A model generated the notes under the pieces. The model had not been told where the DNA came from and searched no databases. It saw nothing but the letters and a program-made list of their open reading frames with translations. From Candidatus Hydrogenedentota bacterium (GTDB lineage Bacteria > Hydrogenedentota > Hydrogenedentia > Hydrogenedentales > JAEUWI01), in contig JAEUWI010000011.1 in assembly GCA_016791475.1 (NCBI GenBank), forward strand, positions 62,001 through 126,000: DNA of 64,000 bases, read 5' to 3'. Shown piece after piece: positions 1 to 64,000 of the stretch (the first letter of the stretch is position 1; each line of letters begins with the position of its first letter). Made by a program: the position numbers and the translations under genes.

Positions 1-1849
<1,849 letters not shown>

Positions 1850-1878
1850 TCAACGGCGAGGGCGTGTAGAATTGAATC

Positions 1879-1930
1879 GACGGCGGTCGGGCAGGCATCG
1901 AAGCCTCCCCGCCGCCGTCATTCGTTTCGT
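1879..1930 (+). terminator. Hairpin downstream of the CHRD gene
   Basis: GACGGCGG at 1879-1886 pairs with CCGCCGTC at 1912-1919, and an inner AGGC/GCCT pairing extends the stem. The sequence after it, ATTCGTTTCG, is only moderately T-rich. It lies 29 bp after the stop codon, between convergent genes. Confidence 0.5.
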
Positions 1931-1955
1931 GGACGCAAAATGCACATGCTCTCGC

Positions 1956-2363
1956 TCAACTTGCCGAGCTCAGCCGCGCGATGAGGGCCTCCACGGTGGC
2001 CTTCCAGAAGGGGAAATCCTTCTCGTTTTCCGCCCAAAGTTCGCGCAACTCGGAGTTGACGCCCAGGGCGGCGCGGACGTGGGCCAGGGCGGCGTCACGG
2101 TAGGGCCGCGCATCCAGACCGCGGTGCTCGGCGACCCAACGCGCCACGTCGACGGGCAGGTCACTGGCGGGGCGACCGAGGAGTGCGGCCACGACTTCGG
2201 CGGCGGCCAGGGCCTCGCAGGCATCGGGGGCTTCAAGGTATTCGACGTCGCAGGGGGCCAACAATACCCGATCAACCGGACGGAACCCGGTACCTTCGCT
2301 GAGGTCGCAGGCCCAATCCATCGCATCATCGTTATCAAAGGTGCCGATGCCCCAGCATCCCAT
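1956..2363 (-). CDS. DUF4259 domain protein
   Basis: A protein of 135 residues starting MGCWGIGTFDNDDAMDW, the hallmark N-terminus of the DUF4259 family (MGxWGxGxFDND). The family is small and cytoplasmic, with no established biochemical role. An in-frame ATG lies 21 bp upstream, but the ATG at 2363 has AAGGAGA six bases before it and begins exactly at the conserved family start, so it is preferred. The gene is convergent with the CHRD gene and divergent from the cytochrome gene that follows. No catalytic motif was recognised. Confidence 0.8.
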   Translation of the reverse strand: MGCWGIGTFDNDDAMDWACDLSEGTGFRPVDRVLLAPCDVEYLEAPDACEALAAAEVVAALLGRPASDLPVDVARWVAEHRGLDARPYRDAALAHVRAALGVNSELRELWAENEKDFPFWKATVEALIARLSSAS

Positions 2364-2536
2364 GGTTCTCTCCTTGCTTGCCATCCAAGAGCGGAGCGAT
2401 CCTAGCGCCGCACGCGGGGCAAAGGCAAGCGGCCGTTGGCCGGTCCAAACAGGATATTGTCATGGGTCCCCGCAGGTTGTAGACTAGAGGGGAGTCAGGA
2501 AATTTCACCCCGCAGTGCATTGTGAGAGCATCAGTC

Positions 2537-5500
2537 ATGCATCGACGTAGTTCAGCCTGGGTTTCGGGATTGGCGGCCGCACTGGCCCTTGTCGTCCACG
2601 CAGAAGAACCCCTCCAGTACAACCGGGACATTCGCCCCATCATTTCCAAGCACTGCTTCGCGTGCCACGGTCCCGATTCGGCCGCGCGGAAGGGCGAGCT
2701 CCGCCTGGACCGGCCGGAAGATGCCCTGGCGGCCGGGGCGATCGTGCCGGGGGATATCGACGCCAGCGAGGCCATCGCGCGCATCTTCACGGCGGACCAG
2801 GATGATCTCATGCCGCCGCCGGAAGCGAAACTGGAGCTTTCGGAGGCGCAGAAGGAAACCCTGAAGCGCTGGATCGCCCAGGGCGCGCAATACGAAAAGC
2901 ACTGGGCCTTTATTCCGCCCGTGCGAACGCCCGTACCCGCCGTGGATGCGCCGACGCCGGCCGACGCCTTCATCCGCGCGCGCCTCGAAAAGGAGGGGCT
3001 CTCCCCCGCCCCGGAGGCGAACCGGGAAACGCTCATCCGCCGCGTGGCGCTGGACCTGACGGGGCTGCCGCCGACCCTGGCGGAGATCGACGCCTATCTT
3101 GCGGATTCATCGCCCCGGGCCTATGAGACGATTGTGGACCATTTTCTCAATGGGCCGAACTATGGGGAGCATATGGCGAGCCAGTGGCTCGACGTGGCGC
3201 GCTATGCGGACACCTACGGCTATCAGAATGATCGCGACAGCACGGTCTGGCCCTGGCGCGACTGGGTGATTCGTGCTTTCCAGCAGAACCTGCCGTGGGA
3301 CGAGTTTGTGCGCTGGCAGATCGCGGGGGATTTGATCCCGAATGCCACCCAGGATCAGCGCCTGGCGACGGCCTTCAATCGGCTGCATCGGCAGACCAAC
3401 GAGGGCGGGAGTGTGCTGGAGGAGTTTCGCGTGGCCTATGTGGCCGATCGCACGGAGACCTTTGGCACGGCCTTCCTCGGCCTCACCGTGAACTGTGCTC
3501 GGTGCCACGAACATAAGTTTGATCCGGTTTCGCAGGAGAACTACTTCCAGCTCTTCGCCTTCTTCAATAATATCGATGAATCGGGCATGTATTCCCATTT
3601 CACCAGCGCCATCCCCTCGCCGAGCATGTTTCTCTACAAGGACGGCGAAAAGGAACGGCACGAGGCGCTGCTCGCGGCGATCGGGGACCAGGAGGCGGCG
3701 GTGAAGGAGGCGCGCGATGGCGCGGCGGAGCGTTTCGAAGCCTGGCAGAACGACCCGAACCGCACCGTGGCGTCCCCTGTGCCGGTGGTGGAGTTGCCCC
3801 TGGATACCGTGACCGAGGGCAAGACGCCCAACGTCGCCGGGGCGGGCAGTGAGGCGAAGCTGCCGCGCAACCCCGTGCCGGTGCCGGGCCCCGAGGGCCA
3901 GGGCCTGGAATTCAACGGGGATAACGGCGTGGAGCTTCCTGGCGGCGCGGCCTTTGACCGGTTTCAACCCTTCAGCGTCTCGCTGTGGCTGCGCACGCCG
4001 GACCACGGCCCGCGCTACGTGATCTTTCACCGCAGCATGGCGGCGGAAGACGCGGCCAGCCGGGGCTATGAATTTCTGCTTCTCGATGGGAAGCCCACCT
4101 TCAGCCTGAGCCATTTCTGGCCCGGCAACGCCCTGCGGGTTGAAGCGGAGCAGCCCCTGCCGGTAAACGCGTGGACCCATTGCACCATCACCTACGACGG
4201 CAGTTCAAAGGCGAGTGGTGTCACGATCTATGTGAATGGCGAGCCTGTGGCGACGAAGACCGTGCGCGACGGCCTGAAGAAGACCATTCTCTATGATGCG
4301 GGCAGCGAAGTGACCGAGCCACCGCTCCAACTGGCCATGCGCTTTCGCGACAGCGGCTTCAAGGGCGGCCGGATCGACAGCTTCAAGATCTTCAATCGCA
4401 CCCTGACCGCGCTGGAGGCCTCGGCCCTGGCGGGGAAGACGAATCTTGCGGCGGCGGTGGACGAACTGGCCTTCAACGAGCCCTCCGACGGGCGGCTGGT
4501 GGATTACTACGCCGCAATCGCGGACGGCCCCTGGCGGGAGCAGTTGGCCGCGCTGGAACAGAAGCGCAAGGAAGAGGCGGACTTCATTTCGAGCGTGCAG
4601 GAAATCATGACCATGACGGAGATGGCCGAAACGCGCCAGGCCTATCGGCTGGAGCGTGGCGAGTACAACCATCCCGCGGAGCCGGTATCGCCGGATGTGC
4701 CTCACGAGATTCTGCCGCTGGATCCGGGGCTGCCCCGCAATCGCCTGGGCCTGGCCGAATGGCTGAATGACCCGAAACACCCCCTGGCCGCGCGGGTGGC
4801 GGTGAATCGATTCTGGCAGCAGTTGTTTGGATTGGGCATTGTGAAGACCCAGGAGGATTTTGGTTCCCACGGCGCCATGCCCACCAACCAGGCGTTGCTG
4901 GACCATCTGGCCCTCGACTTTATCGAGTCGGGTTGGGATGTAAAGGCGCTGCTGAAGCAGATGGTGATGACGGCGGCGTACCGCCAGGATTCGCGGGCCG
5001 ACGTCGCATTGTTGGAACGCGATCCAGACAATGCGCTGCTGGCCCGGGGACCCAGGGGCCGCCTGACGGCGGAGCAGATCCGGGACAACGCCCTGGCGAG
5101 TTCGGGGCTGCTGGTGGCAAAGCAGGGCGGGCCGAGCGTGAAGCCCTACCAGCCCGAGGGGCTCTGGAAAGATGGGCCGACGTCGTCCTACAAGCCCGAC
5201 ACGGGTGATGGTCTCTATCGCCGCAGTCTGTACACTTTTATCAAGCGGACCATGCCGCCGCCTTCGTTGCTCACCTTCAATGCGACGGGCCGGGAGTATT
5301 GCCTGGTGCGGCGCGAGACGACGGTCACGCCCCTGCAGGCGCTGGTGCTGTTAAACGACCCCCAGTACATCGAGGCGGCCCGCGTGCTTGCGGCGGATGC
5401 GCTCGCGGGCGGTGCGGACTGGATGGCGACGGTGTTCCGCCGCCTTACGGGCCGCACGCCCGACGGGGAGGAGCTGCGGATACTTGGCGAGGCGTTTGAC

Positions 5501-5662
5501 GAGCAGCGCGCCCTGTTCGGCGACGATCCCGAAGGGGCGAAGGCCTACCTCGCTATTGGCGAGAAGCCCCTGCCCGCAGGGGCCGATGCGGTCCAACTGG
5601 CGGCAGCCACGGCTCTGGCGCAGGCGATCATGAACCACGAGGAGTTTCAGGTAAAACAATGA
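2537..5662 (+). CDS. Planctomycete-type cytochrome with PSCyt1, DUF1549, LamG-like and DUF1553 domains
   Basis: About 1,041 residues, exported. Seen in order: a short hydrophobic signal segment; a PSCyt1 cytochrome-c-like motif CFACHG (heme-type CxxCH) close after it; DUF1549 with the typical CARCHEHKFDP motif; a concanavalin/LamG-like insert around residues 450-640 (GLEFNGDNGVELPGG, FSVSLWLRTP); and DUF1553 toward the end (RNRLGLAEWLNDPKHPLAARVAVNRFWQQ split over conserved blocks). The family is abundant in Planctomycetes and relatives, is thought to be periplasmic, and lacks a settled function. A GTG 15 bp upstream is an alternative start; the ATG at 2537 has GAGAG eight bases before it. 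It overlaps the DUF1501 gene by ATGA, so the two are translationally coupled. Confidence 0.85.
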   Translation: MHRRSSAWVSGLAAALALVVHAEEPLQYNRDIRPIISKHCFACHGPDSAARKGELRLDRPEDALAAGAIVPGDIDASEAIARIFTADQDDLMPPPEAKLELSEAQKETLKRWIAQGAQYEKHWAFIPPVRTPVPAVDAPTPADAFIRARLEKEGLSPAPEANRETLIRRVALDLTGLPPTLAEIDAYLADSSPRAYETIVDHFLNGPNYGEHMASQWLDVARYADTYGYQNDRDSTVWPWRDWVIRAFQQNLPWDEFVRWQIAGDLIPNATQDQRLATAFNRLHRQTNEGGSVLEEFRVAYVADRTETFGTAFLGLTVNCARCHEHKFDPVSQENYFQLFAFFNNIDESGMYSHFTSAIPSPSMFLYKDGEKERHEALLAAIGDQEAAVKEARDGAAERFEAWQNDPNRTVASPVPVVELPLDTVTEGKTPNVAGAGSEAKLPRNPVPVPGPEGQGLEFNGDNGVELPGGAAFDRFQPFSVSLWLRTPDHGPRYVIFHRSMAAEDAASRGYEFLLLDGKPTFSLSHFWPGNALRVEAEQPLPVNAWTHCTITYDGSSKASGVTIYVNGEPVATKTVRDGLKKTILYDAGSEVTEPPLQLAMRFRDSGFKGGRIDSFKIFNRTLTALEASALAGKTNLAAAVDELAFNEPSDGRLVDYYAAIADGPWREQLAALEQKRKEEADFISSVQEIMTMTEMAETRQAYRLERGEYNHPAEPVSPDVPHEILPLDPGLPRNRLGLAEWLNDPKHPLAARVAVNRFWQQLFGLGIVKTQEDFGSHGAMPTNQALLDHLALDFIESGWDVKALLKQMVMTAAYRQDSRADVALLERDPDNALLARGPRGRLTAEQIRDNALASSGLLVAKQGGPSVKPYQPEGLWKDGPTSSYKPDTGDGLYRRSLYTFIKRTMPPPSLLTFNATGREYCLVRRETTVTPLQALVLLNDPQYIEAARVLAADALAGGADWMATVFRRLTGRTPDGEELRILGEAFDEQRALFGDDPEGAKAYLAIGEKPLPAGADAVQLAAATALAQAIMNHEEFQVKQ

Positions 5663-7122
5663 ACACGCCCAACCCCCTATGCACCGGCTCCATCCCCCTG
5701 TTGGGCATGACGCGCCGCGAATGCCTCAGCAAAGTCGGCATGGGCCTCGGCGCCCTCGCCCTCGGCCAGATGCTGCACGCGGATGCCGCCCGCGCGGCTG
5801 TTCCCCAGAATGACTCGGCGCTGGGCGCGCCCCATTTTGCGCCGAAGGCCAAGCGGGTGATCTATCTCTTCCAGAGCGGCGGTCCGTCCCAACTGGAGAC
5901 GTTTGATTACAAGCCCGCGCTGGTGAAGCACAACGGCGAGCAACTGCCCGATTCCGTGCGCGCCGGTCAGCGGCTTACGGGCATGTCGGCAAACCAGGCC
6001 AGCCTGCCCATGGCCGGGTCCATTTTCAATTTCGCCCAGCATGGCCAGAGCGGCGCGTGGGTGAGCGAACTGTTGCCCCACACGGCGAAGGTGGTCGACG
6101 ATCTGTGCTTCATCAAGTCCATGTATACCGAAGCCATCAATCACGATCCGGCCATCACCTTTCTGCAGACGGGTTCTCAGCTTTCCGGGCGGCCCAGCAT
6201 CGGCTCCTGGCTAAGCTATGGCCTGGGTTCGGAAAACGACAACCTGCCCTCGTTCGTGGTGCTGGTGACAAAGGACATGGGCGGTCAGCCGCTCTATGCG
6301 CGCCTCTGGGGCAATGGCTTCCTGCCGGCGGCCCACCAGGGTGTACGCTTTCGCTCCGGAAAGGATGCGGTACTATACCTGCAAAATCCCGAAGGGGTCA
6401 GCCGCGAAAGCCGCCGCAAGCTGCTGGATACGGTCAATGAACTTCACCTCCACAAGCAGGCGCAGCACAGCGACCCGGCGCTGGAAGCGCGCATCTCGCA
6501 GTATGAGATGGCCTTCCGCATGCAGCAGTCCGTGCCGGATGCCACCGATGTGTCGGACGAGCCGGAGCACATTTTTGAGCTTTACGGCGAAGACGCGCGA
6601 AACCCCGGCACCTTCGCGGCGAACTGCCTGCTGGCGCGGCGACTGGCCGAGCGGGGGGTGCGCTTTATCCAGCTCTATCATCAGGATTGGGATCACCACG
6701 GGAACATTCCCGACGGCATGCGAAACATGACGAAGCTGACGGATCAGGGTGCGGCGGCGCTGATCACCGATCTGAAGCAACGCGGCATGCTGGAGGATAC
6801 GCTGGTGATCTGGGGCGGCGAGTTTGGGCGGACGAATTACTCTCAGGGCGAATTGACGGCCACGAACTACGGCCGCGATCATCACCCGCGCTGTTTCTCC
6901 ATGTGGATGGCCGGCGGCGGGGCGAAGCCGGGCATCACCTACGGCGCGACCGATGAATTAGGTTATAACGTGGCGGAGAATGGCGTGCACGTTCACGACT
7001 TCCACGCAACGCTGCTCCACCTGCTGGGCATCGACCACAAACGGCTCACGTACGAATTCCAGGGCCGGGCCTTTAGATTGACGGACGTGTTCGGGAACGT
7101 GGTGAACGATGTGATCGCGTAG
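5659..7122 (+). CDS. DUF1501 protein, Tat-exported
   Basis: A protein of 487 residues. The N-terminus has a twin-arginine-like motif (MTRRECLSK) followed by a hydrophobic stretch, indicating Tat export. The DUF1501 body shows the usual blocks: QSGGPSQLETFDYKPAL, WGGEFGRT and NYGRDHHPRCFSMWMAGGG. DUF1501 belongs structurally to the alkaline-phosphatase/sulfatase-like group, and its substrate is not established. Its start overlaps the stop of the cytochrome gene by four bases. This gene pair is a recurring unit in planctomycete-like genomes, and a second copy of the unit lies at 31696-36532. The two proteins probably act together in the periplasm; this is inferred from conserved pairing. Confidence 0.85.
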   Translation: MNTPNPLCTGSIPLLGMTRRECLSKVGMGLGALALGQMLHADAARAAVPQNDSALGAPHFAPKAKRVIYLFQSGGPSQLETFDYKPALVKHNGEQLPDSVRAGQRLTGMSANQASLPMAGSIFNFAQHGQSGAWVSELLPHTAKVVDDLCFIKSMYTEAINHDPAITFLQTGSQLSGRPSIGSWLSYGLGSENDNLPSFVVLVTKDMGGQPLYARLWGNGFLPAAHQGVRFRSGKDAVLYLQNPEGVSRESRRKLLDTVNELHLHKQAQHSDPALEARISQYEMAFRMQQSVPDATDVSDEPEHIFELYGEDARNPGTFAANCLLARRLAERGVRFIQLYHQDWDHHGNIPDGMRNMTKLTDQGAAALITDLKQRGMLEDTLVIWGGEFGRTNYSQGELTATNYGRDHHPRCFSMWMAGGGAKPGITYGATDELGYNVAENGVHVHDFHATLLHLLGIDHKRLTYEFQGRAFRLTDVFGNVVNDVIA

Positions 7123-7161
7123 GGGATGCGAGGAATCGCGGTGAATTGAGAGGGAGTAACT

Positions 7162-8046
7162 TTGGATTACACTGAATTTGATGAAGATTATGAGAACTGG
7201 GACAAGCCGTCCATGCCCACGATTACAGCAGAGACAGTAAGGGAACTGCATCAGGACAAGAGTACTAAGCGAATTTGTTTTGCTCCCTACTATGAACACT
7301 GCAACTATTTGAAGGTCAAACCAGCGGGGAATGTGTTTGTTGGCGCAGTGAATTTTCCCTTCGCTCAGGGAGTGAAGTGGGTGTTTCCCCGAAGATTATT
7401 TCGCAATCGGAACAGTGATAAACCGCTCGATGTTTGGTACGGGATTAAAACGCAAGAAGAGTTCGAATTAATTCAAGACTGGATTCACAGGCAAGGGGAA
7501 CGCGTCTATCTCCGAGACGGCCTTTCTATCTCGATAGCATTGGCACTTAACTTTCGAGGGCTAGGGGAACAATACACCGAGATTGGCGCGTTGCAGAACG
7601 CCGCAAAGTACCGCGAAGATAGAATGGCTACTGAAAGGCTGGTCGAAGCCTGCTGCAAAACAATTGTGGACTTGCCTTACTTGAATTGCACCAAATATAT
7701 CGCCGCTGTTCCTTCTGAAGTTGGAAAACCTTTCCATTTGCCTTATCAAATTGCAGGGGGTGTCGCTCACCGGCTCCATTTGAATGATATCTCACATAGT
7801 TTTTCGGAGTTTGCAAAACAGAAATTGAAAGATCGAGGTATTGAGCAGAAGTGGGACGATTGGGAGGCCACCGGACTCATGGTTAACCGAGACCTGAGCG
7901 GACAAGACGTAATCTTGGTTGATGATCTGTACCAATCCGGAACTACCCTTCAGTTTGTCGCGATGAAGCTGCAGAAGGCGGGTGCGCGAAATGTGTTCGG
8001 CCTTTGCCTTGTAAAATCTTTAGGGAATACGGATAATAAATCATGA
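7162..8046 (+). CDS. Phosphoribosyltransferase-fold protein (ComF-like PRTase) paired with a DprA/SLOG protein
   Basis: A protein of 294 residues. The C-terminal third is a type I phosphoribosyltransferase fold: a PRPP-binding loop VILVDDLYQSGTTL at about residues 250-263, followed by KAGARNVFGLCLVKS, and upstream a segment KYIAAVPSEVGKPFHLPYQ that resembles the ComF substrate region. The N-terminal ~170 residues match nothing I recognise and lack the zinc-finger cysteines of true ComF. The TTG start is chosen because GGGAG stands five bases before it; the next ATG (7213) has no such support. By hand count, G+C is 22/60 at 7261-7320 and 24/60 at 7681-7740, against 42/60 at 6301-6360 in the neighbour, so the gene was probably acquired by transfer. 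Only 30 bp separate it from the next gene, so they likely form an operon. Substrate unknown. Confidence 0.75.
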   Translation: MDYTEFDEDYENWDKPSMPTITAETVRELHQDKSTKRICFAPYYEHCNYLKVKPAGNVFVGAVNFPFAQGVKWVFPRRLFRNRNSDKPLDVWYGIKTQEEFELIQDWIHRQGERVYLRDGLSISIALALNFRGLGEQYTEIGALQNAAKYREDRMATERLVEACCKTIVDLPYLNCTKYIAAVPSEVGKPFHLPYQIAGGVAHRLHLNDISHSFSEFAKQKLKDRGIEQKWDDWEATGLMVNRDLSGQDVILVDDLYQSGTTLQFVAMKLQKAGARNVFGLCLVKSLGNTDNKS

Positions 8047-8076
8047 AAAGTTTCCTAGTCGACACTGGAGCAAGCC

Positions 8077-8811
8077 ATGACAACGGACACGGCCCCTGAC
8101 ATCACGGAATTGACGCTTGATTCTGCAGCCTATCCTGAGAAGGTCAAGGTCCTTATGGGTTCCAAGGCTCCGGCGTCGCTATTCGCTGTTGGGAACCTGC
8201 GACTCCTCGAAAAGGACGCAATAGGTTTCTGTGGATCTCGAAAAGCCAGTGACCGTGGATTGGAAACGGTTCGGGATTGCGCATTTCAAGCGGCGAATGC
8301 CGGTGTTGTCGTGGTATCCGGAAACGCCGCGGGCGTAGATTTCAGTGCTCACTATGTAGCACTGGAAGCGGGCGGTGAGACCATCCTAGTCCTTCCCGAG
8401 GGTATCAATCATTTTCAGGTGAAACGTGCTTTGCGACCCGTTTGGGATTGGGAGCGCGTTCTGGTTCTGAGCCAGTTTCGACCGGATACGCCATGGCGCG
8501 CGTTTCAGGCGATGAGCAGAAATCAGGTGATCATCGCCCTGAGCGGCGCTATGGTTGTCATCGAGGCTGGCGAAAAAGGCGGGACCATCAGTGCGGGATT
8601 GGACACGCTGAAACTCAACATCCCCTTGTATGTCGCAGAGTACAAGGACATGAACGAGGTCGCCGTGGGCAACCGAACCCTGATCGCCAAAGGCGGCAAG
8701 AGTTTGCGCAGAAGCGCCACGACGGGCAAGGCCAATATGTCCAATGTCTTCCAGGATGTTCACCAGAAAGCGGGTTGGTCGCAATCGTCGTCACAATTGG
8801 GCCTATTTTGA
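8077..8811 (+). CDS. Minimal DprA/Smf-like SLOG-fold protein
   Basis: A protein of 244 residues that retains only the Rossmann core of DprA. Seen: FCGSRKAS at residues 51-58, VVVSGNAAGVD at 78-88 with AH at 91-92, SRNQVIIALS at 147-156 and EAGEKGGT at 163-170. All correspond to DprA family blocks for the GSR loop, SGxAxGID and RNRIIxxLS/EA. It lacks the N-terminal SAM-like and C-terminal winged-helix domains of full competence DprA, which is usually longer than 300 residues. DprA loads RecA on single-stranded DNA, and other SLOG proteins bind or cleave nucleotides. The neighbouring PRTase suggests a nucleotide-based role, possibly in conflict or stress; this is inference. A GGAG lies shortly before the ATG. 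Confidence 0.8.
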   Translation: MTTDTAPDITELTLDSAAYPEKVKVLMGSKAPASLFAVGNLRLLEKDAIGFCGSRKASDRGLETVRDCAFQAANAGVVVVSGNAAGVDFSAHYVALEAGGETILVLPEGINHFQVKRALRPVWDWERVLVLSQFRPDTPWRAFQAMSRNQVIIALSGAMVVIEAGEKGGTISAGLDTLKLNIPLYVAEYKDMNEVAVGNRTLIAKGGKSLRRSATTGKANMSNVFQDVHQKAGWSQSSSQLGLF

Positions 8812-8850
8812 GCGGGATTGTCGTTTAGCAAAATCCATTGCCGTAAAAAA

Positions 8851-8877
8851 GCGCAAAGAAGGTTCTTGTCTTTGCGC
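8851..8877 (+). terminator. Hairpin after the PRTase/DprA pair
   Basis: GCGCAAAGA at 8851-8859 pairs perfectly with TCTTTGCGC at 8869-8877 across a 9-base loop. No strong T-run follows, so termination is uncertain. The right arm merges into a 9-bp repeat array. Confidence 0.4.
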
Positions 8878-8896
8878 TCTTTGCGCTCTTTGCGTT
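8870..8896. repeat. 9-bp array, unit CTTTGCGCT
   Basis: Three consecutive 9-bp units (CTTTGCGCT, CTTTGCGCT, CTTTGCGTT) lie between the convergent dprA-like and sulfatase genes. This is one of several intergenic arrays in the window with a 7-, 9- or 10-bp period. Confidence 0.8.
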
Positions 8897-8915
8897 CTAT
8901 TGCAGCTAAAAATAT

Positions 8916-10148
8916 CTATTTCCCCAGCCACCAGGCGTCGATGCTCTTTGTCAATACTTCCACGCGCTCGGGCTGCGCCCCAGCCAGATTTTCCTTCTCC
9001 CACGGGTCCGCCGTGATGTTGTACAGTTCCGCCGTTTCCCCTGCTCGCGCAGGCAGGATCAACTTCCAATCCCCCGCCACGGTCCAGCGATAAAATAAGC
9101 TGGCGGCGGGATTGTCGATATCCGCCACGTCGTGACTGTAGATCTCCCCGAAGACCTGATTTCGACCCGCCGGTGGGCCATTCAGCAGGCTCACACCCGG
9201 CAGCTCCGCCACTGGCGCAATTCCGCATGCTTCCAGGATCGTGGGCACGATGTCGACGCTGCTCACGAGGGTGGTGTCATTGCGTGACGGCGTGATCTTT
9301 CCCGGCCAGCGGAAGATGATCGGGGTGCGGACGCCGCCGTCGTAGGGTGAGCGCTTGCTCCTGGGGGCGAAGCCGCGCTCGTTCTCATTCTGAATCCAGC
9401 CATTGTCCGTGACATAGACCACCAACGTGTTCTCCGCGACGCCGCGCTGCTCCAGCAGGGCCATGAACTCGCCAATCGTTTCGTCGAACCACTCGCACAT
9501 GGCCCAATATTTTGCGACATATTCTGATCGCCCTTCGGCGCGATACTTCTCCAGCAGACGCTCCGGTGGCGTGTGGGGCTCGTGGGGCATGAAAGGGGCA
9601 TACCACAGGAAAAAGGGCTTGTCCTTCGTCTCGTCGAGGAAAGTCGCGATGGGCGCCAGGCCTTCGCGGCCGATTTTCAGGCCTTCGTCGCCGTGGCGTC
9701 CACCTCGGGCCACATCGCCATGGGTCATACCCTGGGTGAAGCCACCGCGGGCAGGCGCGCCTTCCCACCACTTGCCGGATTGGTGGGACACATAGCCGAC
9801 CTCACCCAGCCGGTCCATCAGGGTTGTCGCGGCATCAATATGCTTGAGCATGAGGTTGCGGTCCACCCCCTTCATGGGGTCGTTGCCCGTGACCTTGTGC
9901 TGGTGGGGGTAGAGCCCCGTGGCGAAGGTCATGAGACTCGGGCGACACAGGCTGGTGGGTACGTAGCCCCGTGTGTAGGTCATTCCCGCTTCCGCCAGCC
10001 GGTCGATGTTGGGGGTCTGGATCTGCGGATGGCCCATAAAGCTGTAGTCGCCCCAGGCCTGGTCGTCGCTGAGGATAAGCACCACATTGGGCGGCGCGGC
10101 GAAAGAGAGTGCGGGGAGGAGGAGGAAGGCGAGAATTAATAGTCGCAT
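8916..10148 (-). CDS. Exported S1-type sulfatase
   Basis: A protein of 410 residues with a signal peptide (MRLLILAFLLLPALSFA). The sulfatase fold is shown by VVLILSDDQ (metal-binding Asp28/Asp29), the active-site region SLCRPSLMTFATGLYPHQ with Cys68 as the residue converted to formylglycine, VTDNG and the C-terminal half. In the canonical C-x-P-x-R signature the Arg is Leu here (CRPSL), a variant I associate with some PVC-group sulfatases. The ATG at 10148 is preferred over an open stretch upstream because AAAGGAAA precedes it and the signal peptide begins there. It probably desulfates a polysaccharide in the periplasm or outside; the substrate cannot be told. Confidence 0.85.
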   Translation of the reverse strand: MRLLILAFLLLPALSFAAPPNVVLILSDDQAWGDYSFMGHPQIQTPNIDRLAEAGMTYTRGYVPTSLCRPSLMTFATGLYPHQHKVTGNDPMKGVDRNLMLKHIDAATTLMDRLGEVGYVSHQSGKWWEGAPARGGFTQGMTHGDVARGGRHGDEGLKIGREGLAPIATFLDETKDKPFFLWYAPFMPHEPHTPPERLLEKYRAEGRSEYVAKYWAMCEWFDETIGEFMALLEQRGVAENTLVVYVTDNGWIQNENERGFAPRSKRSPYDGGVRTPIIFRWPGKITPSRNDTTLVSSVDIVPTILEACGIAPVAELPGVSLLNGPPAGRNQVFGEIYSHDVADIDNPAASLFYRWTVAGDWKLILPARAGETAELYNITADPWEKENLAGAQPERVEVLTKSIDAWWLGK

Positions 10149-10195
10149 GGGGTTTCCTTTCGTGTGCCGGGTGAGCCTGCATGATAGCGGATCAG

Positions 10196-10312
10196 TTGAC
10201 AGTTGACAATGGACAGTTGACAGCGAGGGCGGAAAAGTTCGGCAGATACTGGGCACGCTTCGGCAGTCCGTCCTGTTTTCCGCTGTCCATTGTCAATTGT
10301 CCATTGTCAATT
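10196..10312. repeat. Two facing 7-bp arrays forming an imperfect palindrome
   Basis: Left array: TTGACAG, TTGACAA, TGGACAG, TTGACAG at 10196-10223. Right array: TGTCCAT, TGTCAAT, TGTCCAT, TGTCAAT at 10284-10311. The right array is nearly the reverse complement of the left, and GCGGAAAA / TTTTCCGC inside extends the pairing. It fills the gap between the divergent sulfatase and hemL genes. Confidence 0.8.
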
Positions 10313-10390
10313 ACCACCTGCTACACTATCCTCCAGTCGGCGGGAAGCCGGTGCGAATGATCCAACTTGCCTTAGAAAGTGTTTTCCACG

Positions 10391-11674
10391 ATGAATCACA
10401 CCAAATCCAAAGCGTTGTTTGCGGCGGCGAATCAGACCCTGGTGGGCGGGGTGAACAGCCCCGTGCGCGCCTTCAAAGGCGTGGGCGGCGAACCTTTTTT
10501 CGTCAAGTCCGGCAAGGGTGCCACCATTACGGACGTGGACGGCAACCAATATATCGACTATGTCCTCTCCTGGGGCCCGCTGGTGCTGGGCCACGCGAGC
10601 GAAGTGATCGAGTCGGCGGTGCGCGATGCCCTGTCCCACGGCGCGAGTTTTGGCATTCCCACGGAATCGGAAATCCGCCTGGCGGAGAAGGTGGCCTCGA
10701 TCGTGCCGTGTGTGCAGAAACTGCGCCTCGTCAACAGCGGCACGGAAGCGACCATGAGCGCGATTCGCCTGGCGCGGGGCTACACGGGCCGCGATCTGGT
10801 GGTGAAAATTGAGGGTTGTTACCACGGCCACGTGGACAGCCTGCTGGTGAAGGCGGGCAGTGGCCTGACAACGCTGGGCGTGCCCACGAGTCCGGGCGTG
10901 CCCAAGGCCTACGCCGCCACCACGCTCACCATCCCCTACAACGATCTGGAGGCGGTTCGCACGGTGTTTGAAGAGCATGGCGAACATATCGCCTGCCTTA
11001 TCGTGGAGCCGGTGGCGGGCAATATGGGTGTGGTGCTGCCGGAGCCGGGCTATCTCGCCGGCCTAAAGGCTTTCACCGAGCAATATGGTTCGCTGCTGAT
11101 TTTTGATGAAGTGATGTCGGGCTTCCGTGCTGCGCTGGGCGGCGCGCAGGAGCGCTATGGTGTCACCCCGGATCTTTGCGCGCTCGGAAAAGTCATCGGC
11201 GGCGGGTTGCCGGTGGGGGCCTACGGCGGTCCGGCGGAGATCATGGATCACTTGTCGCCCGTGGGGCCGGTGTATCAGGCCGGCACCCTATCGGGGAATC
11301 CGCTCGCGACGGCGGCGGGCCTGGCTGCCCTGGGCGCGTTGTCCCAGCCCGGCGTGATTGAAGGAATCGAAACGCAGATGACGCACCTGAGCGAAGGGTT
11401 TGGCCAGATTGCGAAGGAAGCGGGCATCCCGATCTTCCAGACCCAGGCGGGCTCCATGGCGTGCATGTTTTTCCACGAAGGACCGATCCGCAACTACGAA
11501 GAGGCCACGAAGTCGGACACGGCGCGCTATGGCAAGTTCTTCTGGGGCATGCTGGAGCGCGGCGTGTATTTCGCGCCATCACAGTACGAAGCGTGCTTCA
11601 TGAGCACGGCCCACGAAGACAGCCACATTGATCGGACGCTGGAGGCGGCGCGGGAAGTGTTTAAGGGACTGTAA
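10391..11674 (+). CDS. hemL: Glutamate-1-semialdehyde 2,1-aminomutase
   Basis: A protein of 427 residues, the normal HemL length. The enzyme is PLP-dependent and converts glutamate-1-semialdehyde to 5-aminolevulinate in the C5 route of tetrapyrrole synthesis, in the cytoplasm. Seen: LVGGVNSPVRAFKGV near the N-terminus, VLSWGPLVLGHA, NSGTEATMSAIRLARG, FDEVMSGFR, and the PLP lysine Lys267 in ALGKVIGGGLPVGAYGG. The ATG at 10391 aligns with the family start; a GTG 12 bp upstream is possible. It stands alone between a divergent sulfatase and a deacetylase, with no other heme gene nearby. Confidence 0.95.
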   Translation: MNHTKSKALFAAANQTLVGGVNSPVRAFKGVGGEPFFVKSGKGATITDVDGNQYIDYVLSWGPLVLGHASEVIESAVRDALSHGASFGIPTESEIRLAEKVASIVPCVQKLRLVNSGTEATMSAIRLARGYTGRDLVVKIEGCYHGHVDSLLVKAGSGLTTLGVPTSPGVPKAYAATTLTIPYNDLEAVRTVFEEHGEHIACLIVEPVAGNMGVVLPEPGYLAGLKAFTEQYGSLLIFDEVMSGFRAALGGAQERYGVTPDLCALGKVIGGGLPVGAYGGPAEIMDHLSPVGPVYQAGTLSGNPLATAAGLAALGALSQPGVIEGIETQMTHLSEGFGQIAKEAGIPIFQTQAGSMACMFFHEGPIRNYEEATKSDTARYGKFFWGMLERGVYFAPSQYEACFMSTAHEDSHIDRTLEAAREVFKGL

Positions 11675-11679
11675 GTTTC

Positions 11680-11778
11680 AAAGGACTCAAGGGACCTAAA
11701 GGACTCAAGGGACTTTAGGGACGTAAGGGGCTCTAAGGACTTGATGGGCGAGTAAGGCCCATGACCCATAAGACCCAT
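11680..11778. repeat. 9-bp array, unit near AAAGGACTC
   Basis: Seven 9-bp units run from 11680 to 11742: AAAGGACTC, AAGGGACCT, AAAGGACTC, AAGGGACTT, TAGGGACGT, AAGGGGCTC, TAAGGACTT. Further degraded units follow, including ATGACCCAT and AAGACCCAT at 11760-11777, whose complement matches the array at 46569. It starts six bases after the hemL stop. Confidence 0.8.
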
Positions 11779-11831
11779 CCGGACTCGCCGCCGTCGCGCG
11801 GGCCCTGCAATATTCTAAGGAGAGAGCAAAC

Positions 11832-13529
11832 ATGTCGTGGTGGACCAGTCTTGCAATCATCGTTCTTGGGGCGGCCTCGGCTGTGGCCCAGTTGCCCGAG
11901 AAAACCGTGGTTCTTACTTTTGACGACGCGGTGAAATCCCATGTGACCATTGTGGCGCCCGCGCTGAAGGAGCGGGGCTTCGGCGGGACCTTTTTCATCA
12001 CCCATGAGTGGATGGGCGATACGGAGAACTTCCTGAGCTGGGAGGACGTGGCGACGATTCACCAGATGGGCTTCGAGATCGGAAACCACACGTGGACCCA
12101 TCAGGGCTTTGCGAGTCCCGCCGAGGCCGCGCGGATGGAGGGAGAGCTCGCGCTGGTGGAGAGCGCCCTCAAGAAAGTGGGCGTGCCCAAGCCGGTCTCC
12201 TTCGCCTGGCCGGGCAACGCCTTCTGCATCGAGGGCGTGCGCGTACTGGAGAAGTGCGGCTATCAAATCGCGCGGCGCGGCATGCAGCCGGAGCTGCCCT
12301 ATGGCCGGATTTTCGTCGGACCCCTCTACGAACCGGACCGGCACCATCGGCTGCTCATTCCCACCACGGGCGACGCCTATCCCGACTGGACCCTGGACCA
12401 TTTCAAGACGCTGGTGAACAGCGGCAAGCCGGGCCAGCCGGTCATCGTGCAGTTTCACGGTGTTCCCGATCCGGTCCACCCCTGGGTGCACACGGACCCG
12501 GCGCGCTTTATCGAGTTCATGGACTATCTCAAGGCGGAAAACTTCAATGTGGTTGCGCTTCGAGATCTGATCCCTGTGGCCGATGCGAACCCCGAGGCAA
12601 AGGGTATGCCCGCGGACCGCTATCCCCTGCCGAAGGAGGGTGTGCTGAAGCAATCGCCGGAGGTGGAAGCCACGCGCAACGATCTGCGTTATTGGCTGGA
12701 GAACATGCTGGTCCATCATGGCTACTCCTTTGAGGAGGTGGCCCAGGTGACCGGATGGGATGTGCAGACGGTAACCCAGATCGCCCAGGCGGCGGCCTTC
12801 GGGCGTGAAACGCTGGAAGGGGCGCGCAAACCCGGCCTGAAGATCCTGCCCTATCCCGGCGGACGCCATCCGCGCATTGGCTTTCTGGAAGGGGCCGTCG
12901 CACCGCAGCGGGGCACCAAGGCCAGCATCTTCGCGCCCTGGGAGGGCGGCGGCTATGCCGTGCTGGATGTGCCGGAGGCCATCTGGCAACAGAAAGACCT
13001 GATCTATCTTGCCCACACCCACATCCCCACCTACTGGGACGCACAAAACGAGCGCATCGAGAATATCGACTGGACCCGCACGGAAACGGGCCTCTCGCTG
13101 TCGCGCACGCTGCCGAACAAGGTGTCCTTCGGGGTGAACCTCAGCGCCGCGGATACGACGGTTGATATCGAGATGTGGATCGAAAACGGGACCGATGCCG
13201 CCCTGACGGATCTGCGGGCCCAGGTCTGCCTGATGCTGAAGGATCTCGTGGGTTTTGAGGCCCAGACCAACGACAACAAGACCTTCTCCGACCCGGTCAC
13301 CACTGTGGGCAATGCCGACGGGTCCCGCTGGGTGATCATCGCCTTTGACCCGGTCGATCGCTGCTGGGGCAATGCGAAATGCCCCTGCGCCCACGTGGAC
13401 CCGCAATTTCCCGACGCGGCACCTGGAGAGCGAAAAGTCGTGCGGGGCCGTATCTGGTTTTATGAAGGGAAGCTGATTGAGACGCAGCAGAAAGCCGCGG
13501 AGTCCTGGGCGGCGCAGCCCAGGGATTGA
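11832..13529 (+). CDS. Polysaccharide deacetylase-family protein with a C-terminal extension
   Basis: A protein of 565 residues with an N-terminal signal segment (about residues 1-19). The NodB-type deacetylase domain is seen in LTFDD (Asp31/Asp32) and the metal-binding HTWTH (His86, His90), followed by family blocks to about residue 255. The remaining ~300 residues form an extension: a helical part (about 265-340) and a beta-rich part with WIENGTDAAL and a Cys cluster (CWGNAKCPCAH). I do not recognise this extension as a named domain. Expected chemistry is metal-dependent removal of acetyl groups from a glycan. A strong Shine-Dalgarno (AAGGAGAG) precedes the ATG. Substrate unknown. Confidence 0.8.
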   Translation: MSWWTSLAIIVLGAASAVAQLPEKTVVLTFDDAVKSHVTIVAPALKERGFGGTFFITHEWMGDTENFLSWEDVATIHQMGFEIGNHTWTHQGFASPAEAARMEGELALVESALKKVGVPKPVSFAWPGNAFCIEGVRVLEKCGYQIARRGMQPELPYGRIFVGPLYEPDRHHRLLIPTTGDAYPDWTLDHFKTLVNSGKPGQPVIVQFHGVPDPVHPWVHTDPARFIEFMDYLKAENFNVVALRDLIPVADANPEAKGMPADRYPLPKEGVLKQSPEVEATRNDLRYWLENMLVHHGYSFEEVAQVTGWDVQTVTQIAQAAAFGRETLEGARKPGLKILPYPGGRHPRIGFLEGAVAPQRGTKASIFAPWEGGGYAVLDVPEAIWQQKDLIYLAHTHIPTYWDAQNERIENIDWTRTETGLSLSRTLPNKVSFGVNLSAADTTVDIEMWIENGTDAALTDLRAQVCLMLKDLVGFEAQTNDNKTFSDPVTTVGNADGSRWVIIAFDPVDRCWGNAKCPCAHVDPQFPDAAPGERKVVRGRIWFYEGKLIETQQKAAESWAAQPRD

Positions 13530-13629
13530 CGCAACTGGAGGAACCAGCTCGGTGTTGACGGCACCATGGTATTTAATGCCTGTACCGTGATGCGCGCGGC
13601 TGGCCCTGCGTCTCCTGAATTCGTAATTT

Positions 13630-13995
13630 TCAATTCTTAATTCCAAACATCTCCGCCCACAACGCTTCCTTGAACCCCACCGTCGCCACGCCATCCCCCA
13701 GGACAAAGGGCCGCTTCACCAGATTTCCATTCGACGCCAGCAACTCCAATGCTTCCGCCTCGCCCATCGTCGGCAGCTTCTCTTTCATATTCAGCGCCTT
13801 GTAATCCATACCGGAGGTGTTGAACAGCTTCCGCACATCGCCCCCCATGGCCTTCAGCATCTTCTTCAACTCCGCCACGGTCGGCGGGGTCTCGCGAATC
13901 GGTATTTCTTTGAAAACAACGCCCTGCGCCCCAAGCCACTTCGCCGCCTTCTGGCAGGTCCCGCAATTCTTATAGGCATACATTTTAATAGACAC
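13630..13995 (-). CDS. ArsC/Spx-family thioredoxin-fold protein
   Basis: A protein of 121 residues. Seen: MYAYKNCGTCQKAAKWL with the redox pair Cys11 and Cys14 in the fold position of ArsC/Spx proteins; PIRETPPTVAELKKML; KLFNTSG; and the C-terminal NGNLVKRPFV motif typical of this family (YffB/ArsC-like). The GTG at 13995 is chosen because AAGGAG stands seven bases upstream; the internal ATG at 13983 would be too far from that site. Probably a glutathione- or thioredoxin-dependent reductase. No ars genes are nearby, so arsenate reduction is not supported. Convergent with the deacetylase. Confidence 0.85.
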   Translation of the reverse strand: MSIKMYAYKNCGTCQKAAKWLGAQGVVFKEIPIRETPPTVAELKKMLKAMGGDVRKLFNTSGMDYKALNMKEKLPTMGEAEALELLASNGNLVKRPFVLGDGVATVGFKEALWAEMFGIKN

Positions 13996-14094
13996 AGCAA
14001 ATCTCCTTCGCAATCGAACCTTGGATGACTGAATTTCCCCCAAGACATTACACCGCCCCGCGCGCGCATTGCCAACGCGTCACAGGGTTGCAGG

Positions 14095-14212
14095 GACAGC
14101 AGCGACACCAGCGACAGCAGGAAACCAGATCTTCAATGGCTCTCCTCCCTGCTATCCCTATTCGTCCCTTTTTCTTCTTCCCTTCCGTGAAATTCCGTGC
14201 CCTTCCGTGGTC
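14095..14212. repeat. Gene-free gap (13996-14311) with 9-bp and 10-bp arrays
   Basis: The gap between the divergent arsC-like and DUF4838 genes holds GACAGCAGC, GACACCAGC, GACAGCAGG at 14095-14121 (period 9) and TTCCGTGAAA, TTCCGTGCCC, TTCCGTGGTC at 14183-14212 (period 10), with pyrimidine-rich DNA between them. Promoters for both genes must lie here, but none stands out. Confidence 0.7.
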
Positions 14213-14311
14213 AATTCTTATATTTCCCTCTTTGTGATCCCCCGTGCCCATGCGCTACCATTCGTCGAGAGCAATTTTCGGGGGTAACCATCCAACAGGA
14301 GCCCATTTTCC

Positions 14312-16804
14312 ATGTTCACCACCACCCGCCTGCTAAGCATCTGCATCGCGCTGGCCGCGTCTTTTGCCGCCTTCGCACTCCCCGCAAAGGATCTCTCCCA
14401 GTGGAGCATCCTCGTCGCGCCCGACGCCATCCCCAGCGAGCAATTCGCCGCCCAGGAATTTCAGTCCCTGTGGCAAGCCTGCAGCGGCGTCACCCTCCCC
14501 ATCAGCAATGTTGGCGAGACCGGCAAAAACTACATCGTGATCGGCCCCGGCATGGCCAACCAGGCGGGCGTGAGCAACAATGACCTGGGCGAGGAGGGCC
14601 TCCTGATCCGCGTGGCGCCGAACGCCCTCGTCATCACCGGCGGCCAGCCGCGTGGCACCCTTTACGGCGTCTACGAGTTCTTCGAGCGCTACGTCGGCGC
14701 CCGCTTTCTCACCACGGACCACACCTGGTTCCCGGAAGATGCCGCCACCCGCGATCTGAAGAATGGCGAATACCGCTATGCCCCACCCTTCTCCTTTCGC
14801 TGGAGCTACTACGGCGAAAACAACACCAACCCCGCGTTTGCAACCCGCATGCGCGTCAACACCGTGGCGACCGACGAAAAGTTCGGCGGCGTCACACCCC
14901 AGAATCTCATCAGCCACTCCTTTTACCACCATTGCCCCGCGGAAAAATTCGGTAAGGAACACCCCGAGTATTTCGCCCTCGTCGGCGGCGAACGCAAGCT
15001 GGAAATGCACGGCGGCGGCCCCGAGCTCTGCCTTACCAACCCCGCCGTGCTCGATGTCGTGACGGCCTCCGTCCTGGCCGATTTGGAAAAGAACCCCCAG
15101 TTGCGCAATATCAGCGTCAGCCAGAACGACAACGACGCCTACTGCCGCTGTGAGAACTGCGAGGCGATCAACCAGCGCGAAGGCACGCCCATGGGCACCT
15201 ACCTCGCCTTCGTCAACGCCGTGGCGGAACGCATCGAGCCCAAGTTCCCCAACACAAAGATCGGCACCCTCGCCTACTGGCACACGCGCAAGGCCCCAAA
15301 AACCATCCGTCCGCGACACAATGTCCAGATCCAGCTCTGCAGCATCGAGTGCTGTACCCTCCACCCCATCAACGATCCAAAGTGCGAGAAGAATCGTGAG
15401 TTCTGTGACGACCTCGCGAACTGGAAAGCCATCAGCGACGATATCTGGGTCTGGAATTACAACACCAATTTCGCCAGCTACGACCTGCCCTTCCCCAACC
15501 TCCGCGTGATCGGACCCAACGTCAATTACTTCCTCAACAACAACGTCCACGGCCTTTTCATGCAAGCCGCCGGCAACTGCCTGAGCGCCGAGTTCAGCGA
15601 TCTCCGCAACTACGTCATCAGCCAACTCATGTGGAATCCCGATCAGGAAGGCTGGGCGCTGGTGGAGGAGTTCTGCAAGCTTCACTACGGACCCGCCGCC
15701 AAACCGATCCTCGAATACCTCACCGCCCTCCACGACAACGCCGAATCCTCAGGCATGCACCCGGACTGCTTCCCCACCGCCGTGGAAGTCGGCCTTAACC
15801 GCGACTTCTCCATCAAGGCCATTGGCTGGTTTCAGATGGCCCTGGCCCTCGCTCCCGACGACGCCACCCGCGCCCGCGTGGAGAAGGCCAGCCTCTGCGC
15901 CTGGAAGGCCCTCATCGAAAGCAGCAGCGGCACGCGCTATGAAAACGGCCGCTGCCATATCGCCCTGCCCGAAGGATACGAGAATGCCATCGAGACCTAC
16001 ATTGCCCTCGGCCGAAAAGCCGGGCTGACCATGGCCCGGGAACTTCAGACCGCCGAAGACCTTTACACCAGCCTCCAGGGCCTGAGCGCGGGCTTCCCTG
16101 CCGTGCGATTTGAGAATGACACCTGGCAGGTCACCGTGCTCCCCGAGCAAAACGGCAAGCTCGCCTCAATGGTCTACAAGCCCACCGGTCGCGATGTCGT
16201 GTTTCCGCGCGGGCGCATGTTCAACCGCCACCGCGCCATGGAAGAATGGGGCGTCGCCGGTTTCACCGACAAAGACCTCCTCAAGTTCAACGCGGAAGCC
16301 ACCGACAACGGCGTCACCCTGACCGGCACGCTCGACGGGCGTGTCACCATCGTGCGCCGCATCGATTTCGATCCCGCCAACCCCGCACGGGTCCGCTTCC
16401 ACACGACCCTCACCCACCTCGGCGCGGAGCCGCAGAACTATCAGATCTGGATCCACCCCGAGTACGACTCCAACACCACCGCGGCCAACGAAAAGGCCGT
16501 CACCGGCTACGTCGAGCACGACGGCTGGAAGGCCCTCGTGGAAGACGACAAATTCGGCGGAGGCCCCAACGAAGAGACCCTGCGCAAGGCCACCGGCAAC
16601 AAATTCGCCTTCTATAACAGCGAGCTGAACTTCGGCGTCGTTCAGACTTTCGATCGCAACGAAATCGAACGCCTCGACCTCTTCTGGCGCCCAAACCGCT
16701 CCCAGATCAATCTGGAAATGTACACGAAAACAAAAGAACTGAAGACCAGCGAGACCTTCGATTATGGTTACACGTTGGAGCTGCTGACAGCACCCCCGGC
16801 ATAA
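14312..16804 (+). CDS. Exported DUF4838 protein, glycoside-hydrolase-like
   Basis: A protein of 830 residues with a clear signal peptide (about residues 1-22). The region around residues 25-140 resembles the N-terminal domain of alpha-glucuronidase-like enzymes (GGQPRGTLYGVYEFFERYVGARF split by a loop). The middle part carries the DUF4838 blocks SVSQNDNDAYCRCENC, GTLAYWHTRKAP, DIWVWNYNTNF and the C-terminal LMWNPDQEGWALVEEFCKLHYG. The last ~250 residues are beta-rich. DUF4838 proteins are common in polysaccharide-degrading PVC bacteria and are predicted glycosidases; the substrate and catalytic residues are not established. A 10-bp-stem terminator follows closely, so the gene is probably monocistronic. 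Confidence 0.8.
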   Translation: MFTTTRLLSICIALAASFAAFALPAKDLSQWSILVAPDAIPSEQFAAQEFQSLWQACSGVTLPISNVGETGKNYIVIGPGMANQAGVSNNDLGEEGLLIRVAPNALVITGGQPRGTLYGVYEFFERYVGARFLTTDHTWFPEDAATRDLKNGEYRYAPPFSFRWSYYGENNTNPAFATRMRVNTVATDEKFGGVTPQNLISHSFYHHCPAEKFGKEHPEYFALVGGERKLEMHGGGPELCLTNPAVLDVVTASVLADLEKNPQLRNISVSQNDNDAYCRCENCEAINQREGTPMGTYLAFVNAVAERIEPKFPNTKIGTLAYWHTRKAPKTIRPRHNVQIQLCSIECCTLHPINDPKCEKNREFCDDLANWKAISDDIWVWNYNTNFASYDLPFPNLRVIGPNVNYFLNNNVHGLFMQAAGNCLSAEFSDLRNYVISQLMWNPDQEGWALVEEFCKLHYGPAAKPILEYLTALHDNAESSGMHPDCFPTAVEVGLNRDFSIKAIGWFQMALALAPDDATRARVEKASLCAWKALIESSSGTRYENGRCHIALPEGYENAIETYIALGRKAGLTMARELQTAEDLYTSLQGLSAGFPAVRFENDTWQVTVLPEQNGKLASMVYKPTGRDVVFPRGRMFNRHRAMEEWGVAGFTDKDLLKFNAEATDNGVTLTGTLDGRVTIVRRIDFDPANPARVRFHTTLTHLGAEPQNYQIWIHPEYDSNTTAANEKAVTGYVEHDGWKALVEDDKFGGGPNEETLRKATGNKFAFYNSELNFGVVQTFDRNEIERLDLFWRPNRSQINLEMYTKTKELKTSETFDYGYTLELLTAPPA

Positions 16805-16831
16805 GCAGAGCCGACATTCACAATCTTCATC

Positions 16832-16862
16832 GGCCGGTGCGCCACGCACCGGCCTTTTCTTT
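16832..16862 (+). terminator. Rho-independent terminator after the DUF4838 gene
   Basis: A perfect 10-bp stem, GGCCGGTGCG (16832-16841) with CGCACCGGCC (16845-16854), loop CCA, followed by TTTTCTTT. Confidence 0.9.
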
Positions 16863-17010
16863 GGTCGCAATACTACGAATTTCTTAGAAACGCTACCGCA
16901 CAATGCGGAATAAACCCGGCATGCGGCCCTGCGCCTATCCCGGGCAATCCCCCCTTCACAGAAATTGGGACTTGCTGTATCATTGAGCTTCGACACCAAT
17001 GGAGATCATC

Positions 17011-20000
17011 ATGATAAAGTCCCGCTACAGTCTGCCGCTCTTCCTCGCCACAACGTTTGTGACCGGCCTCGGCCTGCTCTCCACCGCATGTACACCGCCG
17101 GAGCCCGATGTTCCGAGTGCGGCATTTACCGCGTCCCCGGAAACCGGGCCCGCGCCGCTGGTGGTTCAATTTACCGACACCTCCACGACCTCCGGCGGCG
17201 GCGCCCCGGAAAGCTGGCTGTGGGACTTCGGCGACGGCAGCACAAGCACAAGCCAGTCCCCCTCCCATACCTACGAAGGCATTGGTGTCTACACCGTCTC
17301 GCTGACGGTCACGCTGGGCGAGGAAACCGACACCGCCACGCAGTCGAACTTGATCGAGGTTCGGGATCCCGATGCGCCGCCCAGCACGCCGGCCAACCTG
17401 GTGTTCCCCCAGACGCCCCTGACCGGAAGCGCCGCGACCATTTCCGGAACGGCCGATCCCAACGCGACCATTCACGTTATCGTGTCCACGAACATGACCT
17501 TCACGACGACTGCGGATGCCTCCGGCGCCTTCTCCGTGGAAGTTACGCTTCTGGCCGGCCAGCGCAATCGACTCTCGGTCATCGCGGAAAACGCGCTTGG
17601 CCTCCGCAGCGCACCGGCCCCGGTCGAGATTACCCAGGACGCGCAGGCGCCCATGGTGGCCATCGATTTCCCCGAGGACGGCCTGGAACTCACCAACGAA
17701 TCCATTCAGGTCGCTGGACGCATCAGCGATGTGCTCAGCGGCTTCCTGGGCCTCGAAGTCCAGGTCAACGGCGGCGCGGCCGAGGTGTTCCCCGGCATCG
17801 GCACCAATGGCTCCTTTGAGCGCCAGGCGGTGCCCCTCGCCCTGGGCGCCAACGTGATCACCGCCACGGGCGTCGACGCGGCCGGCAACAGCACGACCGC
17901 CACGGTGACCGTTACCCGCGTGGCCGCGACGGGCCCGCGCTTGACCGTCGTGTCCGGCAATGACCAGAGCGGAGAAATTCGCACCGAACTCGCAAACCCG
18001 GTCGTTGTGAAGGTGGCGAACGAAGACGGCTCGCCCTTCGTCGGGAAAACCGTGAACTTCCACGTCACCCGAAGCGACGGGCGCCTCGCCACGGTGTCGG
18101 GTGCGGAAGAGCGCGCGATGCGCCTCCAGACGCGGACCGATAGCGAGGGCCTCGCCACGGTCTTCTGGACGCTGGGCTCCGACGCGGGCCAGGGCAACAA
18201 CCGGATCAGCGTCACCAGCGAAGATATCGCGGGGACCACGTTCTTCTGCGCTTCGGCCCTGGCCGGGCCGCCCGCCCAGATCAACATCATGATGGGCAAC
18301 GACCAGCGCGCGGAAACAGGAGCCCCGGCGCCGGAGCGTCTGATTGCGTGGGTGAGCGACGGCGGCAACTCCGTGGGGGGCGTCCCGGTTACCTTTCGGG
18401 TCGTTTCCGGCGATGGCGGATTCGAACCGGACGGGAACCCGGAGATCACCATCGATACGGATATCACCGGAAACGCACGGACCTACTTCACTGCGGGAGA
18501 GACGCCCGGAAAGAACATCATCGAGGCGAATTTTGAAGGGAACACCGGCCTGCCCGCCACCTTCACGATTGAAGGGGTTCAGCGCACCGAGGGCCAGCCC
18601 ACCACCTTCTCCGGGGTTGTGCTCGACAATGCAAACTCGCCCGTGGGTGGTGTGGAGGTGGACATCTCCGTCAATGGCGTCTTCCTGGAACCGGCCATCA
18701 CCGATGAAGAGGGTCGCTTTCTATTCACCGGCATTCCCGATGGCCCCGCCCGAGGTCGCTTCGACGGGCGCACCGCCACAACCCTGGGCGGAGAACCCAT
18801 CACCGGCGGTGGCTTCCCCCGGCTGCCCTTTGAGACGACCATCATCGCCAACGCCGCGAACACCCTGCCGCGACCGGTCTATCTGCCCCAGCTTGACCCC
18901 GCGAACGAAGTGCTGTATGACGGCACCCAGGACGTGGAGCTGCGCGTCGCGGGTGTTGAAGGATTGAAAATGGTGGTGAAGGCGGGTTCCATGACGAACT
19001 CCGACGGTACCATTCCTTCGCCGTCGAATCCCGCCACCCTGTCCCTCACCCAGGTGCACTACGACGACGTGCCCATGGCCCTGCCCGGCGGCGTGGCGAC
19101 GCAGTTCGCCTGGACACTGCAACCCTCCCAAGCCCGCTTCGACCCGCCCGTGGAGATTACCTACCCCAACATGTCCGGCCTGCCCGCCGGGGCCGCGGCC
19201 TACTTCCTCAGCTTCGAACATGGCACCAACGCTTTTGAAATCGCGGCCTCGGGACGGGTGAGCGACGACGCGAGCGAAATTGTTTCCGATCCCGGCTCCG
19301 GCCTCTACGTGGCCGGCTGGGGCGGCAATTGCCCGCCCTACGCCGTCACCGGTGTCGTGCGCAACTGTTTTGAGGTCGCCGTGGCCTTCCTCGAAGGAAG
19401 CCCGAGGTGTCCCCAGGCCTTTCCGGGTTTGTGTCCCGAGGAATGGAGCGCGGGTGACTTCTCCGCCGCGTTTGGTCCCCTGGCGAACAGCCTCCGGGAG
19501 ATTGAGCCCTACCGCGTGACGGCAAAAGTGTTTCCCTCCGCCAACTCCGCCGCGTCGCAACTCTTCGCCGTGAACCAGTGGCTCGATCGCCTCACGGAAG
19601 AAGCCCGGGAGAACGTCCCGGGCTCCGCCGAATGCCCGCGCCCCTTCCTCATCCTCGTGGGCCACAGCCTGGGCGGTGACACGGTTCGCCTCGCCGGCGA
19701 CCTCAACCCGGATGTCGCCATCATCGCCGATGGCATCAGCCGCGAACTGGTGCTGGAGGATTTCCCCGGTGTGCCCTTCTATCAGCGCGATCAGGTGCTG
19801 CCCGGCGTCGGCGGCGTCATTAACTTTGTCACCCCCGACGGGCTGACCGATGTTGAACGGGCAAACTGTTCCAACATTGGCGTGGACAACTTCGGCGATA
19901 TCGAGTGCCTGCGCGGCTTTCGCGTCGAGGGCGATAGCGTGATCGAAGTGCCGGGAACCGATCACAAGTCGATCATCGAGAGTGCCCTCTTCCAGGACCG

Positions 20001-23000
20001 TGTCCGTCAGGAAGTGATCGATGCCCTCGATCTGCCGACACCGCCCAAGCAGGGGGAAGAGCCCCCGGTGCTGCTGGACAGCCGCTACACCCTCTTCGCC
20101 AATGGCCAGGCCTTCCGCGTCGACGACGACGGCCTCTTCGTTATCCCCAATATAACCGCACCCGATCAATTTGGTACCGCGGGCCCCGGCTCGCGGCCCG
20201 ATTTCATTGCCGACGACGTGATCAGCGTGGTGGGCGTGGCCAACATCGACGGTCAGATGAAGTATGCGACCAGCGGAAGCTTCCGCGTGGTGAACAATGG
20301 CGTCGCCATCGTAAACAGCTTCTCCCTGTCCGACACGCCGCCCCTCTTCCCGAAAAAACTCGATCTGGACGCCGTCGCCTCGGTCCTGCAACCCGAAGCC
20401 ACCACCCAACTGACCGCAACGGCCATCCAGTTTGACGACACCGAAAACGACGTGACCCCCGTGGCTGCGGGAACCACCTACCGCGTAAGCAGCACGGATT
20501 TCATCACCGTGGATGAAGCAGGCGTTCTCACGGCACTGCAAAACGGCGTCGCCGTCGTCACCGCAACCAATCAGGGCGTCACCTCCGCGAAACGCGTCAC
20601 CATTGCGTCGGATACCATCTCCACCACCGTTGAGGGCTTCGTGCGCGACGCCGATGGCAACCCCGTGGCCGGAGTCGTCGTCACCACAACGGCCTTTGGC
20701 GGTTCGGCCACCACCGACGCCAACGGCTTCTTCACCCTGGTCCTCACATTGCCCTCGACAACCAACTTCGTCACGCTCGTCACCACGGTAGGTGACGATG
20801 AACTCGACTCCGGCCTGGTTCCCGTCGTGGCGGATGGAATCACCGACGCGGGCATCCTCGCGCCCCGGGTGGTCCTTTTCTCCACCACCGTCAGTGGCAC
20901 CGTGCAACGCGATGACGAATCCCCCGTGGAGGGTGCCGCCGTCTTTACCAGCCTCGGCGGTCAGGGACTCACCAATGCCAGCGGCGCGTTCTCCTTCGTG
21001 GTGGAGGGCAATGTGCCCTCCGGCGGCCTGCCGCTCCTCGACGTTACGGCCCGCCTCACCGAGGGGGAAACCACCCTATCCGGCCAGGTCACGGGACTGA
21101 CCATCGTGCCCGACGGCGTCACCAATGCCGGCGCCATAACCATCACGGAAACCATCGCCCTGCTCTATCCCGGCGCGCGCTTCCCCTTCGAAGGCACCGT
21201 CCAGGATGTCGCTACCGGCGACATCAATGGCGACGGGCTGCCGGATCTTGTCGTGGTAACCAGCGACTCGGTGAATTTCGTCGTAGACGCCCGCCTCGTC
21301 TCGCTGTTGAACCGGAGCGATGGCACTTTCAGCGCCCCGAACTCCGTCAGCGTGGGGGAACTGCCCGCAGACGTGACCCTCGCCGACATGAACAACGATT
21401 CCAACCTCGACGCCATATTTGCCGGATTCATCGATGACAGCGTTTTCATCGCGCTGGGCAATGGCGATGGCACCTTCGATGAGCTCGTGGGTTTCAACGC
21501 CTCGGTCGAAGGAACCGGCGACGTGGCCATTGGCGACATCAACAACGACGACGTGCTCGACGTCGTCGCCAGCAGCAGCAATTCCGGCGTTATCAACTTC
21601 TTCCTAGGAAACGGCGACGGGACGCTTCAGGAGCCAACCGCGCTCCAGATCACGGGTAACAATATCCTGGATCTCGGCCTGGCAAAGGCCAATGGCGACG
21701 ACAACCTCGATCTGTACGTGCTGAACCGCGGGCTATCCAAATTCGAGATGCGCCTGGGCAACGGAGACGCAACGTTCCAGGATCCCGTCAGCTACGATGC
21801 CGTCTTCGCTCCTGACCATCTCGTACTGGCCGACTTGAATGGCGACGACGTTCTCGATGTGGCCTTCTCCGGACAGGAAGCCCCCCTGGGCGTCTTGCTC
21901 GGCGCCGCCGACGGCACCTTCAGCCCCCAGGTGACTTACCCGATAACGGGGAGCGCGCGCTGCGTTTCCGCCGGGGATTTTGACGGCGATGGCAGCATCG
22001 ATCTGGCCACCGCGAACAGCATCCTCAATTCCGGTAACATCAACTTGTTCTTCAACGACGGCGACGGCGCGTTCCCCGAAATACGAATCGTGGGCTCCTC
22101 GCGATTTACCCGATGCATCACAAATCTTGACGCGGACGGCGATTCAATCGTCGATCTGTTGCCGCTCACCGGTTCGGGCTACGGCGATATCGTCGTACTG
22201 CGCGGACTGGGCGATGGCATCTTTGACACCCAGCTCGTCGTACCCACCGGCGATTTCGGCAACCGCTCTCTCAATGCAACCCACATGGATGGTGACGATC
22301 ACCTGGACCTGGTCACCGTTCGCACCACCGACGGACAGGTGCTGGTGTTTCCAGGCAATGGCGACGCAACCTTCGCCGCACCCATCGCCTCGCCCCTGGC
22401 CACCGGATTCAATGACTTGGTCCTCGGCCGGGTTAACAGCGACAACCTGCCCGATATTGTCTCCGCCCATGCGACACCCGGCCGGGTCGGCATCATGCTC
22501 GGCAGCGGCGAAGGTTCCTTCCAGTCTCCCACGTTCATTGAATCGGGAAGCCGCGTCGCGAGCGTGGCCCTCGGCGATTTTGATCGCGACGGCGCGACAG
22601 ACGTGGCCGCGGTGCCCTCGCCGAGCAACGGGGTCACCATCCTCCTCGGCATCGGAGACGGAACCTTCCAGAATCCCTTCGATGTTTCGGGCGGAAGTTC
22701 GCCGCAGGTTGTGAAAGTAGCCAATATCAACCAGGACAACAACCCAGACCTCGTCACCACCGAGTTCGGGGGCGGGCCGCGGATCTACCTCGGCAACGGC
22801 GACGGTTCATTCCAATCGCCCTCCCCGGCAGGCAGCGGACAGCTCGCTATTGCCGTGGGCGATCTGAATGGCGACGGTGATCTTGATGTAGTGGGCTCCA
22901 ACTTCAACGACAGCACCATCTACGTCAGTCTCGGTCGCGGCGATGGCACCTTCCAGAACGCCGTCTCGTTTGAGATACCCAATCGGCCCTACGACGCCAG

Positions 23001-23256
23001 CTACTACCGCCTGCACATCGCGGATGTGACCCTGGACGGCGCACCGGACATCCTGTTCGGCGAAGAACCCGGCATCGAATCCGTCGGCGTCATCGTCGGC
23101 GACGGCACCGGATTCTTCTCCGGCGCAAGCAGCTACGACCTGACCGACCCCTTCACAACCGGCCTCGCCGTGGGCGATTTCAACGAAGACGGCCTGCCCG
23201 ACATCGCCGCCGGCAACGGCGGGGCGAACAATATCTCAATCCTCCTGCATCGATAG
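17011..23256 (+). CDS. Giant lipoprotein-like protein: PKD, Ig-like, embedded alpha/beta-hydrolase and FG-GAP repeats
   Basis: About 2,081 residues. The ATG at 17011 is preferred over one 12 bp upstream because the GGAG before it then has proper spacing. The signal segment ends in LLSTAC, a lipobox-like site with Cys27, so lipidation is likely though Ser at -3 is unusual. In order: a PKD domain (WLWDFGDGS, residues about 35-115), Ig/Big-like domains to about 520, a carboxypeptidase-regulatory-like domain (530-600), an alpha/beta-hydrolase with GHSLGGD (Ser886) and a later GTDH, a Big2-like domain (about 1125-1205), two more regulatory-like domains, then FG-GAP/VCBS repeats (DINGDGLPDL type) from about 1393 to the end. 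FG-GAP repeats fold as calcium-binding beta-propellers. Probably on the outer cell surface; the esterase substrate is unknown. Confidence 0.85.
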   Translation: MIKSRYSLPLFLATTFVTGLGLLSTACTPPEPDVPSAAFTASPETGPAPLVVQFTDTSTTSGGGAPESWLWDFGDGSTSTSQSPSHTYEGIGVYTVSLTVTLGEETDTATQSNLIEVRDPDAPPSTPANLVFPQTPLTGSAATISGTADPNATIHVIVSTNMTFTTTADASGAFSVEVTLLAGQRNRLSVIAENALGLRSAPAPVEITQDAQAPMVAIDFPEDGLELTNESIQVAGRISDVLSGFLGLEVQVNGGAAEVFPGIGTNGSFERQAVPLALGANVITATGVDAAGNSTTATVTVTRVAATGPRLTVVSGNDQSGEIRTELANPVVVKVANEDGSPFVGKTVNFHVTRSDGRLATVSGAEERAMRLQTRTDSEGLATVFWTLGSDAGQGNNRISVTSEDIAGTTFFCASALAGPPAQINIMMGNDQRAETGAPAPERLIAWVSDGGNSVGGVPVTFRVVSGDGGFEPDGNPEITIDTDITGNARTYFTAGETPGKNIIEANFEGNTGLPATFTIEGVQRTEGQPTTFSGVVLDNANSPVGGVEVDISVNGVFLEPAITDEEGRFLFTGIPDGPARGRFDGRTATTLGGEPITGGGFPRLPFETTIIANAANTLPRPVYLPQLDPANEVLYDGTQDVELRVAGVEGLKMVVKAGSMTNSDGTIPSPSNPATLSLTQVHYDDVPMALPGGVATQFAWTLQPSQARFDPPVEITYPNMSGLPAGAAAYFLSFEHGTNAFEIAASGRVSDDASEIVSDPGSGLYVAGWGGNCPPYAVTGVVRNCFEVAVAFLEGSPRCPQAFPGLCPEEWSAGDFSAAFGPLANSLREIEPYRVTAKVFPSANSAASQLFAVNQWLDRLTEEARENVPGSAECPRPFLILVGHSLGGDTVRLAGDLNPDVAIIADGISRELVLEDFPGVPFYQRDQVLPGVGGVINFVTPDGLTDVERANCSNIGVDNFGDIECLRGFRVEGDSVIEVPGTDHKSIIESALFQDRVRQEVIDALDLPTPPKQGEEPPVLLDSRYTLFANGQAFRVDDDGLFVIPNITAPDQFGTAGPGSRPDFIADDVISVVGVANIDGQMKYATSGSFRVVNNGVAIVNSFSLSDTPPLFPKKLDLDAVASVLQPEATTQLTATAIQFDDTENDVTPVAAGTTYRVSSTDFITVDEAGVLTALQNGVAVVTATNQGVTSAKRVTIASDTISTTVEGFVRDADGNPVAGVVVTTTAFGGSATTDANGFFTLVLTLPSTTNFVTLVTTVGDDELDSGLVPVVADGITDAGILAPRVVLFSTTVSGTVQRDDESPVEGAAVFTSLGGQGLTNASGAFSFVVEGNVPSGGLPLLDVTARLTEGETTLSGQVTGLTIVPDGVTNAGAITITETIALLYPGARFPFEGTVQDVATGDINGDGLPDLVVVTSDSVNFVVDARLVSLLNRSDGTFSAPNSVSVGELPADVTLADMNNDSNLDAIFAGFIDDSVFIALGNGDGTFDELVGFNASVEGTGDVAIGDINNDDVLDVVASSSNSGVINFFLGNGDGTLQEPTALQITGNNILDLGLAKANGDDNLDLYVLNRGLSKFEMRLGNGDATFQDPVSYDAVFAPDHLVLADLNGDDVLDVAFSGQEAPLGVLLGAADGTFSPQVTYPITGSARCVSAGDFDGDGSIDLATANSILNSGNINLFFNDGDGAFPEIRIVGSSRFTRCITNLDADGDSIVDLLPLTGSGYGDIVVLRGLGDGIFDTQLVVPTGDFGNRSLNATHMDGDDHLDLVTVRTTDGQVLVFPGNGDATFAAPIASPLATGFNDLVLGRVNSDNLPDIVSAHATPGRVGIMLGSGEGSFQSPTFIESGSRVASVALGDFDRDGATDVAAVPSPSNGVTILLGIGDGTFQNPFDVSGGSSPQVVKVANINQDNNPDLVTTEFGGGPRIYLGNGDGSFQSPSPAGSGQLAIAVGDLNGDGDLDVVGSNFNDSTIYVSLGRGDGTFQNAVSFEIPNRPYDASYYRLHIADVTLDGAPDILFGEEPGIESVGVIVGDGTGFFSGASSYDLTDPFTTGLAVGDFNEDGLPDIAAGNGGANNISILLHR

Positions 23257-23271
23257 ACTCCATCGACACCA

Positions 23272-23306
23272 AGCCGCGGACGGACACGTCCGCGGCTTTC
23301 TTTTTT
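23272..23306 (+). terminator. Rho-independent terminator after the FG-GAP protein
   Basis: An 11-bp stem, AGCCGCGGACG (23272-23282) with CGTCCGCGGCT (23287-23297), loop GACA, followed by TTCTTTTTT. Confidence 0.95.
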
Positions 23307-23407
23307 CATGGGTCACCTTCGCAGACGCGGTGCTCTTGTTCGTCCTTCCCCCTTGCATCCCGCCATCGCTCTTGCGGTATAACTACCCCTACCGAAAGAG
23401 AGCCGCC

Positions 23408-24691
23408 ATGACCGCACCTGCCTTGAAATCGCCCAACTTCAATTTTCTCGCCGATCACGATCCCCAGCTTCTCGAATACGCGGCGCGGGCCGAGCGCTAT
23501 GTCCTCGACGACCCGAACACGACCTTAATCAAATTGCGCCAGCTCGCCGAGGCGCTGGCGGAGGATGCGGCGGCCTACGACGGCATGCGCCTCCTCCCGG
23601 AAGATGATTTCAGCGACATCCTCCGTCGCCTCAAGCGCGAGGATATCATCACGCAGGAAATGGCGGACATCTTCCACGGCCTGCGCAAGGCGGGCAACGA
23701 AGCGGCGCACGAGGGCGGTGGCACGCGCCAGGATGCGGTTTCGCAGTTGAAACTGGCCCACCGCCTCGCGGTGTGGTTTCATCGGGCCTTTCGCGATCCG
23801 GCCTTCAAGCCGAAACCCTTTCTTCTGCCGCCCGCGCCGGACGGTGTGGCCCCCGAAGTGAAGGAAGAGTTGGAGCGCCTGCGCAAGGCCCGTTGGGATG
23901 CGGAGCGCGAGGCCGACGAATCGGAAGAGGCTCTGGAGGTGGCCGAGCGCAAGCGCGCGGCGGCGGAAGCGAAGGCGGCGGAGCTCTACGCGGACCTGGA
24001 AGCCGCCCTGGCCCTCGCGCGCGAGTCGGAGACCGATCAGGAGGCCATGTTCCGCAGGCACGAGGCCGCCGTGGCCCGGCTCCGCGCCGAAGCACACTCC
24101 GCCAGCCACGAAGAGCGCGCCGCGCGCCAGCACCAGGCCCGAAGCGCCGCACAGGCTTTCGATCTCTCGGAGGCCGAAGCCCGTGAACGTATCGACGCGG
24201 ACCTCCGCGCGAAGGGCTGGGAGGCCGACACCATCGTCCGCACCCGGGCCCACGGCGCACGGCCCGAGGCGGACCGCAACATGGCCATCGCGGCGGTCCC
24301 CACCCCCGCGGGCCCCGCCGACTACATCCTCTATTGCGGACTGCGCGCCGCCGCCGTCATCGAGGCCAAGCGGAGCAACACCGATCTCCGCGCCGCCCTG
24401 GACGAAGCCGCGCGCTACGGCATGGTCTATCAGGCCCTCGCCGACGAAACCGTCGCGGAGGATACCGCCACGGGACACCCCATCCCCCTGCTCTTCGCGA
24501 GCAATGGTCGGCCTATCGTTTCGGAGTCCGATCCCCGCAGCGGCATCTGGACGCGGGATGTCCGCAGCGGAAAAACTCGTGCGCTAAAAGATTGGCCTAC
24601 GCCGGAGGAATTGGCCGCGATGATAAAGGCTCCCGCAGACGTGCCACGCGATTCCGCCGGAGGCGGATTCGTGTGCCCTGAGCCTCGTTGA
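23408..24691 (+). pseudogene. Truncated type I restriction subunit HsdR (DUF4145, coiled coil and nuclease domain only)
   Basis: 427 residues that match only the first part of HsdR proteins, which normally run to about 1,000. Seen: LADHDPQLLEYAARAERYV and LIKLRQLAEALAEDAAA (DUF4145-like, about residues 10-130), a long charged coiled coil (about 150-260), then the HSDR_N PD-(D/E)xK nuclease domain with PADYILYCG and VIEAKRS (E-x-K pair) and FASNGRP near the end. The helicase that should follow WTRDVRSGKTRALKDWPTPEEL is absent. The last 17 codons run into an inverted-repeat element starting at 24641, which seems to have cut the gene. No hsdM or hsdS is in the window. A stand-alone nuclease cannot be excluded, since the domain is intact. 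GAAAGAGAG precedes the ATG. Confidence 0.7.
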
Positions 24692-24824
24692 CGCGGGGCA
24701 TTCCAATACCCTCTGCCCTGCCCTTGTTCGCCCGTACAAAAGGCTTTCGCCCCGTTCCCACAAATTGTGCCAGACCTCTTCCCTCAACGCACACGAATCC
24801 GCCTCCGGCGGAATCGCGTGGCAC
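24641..24824. repeat. Inverted-repeat element (REP/BIME- or MITE-like) ending the hsdR fragment
   Basis: 35 bp at 24641-24675 is the exact reverse complement of 24790-24824, separated by 114 bp. Each arm contains a smaller palindrome, ATTCCGCCGGAGGCGGAT. The outer ends are GTGCCACGCG and CGCGTGGCAC. There is no gene inside. The arms resemble REP palindromes mobilised by RAYT transposases, or the ends of a miniature transposon. No target duplication was recognised. Confidence 0.8.
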
Positions 24825-24877
24825 GACTTGGTGGCCCTTCCCCTTTCCGCGTGTCTCAACTTGCTCGAGATCAAGAA

Positions 24878-24914
24878 GCCCCCGGCGCATCCACGCCGGG
24901 GGCCTCATTTTCTT
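24878..24914. terminator. Terminator between the hsdR fragment and the first Gfo/Idh gene
   Basis: A 10-bp stem: 24878-24887 (GCCCCCGGCG) pairs with 24894-24903 (CGCCGGGGGC), loop CATCCA. On the + side it is followed by CTCATTTTCTT. The genes are convergent, so it may act in both directions. Confidence 0.8.
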
Positions 24915-24930
24915 AACTTAATTCAAAGGA

Positions 24931-26295
24931 TCAGCAGGGCAGTTCCCAGCCCTTGCGGTATTCCTTGCTGATGAGCTCCGCCGCTTTCTTGTCGTTGGTG
25001 ACTTTGCCCTTGATGTTGTCCCAGTGCAGCTTCTTGCCGGTGCGGATGGACAGATTGCCGAAGACGACCATTTCCGTGAAGGGGCCGGAGTAGTCGAAGC
25101 TCGATCCGGGCTTCGGACCGCCCTTGATGCCGTCGATCCAATTCTTGTAGTGATCCTCATTCTCCACACGGGGAATGGTGGCTTCGGGCTTGGTGTACGC
25201 CGCCATCTTGTCGTCTGGAATAAGGCGCGACTCGCCGCCGTAGGTGCCCGTCGTCATGATGCCGCTGGTGCCGTAGAACGTGGAGCCATTGCTGCCGTCG
25301 CCCAGCTTCACGTCGTCCTTGATGCCTTCCGGGCGCGGCGGCATGATCTTGCCGTCGTACCAGAGAATCTCCACCGGCGGCATGCCCGCGCGCGCGGGGA
25401 AGCTGTACTTCACCACCGAAGACAGGGGCGGGCATTGATCCGTCATGCCGTCCTGGATGGATTCCACGGTGAAATACTCGGCTTCGTTCAGCTTAAGCGC
25501 GCGGTAGCAGGGATCCATGATGTGACAGGCCATGTCGCCCAGGGCGCCGCAGCCGAAGTCCCACCAGCCGCGCCAGTTGAAGGGCGCGTACTTGGCGTTG
25601 TAGGCGCGCGTCGGCGCCGGGCCGATCCACAGGTCCCAGTCCATCGTGGCGGGCACGGGCTCGCCCGGCAGCGGTGCGGCAATACCCTGGGGCCAGATCG
25701 GGCGGTTGCTCCAGGTGTGGACCTTGGTCACATCGCCAATGGCACCCGACCAGACCATCTCGCACAGTTCGCGCACGCCGTTGCCCGAGTTGCCCTGGTT
25801 GCCCATCTGCGTGATGACGCCCGTTTCCTTCGCCACGTTGGTCAGCAGGCGCGCTTCCGCCACCGTGTGCGTCAGGGGCTTCTGCACGTAGACGTGCTTG
25901 CCGAGGTTCATGGCCAGGTAGGCCGCCGGCGCGTGGGTGTGGTCCGGCGTGGAGATCGTCACCGCGTCAATCTCCGGCATCTCCTCCAGCATCTTCCGGA
26001 AATCTTTATGCTGCTTCGCATTCGGCAGCTTGTAGAACGCCTCGCCCGCGCGCTCCCAGTCCACATCGCACAGCGCCACGATGTTCTCGCCCAGCGCATG
26101 GCAGCCCATGATGTCGCTCAGGCCCTTGCCGCCCGAACCGATCGCCGCGATGTTCAGCTTGTCGTTGGGCGAAAACTTCTTGGGGACGACCCGGGCCGTG
26201 TTGGGTTTGGCCGAGGCGTAATCGCTCATCGCCAGGGCGGCCGTGGTCGTGGTGGCGGCAAGAAATGCGCGCCGGGAAAGCCGTGAGTCACTCAT
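24931..26295 (-). CDS. Gfo/Idh/MocA-family oxidoreductase, Tat-exported (copy 1)
   Basis: A protein of 454 residues. The N-terminus LSRRAFLAATTTTAALAMS is a twin-arginine signal. The NAD(P)-binding Rossmann part shows IAAIGSGGKGLSDIMG and the family's EAxxxGKHVYVQKPLTHT block (Lys of the QKP motif), followed by MGNQGNSGNGVRELCEMV and WWDFGCGALGDMACHIMDP. These match the exported Gfo/Idh group common in Planctomycetes, which acts on sugars or inositols; the precise substrate is not known. AGGAAA precedes the ATG. It is closely similar in order of motifs to the proteins at 26480-27844 and 30102-31454, so the three are paralogs. Confidence 0.9.
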   Translation of the reverse strand: MSDSRLSRRAFLAATTTTAALAMSDYASAKPNTARVVPKKFSPNDKLNIAAIGSGGKGLSDIMGCHALGENIVALCDVDWERAGEAFYKLPNAKQHKDFRKMLEEMPEIDAVTISTPDHTHAPAAYLAMNLGKHVYVQKPLTHTVAEARLLTNVAKETGVITQMGNQGNSGNGVRELCEMVWSGAIGDVTKVHTWSNRPIWPQGIAAPLPGEPVPATMDWDLWIGPAPTRAYNAKYAPFNWRGWWDFGCGALGDMACHIMDPCYRALKLNEAEYFTVESIQDGMTDQCPPLSSVVKYSFPARAGMPPVEILWYDGKIMPPRPEGIKDDVKLGDGSNGSTFYGTSGIMTTGTYGGESRLIPDDKMAAYTKPEATIPRVENEDHYKNWIDGIKGGPKPGSSFDYSGPFTEMVVFGNLSIRTGKKLHWDNIKGKVTNDKKAAELISKEYRKGWELPC

Positions 26296-26398
26296 TGTTC
26301 CATTTCCTCTCAGACTATCGATTAGGGTAGGGGCGCTCCCCGGCCCGAAAAATTAAATCGTACTATGGTAACGAATGGAAGGATGAAATAGGAAATGG

Positions 26399-26472
26399 AA
26401 GGCTGTAGGTTTCAGGCTTCAGGCTGGAGCCGATAGGCCCGTGAAAATCAGTCGTATCCGTCCTATCCGTCC
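26399..26472. repeat. Short dispersed repeats between Gfo/Idh copies 1 and 2
   Basis: GGCTGTAGGTTTCAGGCTTC begins at 26401; the complement of nearly the same phrase occurs at 46672-46697. Two 9-bp units TATCCGTCC lie at 26455-26472, related to the arrays at 29965 and 31649. The rest of the 184-bp gap must hold the promoter of copy 1, which I could not identify. Confidence 0.7.
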
Positions 26473-26479
26473 GATAACT

Positions 26480-27844
26480 TCAACCGTCAAAGGTCAACTC
26501 CCACCCTGGCTGGTAGCTTCTCGTCAGCAGCGCCGAGGCTGCCGGGTTGTCTTTCACCGTACCGTTCACGAAATCATACTCCACCTTGCTCCCCGTGCGC
26601 AGGGCGATATTCCCCACCAGCACCATCTCCGCGAAGGGGCCCGCATAGCTGAAATTGGAGCACGCCGGCGCACCGCCCTTACAGGCTTCGAGCCAGTTCC
26701 GGTAGTGGGACCCTTTCACGCGGGGTATCGTCTCCGGCGGAAGGGTATAGCCCGCCATCCGGGCCTCGGGCAGCAGCTTTGTGGTCATGCCGTAGGTCCC
26801 CGTGCCGAGCAGGCCGCTGCTTCCGATGAGGAAGGACCCGCCGTCCTTGTCTCCCAGCATCTCCGAATCCGGGATGCCCTCGGGGCGCGCGGGCCTGTTG
26901 TCGCCATCGTGCCAATAGAAATCCACCGGCGGAAGGCCAGACCGCTCTGGAAAGCTGTATTTGATGACCGATCCCGTAGGCACCTGCACCTCGTTCTGTC
27001 CTTCGGCCTCGACCACCTCCACGCTGAAGTGGGTTGCCTCACCCAGCTTCAAGGCCCAGTAGGCCGGGTCCATGATGTGGCACGCCATATCGCCCAGCGC
27101 GCCGCAGCCATAGTCCCACCACACCCGCCACTTGTTCGGATGGAGAATATCGCTGTAGGGACGGCGCGCGCCGTTGCCCTGCCAGAGTTCCCAGTCCATT
27201 TTTTCCGGAACAGGCTGACCCGCATTAATGCCCGCAGGGTCTCGGTGCCAGCGATCACCCGGACGATCCGTCCACGCGTGGGCCTCGCGCACCTCACCAA
27301 TCGCGCCCGACCAGAAAATCTCGCAAAATTCCCGCGCGCCGCTCCCCGAGTGGCCCTGATTCCCCATTTGCGTCGCCACGCCCGTCGCCGCCGCCGTCCG
27401 CGTGAGCAGCCGCGCTTCCTTCGGCGTATGCGCCAGCGGCTTCTGCACATACACATGCTTGCCCAGTGTCATCGCCGCGTAGGCCACCGTTGCATGCATG
27501 AAATCCGGCGTGGACACCGTCACCGCATCGATCTCCGGCATCGCCTCCAGCATCTTGCGATAGTCTTTGTACTGCTTCGCATCCGGCAGCTTGTAGAACG
27601 CCTCCCCCGCCCGCTCCCAGTCCACATCGCACAGCGCCACCACATTTTCCTTGCGGCAGTTCATGATGTCGGTCAGCCCCTGGCCACCCACACCCACACC
27701 CGCCACATTGAGCTTCTCGTTCGGGGAAAGTTTGCGCGGAATCACCTGGGCATCATTCGCGCGAATCCGCGTCGTCGCCAGGATGGCGGTGGTCGTCGTG
27801 GCGGCCAGAAAGGCCCGGCGGGTGAGATCGTTCTGGGACATCAT
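26480..27844 (-). CDS. Gfo/Idh/MocA-family oxidoreductase, Tat-exported (copy 2)
   Basis: A protein of 454 residues from the ATG at 27844, chosen because GAGGAGG lies six bases upstream; longer in-frame starts lack this. Twin-arginine signal LTRRAFLAATTTTAILA. The Rossmann block reads VAGVGVGGQGLTDIMN, then GKHVYVQKPLAHTPKEARLL, MGNQGHSGSGAREFCEI and WWDYGCGALGDMACHIMDP. Same family and architecture as copies 1 and 3, but more diverged in the middle. Expected to be a periplasmic NAD(P)-dependent or NADP-retaining dehydrogenase of a sugar-like compound. Its promoter region faces that of the sigma-factor gene. Confidence 0.9.
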   Translation of the reverse strand: MMSQNDLTRRAFLAATTTTAILATTRIRANDAQVIPRKLSPNEKLNVAGVGVGGQGLTDIMNCRKENVVALCDVDWERAGEAFYKLPDAKQYKDYRKMLEAMPEIDAVTVSTPDFMHATVAYAAMTLGKHVYVQKPLAHTPKEARLLTRTAAATGVATQMGNQGHSGSGAREFCEIFWSGAIGEVREAHAWTDRPGDRWHRDPAGINAGQPVPEKMDWELWQGNGARRPYSDILHPNKWRVWWDYGCGALGDMACHIMDPAYWALKLGEATHFSVEVVEAEGQNEVQVPTGSVIKYSFPERSGLPPVDFYWHDGDNRPARPEGIPDSEMLGDKDGGSFLIGSSGLLGTGTYGMTTKLLPEARMAGYTLPPETIPRVKGSHYRNWLEACKGGAPACSNFSYAGPFAEMVLVGNIALRTGSKVEYDFVNGTVKDNPAASALLTRSYQPGWELTFDG

Positions 27845-27977
27845 GAAATCCTCCTCTGAATGGTCGAGACACATACTCTAATGGACACCGCCCGCCCCGG
27901 CACAAGTTTCACCCGCAGGTGCAGTCATTCATGAGGCTTCGCATCACCATAGGGGATGAGAATCGCGCCCGAGTTCT

Positions 27978-28112
27978 ACCCCCCCTCCCCCGCCGCAAGC
28001 GGGGGGGACCAAGAGGTTCACTTTGAAGATTCGGATTCCCCCCGCTTGCGGGGGGGGACCAAGAGGTTCACTTTGAATATTCGGATTCCCCCCGCTTGCG
28101 GGGGGGTAGGGG
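27978..28112. repeat. Tandem 50-bp repeat with G- and C-tracts (gap 27845-28226)
   Basis: Two 50-bp units, 28001-28050 and 28051-28100, differ at one base. Each starts GGGGGGGACCAAGAGGTTCA and ends CCCCCCGCTTGCG. The block is framed by TACCCCCCCT near 27978 and its complement AGGGGGGGTA near 28108, so the whole is a near-palindrome. It lies between the divergent Gfo/Idh and sigma-factor genes. The G7/C6 tracts could form hairpins or G-quadruplex-like structures. Copy number is too low for a CRISPR. Confidence 0.85.
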
Positions 28113-28226
28113 GGGTAAGTTCTCGACCCCACGAACGGATTCTCTCAAATGTTCCTCCATTTCTTGCCGCCGCGTCGACATATACTGTAGAAACCACCCA
28201 GCGGCAAAAAAGCGGAGATACACCCC

Positions 28227-29966
28227 ATGCCCCAACCCGACGCAGTGTTACTCGACAAGTGGCGCGCACAAAGCGACGCCGACGCCTTCGCGGAATTGAT
28301 TTCGCGCCATGCTTCCATGGTCTACGGGGCCTGCCTCCGCGTGGTCAGAAATCCCGGCATCGCGGAAGAGGTGGCCCAGGAGTGTTTCTTGGAACTGATG
28401 AAAGGGCCGCGCGGCATTCAGTGTATCGGCGCCTGGCTGCACACCGTGGCCACCCGACGCGCATTGGATCGCGTCAAGTCCGAAGGACGCCGGGCCGAAC
28501 GGGAGAAACACTATGCCGCGTCGCTGGACACGGCCGCGGAAGTGAGTTGGGACGATACGCGCGAGTATGTGGACGAGGCCATCGCCGCCCTCCCCGACGA
28601 ACTCCGTGTGCCGATCATCCTGCGCTTCCTGGAAGGAAACACCCACGAAGCCATCGCGGAGGAACTCGCCCTATCCCGCTCGACGGTCCGGTCGCGCATT
28701 GAGAAAGGCATCGGCGTGGTCCGAGAGAATCTCGTGAAGCGCGGCGTGGTACTCTCCATGGCCGCACTCTCAACCGGGCTAGAAGGCATGGAGGCCGTGG
28801 CCGCGCCACCCGCACTGCTGGCCGAACTGGGCAAGCGCGCCCTGGCCGTGCGCTCCGCGCCCACGCTCCTGTCTGCGACGGCGGGCGCAAAATTCGCCGC
28901 AGCGCCGTTGCTGCTGGCGGGCGTCGTGCTCGCGGGGGCCTGGGCGGCCACCCGGAATACCAAGCCCCCGGAAAACAACGTTGAACCCACCGTGGTCGCC
29001 GCCGCGGTGACGCCGGAGCCGACCGCCCCCCCCGAAGTACCTGCAGTCGTTGTCGAATCGCCCCTACCGGTGGAGGCGACTGTCGAAAACACGGACGTGA
29101 CGACCGAGACCCCGTCCAGTATTGCGGAGGAGGAGCAGGGGTGGAAACTCGACCTCACGCCTTCCGAGACCCTCCGAGAGGCCCTGCAAGCCAAAGCGGA
29201 CATCGAGTTTGAGGAAATCCACATTAAAGATGTCGCAGAGTTCCTGCAAGACTCTTTCGAGATCAATCTGGTCCTGGATCAACGGGTTGTCGCTCCGGAG
29301 CTTGAAGAGCATGTAGAAAACGAGGCGGTAGGAGCACCGCCGGGTCTCCAACCGGGACTCCCACCAGGATTCCAACCGGGCCTTCGGTCGGGCGCTTCAG
29401 TACCTGGTCCGCCGCCAGCCCCCGTGCAGTTTGTACGGCTGCCGCGAGCGTATTTGACCGACGGTCATATCCGCGCTATCGACCAGAAAGACAAGACACT
29501 CGAAGAGATACTCACCACCATCACATCGCCCCTCAACCTGATATGGAGGATTCGGGGCAACGCCGTCTGGATAAGCTCGTCCGCCCAACTCACGGAAGAC
29601 ATGACCGTACCGCTGCCGTCGGCCCCCTTCAAAGAGGGAGAGGTATTCACGACCCTCTCGTCGCCGGTAAACATCGAGTTCGAGGACATTCACGTTACCG
29701 AGCTTGTGGGATTCGTGCAAACGGCTTTCAAAGTGAACATAAGCCTGGACACGGCGGTGATCATGCCGGAAACGAAAACGGGGGATAGCGCGCCTCCCGA
29801 TCCGTCGCAGTTCGCGACGGACGGAAGATTGGACTACATCAACTTAAAGGATGCCTCCATGGCGGAAACGCTCTTCGTAATGACGCGCATGCTTAATCTA
29901 AGCTATCGGGTCGGCAAGGATGGTATTTTCATCTCCACGCCGGATCGCTTGAAGGGGTCGTTCTGA
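28227..29966 (+). CDS. ECF-type sigma factor fused by a membrane segment to secretin-like (STN) modules
   Basis: A protein of 579 residues. Residues about 15-90 are sigma region 2 (HASMVYGACLRVVRN, AEEVAQECFLELM) and about 105-170 region 4 (ALPDELRVPIILRFLEGNTHEAIAEELALSRSTVRSR split over its helix-turn-helix). A hydrophobic segment at about 222-242 follows, then a Pro/Glu-rich linker. The C-terminal part holds two copies of a pattern IEFEEIHIKDVAEFLQDSFEIN (first, about 327-348) and IEFEDIHVTELVGFVQTAF (second), each followed by LDQ/LDT and a beta segment ending VWISSS or IFISTP; this resembles the STN domain at the N-termini of secretins. The design suggests a sigma factor tethered to the membrane with a periplasmic sensor part; release by proteolysis is inference. 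No anti-sigma gene is adjacent. Confidence 0.75.
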   Translation: MPQPDAVLLDKWRAQSDADAFAELISRHASMVYGACLRVVRNPGIAEEVAQECFLELMKGPRGIQCIGAWLHTVATRRALDRVKSEGRRAEREKHYAASLDTAAEVSWDDTREYVDEAIAALPDELRVPIILRFLEGNTHEAIAEELALSRSTVRSRIEKGIGVVRENLVKRGVVLSMAALSTGLEGMEAVAAPPALLAELGKRALAVRSAPTLLSATAGAKFAAAPLLLAGVVLAGAWAATRNTKPPENNVEPTVVAAAVTPEPTAPPEVPAVVVESPLPVEATVENTDVTTETPSSIAEEEQGWKLDLTPSETLREALQAKADIEFEEIHIKDVAEFLQDSFEINLVLDQRVVAPELEEHVENEAVGAPPGLQPGLPPGFQPGLRSGASVPGPPPAPVQFVRLPRAYLTDGHIRAIDQKDKTLEEILTTITSPLNLIWRIRGNAVWISSSAQLTEDMTVPLPSAPFKEGEVFTTLSSPVNIEFEDIHVTELVGFVQTAFKVNISLDTAVIMPETKTGDSAPPDPSQFATDGRLDYINLKDASMAETLFVMTRMLNLSYRVGKDGIFISTPDRLKGSF

Positions 29967-29991
29967 TCGGTCCGATCCGTCCAATCCGTCC
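29965..29991. repeat. 9-bp array, unit GATCCGTCC
   Basis: Three 9-bp units, GATCGGTCC, GATCCGTCC, AATCCGTCC, overlap the stop codon of the sigma-factor gene and continue into the gap. Same class as the arrays at 26455 and 31649. Confidence 0.75.
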
Positions 29992-30040
29992 GATTATACT
30001 GACACAGAGCGCGCTCCCCATCCGCCGGTCACCACAACAA

Positions 30041-30078
30041 GCGAAAGGCCCCGCAGACATCGTCTGCGGGGCCTTCGC
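30041..30078. terminator. Terminator between the sigma-factor gene and Gfo/Idh copy 3
   Basis: A 12-bp perfect stem, GGCCCCGCAGAC (30047-30058) with GTCTGCGGGGCC (30062-30073), loop ATC, extended by GCGAA/TTCGC with one bulged base. It lies between convergent genes and can serve both. Confidence 0.85.
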
Positions 30079-30101
30079 TATCACTCAAGTCATATTCGAC
30101 A

Positions 30102-31454
30102 TCAGCAGGGAAGTTCCCAGCCCTTGCGGTATTCCTTGCTCACGAATTCCTTGGGATTCGGCACGTTGGTGACCGCGCCGGCCTTGTTGTCCCAGTGCAT
30201 TTTCTGCTCCGTGCGCACCGCCAGGTTGCCGAAGGCCACCATCTCGGTGAAGGGACCGGAGTAGTCGAAGTTCGAGGCCGCCGGCTCACCGCCCTTGCAG
30301 GCTTCGATCCAGTTGAGGTAGGGATTTTCATCCGTGATGCGCTTGATGGTCTGCTCGGGCTTCTTATAGTCCGCCATTTTCTCGTCGGGCAGGAGGCGCG
30401 CTTCGCCGCCGTATTCACCCGCCGTGAGGATGCCGCTCTCGCCCACGAAGAAGCAGCCGTTGTCGCCATCGCCCAGCTTCTGGTTCGCGGGAACGCCCTC
30501 GGGCCGCTTGGGAATAAGCATGCCGTCATACCAGAACACGTCCACGGGCGCCATGTCGCCGCGCGCGGGGAAACTGTACTTCACGATGGAGGCCAGCGGC
30601 GCGGTCTGGTCGTTCTTACCGGACTGGGCCACGAGCTCCACCGTGTAGTCGGAAGATTCCACCAGTTTCAACGCCCAGAAGGCGGGGTCCATGATGTGGC
30701 AGGCCATGTCGCCCAGCGCGCCGGAACCGAAATCCCACCAGCCGCGCCAGTTGAAAGGTGCATATTTGTCATTGTAGGGGCGCATGGGCGCGGTGCCGAT
30801 CCACAGGTCCCAGGCCATGGTGTCGGGGATGGGCATTTCGTCCAGGGGCTTGGCGATGCCCTGGGGCCAAACGGGGCGGTTCGTCCACACGTGGGCTTCT
30901 TTCACCTGGCCGATCGCGCCGGACCAGAGCATTTCGCACATATCGCGAACGCCATTGCCGCAGTGGCCCTGGTTGCCCATCTGCGTGGCCACTTTCATCT
31001 CGCGGGCCGTATTCGTCAGCAGACGCGCCTCGGCCACGGTGTGCGTCAGGGGCTTCTGCACGTACACGTGCTTGCCCAGCTTCATGGCCATGTAGGCCGC
31101 GGGCGCGTGGGTGTGGTCCGGCGTGGACACCGTACAGGCGTCGATTTCCGGCATCTTTTCGAGCATCTCACGGTAGTCTTTGAACTGCTTCGCGTTCGGC
31201 AGCTTGTAGAACGCCTCGCCCGCTTCCTTCCAGTCCACATCGCACAGAGCAACGATGTTCTCGCCCAGCTTGTTGCAGGACATGAGGTCGCTGAAGCCCT
31301 TGCCGCCCGCGCCGATCGCCGCAATGTTCAATTTCTCGTTCGGGGATTTCTTGCCCGGAACCACCTGGGCGTCGTTCGGCGCCGCCAATACCGTCACCGC
31401 CGTGGTCGTCGTGGCCGCCAGAAAAGCGCGCCGCGTCATGGAATGCTTGCTCAT
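30102..31454 (-). CDS. Gfo/Idh/MocA-family oxidoreductase, Tat-exported (copy 3)
   Basis: A protein of 450 residues. Twin-arginine signal MTRRAFLAATTTTAVTVLA. The body carries IAAIGAGGKGFSDLMSCN, GKHVYVQKPLTHTVAEARLL, MGNQGHCGNGVRDMCEML and WWDFGSGALGDMACHIMDP, and ends EYRKGWELPC, almost the same as the end of copy 1 (EYRKGWELPC). Copies 1 and 3 are therefore the closest pair. GGAG lies nine bases before the ATG. It is followed by a strong terminator. It is oriented like the DUF1501/cytochrome pair upstream, but a 241-bp gap makes a shared transcript uncertain. Role as for copy 1. Confidence 0.9.
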   Translation of the reverse strand: MSKHSMTRRAFLAATTTTAVTVLAAPNDAQVVPGKKSPNEKLNIAAIGAGGKGFSDLMSCNKLGENIVALCDVDWKEAGEAFYKLPNAKQFKDYREMLEKMPEIDACTVSTPDHTHAPAAYMAMKLGKHVYVQKPLTHTVAEARLLTNTAREMKVATQMGNQGHCGNGVRDMCEMLWSGAIGQVKEAHVWTNRPVWPQGIAKPLDEMPIPDTMAWDLWIGTAPMRPYNDKYAPFNWRGWWDFGSGALGDMACHIMDPAFWALKLVESSDYTVELVAQSGKNDQTAPLASIVKYSFPARGDMAPVDVFWYDGMLIPKRPEGVPANQKLGDGDNGCFFVGESGILTAGEYGGEARLLPDEKMADYKKPEQTIKRITDENPYLNWIEACKGGEPAASNFDYSGPFTEMVAFGNLAVRTEQKMHWDNKAGAVTNVPNPKEFVSKEYRKGWELPC

Positions 31455-31648
31455 GTAGGAATTCTCCGGTGCGGCGTTCAGGGCTTGAATAGCCGCGGTT
31501 TGAAGTTAGGCAGGCCCTCTTCCACAGACTCCGCGGACGCGGTTCAGGTTTCACGGCGCGCCGGGACGCCAGGGGAACAAGGCCCGGGCATGGTCGGGTG
31601 AGCATAAACCCTTCCGGGCCCGAGGTCAAACTCGGGCCGTCACCTTTT

Positions 31649-31684
31649 CCGATCAGTCTAATCCGTCCGATCAGTCCGATCTTC
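31649..31684. repeat. 9-bp array, unit CCGATCAGT
   Basis: Four 9-bp units, CCGATCAGT, CTAATCCGT, CCGATCAGT, CCGATCTTC, lie just after the stop of the DUF1501 gene in the gap before Gfo/Idh copy 3. Confidence 0.75.
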
Positions 31685-31695
31685 ACAGATAGGTT

Positions 31696-33171
31696 TCAGG
31701 TATAGATCGCGGGCACCAGCTCGCCCGCCACATCCGTCAGCCGGAAATCCCGCCCGCTGTAGCGATAAGTCAGGTCCAGATGATTCAATCCGAACAAATG
31801 CAGCAGCGTCGCGTGCAGATCGTTGATATGCACCGGATCCTTCACGATATTCCAGCCGATGTCGTCGGTCTCGCCGATGATCCGCCCGCCCTTGGTCCCG
31901 CCACCCGCCATCCAGATCGTGAAGGCCATGGGGTGGTGGTCCCGACCCGTGTTCGCTTCGCGGAAACCCGCCCGGTTCTCGCCGAGCGGCGTGCGGCCGA
32001 ACTCGGAACCAAAGACCACCAGCGTGTCTTCCAGGAGGCCGCGCTGCTTCAGATCCTTGATCAGCGCGCCGATAGGCCGGTCGCACATGTCGGTGGTGAA
32101 CTTCATTTCATTGTCCAGGTCGCTGTGGTGATCCCAGCTCGCGTGGTAGATGTTGATGAAGCGCACCCCGCGCTCCACCAGCCGCCGCGCCAGCAGGCAA
32201 TTGCGAGAGAAGGCCGCGAAGGTCCCCTTGGGGCCGCCCCGCGACGCCTTGTACCCTTCCTCCACCCGGTCCACGCCATACATGTCCAGCGTAGCCTGAC
32301 TTTCGCCCGAAAGATCGATCAGCTCCGGCGCCGCGGATTGCATGCGATAGGCCAATTCATAGGACGATATACGCGCGAGCACTTCCGGATCGCGCGTCTC
32401 TTCGTAGTGAATCTGGTTCAAGTCGCGCACCGTGTCCAGCCCGAGCCGCTGGCACTCATGGGGCAGGCCCGCCGGATTCGCCAGATGCAGCACCGGCTCG
32501 CCCTGGTTGCGAAACAGCACGCCCTGATAGTTCGAAGGCAGGAACCCGCTCGACCAGTTGGACACGCCGCCCGAAGTACCGCGGCCCGCGCTCAGCACCA
32601 CATAGCCCGGCAGGTTGTCCGCCTCGGAACCGAGGCCATAATTGATCCACGCTCCCATGGAAGGCCGCCCGAAGGTGGGCACGCCCGTGTTCATCATCAA
32701 CTGGCCCGGATGGTGATTGAAGGCGTCCGTATGCATCGAGCGAATCATGCAGATGTCGTCGGCGCAACTGCCGATGTGCGGAAGCCACGTGGAGAAGTCC
32801 ATCCCGCTCTCGCCGTATTTCTTAAACTGCTGGTTGCTCCCCAGCACCGTCGCCGTCTCCTTCTGGATAAAGGCGAAGCGCATATCCTTTGTCATGGACT
32901 CCGGCAGCGGCTGGCCGTGGAGCTTGTTCAGCATCGGCTTCGGATCAAACAGATCCATCTGGCTCGGCCCGCCCTCCATGAAGATGAAGATACACGCCTT
33001 CGCCTTGGGCGTCGTGTGGTTCGGCTTCGGCGCCAGCGGGTTTACCCCCGGCACCGCACCATAACCGTCCCGGCCCAGCAGCGCCGTCAGCGCCAGCCCG
33101 CCAATACCGCCCGCCGCCGTCGTCAGAAACTGACGGCGCGTGCGCTGGATTTGCTCTTCAATCGGATGCAT
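31696..33171 (-). CDS. DUF1501 protein (second copy)
   Basis: A protein of 491 residues. The N-terminus has RTRRQFLTTAAGGIGGLALT, a Tat-type signal. DUF1501 blocks: FMEGGPSQMDLFDPKPML, HTDAFNHHPGQLMMNTG, FGSEFGRTPLGEN and TGRDHHPMAFTIWMAGGG. Its closest known partners are PSCyt/DUF1549/DUF1553 proteins, and such a gene lies immediately upstream (33452-36532). Unlike the first pair in the window, the two are not overlapping: 280 bp containing inverted 10-bp arrays separate them. GAGGA stands before the ATG. Predicted periplasmic; reaction unknown. Confidence 0.88.
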   Translation of the reverse strand: MHPIEEQIQRTRRQFLTTAAGGIGGLALTALLGRDGYGAVPGVNPLAPKPNHTTPKAKACIFIFMEGGPSQMDLFDPKPMLNKLHGQPLPESMTKDMRFAFIQKETATVLGSNQQFKKYGESGMDFSTWLPHIGSCADDICMIRSMHTDAFNHHPGQLMMNTGVPTFGRPSMGAWINYGLGSEADNLPGYVVLSAGRGTSGGVSNWSSGFLPSNYQGVLFRNQGEPVLHLANPAGLPHECQRLGLDTVRDLNQIHYEETRDPEVLARISSYELAYRMQSAAPELIDLSGESQATLDMYGVDRVEEGYKASRGGPKGTFAAFSRNCLLARRLVERGVRFINIYHASWDHHSDLDNEMKFTTDMCDRPIGALIKDLKQRGLLEDTLVVFGSEFGRTPLGENRAGFREANTGRDHHPMAFTIWMAGGGTKGGRIIGETDDIGWNIVKDPVHINDLHATLLHLFGLNHLDLTYRYSGRDFRLTDVAGELVPAIYT

Positions 33172-33230
33172 GACTTAATCCTCGGACCGGACACACGGGG
33201 CAGCCGGCGAATGGCGATAAAGATGATCTC

Positions 33231-33402
33231 AACCGCAAATTAACGCAAATTGATTCTGATGATGTGCGGCTCCAACAATACACAGGCGGGACGCCTGTGC
33301 CACATTCCCAAAAATTCGCGTCTATTCGCGTTCATTCGCGGTTACATTTTCTTTCAGTTTATTCCGATGCCAATTTGCGAAAATTTGCGTTAATTTGCGG
33401 TT
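33231..33402. repeat. 10-bp arrays with a 21-bp inverted repeat
   Basis: ATTCGCGTCT, ATTCGCGTTC, ATTCGCGGTT at 33314-33343 and AATTTGCGAA, AATTTGCGTT, AATTTGCGGT at 33372-33401 have a 10-bp period. The segment starting AACCGCAAATTAACGCAAAT at 33231 is the exact reverse complement (21 bp) of 33382-33402. It fills the gap between the cytochrome and DUF1501 genes and could form a long-loop hairpin in the transcript. Confidence 0.8.
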
Positions 33403-33451
33403 CAACTCTGTCCGTGTTTTTCCATGCAATTCCGTGGTCAACCCTCTTATC

Positions 33452-36400
33452 CTACTCCCGCGTCAAGAACTCGTCCAGATTCATGATCGACCGCGCCAGT
33501 ATCATATGGGCCGCCGCCTTCTCCGGCGCCACCTCCGCGGGCATATGAGAGCCCACCAGCGTCTTCGCCTCCTCCGGCTGCGCCGCAAACAGGGCCTCCT
33601 GCTCCGCCACCAGCTTCACCAGCAATTCCAGCTCCCGATCCAGCGGCGCCCGGCCCATGCACAACCGGAACGCTTCCCGCACGCGCGCTGGTTCATCCAG
33701 ACCATCCATCTCCAGCAGCCGCTTGCCCAGCGCCTGCGCCGCCTCCACAAACACCGGATCGTTCAGCAGCGTCAGCGACTGCAAGGGTGTATTTGATCGG
33801 TTCCGGCTGAGCGCGGCCACGTTGGAATCGGGACAATCAAAGGCCACCAGCATGGGATAGGCCACCGTGCGCTGAAAGAACACATACAGGCCGCGACGAT
33901 ACTTCTGGGGCCCTTCCGACTCGGGCCACTTCACCGAACCCGCATAGCCCAGATCCGCCACTCCCGCAGGCAGCGGAGGACGAATACTCGGTCCCCCGAC
34001 CTCGTCCACCAGCAGGCCGCTCGCCGCAAGAAACAGGTCCCGTGTGATCTCCCCCTCCACCCGGAATCGATTCTGCCGCGCGATCAGCCGGTTCGTCGGG
34101 TCCGACTGAAACAGATCATCCCGCACGTGAGAGGACTGCTTATACGCCGCGGACGACACAATCGCTTTGATCAGCGACTTGGTGCTCCAGTGATGATCCT
34201 CCACAAAGCTCGCCGCGAGCCAGTCCAGCAATTCCGGATGAGTCGGTGTTTCCGTTCGCGTGCCAAAGTCTTCGCTGGTACGCGCGAGACCGTCGCCGAA
34301 GAGATGCTCCCACACGCGATTGGCGGCAACGCGCGCCGTGAGCGGGTTTGCGGGATCCACGATCCAGCGTGCCAGATCAAGGCGATCCGGCTTGTCGCCC
34401 CGCGCCTTCAGCGGCGGAAGCACCGCGGGCGTGTGGGGCTGCACTTCGTCGCCCGGCTGGAGGAAATCGCCCCGGTTGTGAATGCGCGTCACCGGCGGCG
34501 TCTCGTTCGGCCGCAGCGCCATCACAATAGACGGAATCGGTGCCGGGGGATTGCCCTCCAACTTATCCAACTCCTCCTTGAGCTTCTTCCACGTCCCATC
34601 GCTCTGCCCGTACAGTTCCAGCAGCGTTTCGGTCTGCCCTTCCGTCCGCTCGGCCGCGGGCAACTTCAACGCGGCCACCACCTCATCCGAAAAGATAATA
34701 TTCGCGGGATCGTTGCGCGTCAGCGCCAGACGGAACCGGCCAATGTTGCTGTAGCCGCCGTAGCCGTGATCGATCTTGATGGTAAAGATGGTGCCTTCGT
34801 CGTGGCCAACCGGTGTCTCGAAGGTAAAATCCGCAGCGTGGTCCCGATTCGTGTTCTTGCCGTTGAGAATGCCCCAGCCCGTGGCGGGATTCCCGTCCAG
34901 CGCCGCCTCAATGGGATACCCGTCCTGAGCAAAGCCCGCCTTGGCCGACGCGATCTTTACCGGCGCCGTCCGGTGTGGTTCGCTCGCGGGCGCCGCCGTG
35001 ACCGAGATCTCCGCCAGCACAAAACTGCCATTGTGCGCCCGACCCGGACCATGGTACGTAAGTTCGTCGTGCGTCAGAGTCTCCAGTCGGAATCCCTTTA
35101 CATCCCGCAGGTCGCTGCGAAATACCACCGTGTACGCATCGGTCAGCGGATTCTCCCCGTTCACCAGCACCGACTTGTCATCCAGTTCCTTGAAACTCGC
35201 GCCGCCCGTCGACACATAGGAGATCGGGTCCTGAATATTCCAACCCTCCTCCGGGATGGACAAGGTTGCCTCCCAGGCGGGCAGCCCCGCCAGAAGTGTC
35301 GGCCGATAAGCCGCCAGCTCCGCCTTCTTCGCGGCCACTTCCCCCGTGTGCTTTGCCACCGCCGCCGCGTAGGCCTCCTCCTCCCCCGGCAGCGGCGCGG
35401 AAATATCCTGCTCCAGCGCCGCGTCAAAAAAGGAATACATCCCGAAGTATTCGCGCTGCGTGATGGGGTCGTACTTGTGCGTGTGGCATTGGGCGCAGCC
35501 CATAGTGAGGCCCATAAACACCGCACCGGTCGTGTTCGTCCGGTCCACCGCCTGCTTCACCCGATCCTCTTCCGGATCGATGCCGCCCTCGCGATTCGTC
35601 AAGGTATTGCGGTGAAAGCCCGTCGCCGTGCGCTGCGCCAGCGTCGCCCCCGGCAGCAAGTCTCCCGCAAGCTGCTGGATCACAAACTGGTCATAGGGCA
35701 TGTCTTCGTTGATCGCGTTGATCACCCAGTCGCGATAACGCCACGCATAGGGCCGCGGAGAATCCTTTTCGTAGCCGTCGCTGTCCGCGTAACGCGCCAG
35801 ATCCAGCCAGTGACGGCCCCAGCGTTCGCCAAAGTGGGGCGACGCCAGCAGGCGGTCCACCAGTGAGTCATAGGCTGCTGGCGAAGGATCCGCCGTGAAG
35901 GATTCCACCGCGCCCGGCTCCGGCGGCAGTCCCAGCAAGTCCAGATACAGGCGTCGCACGAGTACACCCGGCGCCGCCTCGGGGCTCGGGGCAACCCCGG
36001 CCTGGTCAAGCTGGGCCTTTATGAACGCGTCAATCGCACCCTGGCCCCAGTTTTCACCCGCCGGCGCGGGCACGGCGGGTCGCGTGACCGGTTGAAAGGC
36101 CCAATGACTGGATTGCACAGTCGCCGGCGCTTCGTCGGCGGGAATTTCCGCCCCCGCCGCAATCCACCCTTCGATCTTCCCCAGTTCCTCTGCCGAAAGT
36201 TTCTCACCCTCCGGCGGCATGCTGATTTCTTCATGGGCTCCGGTAAGAACCCGATAGAGCAGGCTCTCGCTCGCCTTGCCCGCCACAACGGTCGCACCAC
36301 CATCCCCCCCCTTCAACACCGCCGCGCCCGAATCCAGCCGGAGTCCGCCCTTCTGCTTTTCGGGGCCATGACACTGCACACACTTCGCGGCGAGAATCGG

Positions 36401-36532
36401 GTTCACATCACGGGTAAACGCTGCGCTCGCCCCCCCATCGTCCGCGGTCACGGGCCAACTCGCCCCAATTCCGAAGATTGCGGCCAAAACGAAGCGGCCC
36501 GCGCGGGCCGTGTACCAGTTCTTGTGCGACAT
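33452..36532 (-). CDS. Planctomycete-type cytochrome with PSCyt1, DUF1549 and DUF1553 domains (second copy)
   Basis: About 1,026 residues from the ATG at 36532, which has AGGAAA upstream. A hydrophobic signal segment ([17 protein letters not shown]) is followed by the PSCyt1 motif [18 protein letters not shown] (CxxCH), DUF1549 ([38 protein letters not shown]) and DUF1553 ([29 protein letters not shown] split over conserved blocks; [19 protein letters not shown]). The middle differs from the copy at 2537: it has a discoidin/NPCBM-like beta region rather than a clear LamG block. Predicted periplasmic, heme-bearing, function unsettled. It probably works with the DUF1501 protein downstream. Confidence 0.85.
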
Positions 36533-36697
36533 GAAGCGATTTCCTGCCTGGATGAAGGACCCCTCCACACTAGCACAGGCTGGAATTTCAGTCCAGCCCC
36601 TGTCCCATCGTCTATCCCTGCAATAATCAATTCACGATACCTGCTAAGATCGAGGATAGTGCTCGAGTCAAGAATGAAAGATGGATTAATTGACACT

Positions 36698-36726
36698 TCA
36701 TGCGGTAATCTAACGCGTTGTATACT
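36698..36726 (+). promoter_or_regulatory. Candidate sigma-70-type promoter upstream of the kinase-like gene
   Basis: TATACT at 36721-36726 is a good -10 box in an AT-rich island, with a weak TCATGC at the -35 position 17 bp upstream. A TTGACA at 36690-36695 is too far away (25 bp). This is a pattern match only. Confidence 0.3.
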
Positions 36727-36794
36727 ATGGTGCCGGAGTTGGACGTGCTCTCCGGCTGGAGGCGGGTATCGGGATTCGTGGTTGTGGGGCGGGA

Positions 36795-38465
36795 ATGTCA
36801 CTGTCTGCTAGAGCTTGCATGACCGGAAAGACGCGAATATTGGTTGTGGATGACAATCGCCAGATCCAGGCGCTCCTTACCGAGCTTCTGGGAGTGGCGG
36901 GCCATGTCACGCGCGCGGCGGCCTCCTGCGAGGAAGCTCGCGCGCTCATCGATCAAGAAGCGTTCTCCTGCGCCCTCATTGATCTCGGCCTCCCCGACGG
37001 AAACGGCCTGGAATTATTGCCTTATATACGTGAACGGCAGCCCCTGCTGGTACCGGTCATTCTCACCGGCGATGGCCGGGCCGAGACCATTATTGAAACC
37101 ATGCGCGCGGGCGCTTTTGATTTCCTCATCAAACCTTTTGTATCCGCCTCGCTCCATGCGGCGATCAACCGGGCCCAGGAGTACCACGACGTACTCCGTG
37201 AACGAGACGAACTGGTGCAACTACTTTCCGACGAACGCGAACAATTGAAGGTGCGGGTGGAAGAGGCAACGGCCGATCTCCGGCAATACGCCAGCCACTG
37301 CGAATTGGTCAGCGCGCGGCTGCGCTCCCTGGTGAGGCTGACGCAGGTCGCCGCCAATCTCTATACCGACGAGACTGTGTTCCGCAGCATCATCGAAGAA
37401 CTCGAAAAATACATCCCGCTGCAATGCGTCGCTCTCGATTCCGCCACCGGGCACAAATTCCTTGCCGCCTGGCGCAACGGCGGCGACGAGATACACGTCA
37501 TCGCCGTGGACGATGTCGATCTCTCCGCGCACAATGGCCGCTTTGAAGACAGCCCCGAAGAGCGCCTCCGCCGTCTGGTCGAGCGCCATGCCCACCTGGA
37601 AACGCCCGGCTCCGCCGCCTATATCTACCCCCAGAGCTACTGGGGAAAGCCCGCGTGCACCGTGGCCTTCTTCCTCGACGGCTCCTTCACGGTCGACGCG
37701 GACTGCGACCAGTTTCTCAGCATGTGCGCCCACTTCCTCGGCTTCGAATGGCAGGATGCACGGCTCTCGCTCCACGCCACCCAGCAGGCCAGCCTCGGCA
37801 ATATCGCCCTGGAAATCTCAAAAGGCCTCATCCAGGGGCTCACCGCCATACGCACCACCGCCGACTTCGTCAGCGAGACCCCCATCAGCGATGAAGCCGC
37901 CGAAGGCCTGAAACTCATCCGCGACAGCGTGGATGGACTCCACAACCAGATCAAAGATTTCCGCCAGCTCTCCATGCCCCACAAGGAATCGGTGGAAACG
38001 GTCCAGCTCTCGGAATATATCGACCAGGCCGTGGACATGATCGCGCGCGCCCTGCAGAATCGCGGCATCACCATCAACCGCGATTACGACGAAGATTGCG
38101 AGTGCGTGCTCATGAACGGGGCAAGCCTCGCGAGAACCTTCCTCGACCTCATCGCCGCCGCCGTGCGCACCGTGGCCGACGGCGGGCAGATCCATCTCGC
38201 CGTTTCCGGCATGGAGCCCAATCATATTCTCGTCCAGATCCGGCACGACGCCGTCACGGGCGAGCTCTTTGGCGTTCCCCGCGACGGGGGAGAGGTGCCC
38301 ATCCTGATCGAAAGCCACCCCCAGTTCATCCTCGCTTTGCGAACCATTCAGAGCTGCGGCGGAAAACTACTGTTGAAATATGAGGAAGGCACGGGACGGG
38401 CCTTCAGCATTATCCTGCCCCGAAACCCCCTGCGCGCACACCGTCCGACTGAGGTGCTCACGTGA
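36795..38465 (+). CDS. Receiver-GAF-like-histidine-kinase-like protein lacking the phospho-accepting His
   Basis: A protein of 556 residues. Residues 13-130 are a receiver domain with Asp19/Asp20, phospho-accepting Asp63 (ALIDLGLPDGNG) and the FLIKPF lysine. A coiled coil (about 130-170) and a GAF-like region (about 185-330) follow. The kinase-like part starts ASLGNIALEISKGLIQGL; in true kinases this block reads ASLG..A..(A)HE(I/L).NPL, and here the His is Lys343. The ATP-binding half is also poor: LDLIAAAVRTVADGG has no N-box Asn and the glycine-rich box is reduced to GTGRAFSI. So it is probably a pseudokinase that scaffolds or senses. Its stop overlaps the next gene by four bases (GTGA). 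Confidence 0.8.
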   Translation: MSLSARACMTGKTRILVVDDNRQIQALLTELLGVAGHVTRAAASCEEARALIDQEAFSCALIDLGLPDGNGLELLPYIRERQPLLVPVILTGDGRAETIIETMRAGAFDFLIKPFVSASLHAAINRAQEYHDVLRERDELVQLLSDEREQLKVRVEEATADLRQYASHCELVSARLRSLVRLTQVAANLYTDETVFRSIIEELEKYIPLQCVALDSATGHKFLAAWRNGGDEIHVIAVDDVDLSAHNGRFEDSPEERLRRLVERHAHLETPGSAAYIYPQSYWGKPACTVAFFLDGSFTVDADCDQFLSMCAHFLGFEWQDARLSLHATQQASLGNIALEISKGLIQGLTAIRTTADFVSETPISDEAAEGLKLIRDSVDGLHNQIKDFRQLSMPHKESVETVQLSEYIDQAVDMIARALQNRGITINRDYDEDCECVLMNGASLARTFLDLIAAAVRTVADGGQIHLAVSGMEPNHILVQIRHDAVTGELFGVPRDGGEVPILIESHPQFILALRTIQSCGGKLLLKYEEGTGRAFSIILPRNPLRAHRPTEVLT

Positions 38466-39856
38466 CGACCACGCCTTTGCCCCAACGGTCCGCCGCGCCC
38501 GACTCCGGGCGCGTGCGCCAGAAACTCCTTGTGGTCGACACCGACCCCGGCGTCTGCTGGTCCCTCGAAAAGGGGCTGGGACTCTCCGGCTATGACGTCT
38601 CCACCGTAAACAACGCCGCCCACGCCATCCAGCGCGCACGGGCGGAGTCATTCGCGGGCGTCCTCCTCGAAATCATGCCGGAGGCCGGACTCACCGTCGA
38701 GACCCTGTCCCAGTTGCTGGACCAGGAAGCCGCGCCGAGTGTGGTCTGCGTTTCTATCGACGCGCCGCCGACCATCGTAATCGACTGCATGCGCCGCGGC
38801 GCAACCGACTTCCTCGTGAAGCCCTTCAGCCTCGCCGAAGTCCGCGCCGCCATCGCCAAGGCCATCGCACCGCAGAAATCGCCCGGCGCCGATGCGGACG
38901 AGCCCGTGGAAGAGTCACCCGAACTCGCCGCCTCCCTGCTCGTGGGCGTCAGCCCCCCCATGCAGGAGTTGCGCACCGTCATCAAGCAAGTCGCCCAGAC
39001 CGATCTCAATTGCCTCATCCGCGGCCAGAGCGGCGCGGGCAAAGACGTGATCGCCCGCGAGATCCACCGCCTGTCCAAGCGGAACGAGAAGCCCCTCATC
39101 AAGGTCAATTGCAGCGCACTTCCCGAGCAGCTTCTTGAAAGCGAGCTCTTTGGTTACGAAAAAGGCGCCTTCACCGGCGCCATCGCCGCCAAGCCCGGCC
39201 GCTTCAGCCTGGCCGACAAGGGCGTCATCTTCCTGGACGAGATCTGCGAGATGCACCCCAACCTCCAGGCCAAGCTGCTGCAGGTCATCGAGCACAAGGA
39301 ATTCACCAAGCTCGGCGGGCGCCAGTCCGTGAAGGTGGATGTGCAGATCATCGCCGCCTCCAACGCCGATATCGAAGCCAAGACCAAAGACGGCAGCTTT
39401 CGGCAGGACCTGTATTTCCGACTCAACGAAGTCTGCATCTGGGCACCGCCGCTGAACAACCGCAAGGAAGACATTCCACTGCTGGTCAAGCACTTCACGA
39501 AAAAGTACAGCAATTTCACCGGAAACCGGCCCTTCCAGGTCACTGGCGAGGATCTGACGCGCCTCACGGAACGCGACTGGAACGGAAACGTCCGCGAACT
39601 CGAGAGCACCATCAAGCGGTGGCTCGTTCTGGGCAAGACCGACATTACGCCTCCCCCGATCGCGCCCGCCCGCGTGTCCGCACCGGCGCAGTCGCCCGGC
39701 GTTCCCGCACAGGACCGGGAGTACTCCCCCGAGGAAATCCTTCAGGCCCTCGACCAGAACCAGTGGAACCGCCGCAAGGCCGCGGAATCCCTCGACATCA
39801 GTTACCAGTCGCTGCGCAGGCGGATCGAAAAGTTTAAACTCGACCAGCGCCGCTGA
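38462..39856 (+). CDS. NtrC-type sigma-54 activator with a Glu in place of the receiver's phospho-Asp
   Basis: A protein of 464 residues with a GTG start overlapping the previous stop. The receiver (about 20-135) has VVDTDPG with Asp26/Asp28, and the lysine in FLVKPF, but the phosphorylation-site block reads GVLLEIMPEAG, with Glu70 where Asp is expected. The AAA+ domain has Walker A GQSGAGKD (191-198), the sigma-54-contacting GAFTGA (238-243) and Walker B VIFLDE (258-263), all intact. The C-terminus is a Fis-type helix-turn-helix (NRRKAAESLDISYQSLRRRI). Glu can mimic phospho-Asp, so the protein may be always active or controlled by protein contact with the pseudokinase. It probably regulates the polysaccharide locus that follows; this is from position. 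Confidence 0.88.
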   Translation: MTTTPLPQRSAAPDSGRVRQKLLVVDTDPGVCWSLEKGLGLSGYDVSTVNNAAHAIQRARAESFAGVLLEIMPEAGLTVETLSQLLDQEAAPSVVCVSIDAPPTIVIDCMRRGATDFLVKPFSLAEVRAAIAKAIAPQKSPGADADEPVEESPELAASLLVGVSPPMQELRTVIKQVAQTDLNCLIRGQSGAGKDVIAREIHRLSKRNEKPLIKVNCSALPEQLLESELFGYEKGAFTGAIAAKPGRFSLADKGVIFLDEICEMHPNLQAKLLQVIEHKEFTKLGGRQSVKVDVQIIAASNADIEAKTKDGSFRQDLYFRLNEVCIWAPPLNNRKEDIPLLVKHFTKKYSNFTGNRPFQVTGEDLTRLTERDWNGNVRELESTIKRWLVLGKTDITPPPIAPARVSAPAQSPGVPAQDREYSPEEILQALDQNQWNRRKAAESLDISYQSLRRRIEKFKLDQRR

Positions 39857-39955
39857 TTACCCGCCGGGAGAAGGCCCCCAAATGCATTGCGAATTCCCCC
39901 CTCGACCTGAAGCACAAGTCCATCGAACCGGCCGGACCGGCCATCCCCCGCGCCC

Positions 39956-41368
39956 ATGAAGGAAGCGATCTTCTTCGGCGGCTTCCTTTGCTGCGTCCCC
40001 GTCGGCATCTTTCTCGCCGTCACGTTCCCCAAGATTCACAAAGCGGTATTCTTCGCCCTCGTCCTCGGAACCACCAACACCGGCGGCCTTTTCGGGCTGC
40101 CGCTGGACATTAACTTCCTCAGCCGGGAATGGTACCGGGGCACCACCCGAGGCATCGAAGTCTCCTACCTCGACCTCCTCGCCATCATCCTGCTCTTCAG
40201 CACCCTCATCGTGCGCCACCGCGAGGGCAGGCGGATATTCTTCTGGCCCGCGAGCCTGGGATGGATGCTCGCCTACCTCGGTTATGCATGCCTCCATACC
40301 CTGGCCCTGGCCGACCCGAAAATCTTCTCGCTCTTCGAAATTTCAAAAACGATTCGCGGCATCTTCATCTTCGTGACCGTGGCGCTCTATGTGCGGAGCA
40401 TGAAAGACCTCGAACTGTTTATCTGGGCGCTCTGCACCGCCATTGGCTACGAGGCCTTCGTCTGCCTGCGCGACCGCTATATCTACCATATCCACCGTAT
40501 TCGGGGAACCCTGGGCCACCCCAACAGCCTTTCCATGTACATGGTCATTCTTGTCCCCATCATGATCACCACCGCCCTCTCAAGAACCAAGACACCGCTT
40601 CGCATCGCCTGCTGCCTCGGCTTCCTCGCCTGCGCGGGCTGCGTCATCCTGACCATCAGCCGAACCGGATTCGCCACCCTTGTCCTCGTCTCCGTGTGCT
40701 GCGGGCTCGTGGCCATGGGACTGCGCTTCTCGATCCGGAATGTCGCCATCGTCCTGTTCGCCGCCGTGCTCTTCATCTTCGTGCTGGCCAAGTCCTGGGA
40801 CCAGATTGAAAGCCGCATGTTGAGCCAATCCTACGAGGACGAGTTCGGCGAGGATTCCTTCGGGGGGCGCGGCATGTACGTGAAGTACCTCAAAGCCATC
40901 ATGGCCGACAAGCCGCTCGGGGTGGGACTCAACAACTGGTCCTACCGCGTTACCAACGACTACGCCGCTTCCCTCGGGGTTATCTACAACCCCTACATCG
41001 GCACGGACATCCCCCCCAGCCAGGATCTTCGCGGGCTGGTCAACACCATGGGCGGAGCCCAGACCGCGCCGGCCCACAATATTTTTATCATCACCCTCGG
41101 CGAACTCGGCTGGCCCGGCTTCATTTTCTTCTGCGGGATGCTGGGCTCCTGGCTCTACATGAGCGTCACCTATCTGCCAAAGCGGACCGAGGCCCTGGTC
41201 TCACGCTACGGGCTCGCCGCCTTTTTTGCCGTGCTCGCCATTATCTTCCAGGGCCTGACCGAATGGGTCTTCCGCCTGACCCCCATCTTCATCCAGGTCC
41301 ATGTTATCGCCGGTGTCCTGGCCGCCCTTTATCACGGACGCGATCGCACAAAGCCGTCGCGCGCCTAA
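39956..41368 (+). CDS. O-antigen ligase/polymerase-family (Wzy/WaaL-like) membrane protein
   Basis: A protein of 470 residues with about ten to twelve hydrophobic segments. The family blocks are seen in RIRGTLGHPNSLSMYM, LTISRTGFATL (the conserved S-R-[ST]-G), the large periplasmic loop between about residues 290 and 365 with GVGLNNW and AHNIFIITLGELGWPG. It links or polymerises glycan chains on the periplasmic side of the inner membrane. It lies 100 bp after the sigma-54 activator in the same direction and ends in a 4-bp convergent overlap with the sulfotransferase gene. The locus suggests exopolysaccharide, but a lipid-linked O-antigen cannot be excluded. Confidence 0.85.
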   Translation: MKEAIFFGGFLCCVPVGIFLAVTFPKIHKAVFFALVLGTTNTGGLFGLPLDINFLSREWYRGTTRGIEVSYLDLLAIILLFSTLIVRHREGRRIFFWPASLGWMLAYLGYACLHTLALADPKIFSLFEISKTIRGIFIFVTVALYVRSMKDLELFIWALCTAIGYEAFVCLRDRYIYHIHRIRGTLGHPNSLSMYMVILVPIMITTALSRTKTPLRIACCLGFLACAGCVILTISRTGFATLVLVSVCCGLVAMGLRFSIRNVAIVLFAAVLFIFVLAKSWDQIESRMLSQSYEDEFGEDSFGGRGMYVKYLKAIMADKPLGVGLNNWSYRVTNDYAASLGVIYNPYIGTDIPPSQDLRGLVNTMGGAQTAPAHNIFIITLGELGWPGFIFFCGMLGSWLYMSVTYLPKRTEALVSRYGLAAFFAVLAIIFQGLTEWVFRLTPIFIQVHVIAGVLAALYHGRDRTKPSRA

Positions 41369-42198
41369 ACGCTCCACTCTGAAAAATCCCGCCCCGCCAC
41401 TTCGCGAAGGCGCGCGATATCGTCTTGAAGCAAGGCCCGGATTTCCTCGCGTTTCTCGTCCGAAAGCAGGGGTTGCAGCCGCTGCTCCGGCTTGCGCGCC
41501 GTCATCCGACTGTACGCCGTCGCAAGCGGGACCGGAACCAGCGGTTTCCAGCGGCTCTTGAAGGGCACCTTGTGCATCACCTTGCCCAGGGCGTTCCGCT
41601 CATACTTGTCCACCGATCGGTTGTGAACCAGCGCCCAGTCTTTACCCACAAAGCCATCCTCCACGCCCAGAAAACGAAACACCTTCTGGATCGTGCCCAC
41701 CTTGTCCCGGACCAGCTCCTCCAGAGTCAGGATCTGGATCTGTTCCATGGGAAAAAAATCCAGAAACGCTGAAAGCTGAAAATGGTAACTGCTGGAAAGT
41801 ACATAGTCGCTGCCGGGCAACTCGTCCAGGACCGCCTGAAAATCCCGCTGCTCCAGCCCCATCAGGCTCAACTGGGTAAAATGCGACACCACGCGCTCCA
41901 CCGGATCGCGTAAGAGATAGAGCAATTTGAGATTCGGGTTCATTGCGTGGATGCGCCCCGGGACCCCGGCGTACTTGTGGCGCTGCGTATAGCCCACCGA
42001 AGACTCCCCGCGGATGGCCGCACTCTTCGAAAAATGGGATTCATACCAATCGAATCCCTTGTTCCAGCGGCGCTCTTCGATGAAGAAATCCAACTCTTTC
42101 GGGGAGGACATGGAAATATCGGGATGCTCGTCGAGATAGTGATGCAAGCTGCTCGTGCCACTCTTCATCGCCCCAATCATGATGAAATTTGGAAGCAT
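41365..42198 (-). CDS. Sulfotransferase family protein
   Basis: A protein of 277 residues. The PAPS 5'-phosphosulfate loop is seen near the N-terminus (FIMIGAMKSGTSSLHHYL, with Lys12-Ser-Gly-Thr), and the 3'-phosphate-binding block is LLRDPVERVVSHFTQL. It resembles heparan-sulfate-type and bacterial carbohydrate sulfotransferases that move sulfate from PAPS to a sugar. The ATG at 42198 aligns with the family start and has AGGAAAGG upstream; an in-frame start 99 bp earlier is rejected. It is the last gene of the leftward polysaccharide cluster, so the glycan is probably sulfated, which fits the sulfatase at 8916-10148 in the same genome. Confidence 0.88.
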   Translation of the reverse strand: MLPNFIMIGAMKSGTSSLHHYLDEHPDISMSSPKELDFFIEERRWNKGFDWYESHFSKSAAIRGESSVGYTQRHKYAGVPGRIHAMNPNLKLLYLLRDPVERVVSHFTQLSLMGLEQRDFQAVLDELPGSDYVLSSSYHFQLSAFLDFFPMEQIQILTLEELVRDKVGTIQKVFRFLGVEDGFVGKDWALVHNRSVDKYERNALGKVMHKVPFKSRWKPLVPVPLATAYSRMTARKPEQRLQPLLSDEKREEIRALLQDDIARLREVAGRDFSEWSV

Positions 42199-42327
42199 GC
42201 TTTCAACCTTTCCTACTGTCTGACAACGCGCGCCCGCGCCACGCCGCGGGACCCGCCGGAGTCGCCGCATTCGAGCCCCTCCCGGCCGCTCAAACACCCG
42301 ATGCCAACTCCCGAGCCGACTGCGGAG

Positions 42328-43536
42328 CTATCCGGCAATCGCCTTGGACAACAGCACCTTCGCCGAGGCCAGTCGCTCCAGCCCCTCCGTCTGCACCGAT
42401 TCCGCCCGCGCGCGGTAGGCCTCGGGGGACTCCAACATGCGCGTCACCTCGCGCCTCAACGCGCCAAAGTCACAGTCGTCCACGCTGCCCACGGGCACAA
42501 GCCCGAAGTGGGCCAGGAAATTATCCACCTTGGACCCCCGTGCAATTCCGACGATGGGAACACCCACGATCGAAGAGAGAATAAGCAGATGCAAACGGCT
42601 GCTCACCACAACCGACATGCGCTCCGCCACCGCAAGTATCTCGGACGGCTGGTATTCGCCCGTGAGCACCGTAATCTGCTGGCGATGAACCATTCGTCCG
42701 GCCAGCCGCGCCATCAGCGCCGAGTCGGTCAACGGATTCATCGGGATGGCTACGATGTGGGCCCCCGTTGAAAAGGCGAGTTCATCCAGGCAATTCGCCA
42801 GCTCTCGCTCCTTCGTGATCGCCGCCTGGGCCGAAACGCAAAGGCCGATCTTCGAGCGCGCGCTCTGGAGAAGCTCCAGCACGCCCGGCGCCAGGGGGAT
42901 CTGGTCCAGCGAATCCGGCTTCAACAGGATGGCCGAGTCCGCGCCCACATGCAATTCGCGGGTCACGCCGCTCCGCACCACTTCCGCCCGGCTCTGCGTG
43001 TCGCGGAGGATAACCAGATCCGCCCGCTGCAGACACTCGGCGATCTTCCGCCGGCTCCGCGCGTCCCGGCGTTTTTCTTCCATGCTGATCGCGTCCACGA
43101 GGCCCAGACTGATCAGACTCGCGAGCTTCAACACTTTCTGCGAACGCCCCGGTTGCACCCGGTGAAAGGCCGGATTCAATTCGTCATTCATGCCCACGCC
43201 CCAGAGGATCGTCTTCTTCCCGAGCGATTGGGCCACCTGCATCAGCGCGGGTGTTACGTGGGGATAATCGGAAAGACCGGTCGCCCCGCACCACACGAAG
43301 CAGTCGTGGGCGTCGATGAGCGCCCGCGTCTCTTCGGGCGATACATCGTTGAAAAAACCCAGGAGTCGGCAGGTCTTTATGCCCAGACGCGCCGCCGTCC
43401 GCTCGGGGTCGTTCGTGCTCGCCGTAAGCTCGGCCCCGGGAAAGACCTCGCGAAAAATCGCCACCGCGCATTCAAGAATGGCTTCATCGCCGACATTCTC
43501 GCATCCGAACGGGACACCCGCTAGCAGTATACGCAT
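42328..43536 (-). CDS. Polysaccharide pyruvyl transferase family protein (CsaB/WcaK-like)
   Basis: A protein of 402 residues. Seen: RILLAGVPFGCENVGDEAIL at the N-terminus (the family's G..N.GDEA block), GVGMNDELNP, ILRDTQSRAEVVRSG, GADSAILL, and SSRLHLLILSSIVGVPIVGI with KVDNFL near the end. All are typical of enzymes that transfer a pyruvate ketal from phosphoenolpyruvate to a sugar. The ATG at 43536 is chosen from GGAGAGGG just upstream and the family start. It lies between the flippase and the sulfotransferase. Pyruvyl and sulfate groups would both add negative charge to the product. Confidence 0.88.
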   Translation of the reverse strand: MRILLAGVPFGCENVGDEAILECAVAIFREVFPGAELTASTNDPERTAARLGIKTCRLLGFFNDVSPEETRALIDAHDCFVWCGATGLSDYPHVTPALMQVAQSLGKKTILWGVGMNDELNPAFHRVQPGRSQKVLKLASLISLGLVDAISMEEKRRDARSRRKIAECLQRADLVILRDTQSRAEVVRSGVTRELHVGADSAILLKPDSLDQIPLAPGVLELLQSARSKIGLCVSAQAAITKERELANCLDELAFSTGAHIVAIPMNPLTDSALMARLAGRMVHRQQITVLTGEYQPSEILAVAERMSVVVSSRLHLLILSSIVGVPIVGIARGSKVDNFLAHFGLVPVGSVDDCDFGALRREVTRMLESPEAYRARAESVQTEGLERLASAKVLLSKAIAG

Positions 43537-43765
43537 GTATTCCCTCTCCAATAGGGGCCTTCTCCCGCCCGGGGCTGCGGGTCGAGGGCGGCGCCGCCCT
43601 GGCCAATATTCCGCATGAAATTCACTCCCCAAACAAGAAAAACGATACTTTGGCTGAATGTTGATGTGACGCCCGTTCCGAAAAATCGGCCCCGGACCCA
43701 TAGATGCGTTGGATACCCGGATGTTGGGCGGTTCACTCGCGCGGGTGGAAGGAGCGAAAATGGGC

Positions 43766-45301
43766 TCATTTTCGCCTCATCGAAAACATCCGCTGGATGT
43801 CCTCCAGATCCCGTTGGCGTGCTGCAAAGACGTATAAACATGTTACATAGGCCACGCTGCCCAATGCAAGGGTTCCAAAGACGCCGATCAACGTGTCGGT
43901 GCCCAGCAGTACGCCGCTCCCCAGATAGACCGGCGCGGCACACAGCGCCGGCACCACACCCGGCCACAGCACCTCGCCAAACCACTCGCCCTTTGTGATC
44001 GAAAGCGTACTGCGCGACAGCGGCCAGATCGTCAGGGGATAGCAGATCGCCGCCGAAATGGCGGTGGCCGCGCAACTCCCGATCGCGCCATAACCCAGCC
44101 ACCCCACGAAAACGAATGTCAACACCAGATTGAAAACATTCGCCCCCAGCACCAGCAGGCAGAAATCCCGCGGCTTTCCAATCGCCTCCACAATGGTGGA
44201 AAAGACCACCGAGGGCACCACCACCAGAAAGCCCAGGAAGTTGATCTGAATCAACAGGGGCGCAAGCCAGAGCTCGTCTTCGATGTAGAACTTGATCAGC
44301 GGATAGGCCAGCAAGGCCAGTGGAAGCCCCGGCAGCAGGAAGGCCCACAGCGCCACCCGGTTGCCCCGGAGAAAGGCGGAGCGGAGCCGCTCGTTTTCAC
44401 GACCCGCGTGCATCGCGATCAGGGACGGATTGATCGTTCGCTTGGCCATATTGAGCGTGTACCACAGGTGCTGGAAGGGCAACGACGCGATGTTGTAGCA
44501 CGCGATGTCCCACGCGGTGGAGAAGGCGTTCAGCACGATCGGATCCAGCGCGTTGCGGATCGTAAGCCCCAGGACCATGAGGAACTGCCAGCCCCCGAAG
44601 CTGATGATATCCCGAGAGATGGACCAGTCAATCGCGGACCGCCGGAATCGGAGCGACTTCACCAGCGACATGGATATCGGTGTAGCCACAGCCAGCAGCA
44701 GAAACTCCCCCGCCACCGTGGCCGCCGTCACCCACAGCACCCGCGTGCTGATCCCGAAAATAAGCCCGAACAGCAGCGCGATACGGAAAAGCGTTGCGCC
44801 GATGTTAATCACGTTCTGAAGAATGAACCGCTGCCGGACGAAAAAGCCCACGCCGAAAGGGGCCGCGGGCAGGCGCAGCGCCGCCGTGAACATCAGCGCG
44901 GCCAGCATCACCTGCGCATCCCACACCCGGTCGGGTGGAATATTCAGAAAGTGCTCGATCTTCCACGCGAAGAGCCAGCCCCCCGCCAGAAAGACCAGAC
45001 CCGCGCCCAGCAGGATCGGAAACATGGTCGAACAGATCCGGGTCACCCCCTCGTCATCGCCCTTCGCATAGGCCTCGGTGATATAGCGCCCTATCCCCCC
45101 GGTCAGCACCACCGTGGTCAGCGGCGTGAAGGCCATCACCGCGTAGAGCACCGGCAAAATGGCGTACTCTTCCTTCGATATCTCCAGAATCAAATGGCGC
45201 TGCAACCAGAACAGCACCGTGATGCTCAGGACCTGGGCAACGGCGGATCCCACGAAATTGATGGCGACCACCTTCTTGCTGATGGCTATTCGCTCGCTCA
45301 T
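43766..45301 (-). CDS. Polysaccharide flippase (Wzx/MATE-like, MOP superfamily)
   Basis: A protein of 511 residues with about 12-14 predicted membrane segments throughout and the N-terminal pattern of polysaccharide-export MOP proteins (INFVGSAVAQVLSITVLFWLQ; LTGGIGRYITEAYAKGD). It should flip lipid-linked repeat units across the inner membrane for the O-antigen ligase-like enzyme at 39956. The Shine-Dalgarno is weak (GAAGG). A 229-bp gap with no clear terminator separates it from the pyruvyl transferase gene, and it follows the phosphatase-fold gene by 67 bp. Confidence 0.85.
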   Translation of the reverse strand: MSERIAISKKVVAINFVGSAVAQVLSITVLFWLQRHLILEISKEEYAILPVLYAVMAFTPLTTVVLTGGIGRYITEAYAKGDDEGVTRICSTMFPILLGAGLVFLAGGWLFAWKIEHFLNIPPDRVWDAQVMLAALMFTAALRLPAAPFGVGFFVRQRFILQNVINIGATLFRIALLFGLIFGISTRVLWVTAATVAGEFLLLAVATPISMSLVKSLRFRRSAIDWSISRDIISFGGWQFLMVLGLTIRNALDPIVLNAFSTAWDIACYNIASLPFQHLWYTLNMAKRTINPSLIAMHAGRENERLRSAFLRGNRVALWAFLLPGLPLALLAYPLIKFYIEDELWLAPLLIQINFLGFLVVVPSVVFSTIVEAIGKPRDFCLLVLGANVFNLVLTFVFVGWLGYGAIGSCAATAISAAICYPLTIWPLSRSTLSITKGEWFGEVLWPGVVPALCAAPVYLGSGVLLGTDTLIGVFGTLALGSVAYVTCLYVFAARQRDLEDIQRMFSMRRK

Positions 45302-45368
45302 GGCGGGAGCGCCTTCGATGTCCGGACACGACGACCCGCCGCCCGGGCGCGCGCATCGCCCGACTCCT

Positions 45369-46541
45369 TCAATGCGAAGCCTCCACGGACGCCGGCGAGG
45401 TCGCGTCGTCGCGCATCAGCGCATAGAGATCCTCCAGGCCGCGGGGCACCTGCTTCAGCGGAACGCTCGACATGAACGATGCGGTCGAATCCTTATCGTG
45501 GGGGGCAAATCCGTGCATCCCCGCCAGCGGCTTCACGCCCATGTGGCTCGGACAGATCAGCACGCCCGGGTCCACCAGAAAGAAAAGCTCGCCATAGGTC
45601 TGGCCCGGAAAGTCGCAGCCGTAAGACGCGAGCTCTTCGTCCGTCATAATGTGGCCCCTGGGCTCTTCACGCAGGGCCGCTTCGATCTTTTCGCGAACGC
45701 CCGGCTTGAGGAACCAGAAGCGGCCCATCGTGCTGTCGTAAGCAGCGGCATAGTCTTCGCCAAAGGTCAGCCCCAGCTTTTCGATGCGGCCCATAACATC
45801 GCAGACTTCCTTGATGTCGGTCATGCCGTGATCGGAGAAGAGAAACAGGCTCACCTCGCCGTAGTGCGCCACCGCCTTCTCGTACAGCCCGCGGATCTCC
45901 CGCTCGTACCACGCGATGTGCCGCGTGCACTCCTGCGACTGCGTGCCGTATTGATGAAGTATGGCGTCCAGCCGACCCAGAAAAAGATACACGAAGCGTA
46001 CGCTTTCGGATTCGATCGCGCGCGACACTTCCGCCATACTCTCCGGCTCGTTATACCCCTCCGGACGGCAGTAGGGAATCTGCCGCTCCTTCAAGAAATC
46101 GAAGATCGTGGCCTGGCCCCCGTTGATACCGCCCGGCTCGAAAATATTCGCCTGCTCCGTGTAGTTGAAGAGATGCAGCTTCTTGAAGGGCATGTTGTAA
46201 AGCTGAAAATAGCCCGTGAAGCCATGTACCCGCTTCATGATCTGGCTCAGCTTTCCCCGCACCCGCCCGCGCTGCATGATCGACTTGGGGAGCAGGCTGA
46301 AATACCGATAATTCTTAAAGGGCGAGTTCTTCGGGTCGTAGGCAAAGAACGCAAAGTGCCCGTGCTCCCGCGGGAGCTTGCCCGTGAGAATCGTAGGATC
46401 GCACGTGGAACTGTAGCCGAAGATCGTGTTCAACGGCGCCTTCACCGCAAGGATATCGTCTAGAAAGGGATGGCGCTGAAGCACTTCCCACCCCAGCGCA
46501 TCAATAAAGACGCACAGGGTCAGTTTTTTTTGATCATTCAT
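45369..46541 (-). CDS. Alkaline-phosphatase-superfamily protein (phosphodiesterase/NPP-like) in the polysaccharide locus
   Basis: A protein of 390 residues with no signal peptide or membrane segment seen, so probably cytoplasmic. Metal-binding and nucleophile blocks: CVFIDALGW (Asp14), GYSSTCDPTILTGKLPREHG where the Ser/Thr nucleophile should lie, FLFSDHGMTD and GMHGFAPHD. This pattern fits type I phosphodiesterase/nucleotide pyrophosphatase enzymes. The ATG at 46541 has GGAG six bases upstream. In this setting it could hydrolyse a nucleotide-sugar or transfer a phospho-group; neither is shown. Proteins of this type are found in glycan loci of other bacteria. Confidence 0.8.
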   Translation of the reverse strand: MNDQKKLTLCVFIDALGWEVLQRHPFLDDILAVKAPLNTIFGYSSTCDPTILTGKLPREHGHFAFFAYDPKNSPFKNYRYFSLLPKSIMQRGRVRGKLSQIMKRVHGFTGYFQLYNMPFKKLHLFNYTEQANIFEPGGINGGQATIFDFLKERQIPYCRPEGYNEPESMAEVSRAIESESVRFVYLFLGRLDAILHQYGTQSQECTRHIAWYEREIRGLYEKAVAHYGEVSLFLFSDHGMTDIKEVCDVMGRIEKLGLTFGEDYAAAYDSTMGRFWFLKPGVREKIEAALREEPRGHIMTDEELASYGCDFPGQTYGELFFLVDPGVLICPSHMGVKPLAGMHGFAPHDKDSTASFMSSVPLKQVPRGLEDLYALMRDDATSPASVEASH

Positions 46542-46568
46542 GCCAATCTCCAAGTGCTACGCGGTCTC

Positions 46569-46697
46569 TATGGGTCTTATGGGTCTTATGGGTCTTATGG
46601 GTCTTATGGGTCGTATGGGTCGTATGGGTCGTATGGGTCGTATGGGTCGTATGGTTTCTTGATTGTACTCCACGGCCTGAAGCCTGAAGCCTACAGC
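46569..46697. repeat. 9-bp tandem array TATGGGTCT/TATGGGTCG and a dispersed repeat
   Basis: Nine units from 46569 to 46649: four TATGGGTCT then five TATGGGTCG, followed by a broken unit. At 46672-46697 lies GCCTGAAGCCTGAAGCCTAC, the complement of a phrase at 26401. The block sits in the 149-bp gap between the GT4 and phosphatase-fold genes. The Tyr-Gly-Ser reading frame across it is not a gene. Confidence 0.95.
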
Positions 46698-47884
46698 CCA
46701 ATGCCTGCAGCCTGCATCAAGTGCCCTTCGAGCGCATCCACATAGCCCCCGAAGGAAAAGTCTGCTCTCACCCGCGCGGCGCCGCCCGACCCGAGACGCG
46801 CGGCCAGCGCATCATCGGTCAGCAGGCGTTCCAGCGAGGTCGCATAGTGCGCCACATCCTGCTCCGGCGACAGCAGGCCCGTTTCCTCGTGACCGAGCCA
46901 GTCCGGTATCCCGCCCACGGCGAAGGCGGCCACGGGCCGGCCATGGCGCATCGCCTCCAGCCCCACCAGCCCGAAGGGCTCCGGCCAGGCCGACGGCACC
47001 GCCACCAGCCGGGCGCGCTGATAGTAGGGGGCCACCGCATCGTTGGGAACCCAGCCCGCGAAGCTGACCCGATCACCCAGACCCAGCGACTGCGCCTGAC
47101 CCTTCAGATCATCCTGCGACTTGCCCGTGCCCACTACCGTCAGGTGAAACGGGCAACGGAGACGGTGCAGCGCGTCCAGCATCAGGTCCACGCCCTTTCC
47201 CCGAATCAGTGAGCCGACATACAGGATCTCCGGGGCTTCGGGCACCGGCGTCACCTCAGGGTCGCCTTGATTCAGCACCGGATGGCACAAGTGCATGCGT
47301 TCGGCGGGGTAACCACCCGCCAGGAGCCGCTCACGGATGAACGTGCTGTTCGCCAGCACCGCGTCAAAGCCGTGGTAGCGCGCCATCTGACGAATCTTCG
47401 CCTGGATATTCACCAGCTTCACCGGAATTGGTCCGCTGCTGGATTTCTCCAGAAAGGCGAGGGCCGTGTAGCAGCGCCAGCCCGCGGTATGCGTGCACGT
47501 CTTGCGGTTGTGCCGGGTGTAGCCGAGACCCGTGGGGCACCACAAATCGTGATCATGCACCAGCACCACCTTGCGATAGTCCGTAGCCTGCTCCACACCC
47601 TCGGGAAGCCGCGCCAGCTTATGCACAAACAACACATCGGGTTTGACCGTGTCCACAATCGCCCGAAAGGTCATGCCCCGGTCCCCTTCGGGTGGCCACC
47701 CAAACTCCGTGCAGCGCGTCACACTTGAAAACGCTTCCGAGAATGAATCCGCATCGGGGCGCGCGTGGCCATAGGCCAGATGGCATTCATGGCCGCGGCG
47801 GACCAACTCCTTCACCGTATGGGCAATCACCTGCTCCACACCGCCAAAGTGCCCGCAGAGATTATTTGCGAAAAGAATTTTCAC
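46691..47884 (-). CDS. Glycosyltransferase family 4 protein
   Basis: A protein of 397 residues. Seen: KILFANNLCGHFGGVEQVIA (acceptor-side glycine loop of GT-B enzymes), ILYVGSLIRGKGVDLMLDAL, VSFAGWVPNDAVAPYYQ and PSAWPEPFGLVGLEAMRHGRPV (the E-x7-E block). It transfers a sugar from a nucleotide-sugar to the growing repeat unit. The GTG at 47884 is preferred to an ATG three codons earlier because GAGG stands nine bases before it. It overlaps the end of the next GT4 gene by 23 bp, so they are co-translated. Confidence 0.88.
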   Translation of the reverse strand: MKILFANNLCGHFGGVEQVIAHTVKELVRRGHECHLAYGHARPDADSFSEAFSSVTRCTEFGWPPEGDRGMTFRAIVDTVKPDVLFVHKLARLPEGVEQATDYRKVVLVHDHDLWCPTGLGYTRHNRKTCTHTAGWRCYTALAFLEKSSSGPIPVKLVNIQAKIRQMARYHGFDAVLANSTFIRERLLAGGYPAERMHLCHPVLNQGDPEVTPVPEAPEILYVGSLIRGKGVDLMLDALHRLRCPFHLTVVGTGKSQDDLKGQAQSLGLGDRVSFAGWVPNDAVAPYYQRARLVAVPSAWPEPFGLVGLEAMRHGRPVAAFAVGGIPDWLGHEETGLLSPEQDVAHYATSLERLLTDDALAARLGSGGAARVRADFSFGGYVDALEGHLMQAAGIGL

Positions 47885-49106
47885 GGATCGCATCCTCGTA
47901 CACGCCGATCAGCCGCTCCGCGATGACGTCCCAGTCGTAGCGCTCTCGCGCCTTCCGCCTGCCCATTTCCGCAAGTGAACGGGCCCGCTCGGGGTGGGCG
48001 GCAACCCCCTCGAAGGCCTCCAGAAAGCTCGACGCGTCCGCCGGATCGAAGAGCAGGCCGTCCGTGCCCTCTTCCACGAAATGGGGTATCCCCCCGATGC
48101 GCGACGCGATGACGGGCAGTCCCGCCGACCACGCCTCCAGCACCACGATACCGAAAGGCTCGTGAATCGATGGCAACAGGAATAGATCCGCCGCGTGATA
48201 GGCCGCGGTCAAGTCGGAGCTGTCCGACGCGATACCGGGTACGACCGTGAGGTGATCGCGCACGCCCAGGTCCTCCGCCGTCTTCACAACCTTATCGTGG
48301 TAGTCCGTATTGGTCACGTTGCCGACGAGTACCACGTGGGTCTTTGGCTCCCGCTTCAACAGTTCCGGCAGCATCTTCACCGGCAGCATCTGGTTCTTCT
48401 GCGAGTCGATTCGCGCGAGGGTCAGCACCACATAGGCGTCTTCGGGAATGCCCCGGGCGCGGCGAAATCCGGGGCCGTCGCCTTCGGAAAAACGCCGCGT
48501 GTCCGCGCCATTGGGAAGGTAGACGACATTCTTGTCGGGCATCTTCTCCTTCGCCTTCACGCTCTCCGGAAAACCCACGCACAAAATGGCGCTCGCGTCC
48601 GCCAGGACCCTGCGCGCGCCCACCCACATGCCAAGCGCCTTACCATAGTCAAAGGCGCCCTTCGTGGGCGCGGCCATGGAGGCCATCTCCGCACTGGGTA
48701 TGTCAAAGGCGCCGCCGTGGAGCGATATCACATAGGGAATACGGCGTTGAAGGGCCACCTTCCGACCGATCCCGCCGAGCCGGTTTCCCGTATGAAGATG
48801 GATCAGGTCGAGTTCCGGCTCCCGCTTCAGGGCCCGCATCATGGGAAAGGAAAAGGGACTGCCCCCCTTCTTGTCCAATATCTCGCGTGCGCCGGGCTTC
48901 AGCCCCAGAAAGGGATAGAACGATGGAAAGCGCCGGATCCGAAGTCCCTTCAGATACTCCTCCGTGCTCCCCGCCGAGGCAATGGTGCAAAAGACCTCGG
49001 ATGGATGGCCCTTGGCCACCAGCCGTTGGGTCGTCTCAAAGATTACGGTCTCCGTGCCGCCCCAGTCGTCGCGCACGACCCGCTTCGCAAGCTGTATCGT
49101 TCGCAT
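47862..49106 (-). CDS. Glycosyltransferase family 4 protein
   Basis: A protein of 414 residues. Blocks: VVRDDWGGTETVIFETTQRL at the N-terminus, LTLARIDSQKNQMLPVKML, HVVLVGNVTN, and PSIHEPFGIVVLEAWSAGLPVIA (E-x7-E), all of the GT-B retaining GT4 family. The ATG at 49106 is chosen because the family sequence begins there and AGGA precedes it; longer in-frame starts run through the neighbouring GT2 gene. Four bases separate it from the GT2 stop. It presumably adds one sugar of the repeat unit; donor and acceptor are unknown. Confidence 0.88.
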   Translation of the reverse strand: MRTIQLAKRVVRDDWGGTETVIFETTQRLVAKGHPSEVFCTIASAGSTEEYLKGLRIRRFPSFYPFLGLKPGAREILDKKGGSPFSFPMMRALKREPELDLIHLHTGNRLGGIGRKVALQRRIPYVISLHGGAFDIPSAEMASMAAPTKGAFDYGKALGMWVGARRVLADASAILCVGFPESVKAKEKMPDKNVVYLPNGADTRRFSEGDGPGFRRARGIPEDAYVVLTLARIDSQKNQMLPVKMLPELLKREPKTHVVLVGNVTNTDYHDKVVKTAEDLGVRDHLTVVPGIASDSSDLTAAYHAADLFLLPSIHEPFGIVVLEAWSAGLPVIASRIGGIPHFVEEGTDGLLFDPADASSFLEAFEGVAAHPERARSLAEMGRRKARERYDWDVIAERLIGVYEDAIRENSFRK

Positions 49107-49110
49107 GGGC

Positions 49111-50019
49111 TCAGTTCCTGAAGAACTCTTGGGGGAAGCCCTGGTTCTTCGCGGCGGCGCTGCGGCCGCTGAAGTGGGCATAGTTGAACACGGCCCGGTA
49201 GGCCAGGTTGAAGGGAATCGTGTCCGGACGACCGTGGCGAAGCGCGTAAAGCACATCGCGCACCATATGGCGCGCGCAGGCAATGCCCTCACGCGCCAGC
49301 GACGGCCTCTCGCCGAGCACCTGGAAATAAACCATGCCGTGGCCCCGCTCGCGCTTGTACAGCGTCTTCAGCGTGTAATTGTGCGAGTGCTCCACCACCG
49401 ATTCCACCGCAATCGCGAAACGCGCCCCAGCCGCCTTGCAGCCCACCGCCCAAACAAAATCCTCGCCCCAGCCCTCCTCGGGGAACTTGTGCGCTTCCCA
49501 AAGCGACCGATTGAATGCGCAGGCCGCCGCCGAAAAGAAACTGTGACCCGTCTTACCCATGTTTGCGGGGCCGTAGACCCGATCCAGATCGTAGCGCACC
49601 ACGAAGTGGGCGTCGGGCCGCGCCACCTGCCGGCTCGTCACGCCATCCGCCTCGCCCCGATAGAGCGGCGCCAGCAGACGTTCCAGCCAGAAGGCGTCCT
49701 GGGGAATGCAATCCGCGTTCAGCAGCACGATGACCCGCTCCGGCGCGGCGGCGATCATCGTATTCAACACCCGGCCGGGAATATACGACGACGGCGCGAT
49801 CTCCGTCACCCGTTCGGGGTGGGGATTGTATTTCTTCACGGCTTCCAGCGTGCCGTCCGTCGATCCAGAGTCCACGTTGTACAGAACAAAGTTCTGCACG
49901 CTCTGGGTCTGCAGCGCTTCCAGCGTCCGCTCCGCGTAGGGCTGCTCGTTTTTCGAGCGCATGATAATCGCGACCGGCTCGCCGGGGTCCGGAGCCATCG
50001 AAACTGAGGTTGTATCCAA
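49111..50019 (-). CDS. Glycosyltransferase family 2 protein
   Basis: A protein of 302 residues with the GT-A fold: VAIIMRSKNEQPYAERTLEAL, YNVDSGSTDGTLEAV (nucleotide-binding Asp), VLLNADCIPQ in the place of the DxD motif, and GWGEDFVWAV with the catalytic-base ED. The start is uncertain: TTG at 50019 has AAGAAGG ten bases upstream, while ATG at 49998 lacks a good site. Inverting transfer of a sugar is expected. It is co-transcribed with the GT4 gene that follows four bases later and lies 27 bp after the nucleotidyltransferase-fold gene. Confidence 0.87.
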   Translation of the reverse strand: MDTTSVSMAPDPGEPVAIIMRSKNEQPYAERTLEALQTQSVQNFVLYNVDSGSTDGTLEAVKKYNPHPERVTEIAPSSYIPGRVLNTMIAAAPERVIVLLNADCIPQDAFWLERLLAPLYRGEADGVTSRQVARPDAHFVVRYDLDRVYGPANMGKTGHSFFSAAACAFNRSLWEAHKFPEEGWGEDFVWAVGCKAAGARFAIAVESVVEHSHNYTLKTLYKRERGHGMVYFQVLGERPSLAREGIACARHMVRDVLYALRHGRPDTIPFNLAYRAVFNYAHFSGRSAAAKNQGFPQEFFRN

Positions 50020-50046
50020 GGTGATCGGGCCTTCTTCTTCCGGCGC

Positions 50047-51126
50047 TCAGCCGTAGTGCTTCCAGATATGCAGAACATGGGAGAGTTCCGCTCCATCCCG
50101 CCCCTGTTCATTCAGCAGCCGCGGCAGTCGTTTCAATATTCGGTCCCGCGGATGGAGCAGCCACTCTCCCCCCGCCGGGCGGGCGTGGCGCGCATTGCGG
50201 GCCGCATTCTTAAACCGCTCGGACAGGGACATGCCCGGAAACCGGGTGGGCAGCTCTTCGTAGGCCGGCCACTCCAGATCCGCCATGCCCAGACGGCTGC
50301 GCTCAAACCACAGGTACACTTGCAGATAAAGCGCCACCACCTCGCAATGCCACTCGTCCAGGCTCTTGCCCGGCGGAACATCGTGGCGGGGACGCATCTT
50401 GAAATCCAAAGACGCCTCATAGGCCTCTCGAAGCCGCGCCGCCTCCGGTACGCCATCGAGCGGCTGCGCCGAAAAGCGGCGGCGGCGCTCCACATAACTG
50501 GGGCTGTAGTCGCCCGCCAGAAACAGCACGCTGTCGCCCATGGCCATCATGGCCTTGTAGATATTGCGCACCACAAACTCGTGGTCTTCGGTGTTCAGCG
50601 GCGGCCGCTGACCGAGCGTCATGCGCGCAAGCAGCAGACCGATTCCCCGGTTCATGAAGAGGCGCGCGCACTCGTCCAGTGGAGGATGGGTCGCATCATA
50701 GGCGGGAAGGGCCGAAAACACGTCGGGCGGCCCCATCACCACATGGTGGCCGTATTTCGCTTCCATGAACATCAATTCGTAGGGGAGCCCGCCGAGACTG
50801 GACCGGGGCATGGGCGGGCTGAAATCCACATGGATACCGCAATCCGGTTCCACCGACTCCTTCACGCCCCGCAGCAGCGACGAGAGTTGACGCCTGCGCC
50901 GTCTCGATTCGTACGGAACCACCACGAAAAAATCGTAGTCGTTGTAGACCCGCTCTTCGCCGTCCACCTCAAAGACACCGCCCTCGCCGCGCCCGTAGCC
51001 GCCACCCAGCACCAGCGCGGTCAGCTCCTCCGCGGGAACCACCTCGGACACGCGCCCGCGGACCGTCGCCATGTCACGGGCAATTCTTTCTTCGAGTTCA
51101 TCCGAACCGTCCACTGTAAATCGCAT
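50047..51126 (-). CDS. Nucleotidyltransferase-fold protein in the polysaccharide locus
   Basis: A protein of 359 residues. The N-terminal part has LVLGGGYGRGEGGV (residues about 38-51) and YNDYDFFVVV with Asp63 and Asp65, the glycine loop and metal-binding pair of polymerase-beta-type nucleotidyltransferases, and a later HVDFSP that could supply the third Asp. The remaining ~230 residues are mostly helical with no known domain. The ATG at 51126 has AAGGA five bases upstream. It is the first gene of the leftward cluster. It may transfer a nucleotide to a glycan, lipid or protein, but its substrate cannot be inferred; it does not look like a sugar-1-phosphate nucleotidyltransferase. Confidence 0.7.
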   Translation of the reverse strand: MRFTVDGSDELEERIARDMATVRGRVSEVVPAEELTALVLGGGYGRGEGGVFEVDGEERVYNDYDFFVVVPYESRRRRRQLSSLLRGVKESVEPDCGIHVDFSPPMPRSSLGGLPYELMFMEAKYGHHVVMGPPDVFSALPAYDATHPPLDECARLFMNRGIGLLLARMTLGQRPPLNTEDHEFVVRNIYKAMMAMGDSVLFLAGDYSPSYVERRRRFSAQPLDGVPEAARLREAYEASLDFKMRPRHDVPPGKSLDEWHCEVVALYLQVYLWFERSRLGMADLEWPAYEELPTRFPGMSLSERFKNAARNARHARPAGGEWLLHPRDRILKRLPRLLNEQGRDGAELSHVLHIWKHYG

Positions 51127-51249
51127 CGCTATCCTTAATCGTCCCGCCACCCCGATGACTAACGCTTCGTGGTGCCCGGCGCGCGCCAAAATGCGCGCCA
51201 GCCGGGAGTGTAACATACCCCCGGCTGGTGGCCGAAGTCTATTGGATTC

Positions 51250-53829
51250 TCAGGGGAGATACCAAGTCCCGTAGAGGAACTCGGCGGGGCGGGGCTGGCG
51301 GCTCTTGAGCGCGTTGGTCGGTTTCCAGCCGGGAGACATCAGCATGGCGCTGCAAAAAAGCGTGGGGCTGATCGTCTCCTGCACCGTGAACTCGCACTGG
51401 CGCGTGTTGTAGATCGGGTGGCAGGACCAACGGCGCCACAGCGGCACATCCGGCACCTTGAAATCGATCAGATCCGGCGACAGCACGCCACCGGGGGAAC
51501 GCCAGACCGTGTCGCGCAAGGTCGTGTGCATGCCCTCCGTGACGCCGTAGACCGTGATGCCGGGTACCGGATCCGCGATGCCGTCCAGCTCGCTCACGCC
51601 ATGCTGGATGTCGGTCGGATAGCTGTACCCCAGGCCCGTCGTCCACGACATGCCCATCGGGTTCGCACCCAGCATGTAGTCCATATTCAAGATGGCCGAA
51701 TCGCGATACTTCTGATCCCCCGTGAGCGCGAAGGTCGCCAGCAGGCCCCGGGCCGCGTTGGCCATGTCCGTCGCGCCCCAGGACATCCAGAAATCCTGAT
51801 TCCGCGGCCATGTGCAGCGATAGGGCATCTCTTCGGTATACGCCAGCAGCGAATCCGCGTGTGTGGTGAAGTGGCTCTTGATCAGTTCCGCACGCTGCGT
51901 CTCGGAAACCACCCCGGGTTTGTTCACAATGCCGTAGAATATCCAGGGCGAGTAGTCCACCATGGAATAGGGCCATTTGAACGGTTTGCGCACCTTCGCG
52001 ATCAGCGCCGGCACGTCCGCCAGATAATCCTTCTTGCCCGAGTAGCGGAACATCCGGACTTTCGCATGAAGTATGAACGGATCAATATACTCCTGCTTCT
52101 CCTCCCACGTTAGCGTATAGGGATCGCCCAGCCCCCGGTTCGCCCGGCACCGGATCGTCGTCAGTCCCAGGCTGTTCTTCGGATCCATTCCGAAGGCGTA
52201 GGCCCGGTTCGCATACCACGCCCAGCGGCTCGCGCCCGTGGAATCAAAAGGCTTCATGTGTTCCGCAAGCTGGATAGCCGCCGCGGCGAACATCAGCGAG
52301 TCCCAACGGGTGCGCCGCGAAAAGGCATAGTCGATGTCCGAATCAATCAAGGGGTGGGTGCTCGTCTCCACGAAACCCGACACACCGCCCGCGGAGTTCA
52401 TGCTCCGCTGCCACACGAGAAGACCGTAGGCCGCCTCGTCCAGCACGTCCGGAATACCATTGGCCGATTCCGGGAGATTCAACTGCCCGTCGGAAAATCG
52501 CTCCGGAGCCATTTCATACGCGTTCAGCAGATCAAAAATCGGCGTGTAGTGCGCATTGTTGCGATCCCAGTCCGCCGCGTCGTGCCATCCGCCGGTTGCG
52601 CCGTTCGTCTGGCGCGTCTTGTCCAGCGATCCGCCCACGACGTCAAAGCGCTGATAGCCCGCCGGTGGGTTGAAGATCCCTTTGCCAAAGGCGATCATGT
52701 CGCTCTCGTAGATCGGGTCCGTGTGGCACTTGATTCGGGGCCAGTTCGTGTAGGGCGCGCCAAGGGCAATCCCGCAGCGCTGGTGAAACATCCCCCGCGC
52801 CGCCGTGTAAAACGCTTCGCCGTAGGCGTCCGGCCCGTGATAGAAGGGCCAGGAACGGCCCACGCCGGGCACACGAATGAAGAAGTTGCCCGTGGCGCTC
52901 AGCGCGGAAAAGTCCATCTCATATACTTTTTCACCCGTGAGCAGGGGCGGAACCGTCGACGGGTCGTTGTCTTCGATCAGGGGAACGATTCGGCTGTTGT
53001 TGTCCCGAAGGCGGACGGTCCCCGCGAGGACCACCGCGCCCGTGGCCGCGTTGACCACTTCGAAGCGGGGATAGGCGCCGAAATCCATCGGGCCCACTTC
53101 GTAGATGTGGCAGCCCATATAGGCAAATTTGCGGGGGGCATCCGGCAGGTAGCCCACCTGATTGGTCTTGATCGCCCGCGATACCGTCCGATTGGTGTCA
53201 AACAGGAAGGTCACCCGCTTCGTACCGCGCACCGTCACGGTGTACGTCGTATTATTACGTAGCGGCTGAGGGAGATAAATATAAGAATAATTGATATAGT
53301 CCACTTCCGGCCCACCCGTCACCGTCGCGTCTCCCAGACCCACCAGGGTGCGGCCCACCTGAAGCGGGATCAGGGGCACGCGGTAACGCGGATCGGCCGC
53401 GCTCGATATCTGGTAGGAAATCGGCAGATCGAGCAGATCTTCCCCCGCGTTGATGCGCCCAAGCGCGTAATACTGTTCGCGGAGCGACCGCATGGTATTG
53501 CGCGCCGTCCAGTTCGGGCGATCCGTGTCGCGCGTCGCATCCCACAGCGCCACCGCCGGAAGCATCTTTCCCCCGGAGAGTTTGTCGATCTCGTTCACCA
53601 CCTCCTGCTCCGTGGACGTGGCGACGATGAGCCAGCGATCCGACAGCACGAGCAACTGCTCCACGCCGTCGTACGTGGGAATGGATATGGGATAAGCCGT
53701 TTGAAATTCGGAGAGGCTGGAGGGCGGGGCCGTCTGGGCGACGCCGGAGAGGGGGGGTAGGAAGAGTGCGCATAGGGCCACCAGGGTGGCGGACAGAGAT
53801 GGTGAGAGAAGGGATGGTTTCAAATGCAT
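51250..53829 (-). CDS. Glycoside hydrolase family 9 protein (first paralog)
   Basis: A protein of 859 residues with a signal peptide (about residues 1-32). An unassigned N-terminal domain (about 45-90, with YDGVEQLLVLSDRWLIVATS) is followed by a region around 140-330 ending in a cellulase-type Ig-like domain (KTNQVGYLPDAPRKFAYMGC). The GH9 catalytic domain follows: GGWHDAADWDR with Asp417 and Asp420, LPESANGIPDVLDEAAYGL, and LGANPMGMSWTTGLG. Near the C-terminus EFTVQETISPTLF probably supplies the acid Glu. GH9 enzymes hydrolyse beta-1,4-glucans or related links by inversion; the true substrate is not known. GGAGG precedes the ATG. Close to the paralog at 54238-56799. Confidence 0.88.
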   Translation of the reverse strand: MHLKPSLLSPSLSATLVALCALFLPPLSGVAQTAPPSSLSEFQTAYPISIPTYDGVEQLLVLSDRWLIVATSTEQEVVNEIDKLSGGKMLPAVALWDATRDTDRPNWTARNTMRSLREQYYALGRINAGEDLLDLPISYQISSAADPRYRVPLIPLQVGRTLVGLGDATVTGGPEVDYINYSYIYLPQPLRNNTTYTVTVRGTKRVTFLFDTNRTVSRAIKTNQVGYLPDAPRKFAYMGCHIYEVGPMDFGAYPRFEVVNAATGAVVLAGTVRLRDNNSRIVPLIEDNDPSTVPPLLTGEKVYEMDFSALSATGNFFIRVPGVGRSWPFYHGPDAYGEAFYTAARGMFHQRCGIALGAPYTNWPRIKCHTDPIYESDMIAFGKGIFNPPAGYQRFDVVGGSLDKTRQTNGATGGWHDAADWDRNNAHYTPIFDLLNAYEMAPERFSDGQLNLPESANGIPDVLDEAAYGLLVWQRSMNSAGGVSGFVETSTHPLIDSDIDYAFSRRTRWDSLMFAAAAIQLAEHMKPFDSTGASRWAWYANRAYAFGMDPKNSLGLTTIRCRANRGLGDPYTLTWEEKQEYIDPFILHAKVRMFRYSGKKDYLADVPALIAKVRKPFKWPYSMVDYSPWIFYGIVNKPGVVSETQRAELIKSHFTTHADSLLAYTEEMPYRCTWPRNQDFWMSWGATDMANAARGLLATFALTGDQKYRDSAILNMDYMLGANPMGMSWTTGLGYSYPTDIQHGVSELDGIADPVPGITVYGVTEGMHTTLRDTVWRSPGGVLSPDLIDFKVPDVPLWRRWSCHPIYNTRQCEFTVQETISPTLFCSAMLMSPGWKPTNALKSRQPRPAEFLYGTWYLP

Positions 53830-54237
53830 AAGATACCTCCGCGGCAACAAAATCGCGTTGCCTGGTTACTGCCCGGTGTGGCGAATAGGTACACCACACC
53901 CGTTGTGGGTGTCAGGAATCTGACGGCCTGGTCATCGGTGAGACACCGGCGCTACGCCGGCACAATACGGAATCGGCCAGAATCAGTGGAAACAATGATT
54001 TGGCCAGCGCCCTGTGTTTACGGCCAGATACCGTTTACAGAGGCGGACGCCGTGTATCGCATACGTTGTGGAGACGAGCCCCACACCCGCTGACCACTGC
54101 AACACCCGACGCCAGTGAGAACATTTTTGTCAACAATTTACAAGCAACGAAATTCTACCATACGATTCGCCGACGCGCAATTCAATACCACAAAAAAAAC
54201 CAGCAATTTTCGGGTTTGTTCCATACTTGGGCGCGCT
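53830..54237. other. Gene-free 408-bp gap between the GH9 genes
   Basis: There is no convincing reading frame. Small hairpins are present: ACACCC/GGGTGT near 53893-53910 and CCGGCG-CTA-CGCCGG at 53946-53960. The part from 54120 to 54220 is AT-rich, unlike its surroundings. It must contain the promoter of the first GH9 gene, but no clear -35/-10 pair or riboswitch was found. Confidence 0.5.
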
Positions 54238-56799
54238 TCAGGGCAAATAGTATTTCCCATACAAGGCGGACTCGGGGCGCGCCTTTCGCGAAAGGAGCGC
54301 CGCGGGCGGTGTCCAGCCTTCGTTCAACAGCAACGCGCTGCAGAATATCGTAGAACTCATTGTTTCCTGCACGGTGAATTCACACTGGGCGACATTCAAA
54401 GTCGGGTGGCACGACCAGCGCCGCCATACGGGAACCTCCGGCACCTTGAACGCGATCAGGTCCTTGGAACCGGGGCCCGCCGGAGAGTTCCAGACGGTGC
54501 TTCGAAGCGCACCGTACATCACGCCCGTGATGCCGTAAACCGTGATACCGGGGACCGGATCCGCGATGCCGTCCGTCATGCTCACCTCGTGCTGGATATT
54601 CACCGGATAGGCCTGCCCCAGTCCCGTGGTCCACGACATGCCCATGGGGTTCGCGCCCAGCATGAAATCAAAGTTCAGAATTGCCGCATCGCGATACTTG
54701 CTCTCTCCTGTCAACGCATGCGCGATGAGAAGCGCCCGGCCCGCGTTGGTCATATCGCTCAGACCAAAGCCCATATAGTAATCCTGATCCCGGGGCCACG
54801 TCTGCCGGTAAGGACCGCCGTCCAGATAGCCCACCAGCTTGTCGGCCTGGGGAATCAGGCGCTTCTTCATCAGTTCCTTCCGCTGGCCCTCCGGAATGAA
54901 ACTGTCCGCGCGGTGACAGAGGCTGAAATAAATCCAGGGAGAATAGTCCATCAGCGTGTAGGGCCAGGCATAGGGCGCCGGAGCGACGGCCAAAGCTTCT
55001 TTCACCCCGTCGAGGAATTGCTCCTCCCCGGTCAGCCAGAACATGCGCGCTTTCGCCATCAATAGAAACGGAATCAGATAGGAGTCCTTCTCCTCCCAAC
55101 TCACCGTGTAGGGCGCGCCACGCCCCCGATCCGCCTTTGCGGGGATCTCGATTTTTCCCAGGCTGTTTGCCGGGTTTGTGCCGAAATCGTAGGCCTTACG
55201 CGCCAGGCCCGCCCACCGTTCCGACGCCTCGGCGGCCAACGGCTTCAGATGCTCCGCAAGCTGCGCCGCCGCCGCCGCGAAAAGCAGTGAATCCCAGCGG
55301 GTCCGTCGGGAAAACGCGTAAGGGGCGTCTGAATCCATGGGCACGTGGCCGATCGTCTCCACGTGGCCCGAAACCCCGCCCTCCGGCGTCATGCTCTTGG
55401 CCCAAACCTCCAACCCAAAGGCCGCCTCGTCCAGTATATCCGGTATGCCGTTGCCCGACTCCGGTAGATTGAGCTGGCCATCCACAAAATTCTTCGGGGC
55501 GATCTCATAGGCGTTCAACAGGTCGAAAAGCACCGTGTAGTGCTGATTCCGGCGATCCCAGTCGGCCGCGTCGTGCCAGCCGCCCCACACATGCTCCGTC
55601 GCCTTCGACTTGTCCATCGTGGCCGCGTAAATATCAAAAACATTGTAGGGCTTGGGCAGGCCAAACTCTCCGTAGGCAAAGGCCACATAGCCCGATTCGT
55701 ACACCGGAGCCTGGTGGCAGATCGCCCGCTTCCACGGGGTATGGGCCGGGTCATAGGCCACGCCGCAACGCTGGTGGTAAAGGCCCCGCGCCGACGTGTA
55801 AAACGCCTCCCCATACACGTCGTCGCCCACCTGGAAAGGCCAGGATCGCCCCACGCCCGGAATGCGGATGTAGTAGCCGCCCGGTTCGTTCAACGCACCA
55901 AGATCGAGCTCGTACACATCCTCGCCCGTGATCAGCGGGGGAACGACGGACTTCTCGCCTTTCTTATCCGCCTTCGGAATGATGCGTGAATTCCTGTCCC
56001 GCAGCCGCACCGCACCCTCCAGCGCCACGGTACCGTCCGAGGCCCGAACCACCTCATACTTCGGGTACATACTGCAATCCATCGCGCCAATCTCGTACAG
56101 ATGACAGCCGAGATAGGCAAACTTCCGCGGCGCATCGGTCAGATATCCCACCTGATTCACCTTGATGGCCCGGGAGATTGTCTGGTCTTCATCGAATCGA
56201 AACGTCGCCCGCTTCTTCCCCTGTACCGCCACAGTGTAGGTCCGCCCCGATTCCATCGGCTCGGGAAGGCCCACGTAGGAATAGTGCGCGTAGTCCACCT
56301 CGGGCGCGCCCGCATAGCGCGCCGCGCCAATACCCACCAGCACCCGCCCCACCTGGGCCGGCGCGCGCGGTGTGCCATAACGTCCATCGTCGGCGCTCGT
56401 GATGCTGTACGACGAAACCGAATCCAGCTCCCCTTCCCCCGCCCGCACCCGCGCCTCGGCGATATACTGCTCCCGAAGTTTGTCCGCCGTCCGCTTGGAG
56501 GTCCAGTCCTTCTTGTCGGAATCCCTGGTCTTTTCCCAGCCTTCCGCCGCACGCTTGAGCTGACCATGGGACAGCGCGTCTATCTCCCCCACCACCTCCG
56601 CGATGTTGGAGGTGACCACAATCACCCAGCGGTCGGACAATACGAGGACCTGCTCCACGCCGTCATAACTCGGCGCGGGTATTTCCGGTATCGCCTGGGA
56701 CGACGCAGCCGGACACGCCAGGGCCCCCAGAAGTATCACCACCATCGAAAAAACCGCCGAATACCCCCGGTCCGTCAACCCACTCTGCTTCCGTTTCAT
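54238..56799 (-). CDS. Glycoside hydrolase family 9 protein (second paralog)
   Basis: A protein of 853 residues with a signal segment (GYSAVFSMVVILLGALACPA). The same order as its neighbour: the unassigned domain (YDGVEQVLVLSDRWVIVVTS), the Ig-like part (KVNQVGYLTDAPRKFAYLGC), and GH9 with GGWHDAADWDRR (Asp410, Asp413), LPESGNGIPDILDEAAFGL, LGANPMGMSWTTGLG and EFTVQETMSSTIF. The ATG at 56799 has GAGG nine bases upstream; the frame stays open another 342 bp, but that part does not resemble protein and overlaps the next gene. The two genes are a tandem duplication. The substrate could be a plant-type or self-made glucan. Confidence 0.88.
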   Translation of the reverse strand: MKRKQSGLTDRGYSAVFSMVVILLGALACPAASSQAIPEIPAPSYDGVEQVLVLSDRWVIVVTSNIAEVVGEIDALSHGQLKRAAEGWEKTRDSDKKDWTSKRTADKLREQYIAEARVRAGEGELDSVSSYSITSADDGRYGTPRAPAQVGRVLVGIGAARYAGAPEVDYAHYSYVGLPEPMESGRTYTVAVQGKKRATFRFDEDQTISRAIKVNQVGYLTDAPRKFAYLGCHLYEIGAMDCSMYPKYEVVRASDGTVALEGAVRLRDRNSRIIPKADKKGEKSVVPPLITGEDVYELDLGALNEPGGYYIRIPGVGRSWPFQVGDDVYGEAFYTSARGLYHQRCGVAYDPAHTPWKRAICHQAPVYESGYVAFAYGEFGLPKPYNVFDIYAATMDKSKATEHVWGGWHDAADWDRRNQHYTVLFDLLNAYEIAPKNFVDGQLNLPESGNGIPDILDEAAFGLEVWAKSMTPEGGVSGHVETIGHVPMDSDAPYAFSRRTRWDSLLFAAAAAQLAEHLKPLAAEASERWAGLARKAYDFGTNPANSLGKIEIPAKADRGRGAPYTVSWEEKDSYLIPFLLMAKARMFWLTGEEQFLDGVKEALAVAPAPYAWPYTLMDYSPWIYFSLCHRADSFIPEGQRKELMKKRLIPQADKLVGYLDGGPYRQTWPRDQDYYMGFGLSDMTNAGRALLIAHALTGESKYRDAAILNFDFMLGANPMGMSWTTGLGQAYPVNIQHEVSMTDGIADPVPGITVYGITGVMYGALRSTVWNSPAGPGSKDLIAFKVPEVPVWRRWSCHPTLNVAQCEFTVQETMSSTIFCSALLLNEGWTPPAALLSRKARPESALYGKYYLP

Positions 56800-57052
56800 G
56801 CGCTCTGGCCTCGCTTGTTGCTGCTCATCGGACGTGTCTACCCGCCGTTCCCCGGCATCGCTGCCGCCTGCCGCGCCCGGCGCCAGCACCCGACCCATCG
56901 GAAAAGGCTGGGATTGGGCCGAGATAGCCTCGCCGTAAACGGGCGCACCTCGTGCAGGCCGATCCATCACGACGGGTGGCCGGTACGCTGGCGATGCACG
57001 TCCGGCGGGAGCCACGACGGGGGGCAGGCGATTTACACCCGCAACTGTGGAC
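56800..57052. other. Gene-free 253-bp gap upstream of the second GH9 gene
   Basis: GC-rich, with an open but unconvincing frame. I looked for a cobalamin or other riboswitch and saw no conserved core. No promoter was recognised. Confidence 0.4.
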
Positions 57053-57676
57053 TTAATCCACGAGATGCTCCGTAACCGTCTCCGCTCCGCCGTGGCGGCG
57101 GCCGTTTTCACTGCGAAGGGGGGCCGCGGCCGGTGCGCCACCTTGTGGGCCGATCATGCCCGCCAGCCGCGCCACCAGCTCCGCCGCCTGGATCTGCACG
57201 GCGTCCGTCGCCCCGTGCAGCATCTTTTCCATCGCCACACGGCGCACCGCGCGCATCGCGTCTTCGTCCAGCTCGTCCCCGGCCACCTGGCCCGCGTACG
57301 GGCCGGGCAGGTGGAGCGGATCGCGACTCCGCGCTTCGGCGCACTGCCGCCGCGCGCGCTCTATCTCGATACTGTCCGGAAACTCGGCCTGAAGCGCGTC
57401 GAAAATCGCCAGCGCTTCGCCATAGTGCCCCGCGCAGTACAGATCCACCGCGCGACCGAACTGTTGCTTGGCATCCATCGAGGGGCGGTTCCGCGTGCCC
57501 CATCGACCGCGGGAAGCCGCACCGACCGACGCGGTCGCCTGCGGCTGGCGCGTGGTGGTCTCATGATTGATCGGAATCTTCTCGCCGCACGAGGGGCACT
57601 GCCCCATCTTGCCAATGGCCGACCGAGGCACCTGCATCTGCTGACCGCATTCGCAGGTAATGTAAAGTTTTCGCAT
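57053..57676 (-). CDS. Zinc-ribbon protein with a TPR-like helical region
   Basis: A protein of 207 residues. Cys8-x-Cys10 and Cys27-x2-Cys30 (ITCECGQQMQVP, GQCPSCGEKIPI) form a zinc ribbon of the kind often annotated in planctomycete-like proteins. After a Thr/Arg-rich linker, residues about 80-125 (AKQQFGRAVDLYCAGHYGEALAIFDAL split by family turns) look like one tetratricopeptide repeat. The rest is helical and ends in a His/Gly-rich tail. The ATG at 57676 fits the ribbon start; the Shine-Dalgarno is weak. It follows the coiled-coil zinc-ribbon gene by 93 bp in the same direction. Function unknown; a scaffold role is a guess. Confidence 0.65.
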   Translation of the reverse strand: MRKLYITCECGQQMQVPRSAIGKMGQCPSCGEKIPINHETTTRQPQATASVGAASRGRWGTRNRPSMDAKQQFGRAVDLYCAGHYGEALAIFDALQAEFPDSIEIERARRQCAEARSRDPLHLPGPYAGQVAGDELDEDAMRAVRRVAMEKMLHGATDAVQIQAAELVARLAGMIGPQGGAPAAAPLRSENGRRHGGAETVTEHLVD

Positions 57677-57769
57677 AAGGCTCTTGTATTCCACTTCGGG
57701 CGTTGGTAACACGCGCGCCGAAGTCCAAACGGACCTTGCCGGCTACCGGGCGCGTGGCCCTATTGTACC

Positions 57770-59716
57770 CTACTTGTTGAGAAAATCCGACAGCGCATCC
57801 ATCATTTGCTTCTTCTCGAGCTGGCGGCGCTGCTCGGCGCCCGCGTCCGGAGGGACCACCGTGGCCCCCGACGCCGGGCGACCGCCCGATTCGGGACCCA
57901 ACAGAATAAAACCCACGTCGCCCTCATCTTCGTCGCCTTCCCCGTCTTCCTCCTCGCTTTGCGCCCGCGCCGCCGCCAGCGCCGCCTCCAATTCCGCTAT
58001 GCGGGCCCGAGAGGCACCCAGGGCTTCGGCGAGATGCTCCTCCTCCACCTGATGCAGCGAAGAAAGCTCTTCATCGCGCTCGCGCCGCGCTTCCAGTTCG
58101 GCGATGCGCTGCTCCGCCGCAACCAGGGCCTCCCGAAGGCCCGGTGCATCCAACGCCTCCGCCGCGGACACCCGCTCCTCTTCACGATGGAGCGCCTGGC
58201 TCAAATTCATGATTTCGGCCTGAAGTTCCGCCACGGTGTGCTCCAGCGACGCCTTCACCGCCGCGCCCTCCTCCTCCGCGCGCTGAAGCGCGCGGCGAGA
58301 CTCGGAAAGCTCCGCCTGAAGCGCCGCCGCCACGGGCTCGTGGGAGGCCTTCGCCGCCGCATCCGCGCGGGCCGCCTCCAGCGATTCGTTCAATGAGGCA
58401 ACCCGGGCCGCGAGTTCCGCCGAGCTCCGCTTCAACCCGTCGTTCTCCGCCGCACTCCGGTCCTGCGCATCCTGAAGCGCCTGTAGTTCCGCAGCCAGCC
58501 GCTCCGCGCGACTCTCGGCCGACTTGGCCAGGCGCGCGTTCTTCTCCAGCTCCAGAACCGCGTCGCCCTGGCCCGCCGCCATCAATTGCAGCTCTTCCGT
58601 AAGCTTGCGGATCTGCTCGTCGCGCACCGCAAGCTCGCGCTGGAGGTGCTCCGACGCCATGCCGCGCTCGGCCTGTGCGGAAAGCGCCTCGGCCAGCGAG
58701 GCCTCAATCGCCACAATCTTTTTCTGGAGCAGCGCCTCGCTCTGGTGGGCGCCGTCCAGCGCCAGGGACGTGTCCAGACGCTCCTGTTCCAACTCTTTGA
58801 TCCGCGACTGGAGCCCCGCCATCCGCTCTTTGATTTCGTTAAAGAGCAGAACCTGCGATTCCATCGCCGCGATCTGATCCCGGGTGCTCCGGCTCGATTC
58901 TTCCCGCTGGGCCTTCAGTTCGCTCAACGACGCATTCAGCGCATTGATCTCGCGATCCTTCTGGAGCAGCAGCAGTGCGCTGTCGCCGGCTTCCGTCGTT
59001 CCCTCTTCCAGAATCGACGCCAGGCGATCACGCTCCGTCTCGGCCTGGTGCAACTGAGCCTTGAGGGTTGCAACCGCGCCCTCCAGCGCACGGAGGTTCA
59101 CCCGATCCGCCGCCGACGTCTCTTCGAGCCGTTGCAACGCCGCCGCCGACGCCCGCAGGGCGACGACTTCCGCTTCAAGCTCGCCGAAAGCGCGGTCGCG
59201 CTCGGCGAGTTCAAGGGTTAATTGCTCGCGGACTTCCCGCGCCGCGGCAAGGTCGGCGCGCACCGTCTCCAACTCGACGGTGCGCCCCGCATCGGCCCCC
59301 GCCGAGCCATCGCTCAGCGCCTGCTCCAGCTCCGCCACCCGGGCGTCTTTCTGGAGGAGCGACTGGGCAAGGGCGTCGTACTCCGTCCGGAGACGCTCCT
59401 GCGCCCCGTCCCGTTCGGAGAGGGCCACACGCGCCTGCTGGAGCAATTCCTCCAGATGCGCGGTGTGTTCCTGCTCTTTCGCCTGGCGCGCCAGATGGAT
59501 CTTATATTTGTCCGCCTTCGTCGCGGCGTATTGGAGCAAGCGCTGAAGCCGCTCGTAGCCCTCTTCGGGGGGAAGATCTTCCACACGCTGAACCGGGCCG
59601 TCTCCGCCCGGAACGATCACCATCCGCTTGCAGACGCGGCACCAACCGTCACGCCCCGCATAGGTGTCGTTAAGGTGCAGTCCTTTTCCGCAATGCTGGC
59701 ACTTGAACTCTATCAT
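57770..59716 (-). CDS. Zinc-ribbon protein with a long coiled coil
   Basis: A protein of 648 residues. The N-terminal ribbon has Cys6-x2-Cys9 and Cys26-x2-Cys29 (FKCQHCGKGLHL, GWCRVCKRM). Residues about 60 to 600 are almost entirely heptad-like, rich in Ala, Glu, Leu, Gln and Arg, so a rod of roughly 80 nm is expected if it is a continuous coiled coil. The C-terminus has an acidic patch (SEEEDGEGDEDEGD) and a short helix (LEKKQMMDALSDFLNK). It has no signal peptide, so it is probably cytoplasmic. Possible roles are in cell shape, chromosome organisation or as a scaffold; none is shown. The ribbon resembles that of the next gene, which suggests a shared partner. Confidence 0.7.
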   Translation of the reverse strand: MIEFKCQHCGKGLHLNDTYAGRDGWCRVCKRMVIVPGGDGPVQRVEDLPPEEGYERLQRLLQYAATKADKYKIHLARQAKEQEHTAHLEELLQQARVALSERDGAQERLRTEYDALAQSLLQKDARVAELEQALSDGSAGADAGRTVELETVRADLAAAREVREQLTLELAERDRAFGELEAEVVALRASAAALQRLEETSAADRVNLRALEGAVATLKAQLHQAETERDRLASILEEGTTEAGDSALLLLQKDREINALNASLSELKAQREESSRSTRDQIAAMESQVLLFNEIKERMAGLQSRIKELEQERLDTSLALDGAHQSEALLQKKIVAIEASLAEALSAQAERGMASEHLQRELAVRDEQIRKLTEELQLMAAGQGDAVLELEKNARLAKSAESRAERLAAELQALQDAQDRSAAENDGLKRSSAELAARVASLNESLEAARADAAAKASHEPVAAALQAELSESRRALQRAEEEGAAVKASLEHTVAELQAEIMNLSQALHREEERVSAAEALDAPGLREALVAAEQRIAELEARRERDEELSSLHQVEEEHLAEALGASRARIAELEAALAAARAQSEEEDGEGDEDEGDVGFILLGPESGGRPASGATVVPPDAGAEQRRQLEKKQMMDALSDFLNK

Positions 59717-59933
59717 CGTGGCAAGCCCTGTTCATGCCCGCCGGGCGCCGCCGTCGTGGCCGATAAGCCAGACGCGCCCCGGTCTTACGCCAGCATAGCA
59801 ACGCCCTTACCCCTAAACCAATCTTCTAACGCCGGGCACGGGGGCATCGCCACCCGGAATGGGGTGGCGTGCCGTTTGCGGCGCGCGGCTCATACGCCGC
59901 ATACGCCGAATGCCCGTCAACAACCTCAGCTTT

Positions 59934-62900
59934 TCAATCACGGACGTCCGTGCGGGGCGCCCGGCGCCGCGCCATCCGCGACACCGCAACCAGCAGCAAA
60001 ACTACAGCCAGCATCACCGCGCCGTCGCCGCTCCGGGCGCCGAAAAGCGCCTCAAGCGGAAGGGCGCTCGCGCCGCTCACCGCTTCGCTCTTTCCCGCCG
60101 CCGGGCCCATGCGGACCACCGCGCCGTGGCGCACCACGAAGCCCACATAGCGGACACCGTTCAACTCCAGCTCGAGGATACTGTCGTCCACGAGCCAGCC
60201 CTTGATATCCGATGCGGCAAGCCAGCCGCTTTCCTCGCCGGCCTTGTCCACGAAGTAGTAGTAGGGCGCGACATCCGAGGCTTCCACGCCGTCTTCCAGC
60301 GGTATCCAAACCCGCTGGTGGAGCGGGTAGGCCTCGTCCGGAACGATGGCATAGGTCTCACCCGTGCCGCCGGCCAGCGGTGCGGGCGTCGTCGTCAGCG
60401 TGTACACGGACACCTGGTCGTTGCCTTCCAAATTCGTGTTGATCCCGCTGGAATCGAATTCGCCATATCCCGGCTGGTAGATGGCCTCCGCCGAAGCGCC
60501 CAGGCGCTCCAGGAAGAACTCCTCCGTCTCGATGGTGAAGCTGTAGCTCAGCGGCCCGATCGATTCGCCGGAAAGCGTCGACGCGCTCACCGTGAAGGTC
60601 ACCGTGTCACCTTCCACAAACTCGCCCTCGGCGGGAACGTAGATCGCCCAGCCGTCGCGCAGGCCGACGGTATCGATCGCCAGCCACTCAACTTCCGTGC
60701 TGCTGCCGCCTTCAAACTCCACCAGACCTTCCACGGTGCTCGGATCGATCGCCGTGTCCCGGCGCAACCGGATCGCCAGCGCAGAATTGGCCCGCGCCGT
60801 CAACGTCCGGTTCTCCGTTTCCAGCGTCGGCAGGACGGGCTCGAAAAGCTCACGCGCCGGGGGCTCGCCCGCGCCCGGGAATCCATCGTTGGGCGTGCTG
60901 AAGGCGCCCGTGCCGCAGACGCTCGTGGCCCGCACCCAGTACAGATACGTGTCGGTCTGGCTTCCGGAATTGCCGGGCAGGAAGCACCCGCCGCCCGAGG
61001 AGCCGGAGGGCAGCGCGCAGCCGCCGGGTTCATCGCCGTCGATGAATTCGGCCGTATTGTCGGTGTACGCCGTTCCCGTCACCGTGGCCAACAGCTCGGC
61101 ATCTTCGGGATCGGTCGTGCGGCCGCGGAACACCTGATACTGATCCGCACCCGAAACGCGATCCCAGGTTACGCGAACCTGGCCCGGCAGGGTGCCGTTG
61201 GTTGCGAGGACATCATCCGCCACGCCGGGCGCCGTACAGGCGTCCTGGGTCAGCGGGATCTCCACCGGACTGCCGGCGGCATTCGGGGCGGTGACGCGGA
61301 TCGTCGCGCCGCGGCCCGCCGCCCCCAGATTCTCTTCGACGTTCAGGTGGATCGTGCCGGTGTTCACACCCGACCCGCCCGACTCGATGCTCACGAAGTC
61401 GCCGCTCACGATCTCCGCCTGCCAATTGAGCGGCGCGAGACCCGAGTTCCGCACGGTCAACCGCAGCTCGCCCGCCTCGCGGCTGGCGGACAGCGTGCCG
61501 GGGGTCACCCGAAGGATGGCGGGAGCATCCTGATCGTTCAACGGGTTGGTGCCCAGCGATACTTCCAGGCCGTCGTTCGCGCCGTCGCGATCCGTATCCG
61601 AAAGAGACGGATTGGTTCCGGCCGAGAACTCGTCCCGGTTCGCCAGGCCGTCGCCGTCGTTGTCGTCATCCGCACCGCTGTTCAAATTGCCGAAATACTC
61701 GCGTTCCCAGGTGTCGGAAAGGCCGTCGGCGTCCGTGTCGTCATTCGTCAGCACCACCGCCTTCTCGAGGCTGGCACCCTGCGCATCCGTGGCGCGAAGC
61801 CGCACGCTGAACCGGGCGCTCGCGTCGAAGGTCAGGAGCTGGGTGGTCGCCAGGGAGCTACCCGTCACTTTGAAGAGCGCGTTGTTCGTCGCCCCTTCGC
61901 CGTTTACCAGACTGAAGGTGTGCGTGTCGCCCAGATCCTGGTCGATGGCGAACAAACGGGCCACCGTGGTGTCCGCGGGGACATTGTCCAGAATGCCGGT
62001 CGGCGTCACCACAAGGTCCGCGGGCGCGTCATTCTCATCCGTCACTTCTACGACGAAGACGGACTCGATGTTCAGACGCTGGCCGTCCGAAACACGGACC
62101 CGGATGCTCAACATGCGGCCCTTTTCGAAGTCGAGCGCCGACGCGCTCCGCAGCTCGTCGCCCTCGATCACAAACTGGCTGTTGTCCGTCGAGCCTTCCC
62201 CCGCCACGAGCAGGTACACGTGATCATCGTCGAAATCATCGTCCGTCGTTTCAAACGTGCCGACCAGCGTGCCCGCGGGCTGATTTTCAGCGATAACGCC
62301 GCCATTGAGATTGAACCCGCTCGGGCTGTCGTTGGTATTCTCCACCACAATCGGGAAGATCGCCTCCACGAAGGCACCCGCCGGATCCGTGCTGCGAACC
62401 CGGACGCTATGACCCGTCTGGGCCTCGTAGTCGATGGTTCCGTTTGTCACCAGCGCGTTTTCGCTGATTGCAAAGAGACCGTTGCCCGTGGCGCCGTCGC
62501 CCTCCACCAGCGTATAGGCGTGCACGCCCGCGCGATCCTCGTCCGCCGTGCTGAAGGTGCCGACCGTACTGCGCAGCGCCGCATTTTCCACCACCACGTT
62601 GTTGGAGAGCGTAATGCTCTGGGGCAGATCGTTCGCGTCAATCACCGTAACGATGAGCGCTCTGGCGAAAACACCGTCCTGTCCGTCTTCCGACTGAACA
62701 CGAATGCTGTAGGAAGAACGGGATTCGAAGTTCAGCGGTCCGCCGGTGCGCACTTCGTTGCCCGCAATTGTAAACAGGCCGTTGTCCGAATCGCCCTCAC
62801 CCGCGGCAAGCGTGTAGCTGTGAACATCGCCCACGTCCAGATCGGTCGTGGTCAACACACCCACCGGGGTACCCGCTGGCAGATTTTCGGCCACACTCGA

Positions 62901-64000
62901 CGGCGTCAGCGTGATGTTCGTCGGATTCTGGTTGTCGTCCACCACGGTTATGGTGATTGTCTCGCTGGCGCTCCGGGGCGGCGTGCCGTTGTCCGTGACG
63001 ACCACCGTCACCTCATAGGTACCCGCCGCCAGGATATTGGGTGTCCAGCGGAACTGTCCCGTTACCGCGTCTATCGCGCTGCCCGCGGGGCCATTCTCCA
63101 GACTGAAGGCCAGGGTATCGCCCAGATCCGGATCCGTGGCCGAGACGGTAAAGGCCAGATCTTCGGCCTCCACCACCGTCTGGGCCCCGATGGGAGCCAG
63201 CGCCGGGGCGCCGTTGGCATCGGATACCCGCACCTGAAGCGACAACACATCGCTGCGCTGCGGCGCGCCGTCGTCCGTCACCACGATACCGATCGTGTAG
63301 TCGCCCGCATCGCTGAATCCCGGAGTCCACGTAAGCGCGCCGGTAACCGGATCGACCTCGGCATCGCCCTGGCTCGCCGCAAGGGAGTAGACGTGGGTAT
63401 CGCCGGCGTCGTTGTCGGTCAGGGTCGGCGTGAACTGGAAAAGCTCGCCCTCGATCGCGTCCAGCACGCCCGGATCCGCAAGCTCGGGCGCCTGATTGAT
63501 TTCCGCCACCTCGATCACCACCGTCTCGGCGATGCTCAACGGCGGAGCCACGCCGGACTGGGTCGCGATAAAGGTCACCACATAGGAACCCGAATCCTCG
63601 AAACTGGGGGTCCAGGCAAAGGTCGCCGTACCGTCGCCGTTGTCCGTGAACTGGGCGTTGTTGCCCTCGGGCAGGGTCGTCAGGGACGCCGAAAGCACCA
63701 GCGGATTCGAACCGGAATCCACCGCCGTCACGTCAATGGTAATGGCCTCGCCTTCGGCGGCTTCCTGGTCGCCGATCGTGCCCAGCACGGGACCGCCGAC
63801 GCCGCCGTTGAGGGAGTACACCACTTGAAGCACCGGCCGCTCCGAAACCGTGGCGTGATCGTCGCTGTAGAAGGGCTTCACCGTGCCCGGCGTACCCTCG
63901 GGTCCCAGCGCGATCCAGCCAAAATTGGTCGCGGGATTGTCCAGCCAGTCCTGGGCGTCCGCCGCAAGGCCGGGCGTGTCCCAGCTATACGAACCAACGC
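59934..64000 (-). CDS. Giant cadherin-like surface protein with a C-terminal anchor (5' partial)
   Basis: At least 1,354 residues; the frame is open to the window end, so the N-terminus is missing. First seen is the end of a DNRLRE-type domain (TNFGWIALGPEGTPGT, RPVLQVVYS). Then come Ig/cadherin-like repeats with IDAVTGQFRWTPNI and AENLPAGTPVGVLTTTD motifs (at least eight), a thrombospondin-3-like calcium region (DTDADGLSDTWEREYFG, NDGDGLANRDEFSAGTNP), a choice-of-anchor-like part, a fibronectin-III-like region (VRVTWDRVSGADQYQVFRG) and further beta domains. The tail GDGAVMLAVVLLLVAVSRMARRR is a membrane segment followed by Arg, like a sorting or anchor signal. Probably an adhesin or surface scaffold that binds calcium. 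Confidence 0.85.
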   Translation of the reverse strand, partial: VGSYSWDTPGLAADAQDWLDNPATNFGWIALGPEGTPGTVKPFYSDDHATVSERPVLQVVYSLNGGVGGPVLGTIGDQEAAEGEAITIDVTAVDSGSNPLVLSASLTTLPEGNNAQFTDNGDGTATFAWTPSFEDSGSYVVTFIATQSGVAPPLSIAETVVIEVAEINQAPELADPGVLDAIEGELFQFTPTLTDNDAGDTHVYSLAASQGDAEVDPVTGALTWTPGFSDAGDYTIGIVVTDDGAPQRSDVLSLQVRVSDANGAPALAPIGAQTVVEAEDLAFTVSATDPDLGDTLAFSLENGPAGSAIDAVTGQFRWTPNILAAGTYEVTVVVTDNGTPPRSASETITITVVDDNQNPTNITLTPSSVAENLPAGTPVGVLTTTDLDVGDVHSYTLAAGEGDSDNGLFTIAGNEVRTGGPLNFESRSSYSIRVQSEDGQDGVFARALIVTVIDANDLPQSITLSNNVVVENAALRSTVGTFSTADEDRAGVHAYTLVEGDGATGNGLFAISENALVTNGTIDYEAQTGHSVRVRSTDPAGAFVEAIFPIVVENTNDSPSGFNLNGGVIAENQPAGTLVGTFETTDDDFDDDHVYLLVAGEGSTDNSQFVIEGDELRSASALDFEKGRMLSIRVRVSDGQRLNIESVFVVEVTDENDAPADLVVTPTGILDNVPADTTVARLFAIDQDLGDTHTFSLVNGEGATNNALFKVTGSSLATTQLLTFDASARFSVRLRATDAQGASLEKAVVLTNDDTDADGLSDTWEREYFGNLNSGADDDNDGDGLANRDEFSAGTNPSLSDTDRDGANDGLEVSLGTNPLNDQDAPAILRVTPGTLSASREAGELRLTVRNSGLAPLNWQAEIVSGDFVSIESGGSGVNTGTIHLNVEENLGAAGRGATIRVTAPNAAGSPVEIPLTQDACTAPGVADDVLATNGTLPGQVRVTWDRVSGADQYQVFRGRTTDPEDAELLATVTGTAYTDNTAEFIDGDEPGGCALPSGSSGGGCFLPGNSGSQTDTYLYWVRATSVCGTGAFSTPNDGFPGAGEPPARELFEPVLPTLETENRTLTARANSALAIRLRRDTAIDPSTVEGLVEFEGGSSTEVEWLAIDTVGLRDGWAIYVPAEGEFVEGDTVTFTVSASTLSGESIGPLSYSFTIETEEFFLERLGASAEAIYQPGYGEFDSSGINTNLEGNDQVSVYTLTTTPAPLAGGTGETYAIVPDEAYPLHQRVWIPLEDGVEASDVAPYYYFVDKAGEESGWLAASDIKGWLVDDSILELELNGVRYVGFVVRHGAVVRMGPAAGKSEAVSGASALPLEALFGARSGDGAVMLAVVLLLVAVSRMARRRAPRTDVRD

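Follow-up and report, generated by a model that had tools for sequence, protein, structure and literature searches.

A gene for a phosphoribosyltransferase (PRTase) that is closely followed by a gene for a DprA/SLOG core raises the question of whether the two encode an undescribed system, as the initial annotation of this locus proposed, or a module of a known kind. We investigated the pair within its window, that is, the whole stretch of 64,000 nucleotides that was analysed (G000:C11:62001-126000). The pair is probably a deep-branching variant of the DprA-PRTase toxin-antitoxin/anti-phage modules of the PsyrTA/RqlHI and ShosTA kind. Because RqlHI, PsyrTA and ShosTA have been published and both proteins match the corresponding PADLOC models, the system cannot be called undescribed; the broader proposal of a conflict- or defence-type PRTase-SLOG module is supported by the adjacency of the genes and by the PsyrTA/ShosTA matches.

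Layout, setting and products of the gene pair

According to the ORF list, the two genes lie on the same strand at 7162-8046 (294 aa) and 8077-8811 (244 aa) and are separated by 30 bp (8047-8076), as initially annotated. The locus comprises the following features:

7152..7156, + strand: likely Shine-Dalgarno sequence GGGAG, 5 nt upstream of the PRTase TTG start (sequence reading)
7162..8046, + strand: PRTase, candidate toxin, 294 aa, TTG start (ORF, PF00156, PADLOC PsyrT, Foldseek)
7162..7476, + strand: N-terminal extension of the PRTase, residues 1-105, no family (Pfam scan, pLDDT, shuffle test)
7573..8025, + strand: PRTase core, residues 138-288 (pLDDT mostly 70-97; alignment)
7906..7947, + strand: PRPP-binding loop DVILVDDLYQSGTT, residues 249-262 (alignment of 16 rows)
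8067..8070, + strand: likely Shine-Dalgarno sequence GGAG ahead of the DprA start (sequence reading)
8077..8811, + strand: DprA/SLOG core, candidate antitoxin, 244 aa (PF02481, PADLOC, AF2, Foldseek)
8233..8241, + strand: GSR motif, DprA residues 53-55 (DprA alignment; alignment with 3uqz)

The G+C content is 46.6% for the PRTase gene (GC3 49.5%, z = -9.6) and 55.4% for the DprA gene (GC3 61.2%, z = -4.4), compared with 62.9% (sd 1.7) for the 19 other window ORFs taken as genes and 61.6-63% for the genes flanking the pair. The low G+C content that had been noted is therefore real, but the contrast is smaller than the 40% against 70% first given. The pair is flanked by a PSCyt/DUF1501 gene pair on one side and a sulfatase gene on the other, with a class-III aminotransferase also adjoining; none of these neighbours (DUF1501, sulfatase, class-III aminotransferase) is a competence gene, and no defence gene adjoins the pair. 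In the same-genus genome G001, an orthologue of the DUF1501 gene is present (85%) and the pair is absent; the sequence beyond this orthologue is unlike the window, so that it defines no empty insertion site. Because of its low G+C content and its absence from same-genus genomes, the pair was probably acquired horizontally. This agrees with part of the earlier description as a mobile module, but a mobile unit of its own is not indicated, since the window contains no tRNA and the pair has no convincing flanking repeats (one imperfect 15-bp pair was taken as chance).

Directly past the pair, at window 8870-8894, there is a tandem repeat of the CTTTGCGCT type, and TTTGCGCTCTTTGCG has 27 near copies in the genome compared with 3 for a reversed control pattern. 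Elsewhere in the window (23330-24691, + strand), a 453-aa ORF matches PADLOC REase_I (E 6.5e-48) and DUF4145; its match is limited to the N-terminal ~424 residues of a type I restriction R subunit, and it is probably a truncated HsdR.

The C-terminal part of the first protein matches PF00156 with an E-value of 1.3e-4, which is under the family cut-off. Its match to PADLOC PsyrT (E 1.9e-11, 41 bits) covers only PsyrT positions 538-685 of 689, and that to PADLOC ShosT (E 6.4e-5, 21 bits) only 43 residues (243-285); TIGR00201 scored 26 bits against a cut-off of 233.55. The PRPP loop is intact, as had been reported, and its residues D254, D255, S259 and T262 are invariant in all 16 rows of the PRTase alignment. 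A structure model, built from an alignment without the rows from plasmid records, reached pLDDT values of mostly 70-97 across residues 138-288 and less than 50 for most of residues 1-120. Foldseek against the PDB placed Helicobacter pylori ComF (7p0h) at the top, followed by ShosT (8zvb, 8zvd, 8zvc; TM 0.39-0.40 by query length for ShosT). A Pfam scan found no helicase domain in the protein, and its N-terminus contains no zinc-finger cysteine set, nor CxxC cysteines ahead of the PRTase part, which bears out the absence of a ComF zinc finger noted at the outset. PRTase-family similarity starts at about residue 110-138, leaving ~105-137 N-terminal residues that match no Pfam family above its cut-off. 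A family-less N-terminal region had been described before, but its length was overestimated at about 170 residues.

The second protein has PF02481 as its sole domain (E 4.5e-40). It matches PADLOC PsyrA (PDLC03927; E 5.8e-53, 178 bits) over residues 12-231, in the core only, and ShosA (PDLC03961; E 4.9e-31, 106 bits). The AF2 model (mean pLDDT 92.9) consists of the Rossmann core alone, and neither it nor Pfam revealed a SAM-like or winged-helix domain, in line with the initial description of a DprA core without accessory domains. Streptococcus pneumoniae DprA was the best Foldseek match, and ShosA (8zva) was matched as well. In the DprA alignment, G53 and R55 are invariant across 15 rows, and the GSR motif aligns with the GSR of S. 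pneumoniae DprA (3uqz).

Distribution and phylogeny

A scan of 11.3 million genome contigs with the PRTase, which reaches close relatives only, returned a single relative, from Terracidiphilus gabretensis (Acidobacteriota). There, the DprA gene begins directly after the PRTase stop codon, the identities are 42% (PRTase) and 54% (DprA), and the pair also matches the PADLOC models. Because a homologous adjacent pair is present in this second phylum, the adjacency goes beyond chance. Residues 20-77 of the N-terminal extension are weakly similar to T. gabretensis sequence in a different frame (score 45; 2 of 2000 shuffles scored as high), and the T. gabretensis copy may therefore be frameshifted or misassembled in its N-terminal part. 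The full-length variant has one close homologue only, with a seemingly broken PRTase frame. Among the 68 genomes searched in the window's phylum, no other one has the pair, and the three same-genus genomes searched lack it.

The DprA matches in 347 Acidobacteriota genomes comprised the T. gabretensis protein; L068, which is fairly close and lies at the end of a contig; four pairs in which DprA accompanies a stand-alone PRTase; and one group in which a longer RecQ-PRTase-type protein is encoded upstream. Of 30 strong PsyrA-like DprA loci in the phylum of G106, 16 adjoin a PRTase of the family, compared with none of 13 lower-scoring loci, 12 of which come from the window's order. PRTases more remote from that of the window have DprA or another SLOG protein as neighbour in many genomes. 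Conserved adjacency, the check proposed in the initial annotation, was thus found both in T. gabretensis and in these wider PRTase-DprA/SLOG pairs. The whole PRTase gave no match when searched against plasmids, phages and viral contigs, nor did the DprA alignment against viral contigs. Plasmid-borne RecQ-PRTase+DprA relatives are located within BREX and type I RM loci, and a further plasmid relative adjoins a methyltransferase and a helicase. At two loci (L102/L124 in G955 and L103/L127 in G956), one PRTase gene stands beside two close DprA-like genes.

In the DprA tree, the window protein groups with that of T. gabretensis (98/96), joined by L068 (97/90), and is separate both from the clade linked to RecQ-PRTases (100/100) and from the housekeeping clade (100/97), which includes the genome's own housekeeping DprA, a separate gene (L001). 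A third DprA-like gene of the genome (L002, G000:C10:61752-62327; 315 aa) has no PRTase neighbour and sits on a long branch. In the PRTase tree, window and T. gabretensis proteins form a long branch of their own (100/100). The RecQ-linked PRTases form a single clade (100/98), and the stand-alone DprA-paired PRTases another (99/97), beside PRTases with a non-DprA SLOG partner. Because branches are long, the deep placement in this tree is unsure.

These last PRTases belong to a second, conserved type of two-gene unit, in which a ~200-aa PRTase is followed immediately, mostly with an ATGA overlap, by a ~185-aa non-DprA SLOG protein. We observed it in seven genomes of two phyla (L018/L066, L019/L067, L021 and L022 in the window's order; L074, L075 and L077 in the order of T. 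gabretensis). The SLOG protein has a weak YspA/YAcAr match and no strong PADLOC match, and the unit is possibly an undescribed toxin-antitoxin pair. On this branch, PRTases seem to have exchanged one SLOG partner for another, and their pairing with two SLOG families (DprA and YspA-like) suggests that SLOG proteins are general partners of PRTase toxins.

Candidate mechanism and alternative readings

Toxicity of RqlH maps to its PRTase domain and is lost with D663A, which affects an Asp of the PRPP pocket; RqlI likely binds and restrains this domain (PMC4670107). A DprA+PRTase pair guards E. coli from T7 and lambda (PMC9122126). In the account given in PMC12593503, citing Pu et al. 2025 (Nat Commun 16:3141), ShosT is a PRTase and pyrophosphatase that perturbs purine pools, and ShosA is a DNA-binding antitoxin. 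By homology, the toxin is most likely the window PRTase, and its antitoxin the DprA core. In the resting state, the DprA core would be bound to the PRTase and hold it back. A phage or DNA-damage signal, plausibly single-stranded DNA on DprA, would release the toxin and the cell would be stopped; the PRTase would consume PRPP and, as has been reported of ShosT, upset the pools of purine nucleotides, which would lead to DNA damage. A counterpoint is that the PsyrT and ShosT matches are weak (41 and 21 bits) and confined to the PRTase half.

The N-terminal 105 residues could stand in for the RecQ helicase of PsyrT, in targeting, sensing or oligomerising. Because the PRTase domain of RqlH is non-toxic in isolation (PMC4670107), this extension may be needed for toxicity here. 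More tentatively, the pair could represent a DprA-PRTase subtype of its own, with a new ~105-residue N-terminal domain that does the sensing or targeting of RecQ and with the bare DprA core as the whole antitoxin. A pair reduced to a DprA core and a helicase-free PRTase would offer a small system for mapping the DprA-PRTase contact and for finding out whether the Rossmann core is enough.

The top Foldseek matches, ComF and S. pneumoniae DprA, would also suit a non-toxic role in nucleic-acid metabolism or repair, with a ComF-like PRTase as helper and DprA loading RecA on single-stranded DNA during recombination or DNA uptake. We consider this unlikely: the window DprA stands apart from the housekeeping clade in a genome that has its own housekeeping DprA, its TIGR00732 score of 121.9 bits (cut-off 191.15) is exceeded by its score on the model for the PsyrA antitoxin, the ComF zinc finger is absent, and distribution is patchy and G+C content low. 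Ordinary competence had already been doubted in the initial annotation, and the lack of adjoining competence genes and the position outside the housekeeping clade agree with that.

SLOG proteins of other systems bind nucleotides. This, together with the pairing of related PRTases with a second, non-DprA SLOG family, favours the mechanism originally suggested, nucleotide signalling by way of a base-ribose compound that is made by the PRTase and sensed or cleaved by the SLOG protein. It appears less probable still, as we recognised no separate effector domain in the PRTase or the SLOG protein and as the DprA-like protein is the antitoxin in studied relatives (PMC4670107; for ShosA, the account in PMC12593503). 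Nothing seen here supports binding or cleavage of the product by the SLOG protein; the RqlHI partner likely binds and restrains its PRTase (PMC4670107). A decayed, functionless remnant of a transferred defence island, to which the lack of adjoining defence genes and the seemingly frameshifted T. gabretensis copy might point, is very improbable given two intact ORFs with their key motifs and ribosome-binding sites.

Comparison with known systems

The window pair shares with PsyrTA/RqlHI the toxin-then-DprA gene order, a DprA core that is closest to PsyrA, and a PRTase half that matches PsyrT 538-685. It differs in that its toxin has neither a RecQ helicase nor CxxC cysteines ahead of the PRTase, and PsyrA residues 1-96 and 313-398 are absent from its DprA. 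With ShosTA it shares the combination of PRTase and DprA, the folds (ShosT 8zvb/8zvc/8zvd, ShosA 8zva) and the ShosA sequence match, whereas the sequence match to ShosT is weak, no N-terminal likeness is recognisable, and the ShosA chain has 331 aa compared with 244 aa. ComF (ComFC) has the same PRTase fold (7p0h), but the window pair has no zinc finger and no adjoining competence gene, and DprA lies downstream. The stand-alone pairs of a ~200-aa PRTase and a ~320-aa DprA (Acidobacteriota; phylum of G106) are likewise two genes with a short, helicase-free PRTase. Their PRTases, however, carry NPxxIxGNWRxGWALDxHTxSS at the start, have no 105-aa extension and fall into another PRTase clade, and their DprA is longer.

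Overall, the pair combines adjacent, co-directional and conserved genes with an intact PRPP loop, as in DprA-PRTase toxin-antitoxin pairs, and its DprA does not group with the genome's own DprA in the tree. This DprA matches both the PsyrA and the ShosA type, but the PRTase is not a RecQ-PRTase fusion and does not match ShosT over most of the length. Because there is no RecQ helicase, we did not file the pair as PsyrTA, and because ShosT is not matched over its length, we did not file it as ShosTA. It belongs to the wider DprA-PRTase kind. Its novelty is architectural: ~105 N-terminal residues, no RecQ or zinc finger, and a bare Rossmann-core antitoxin.
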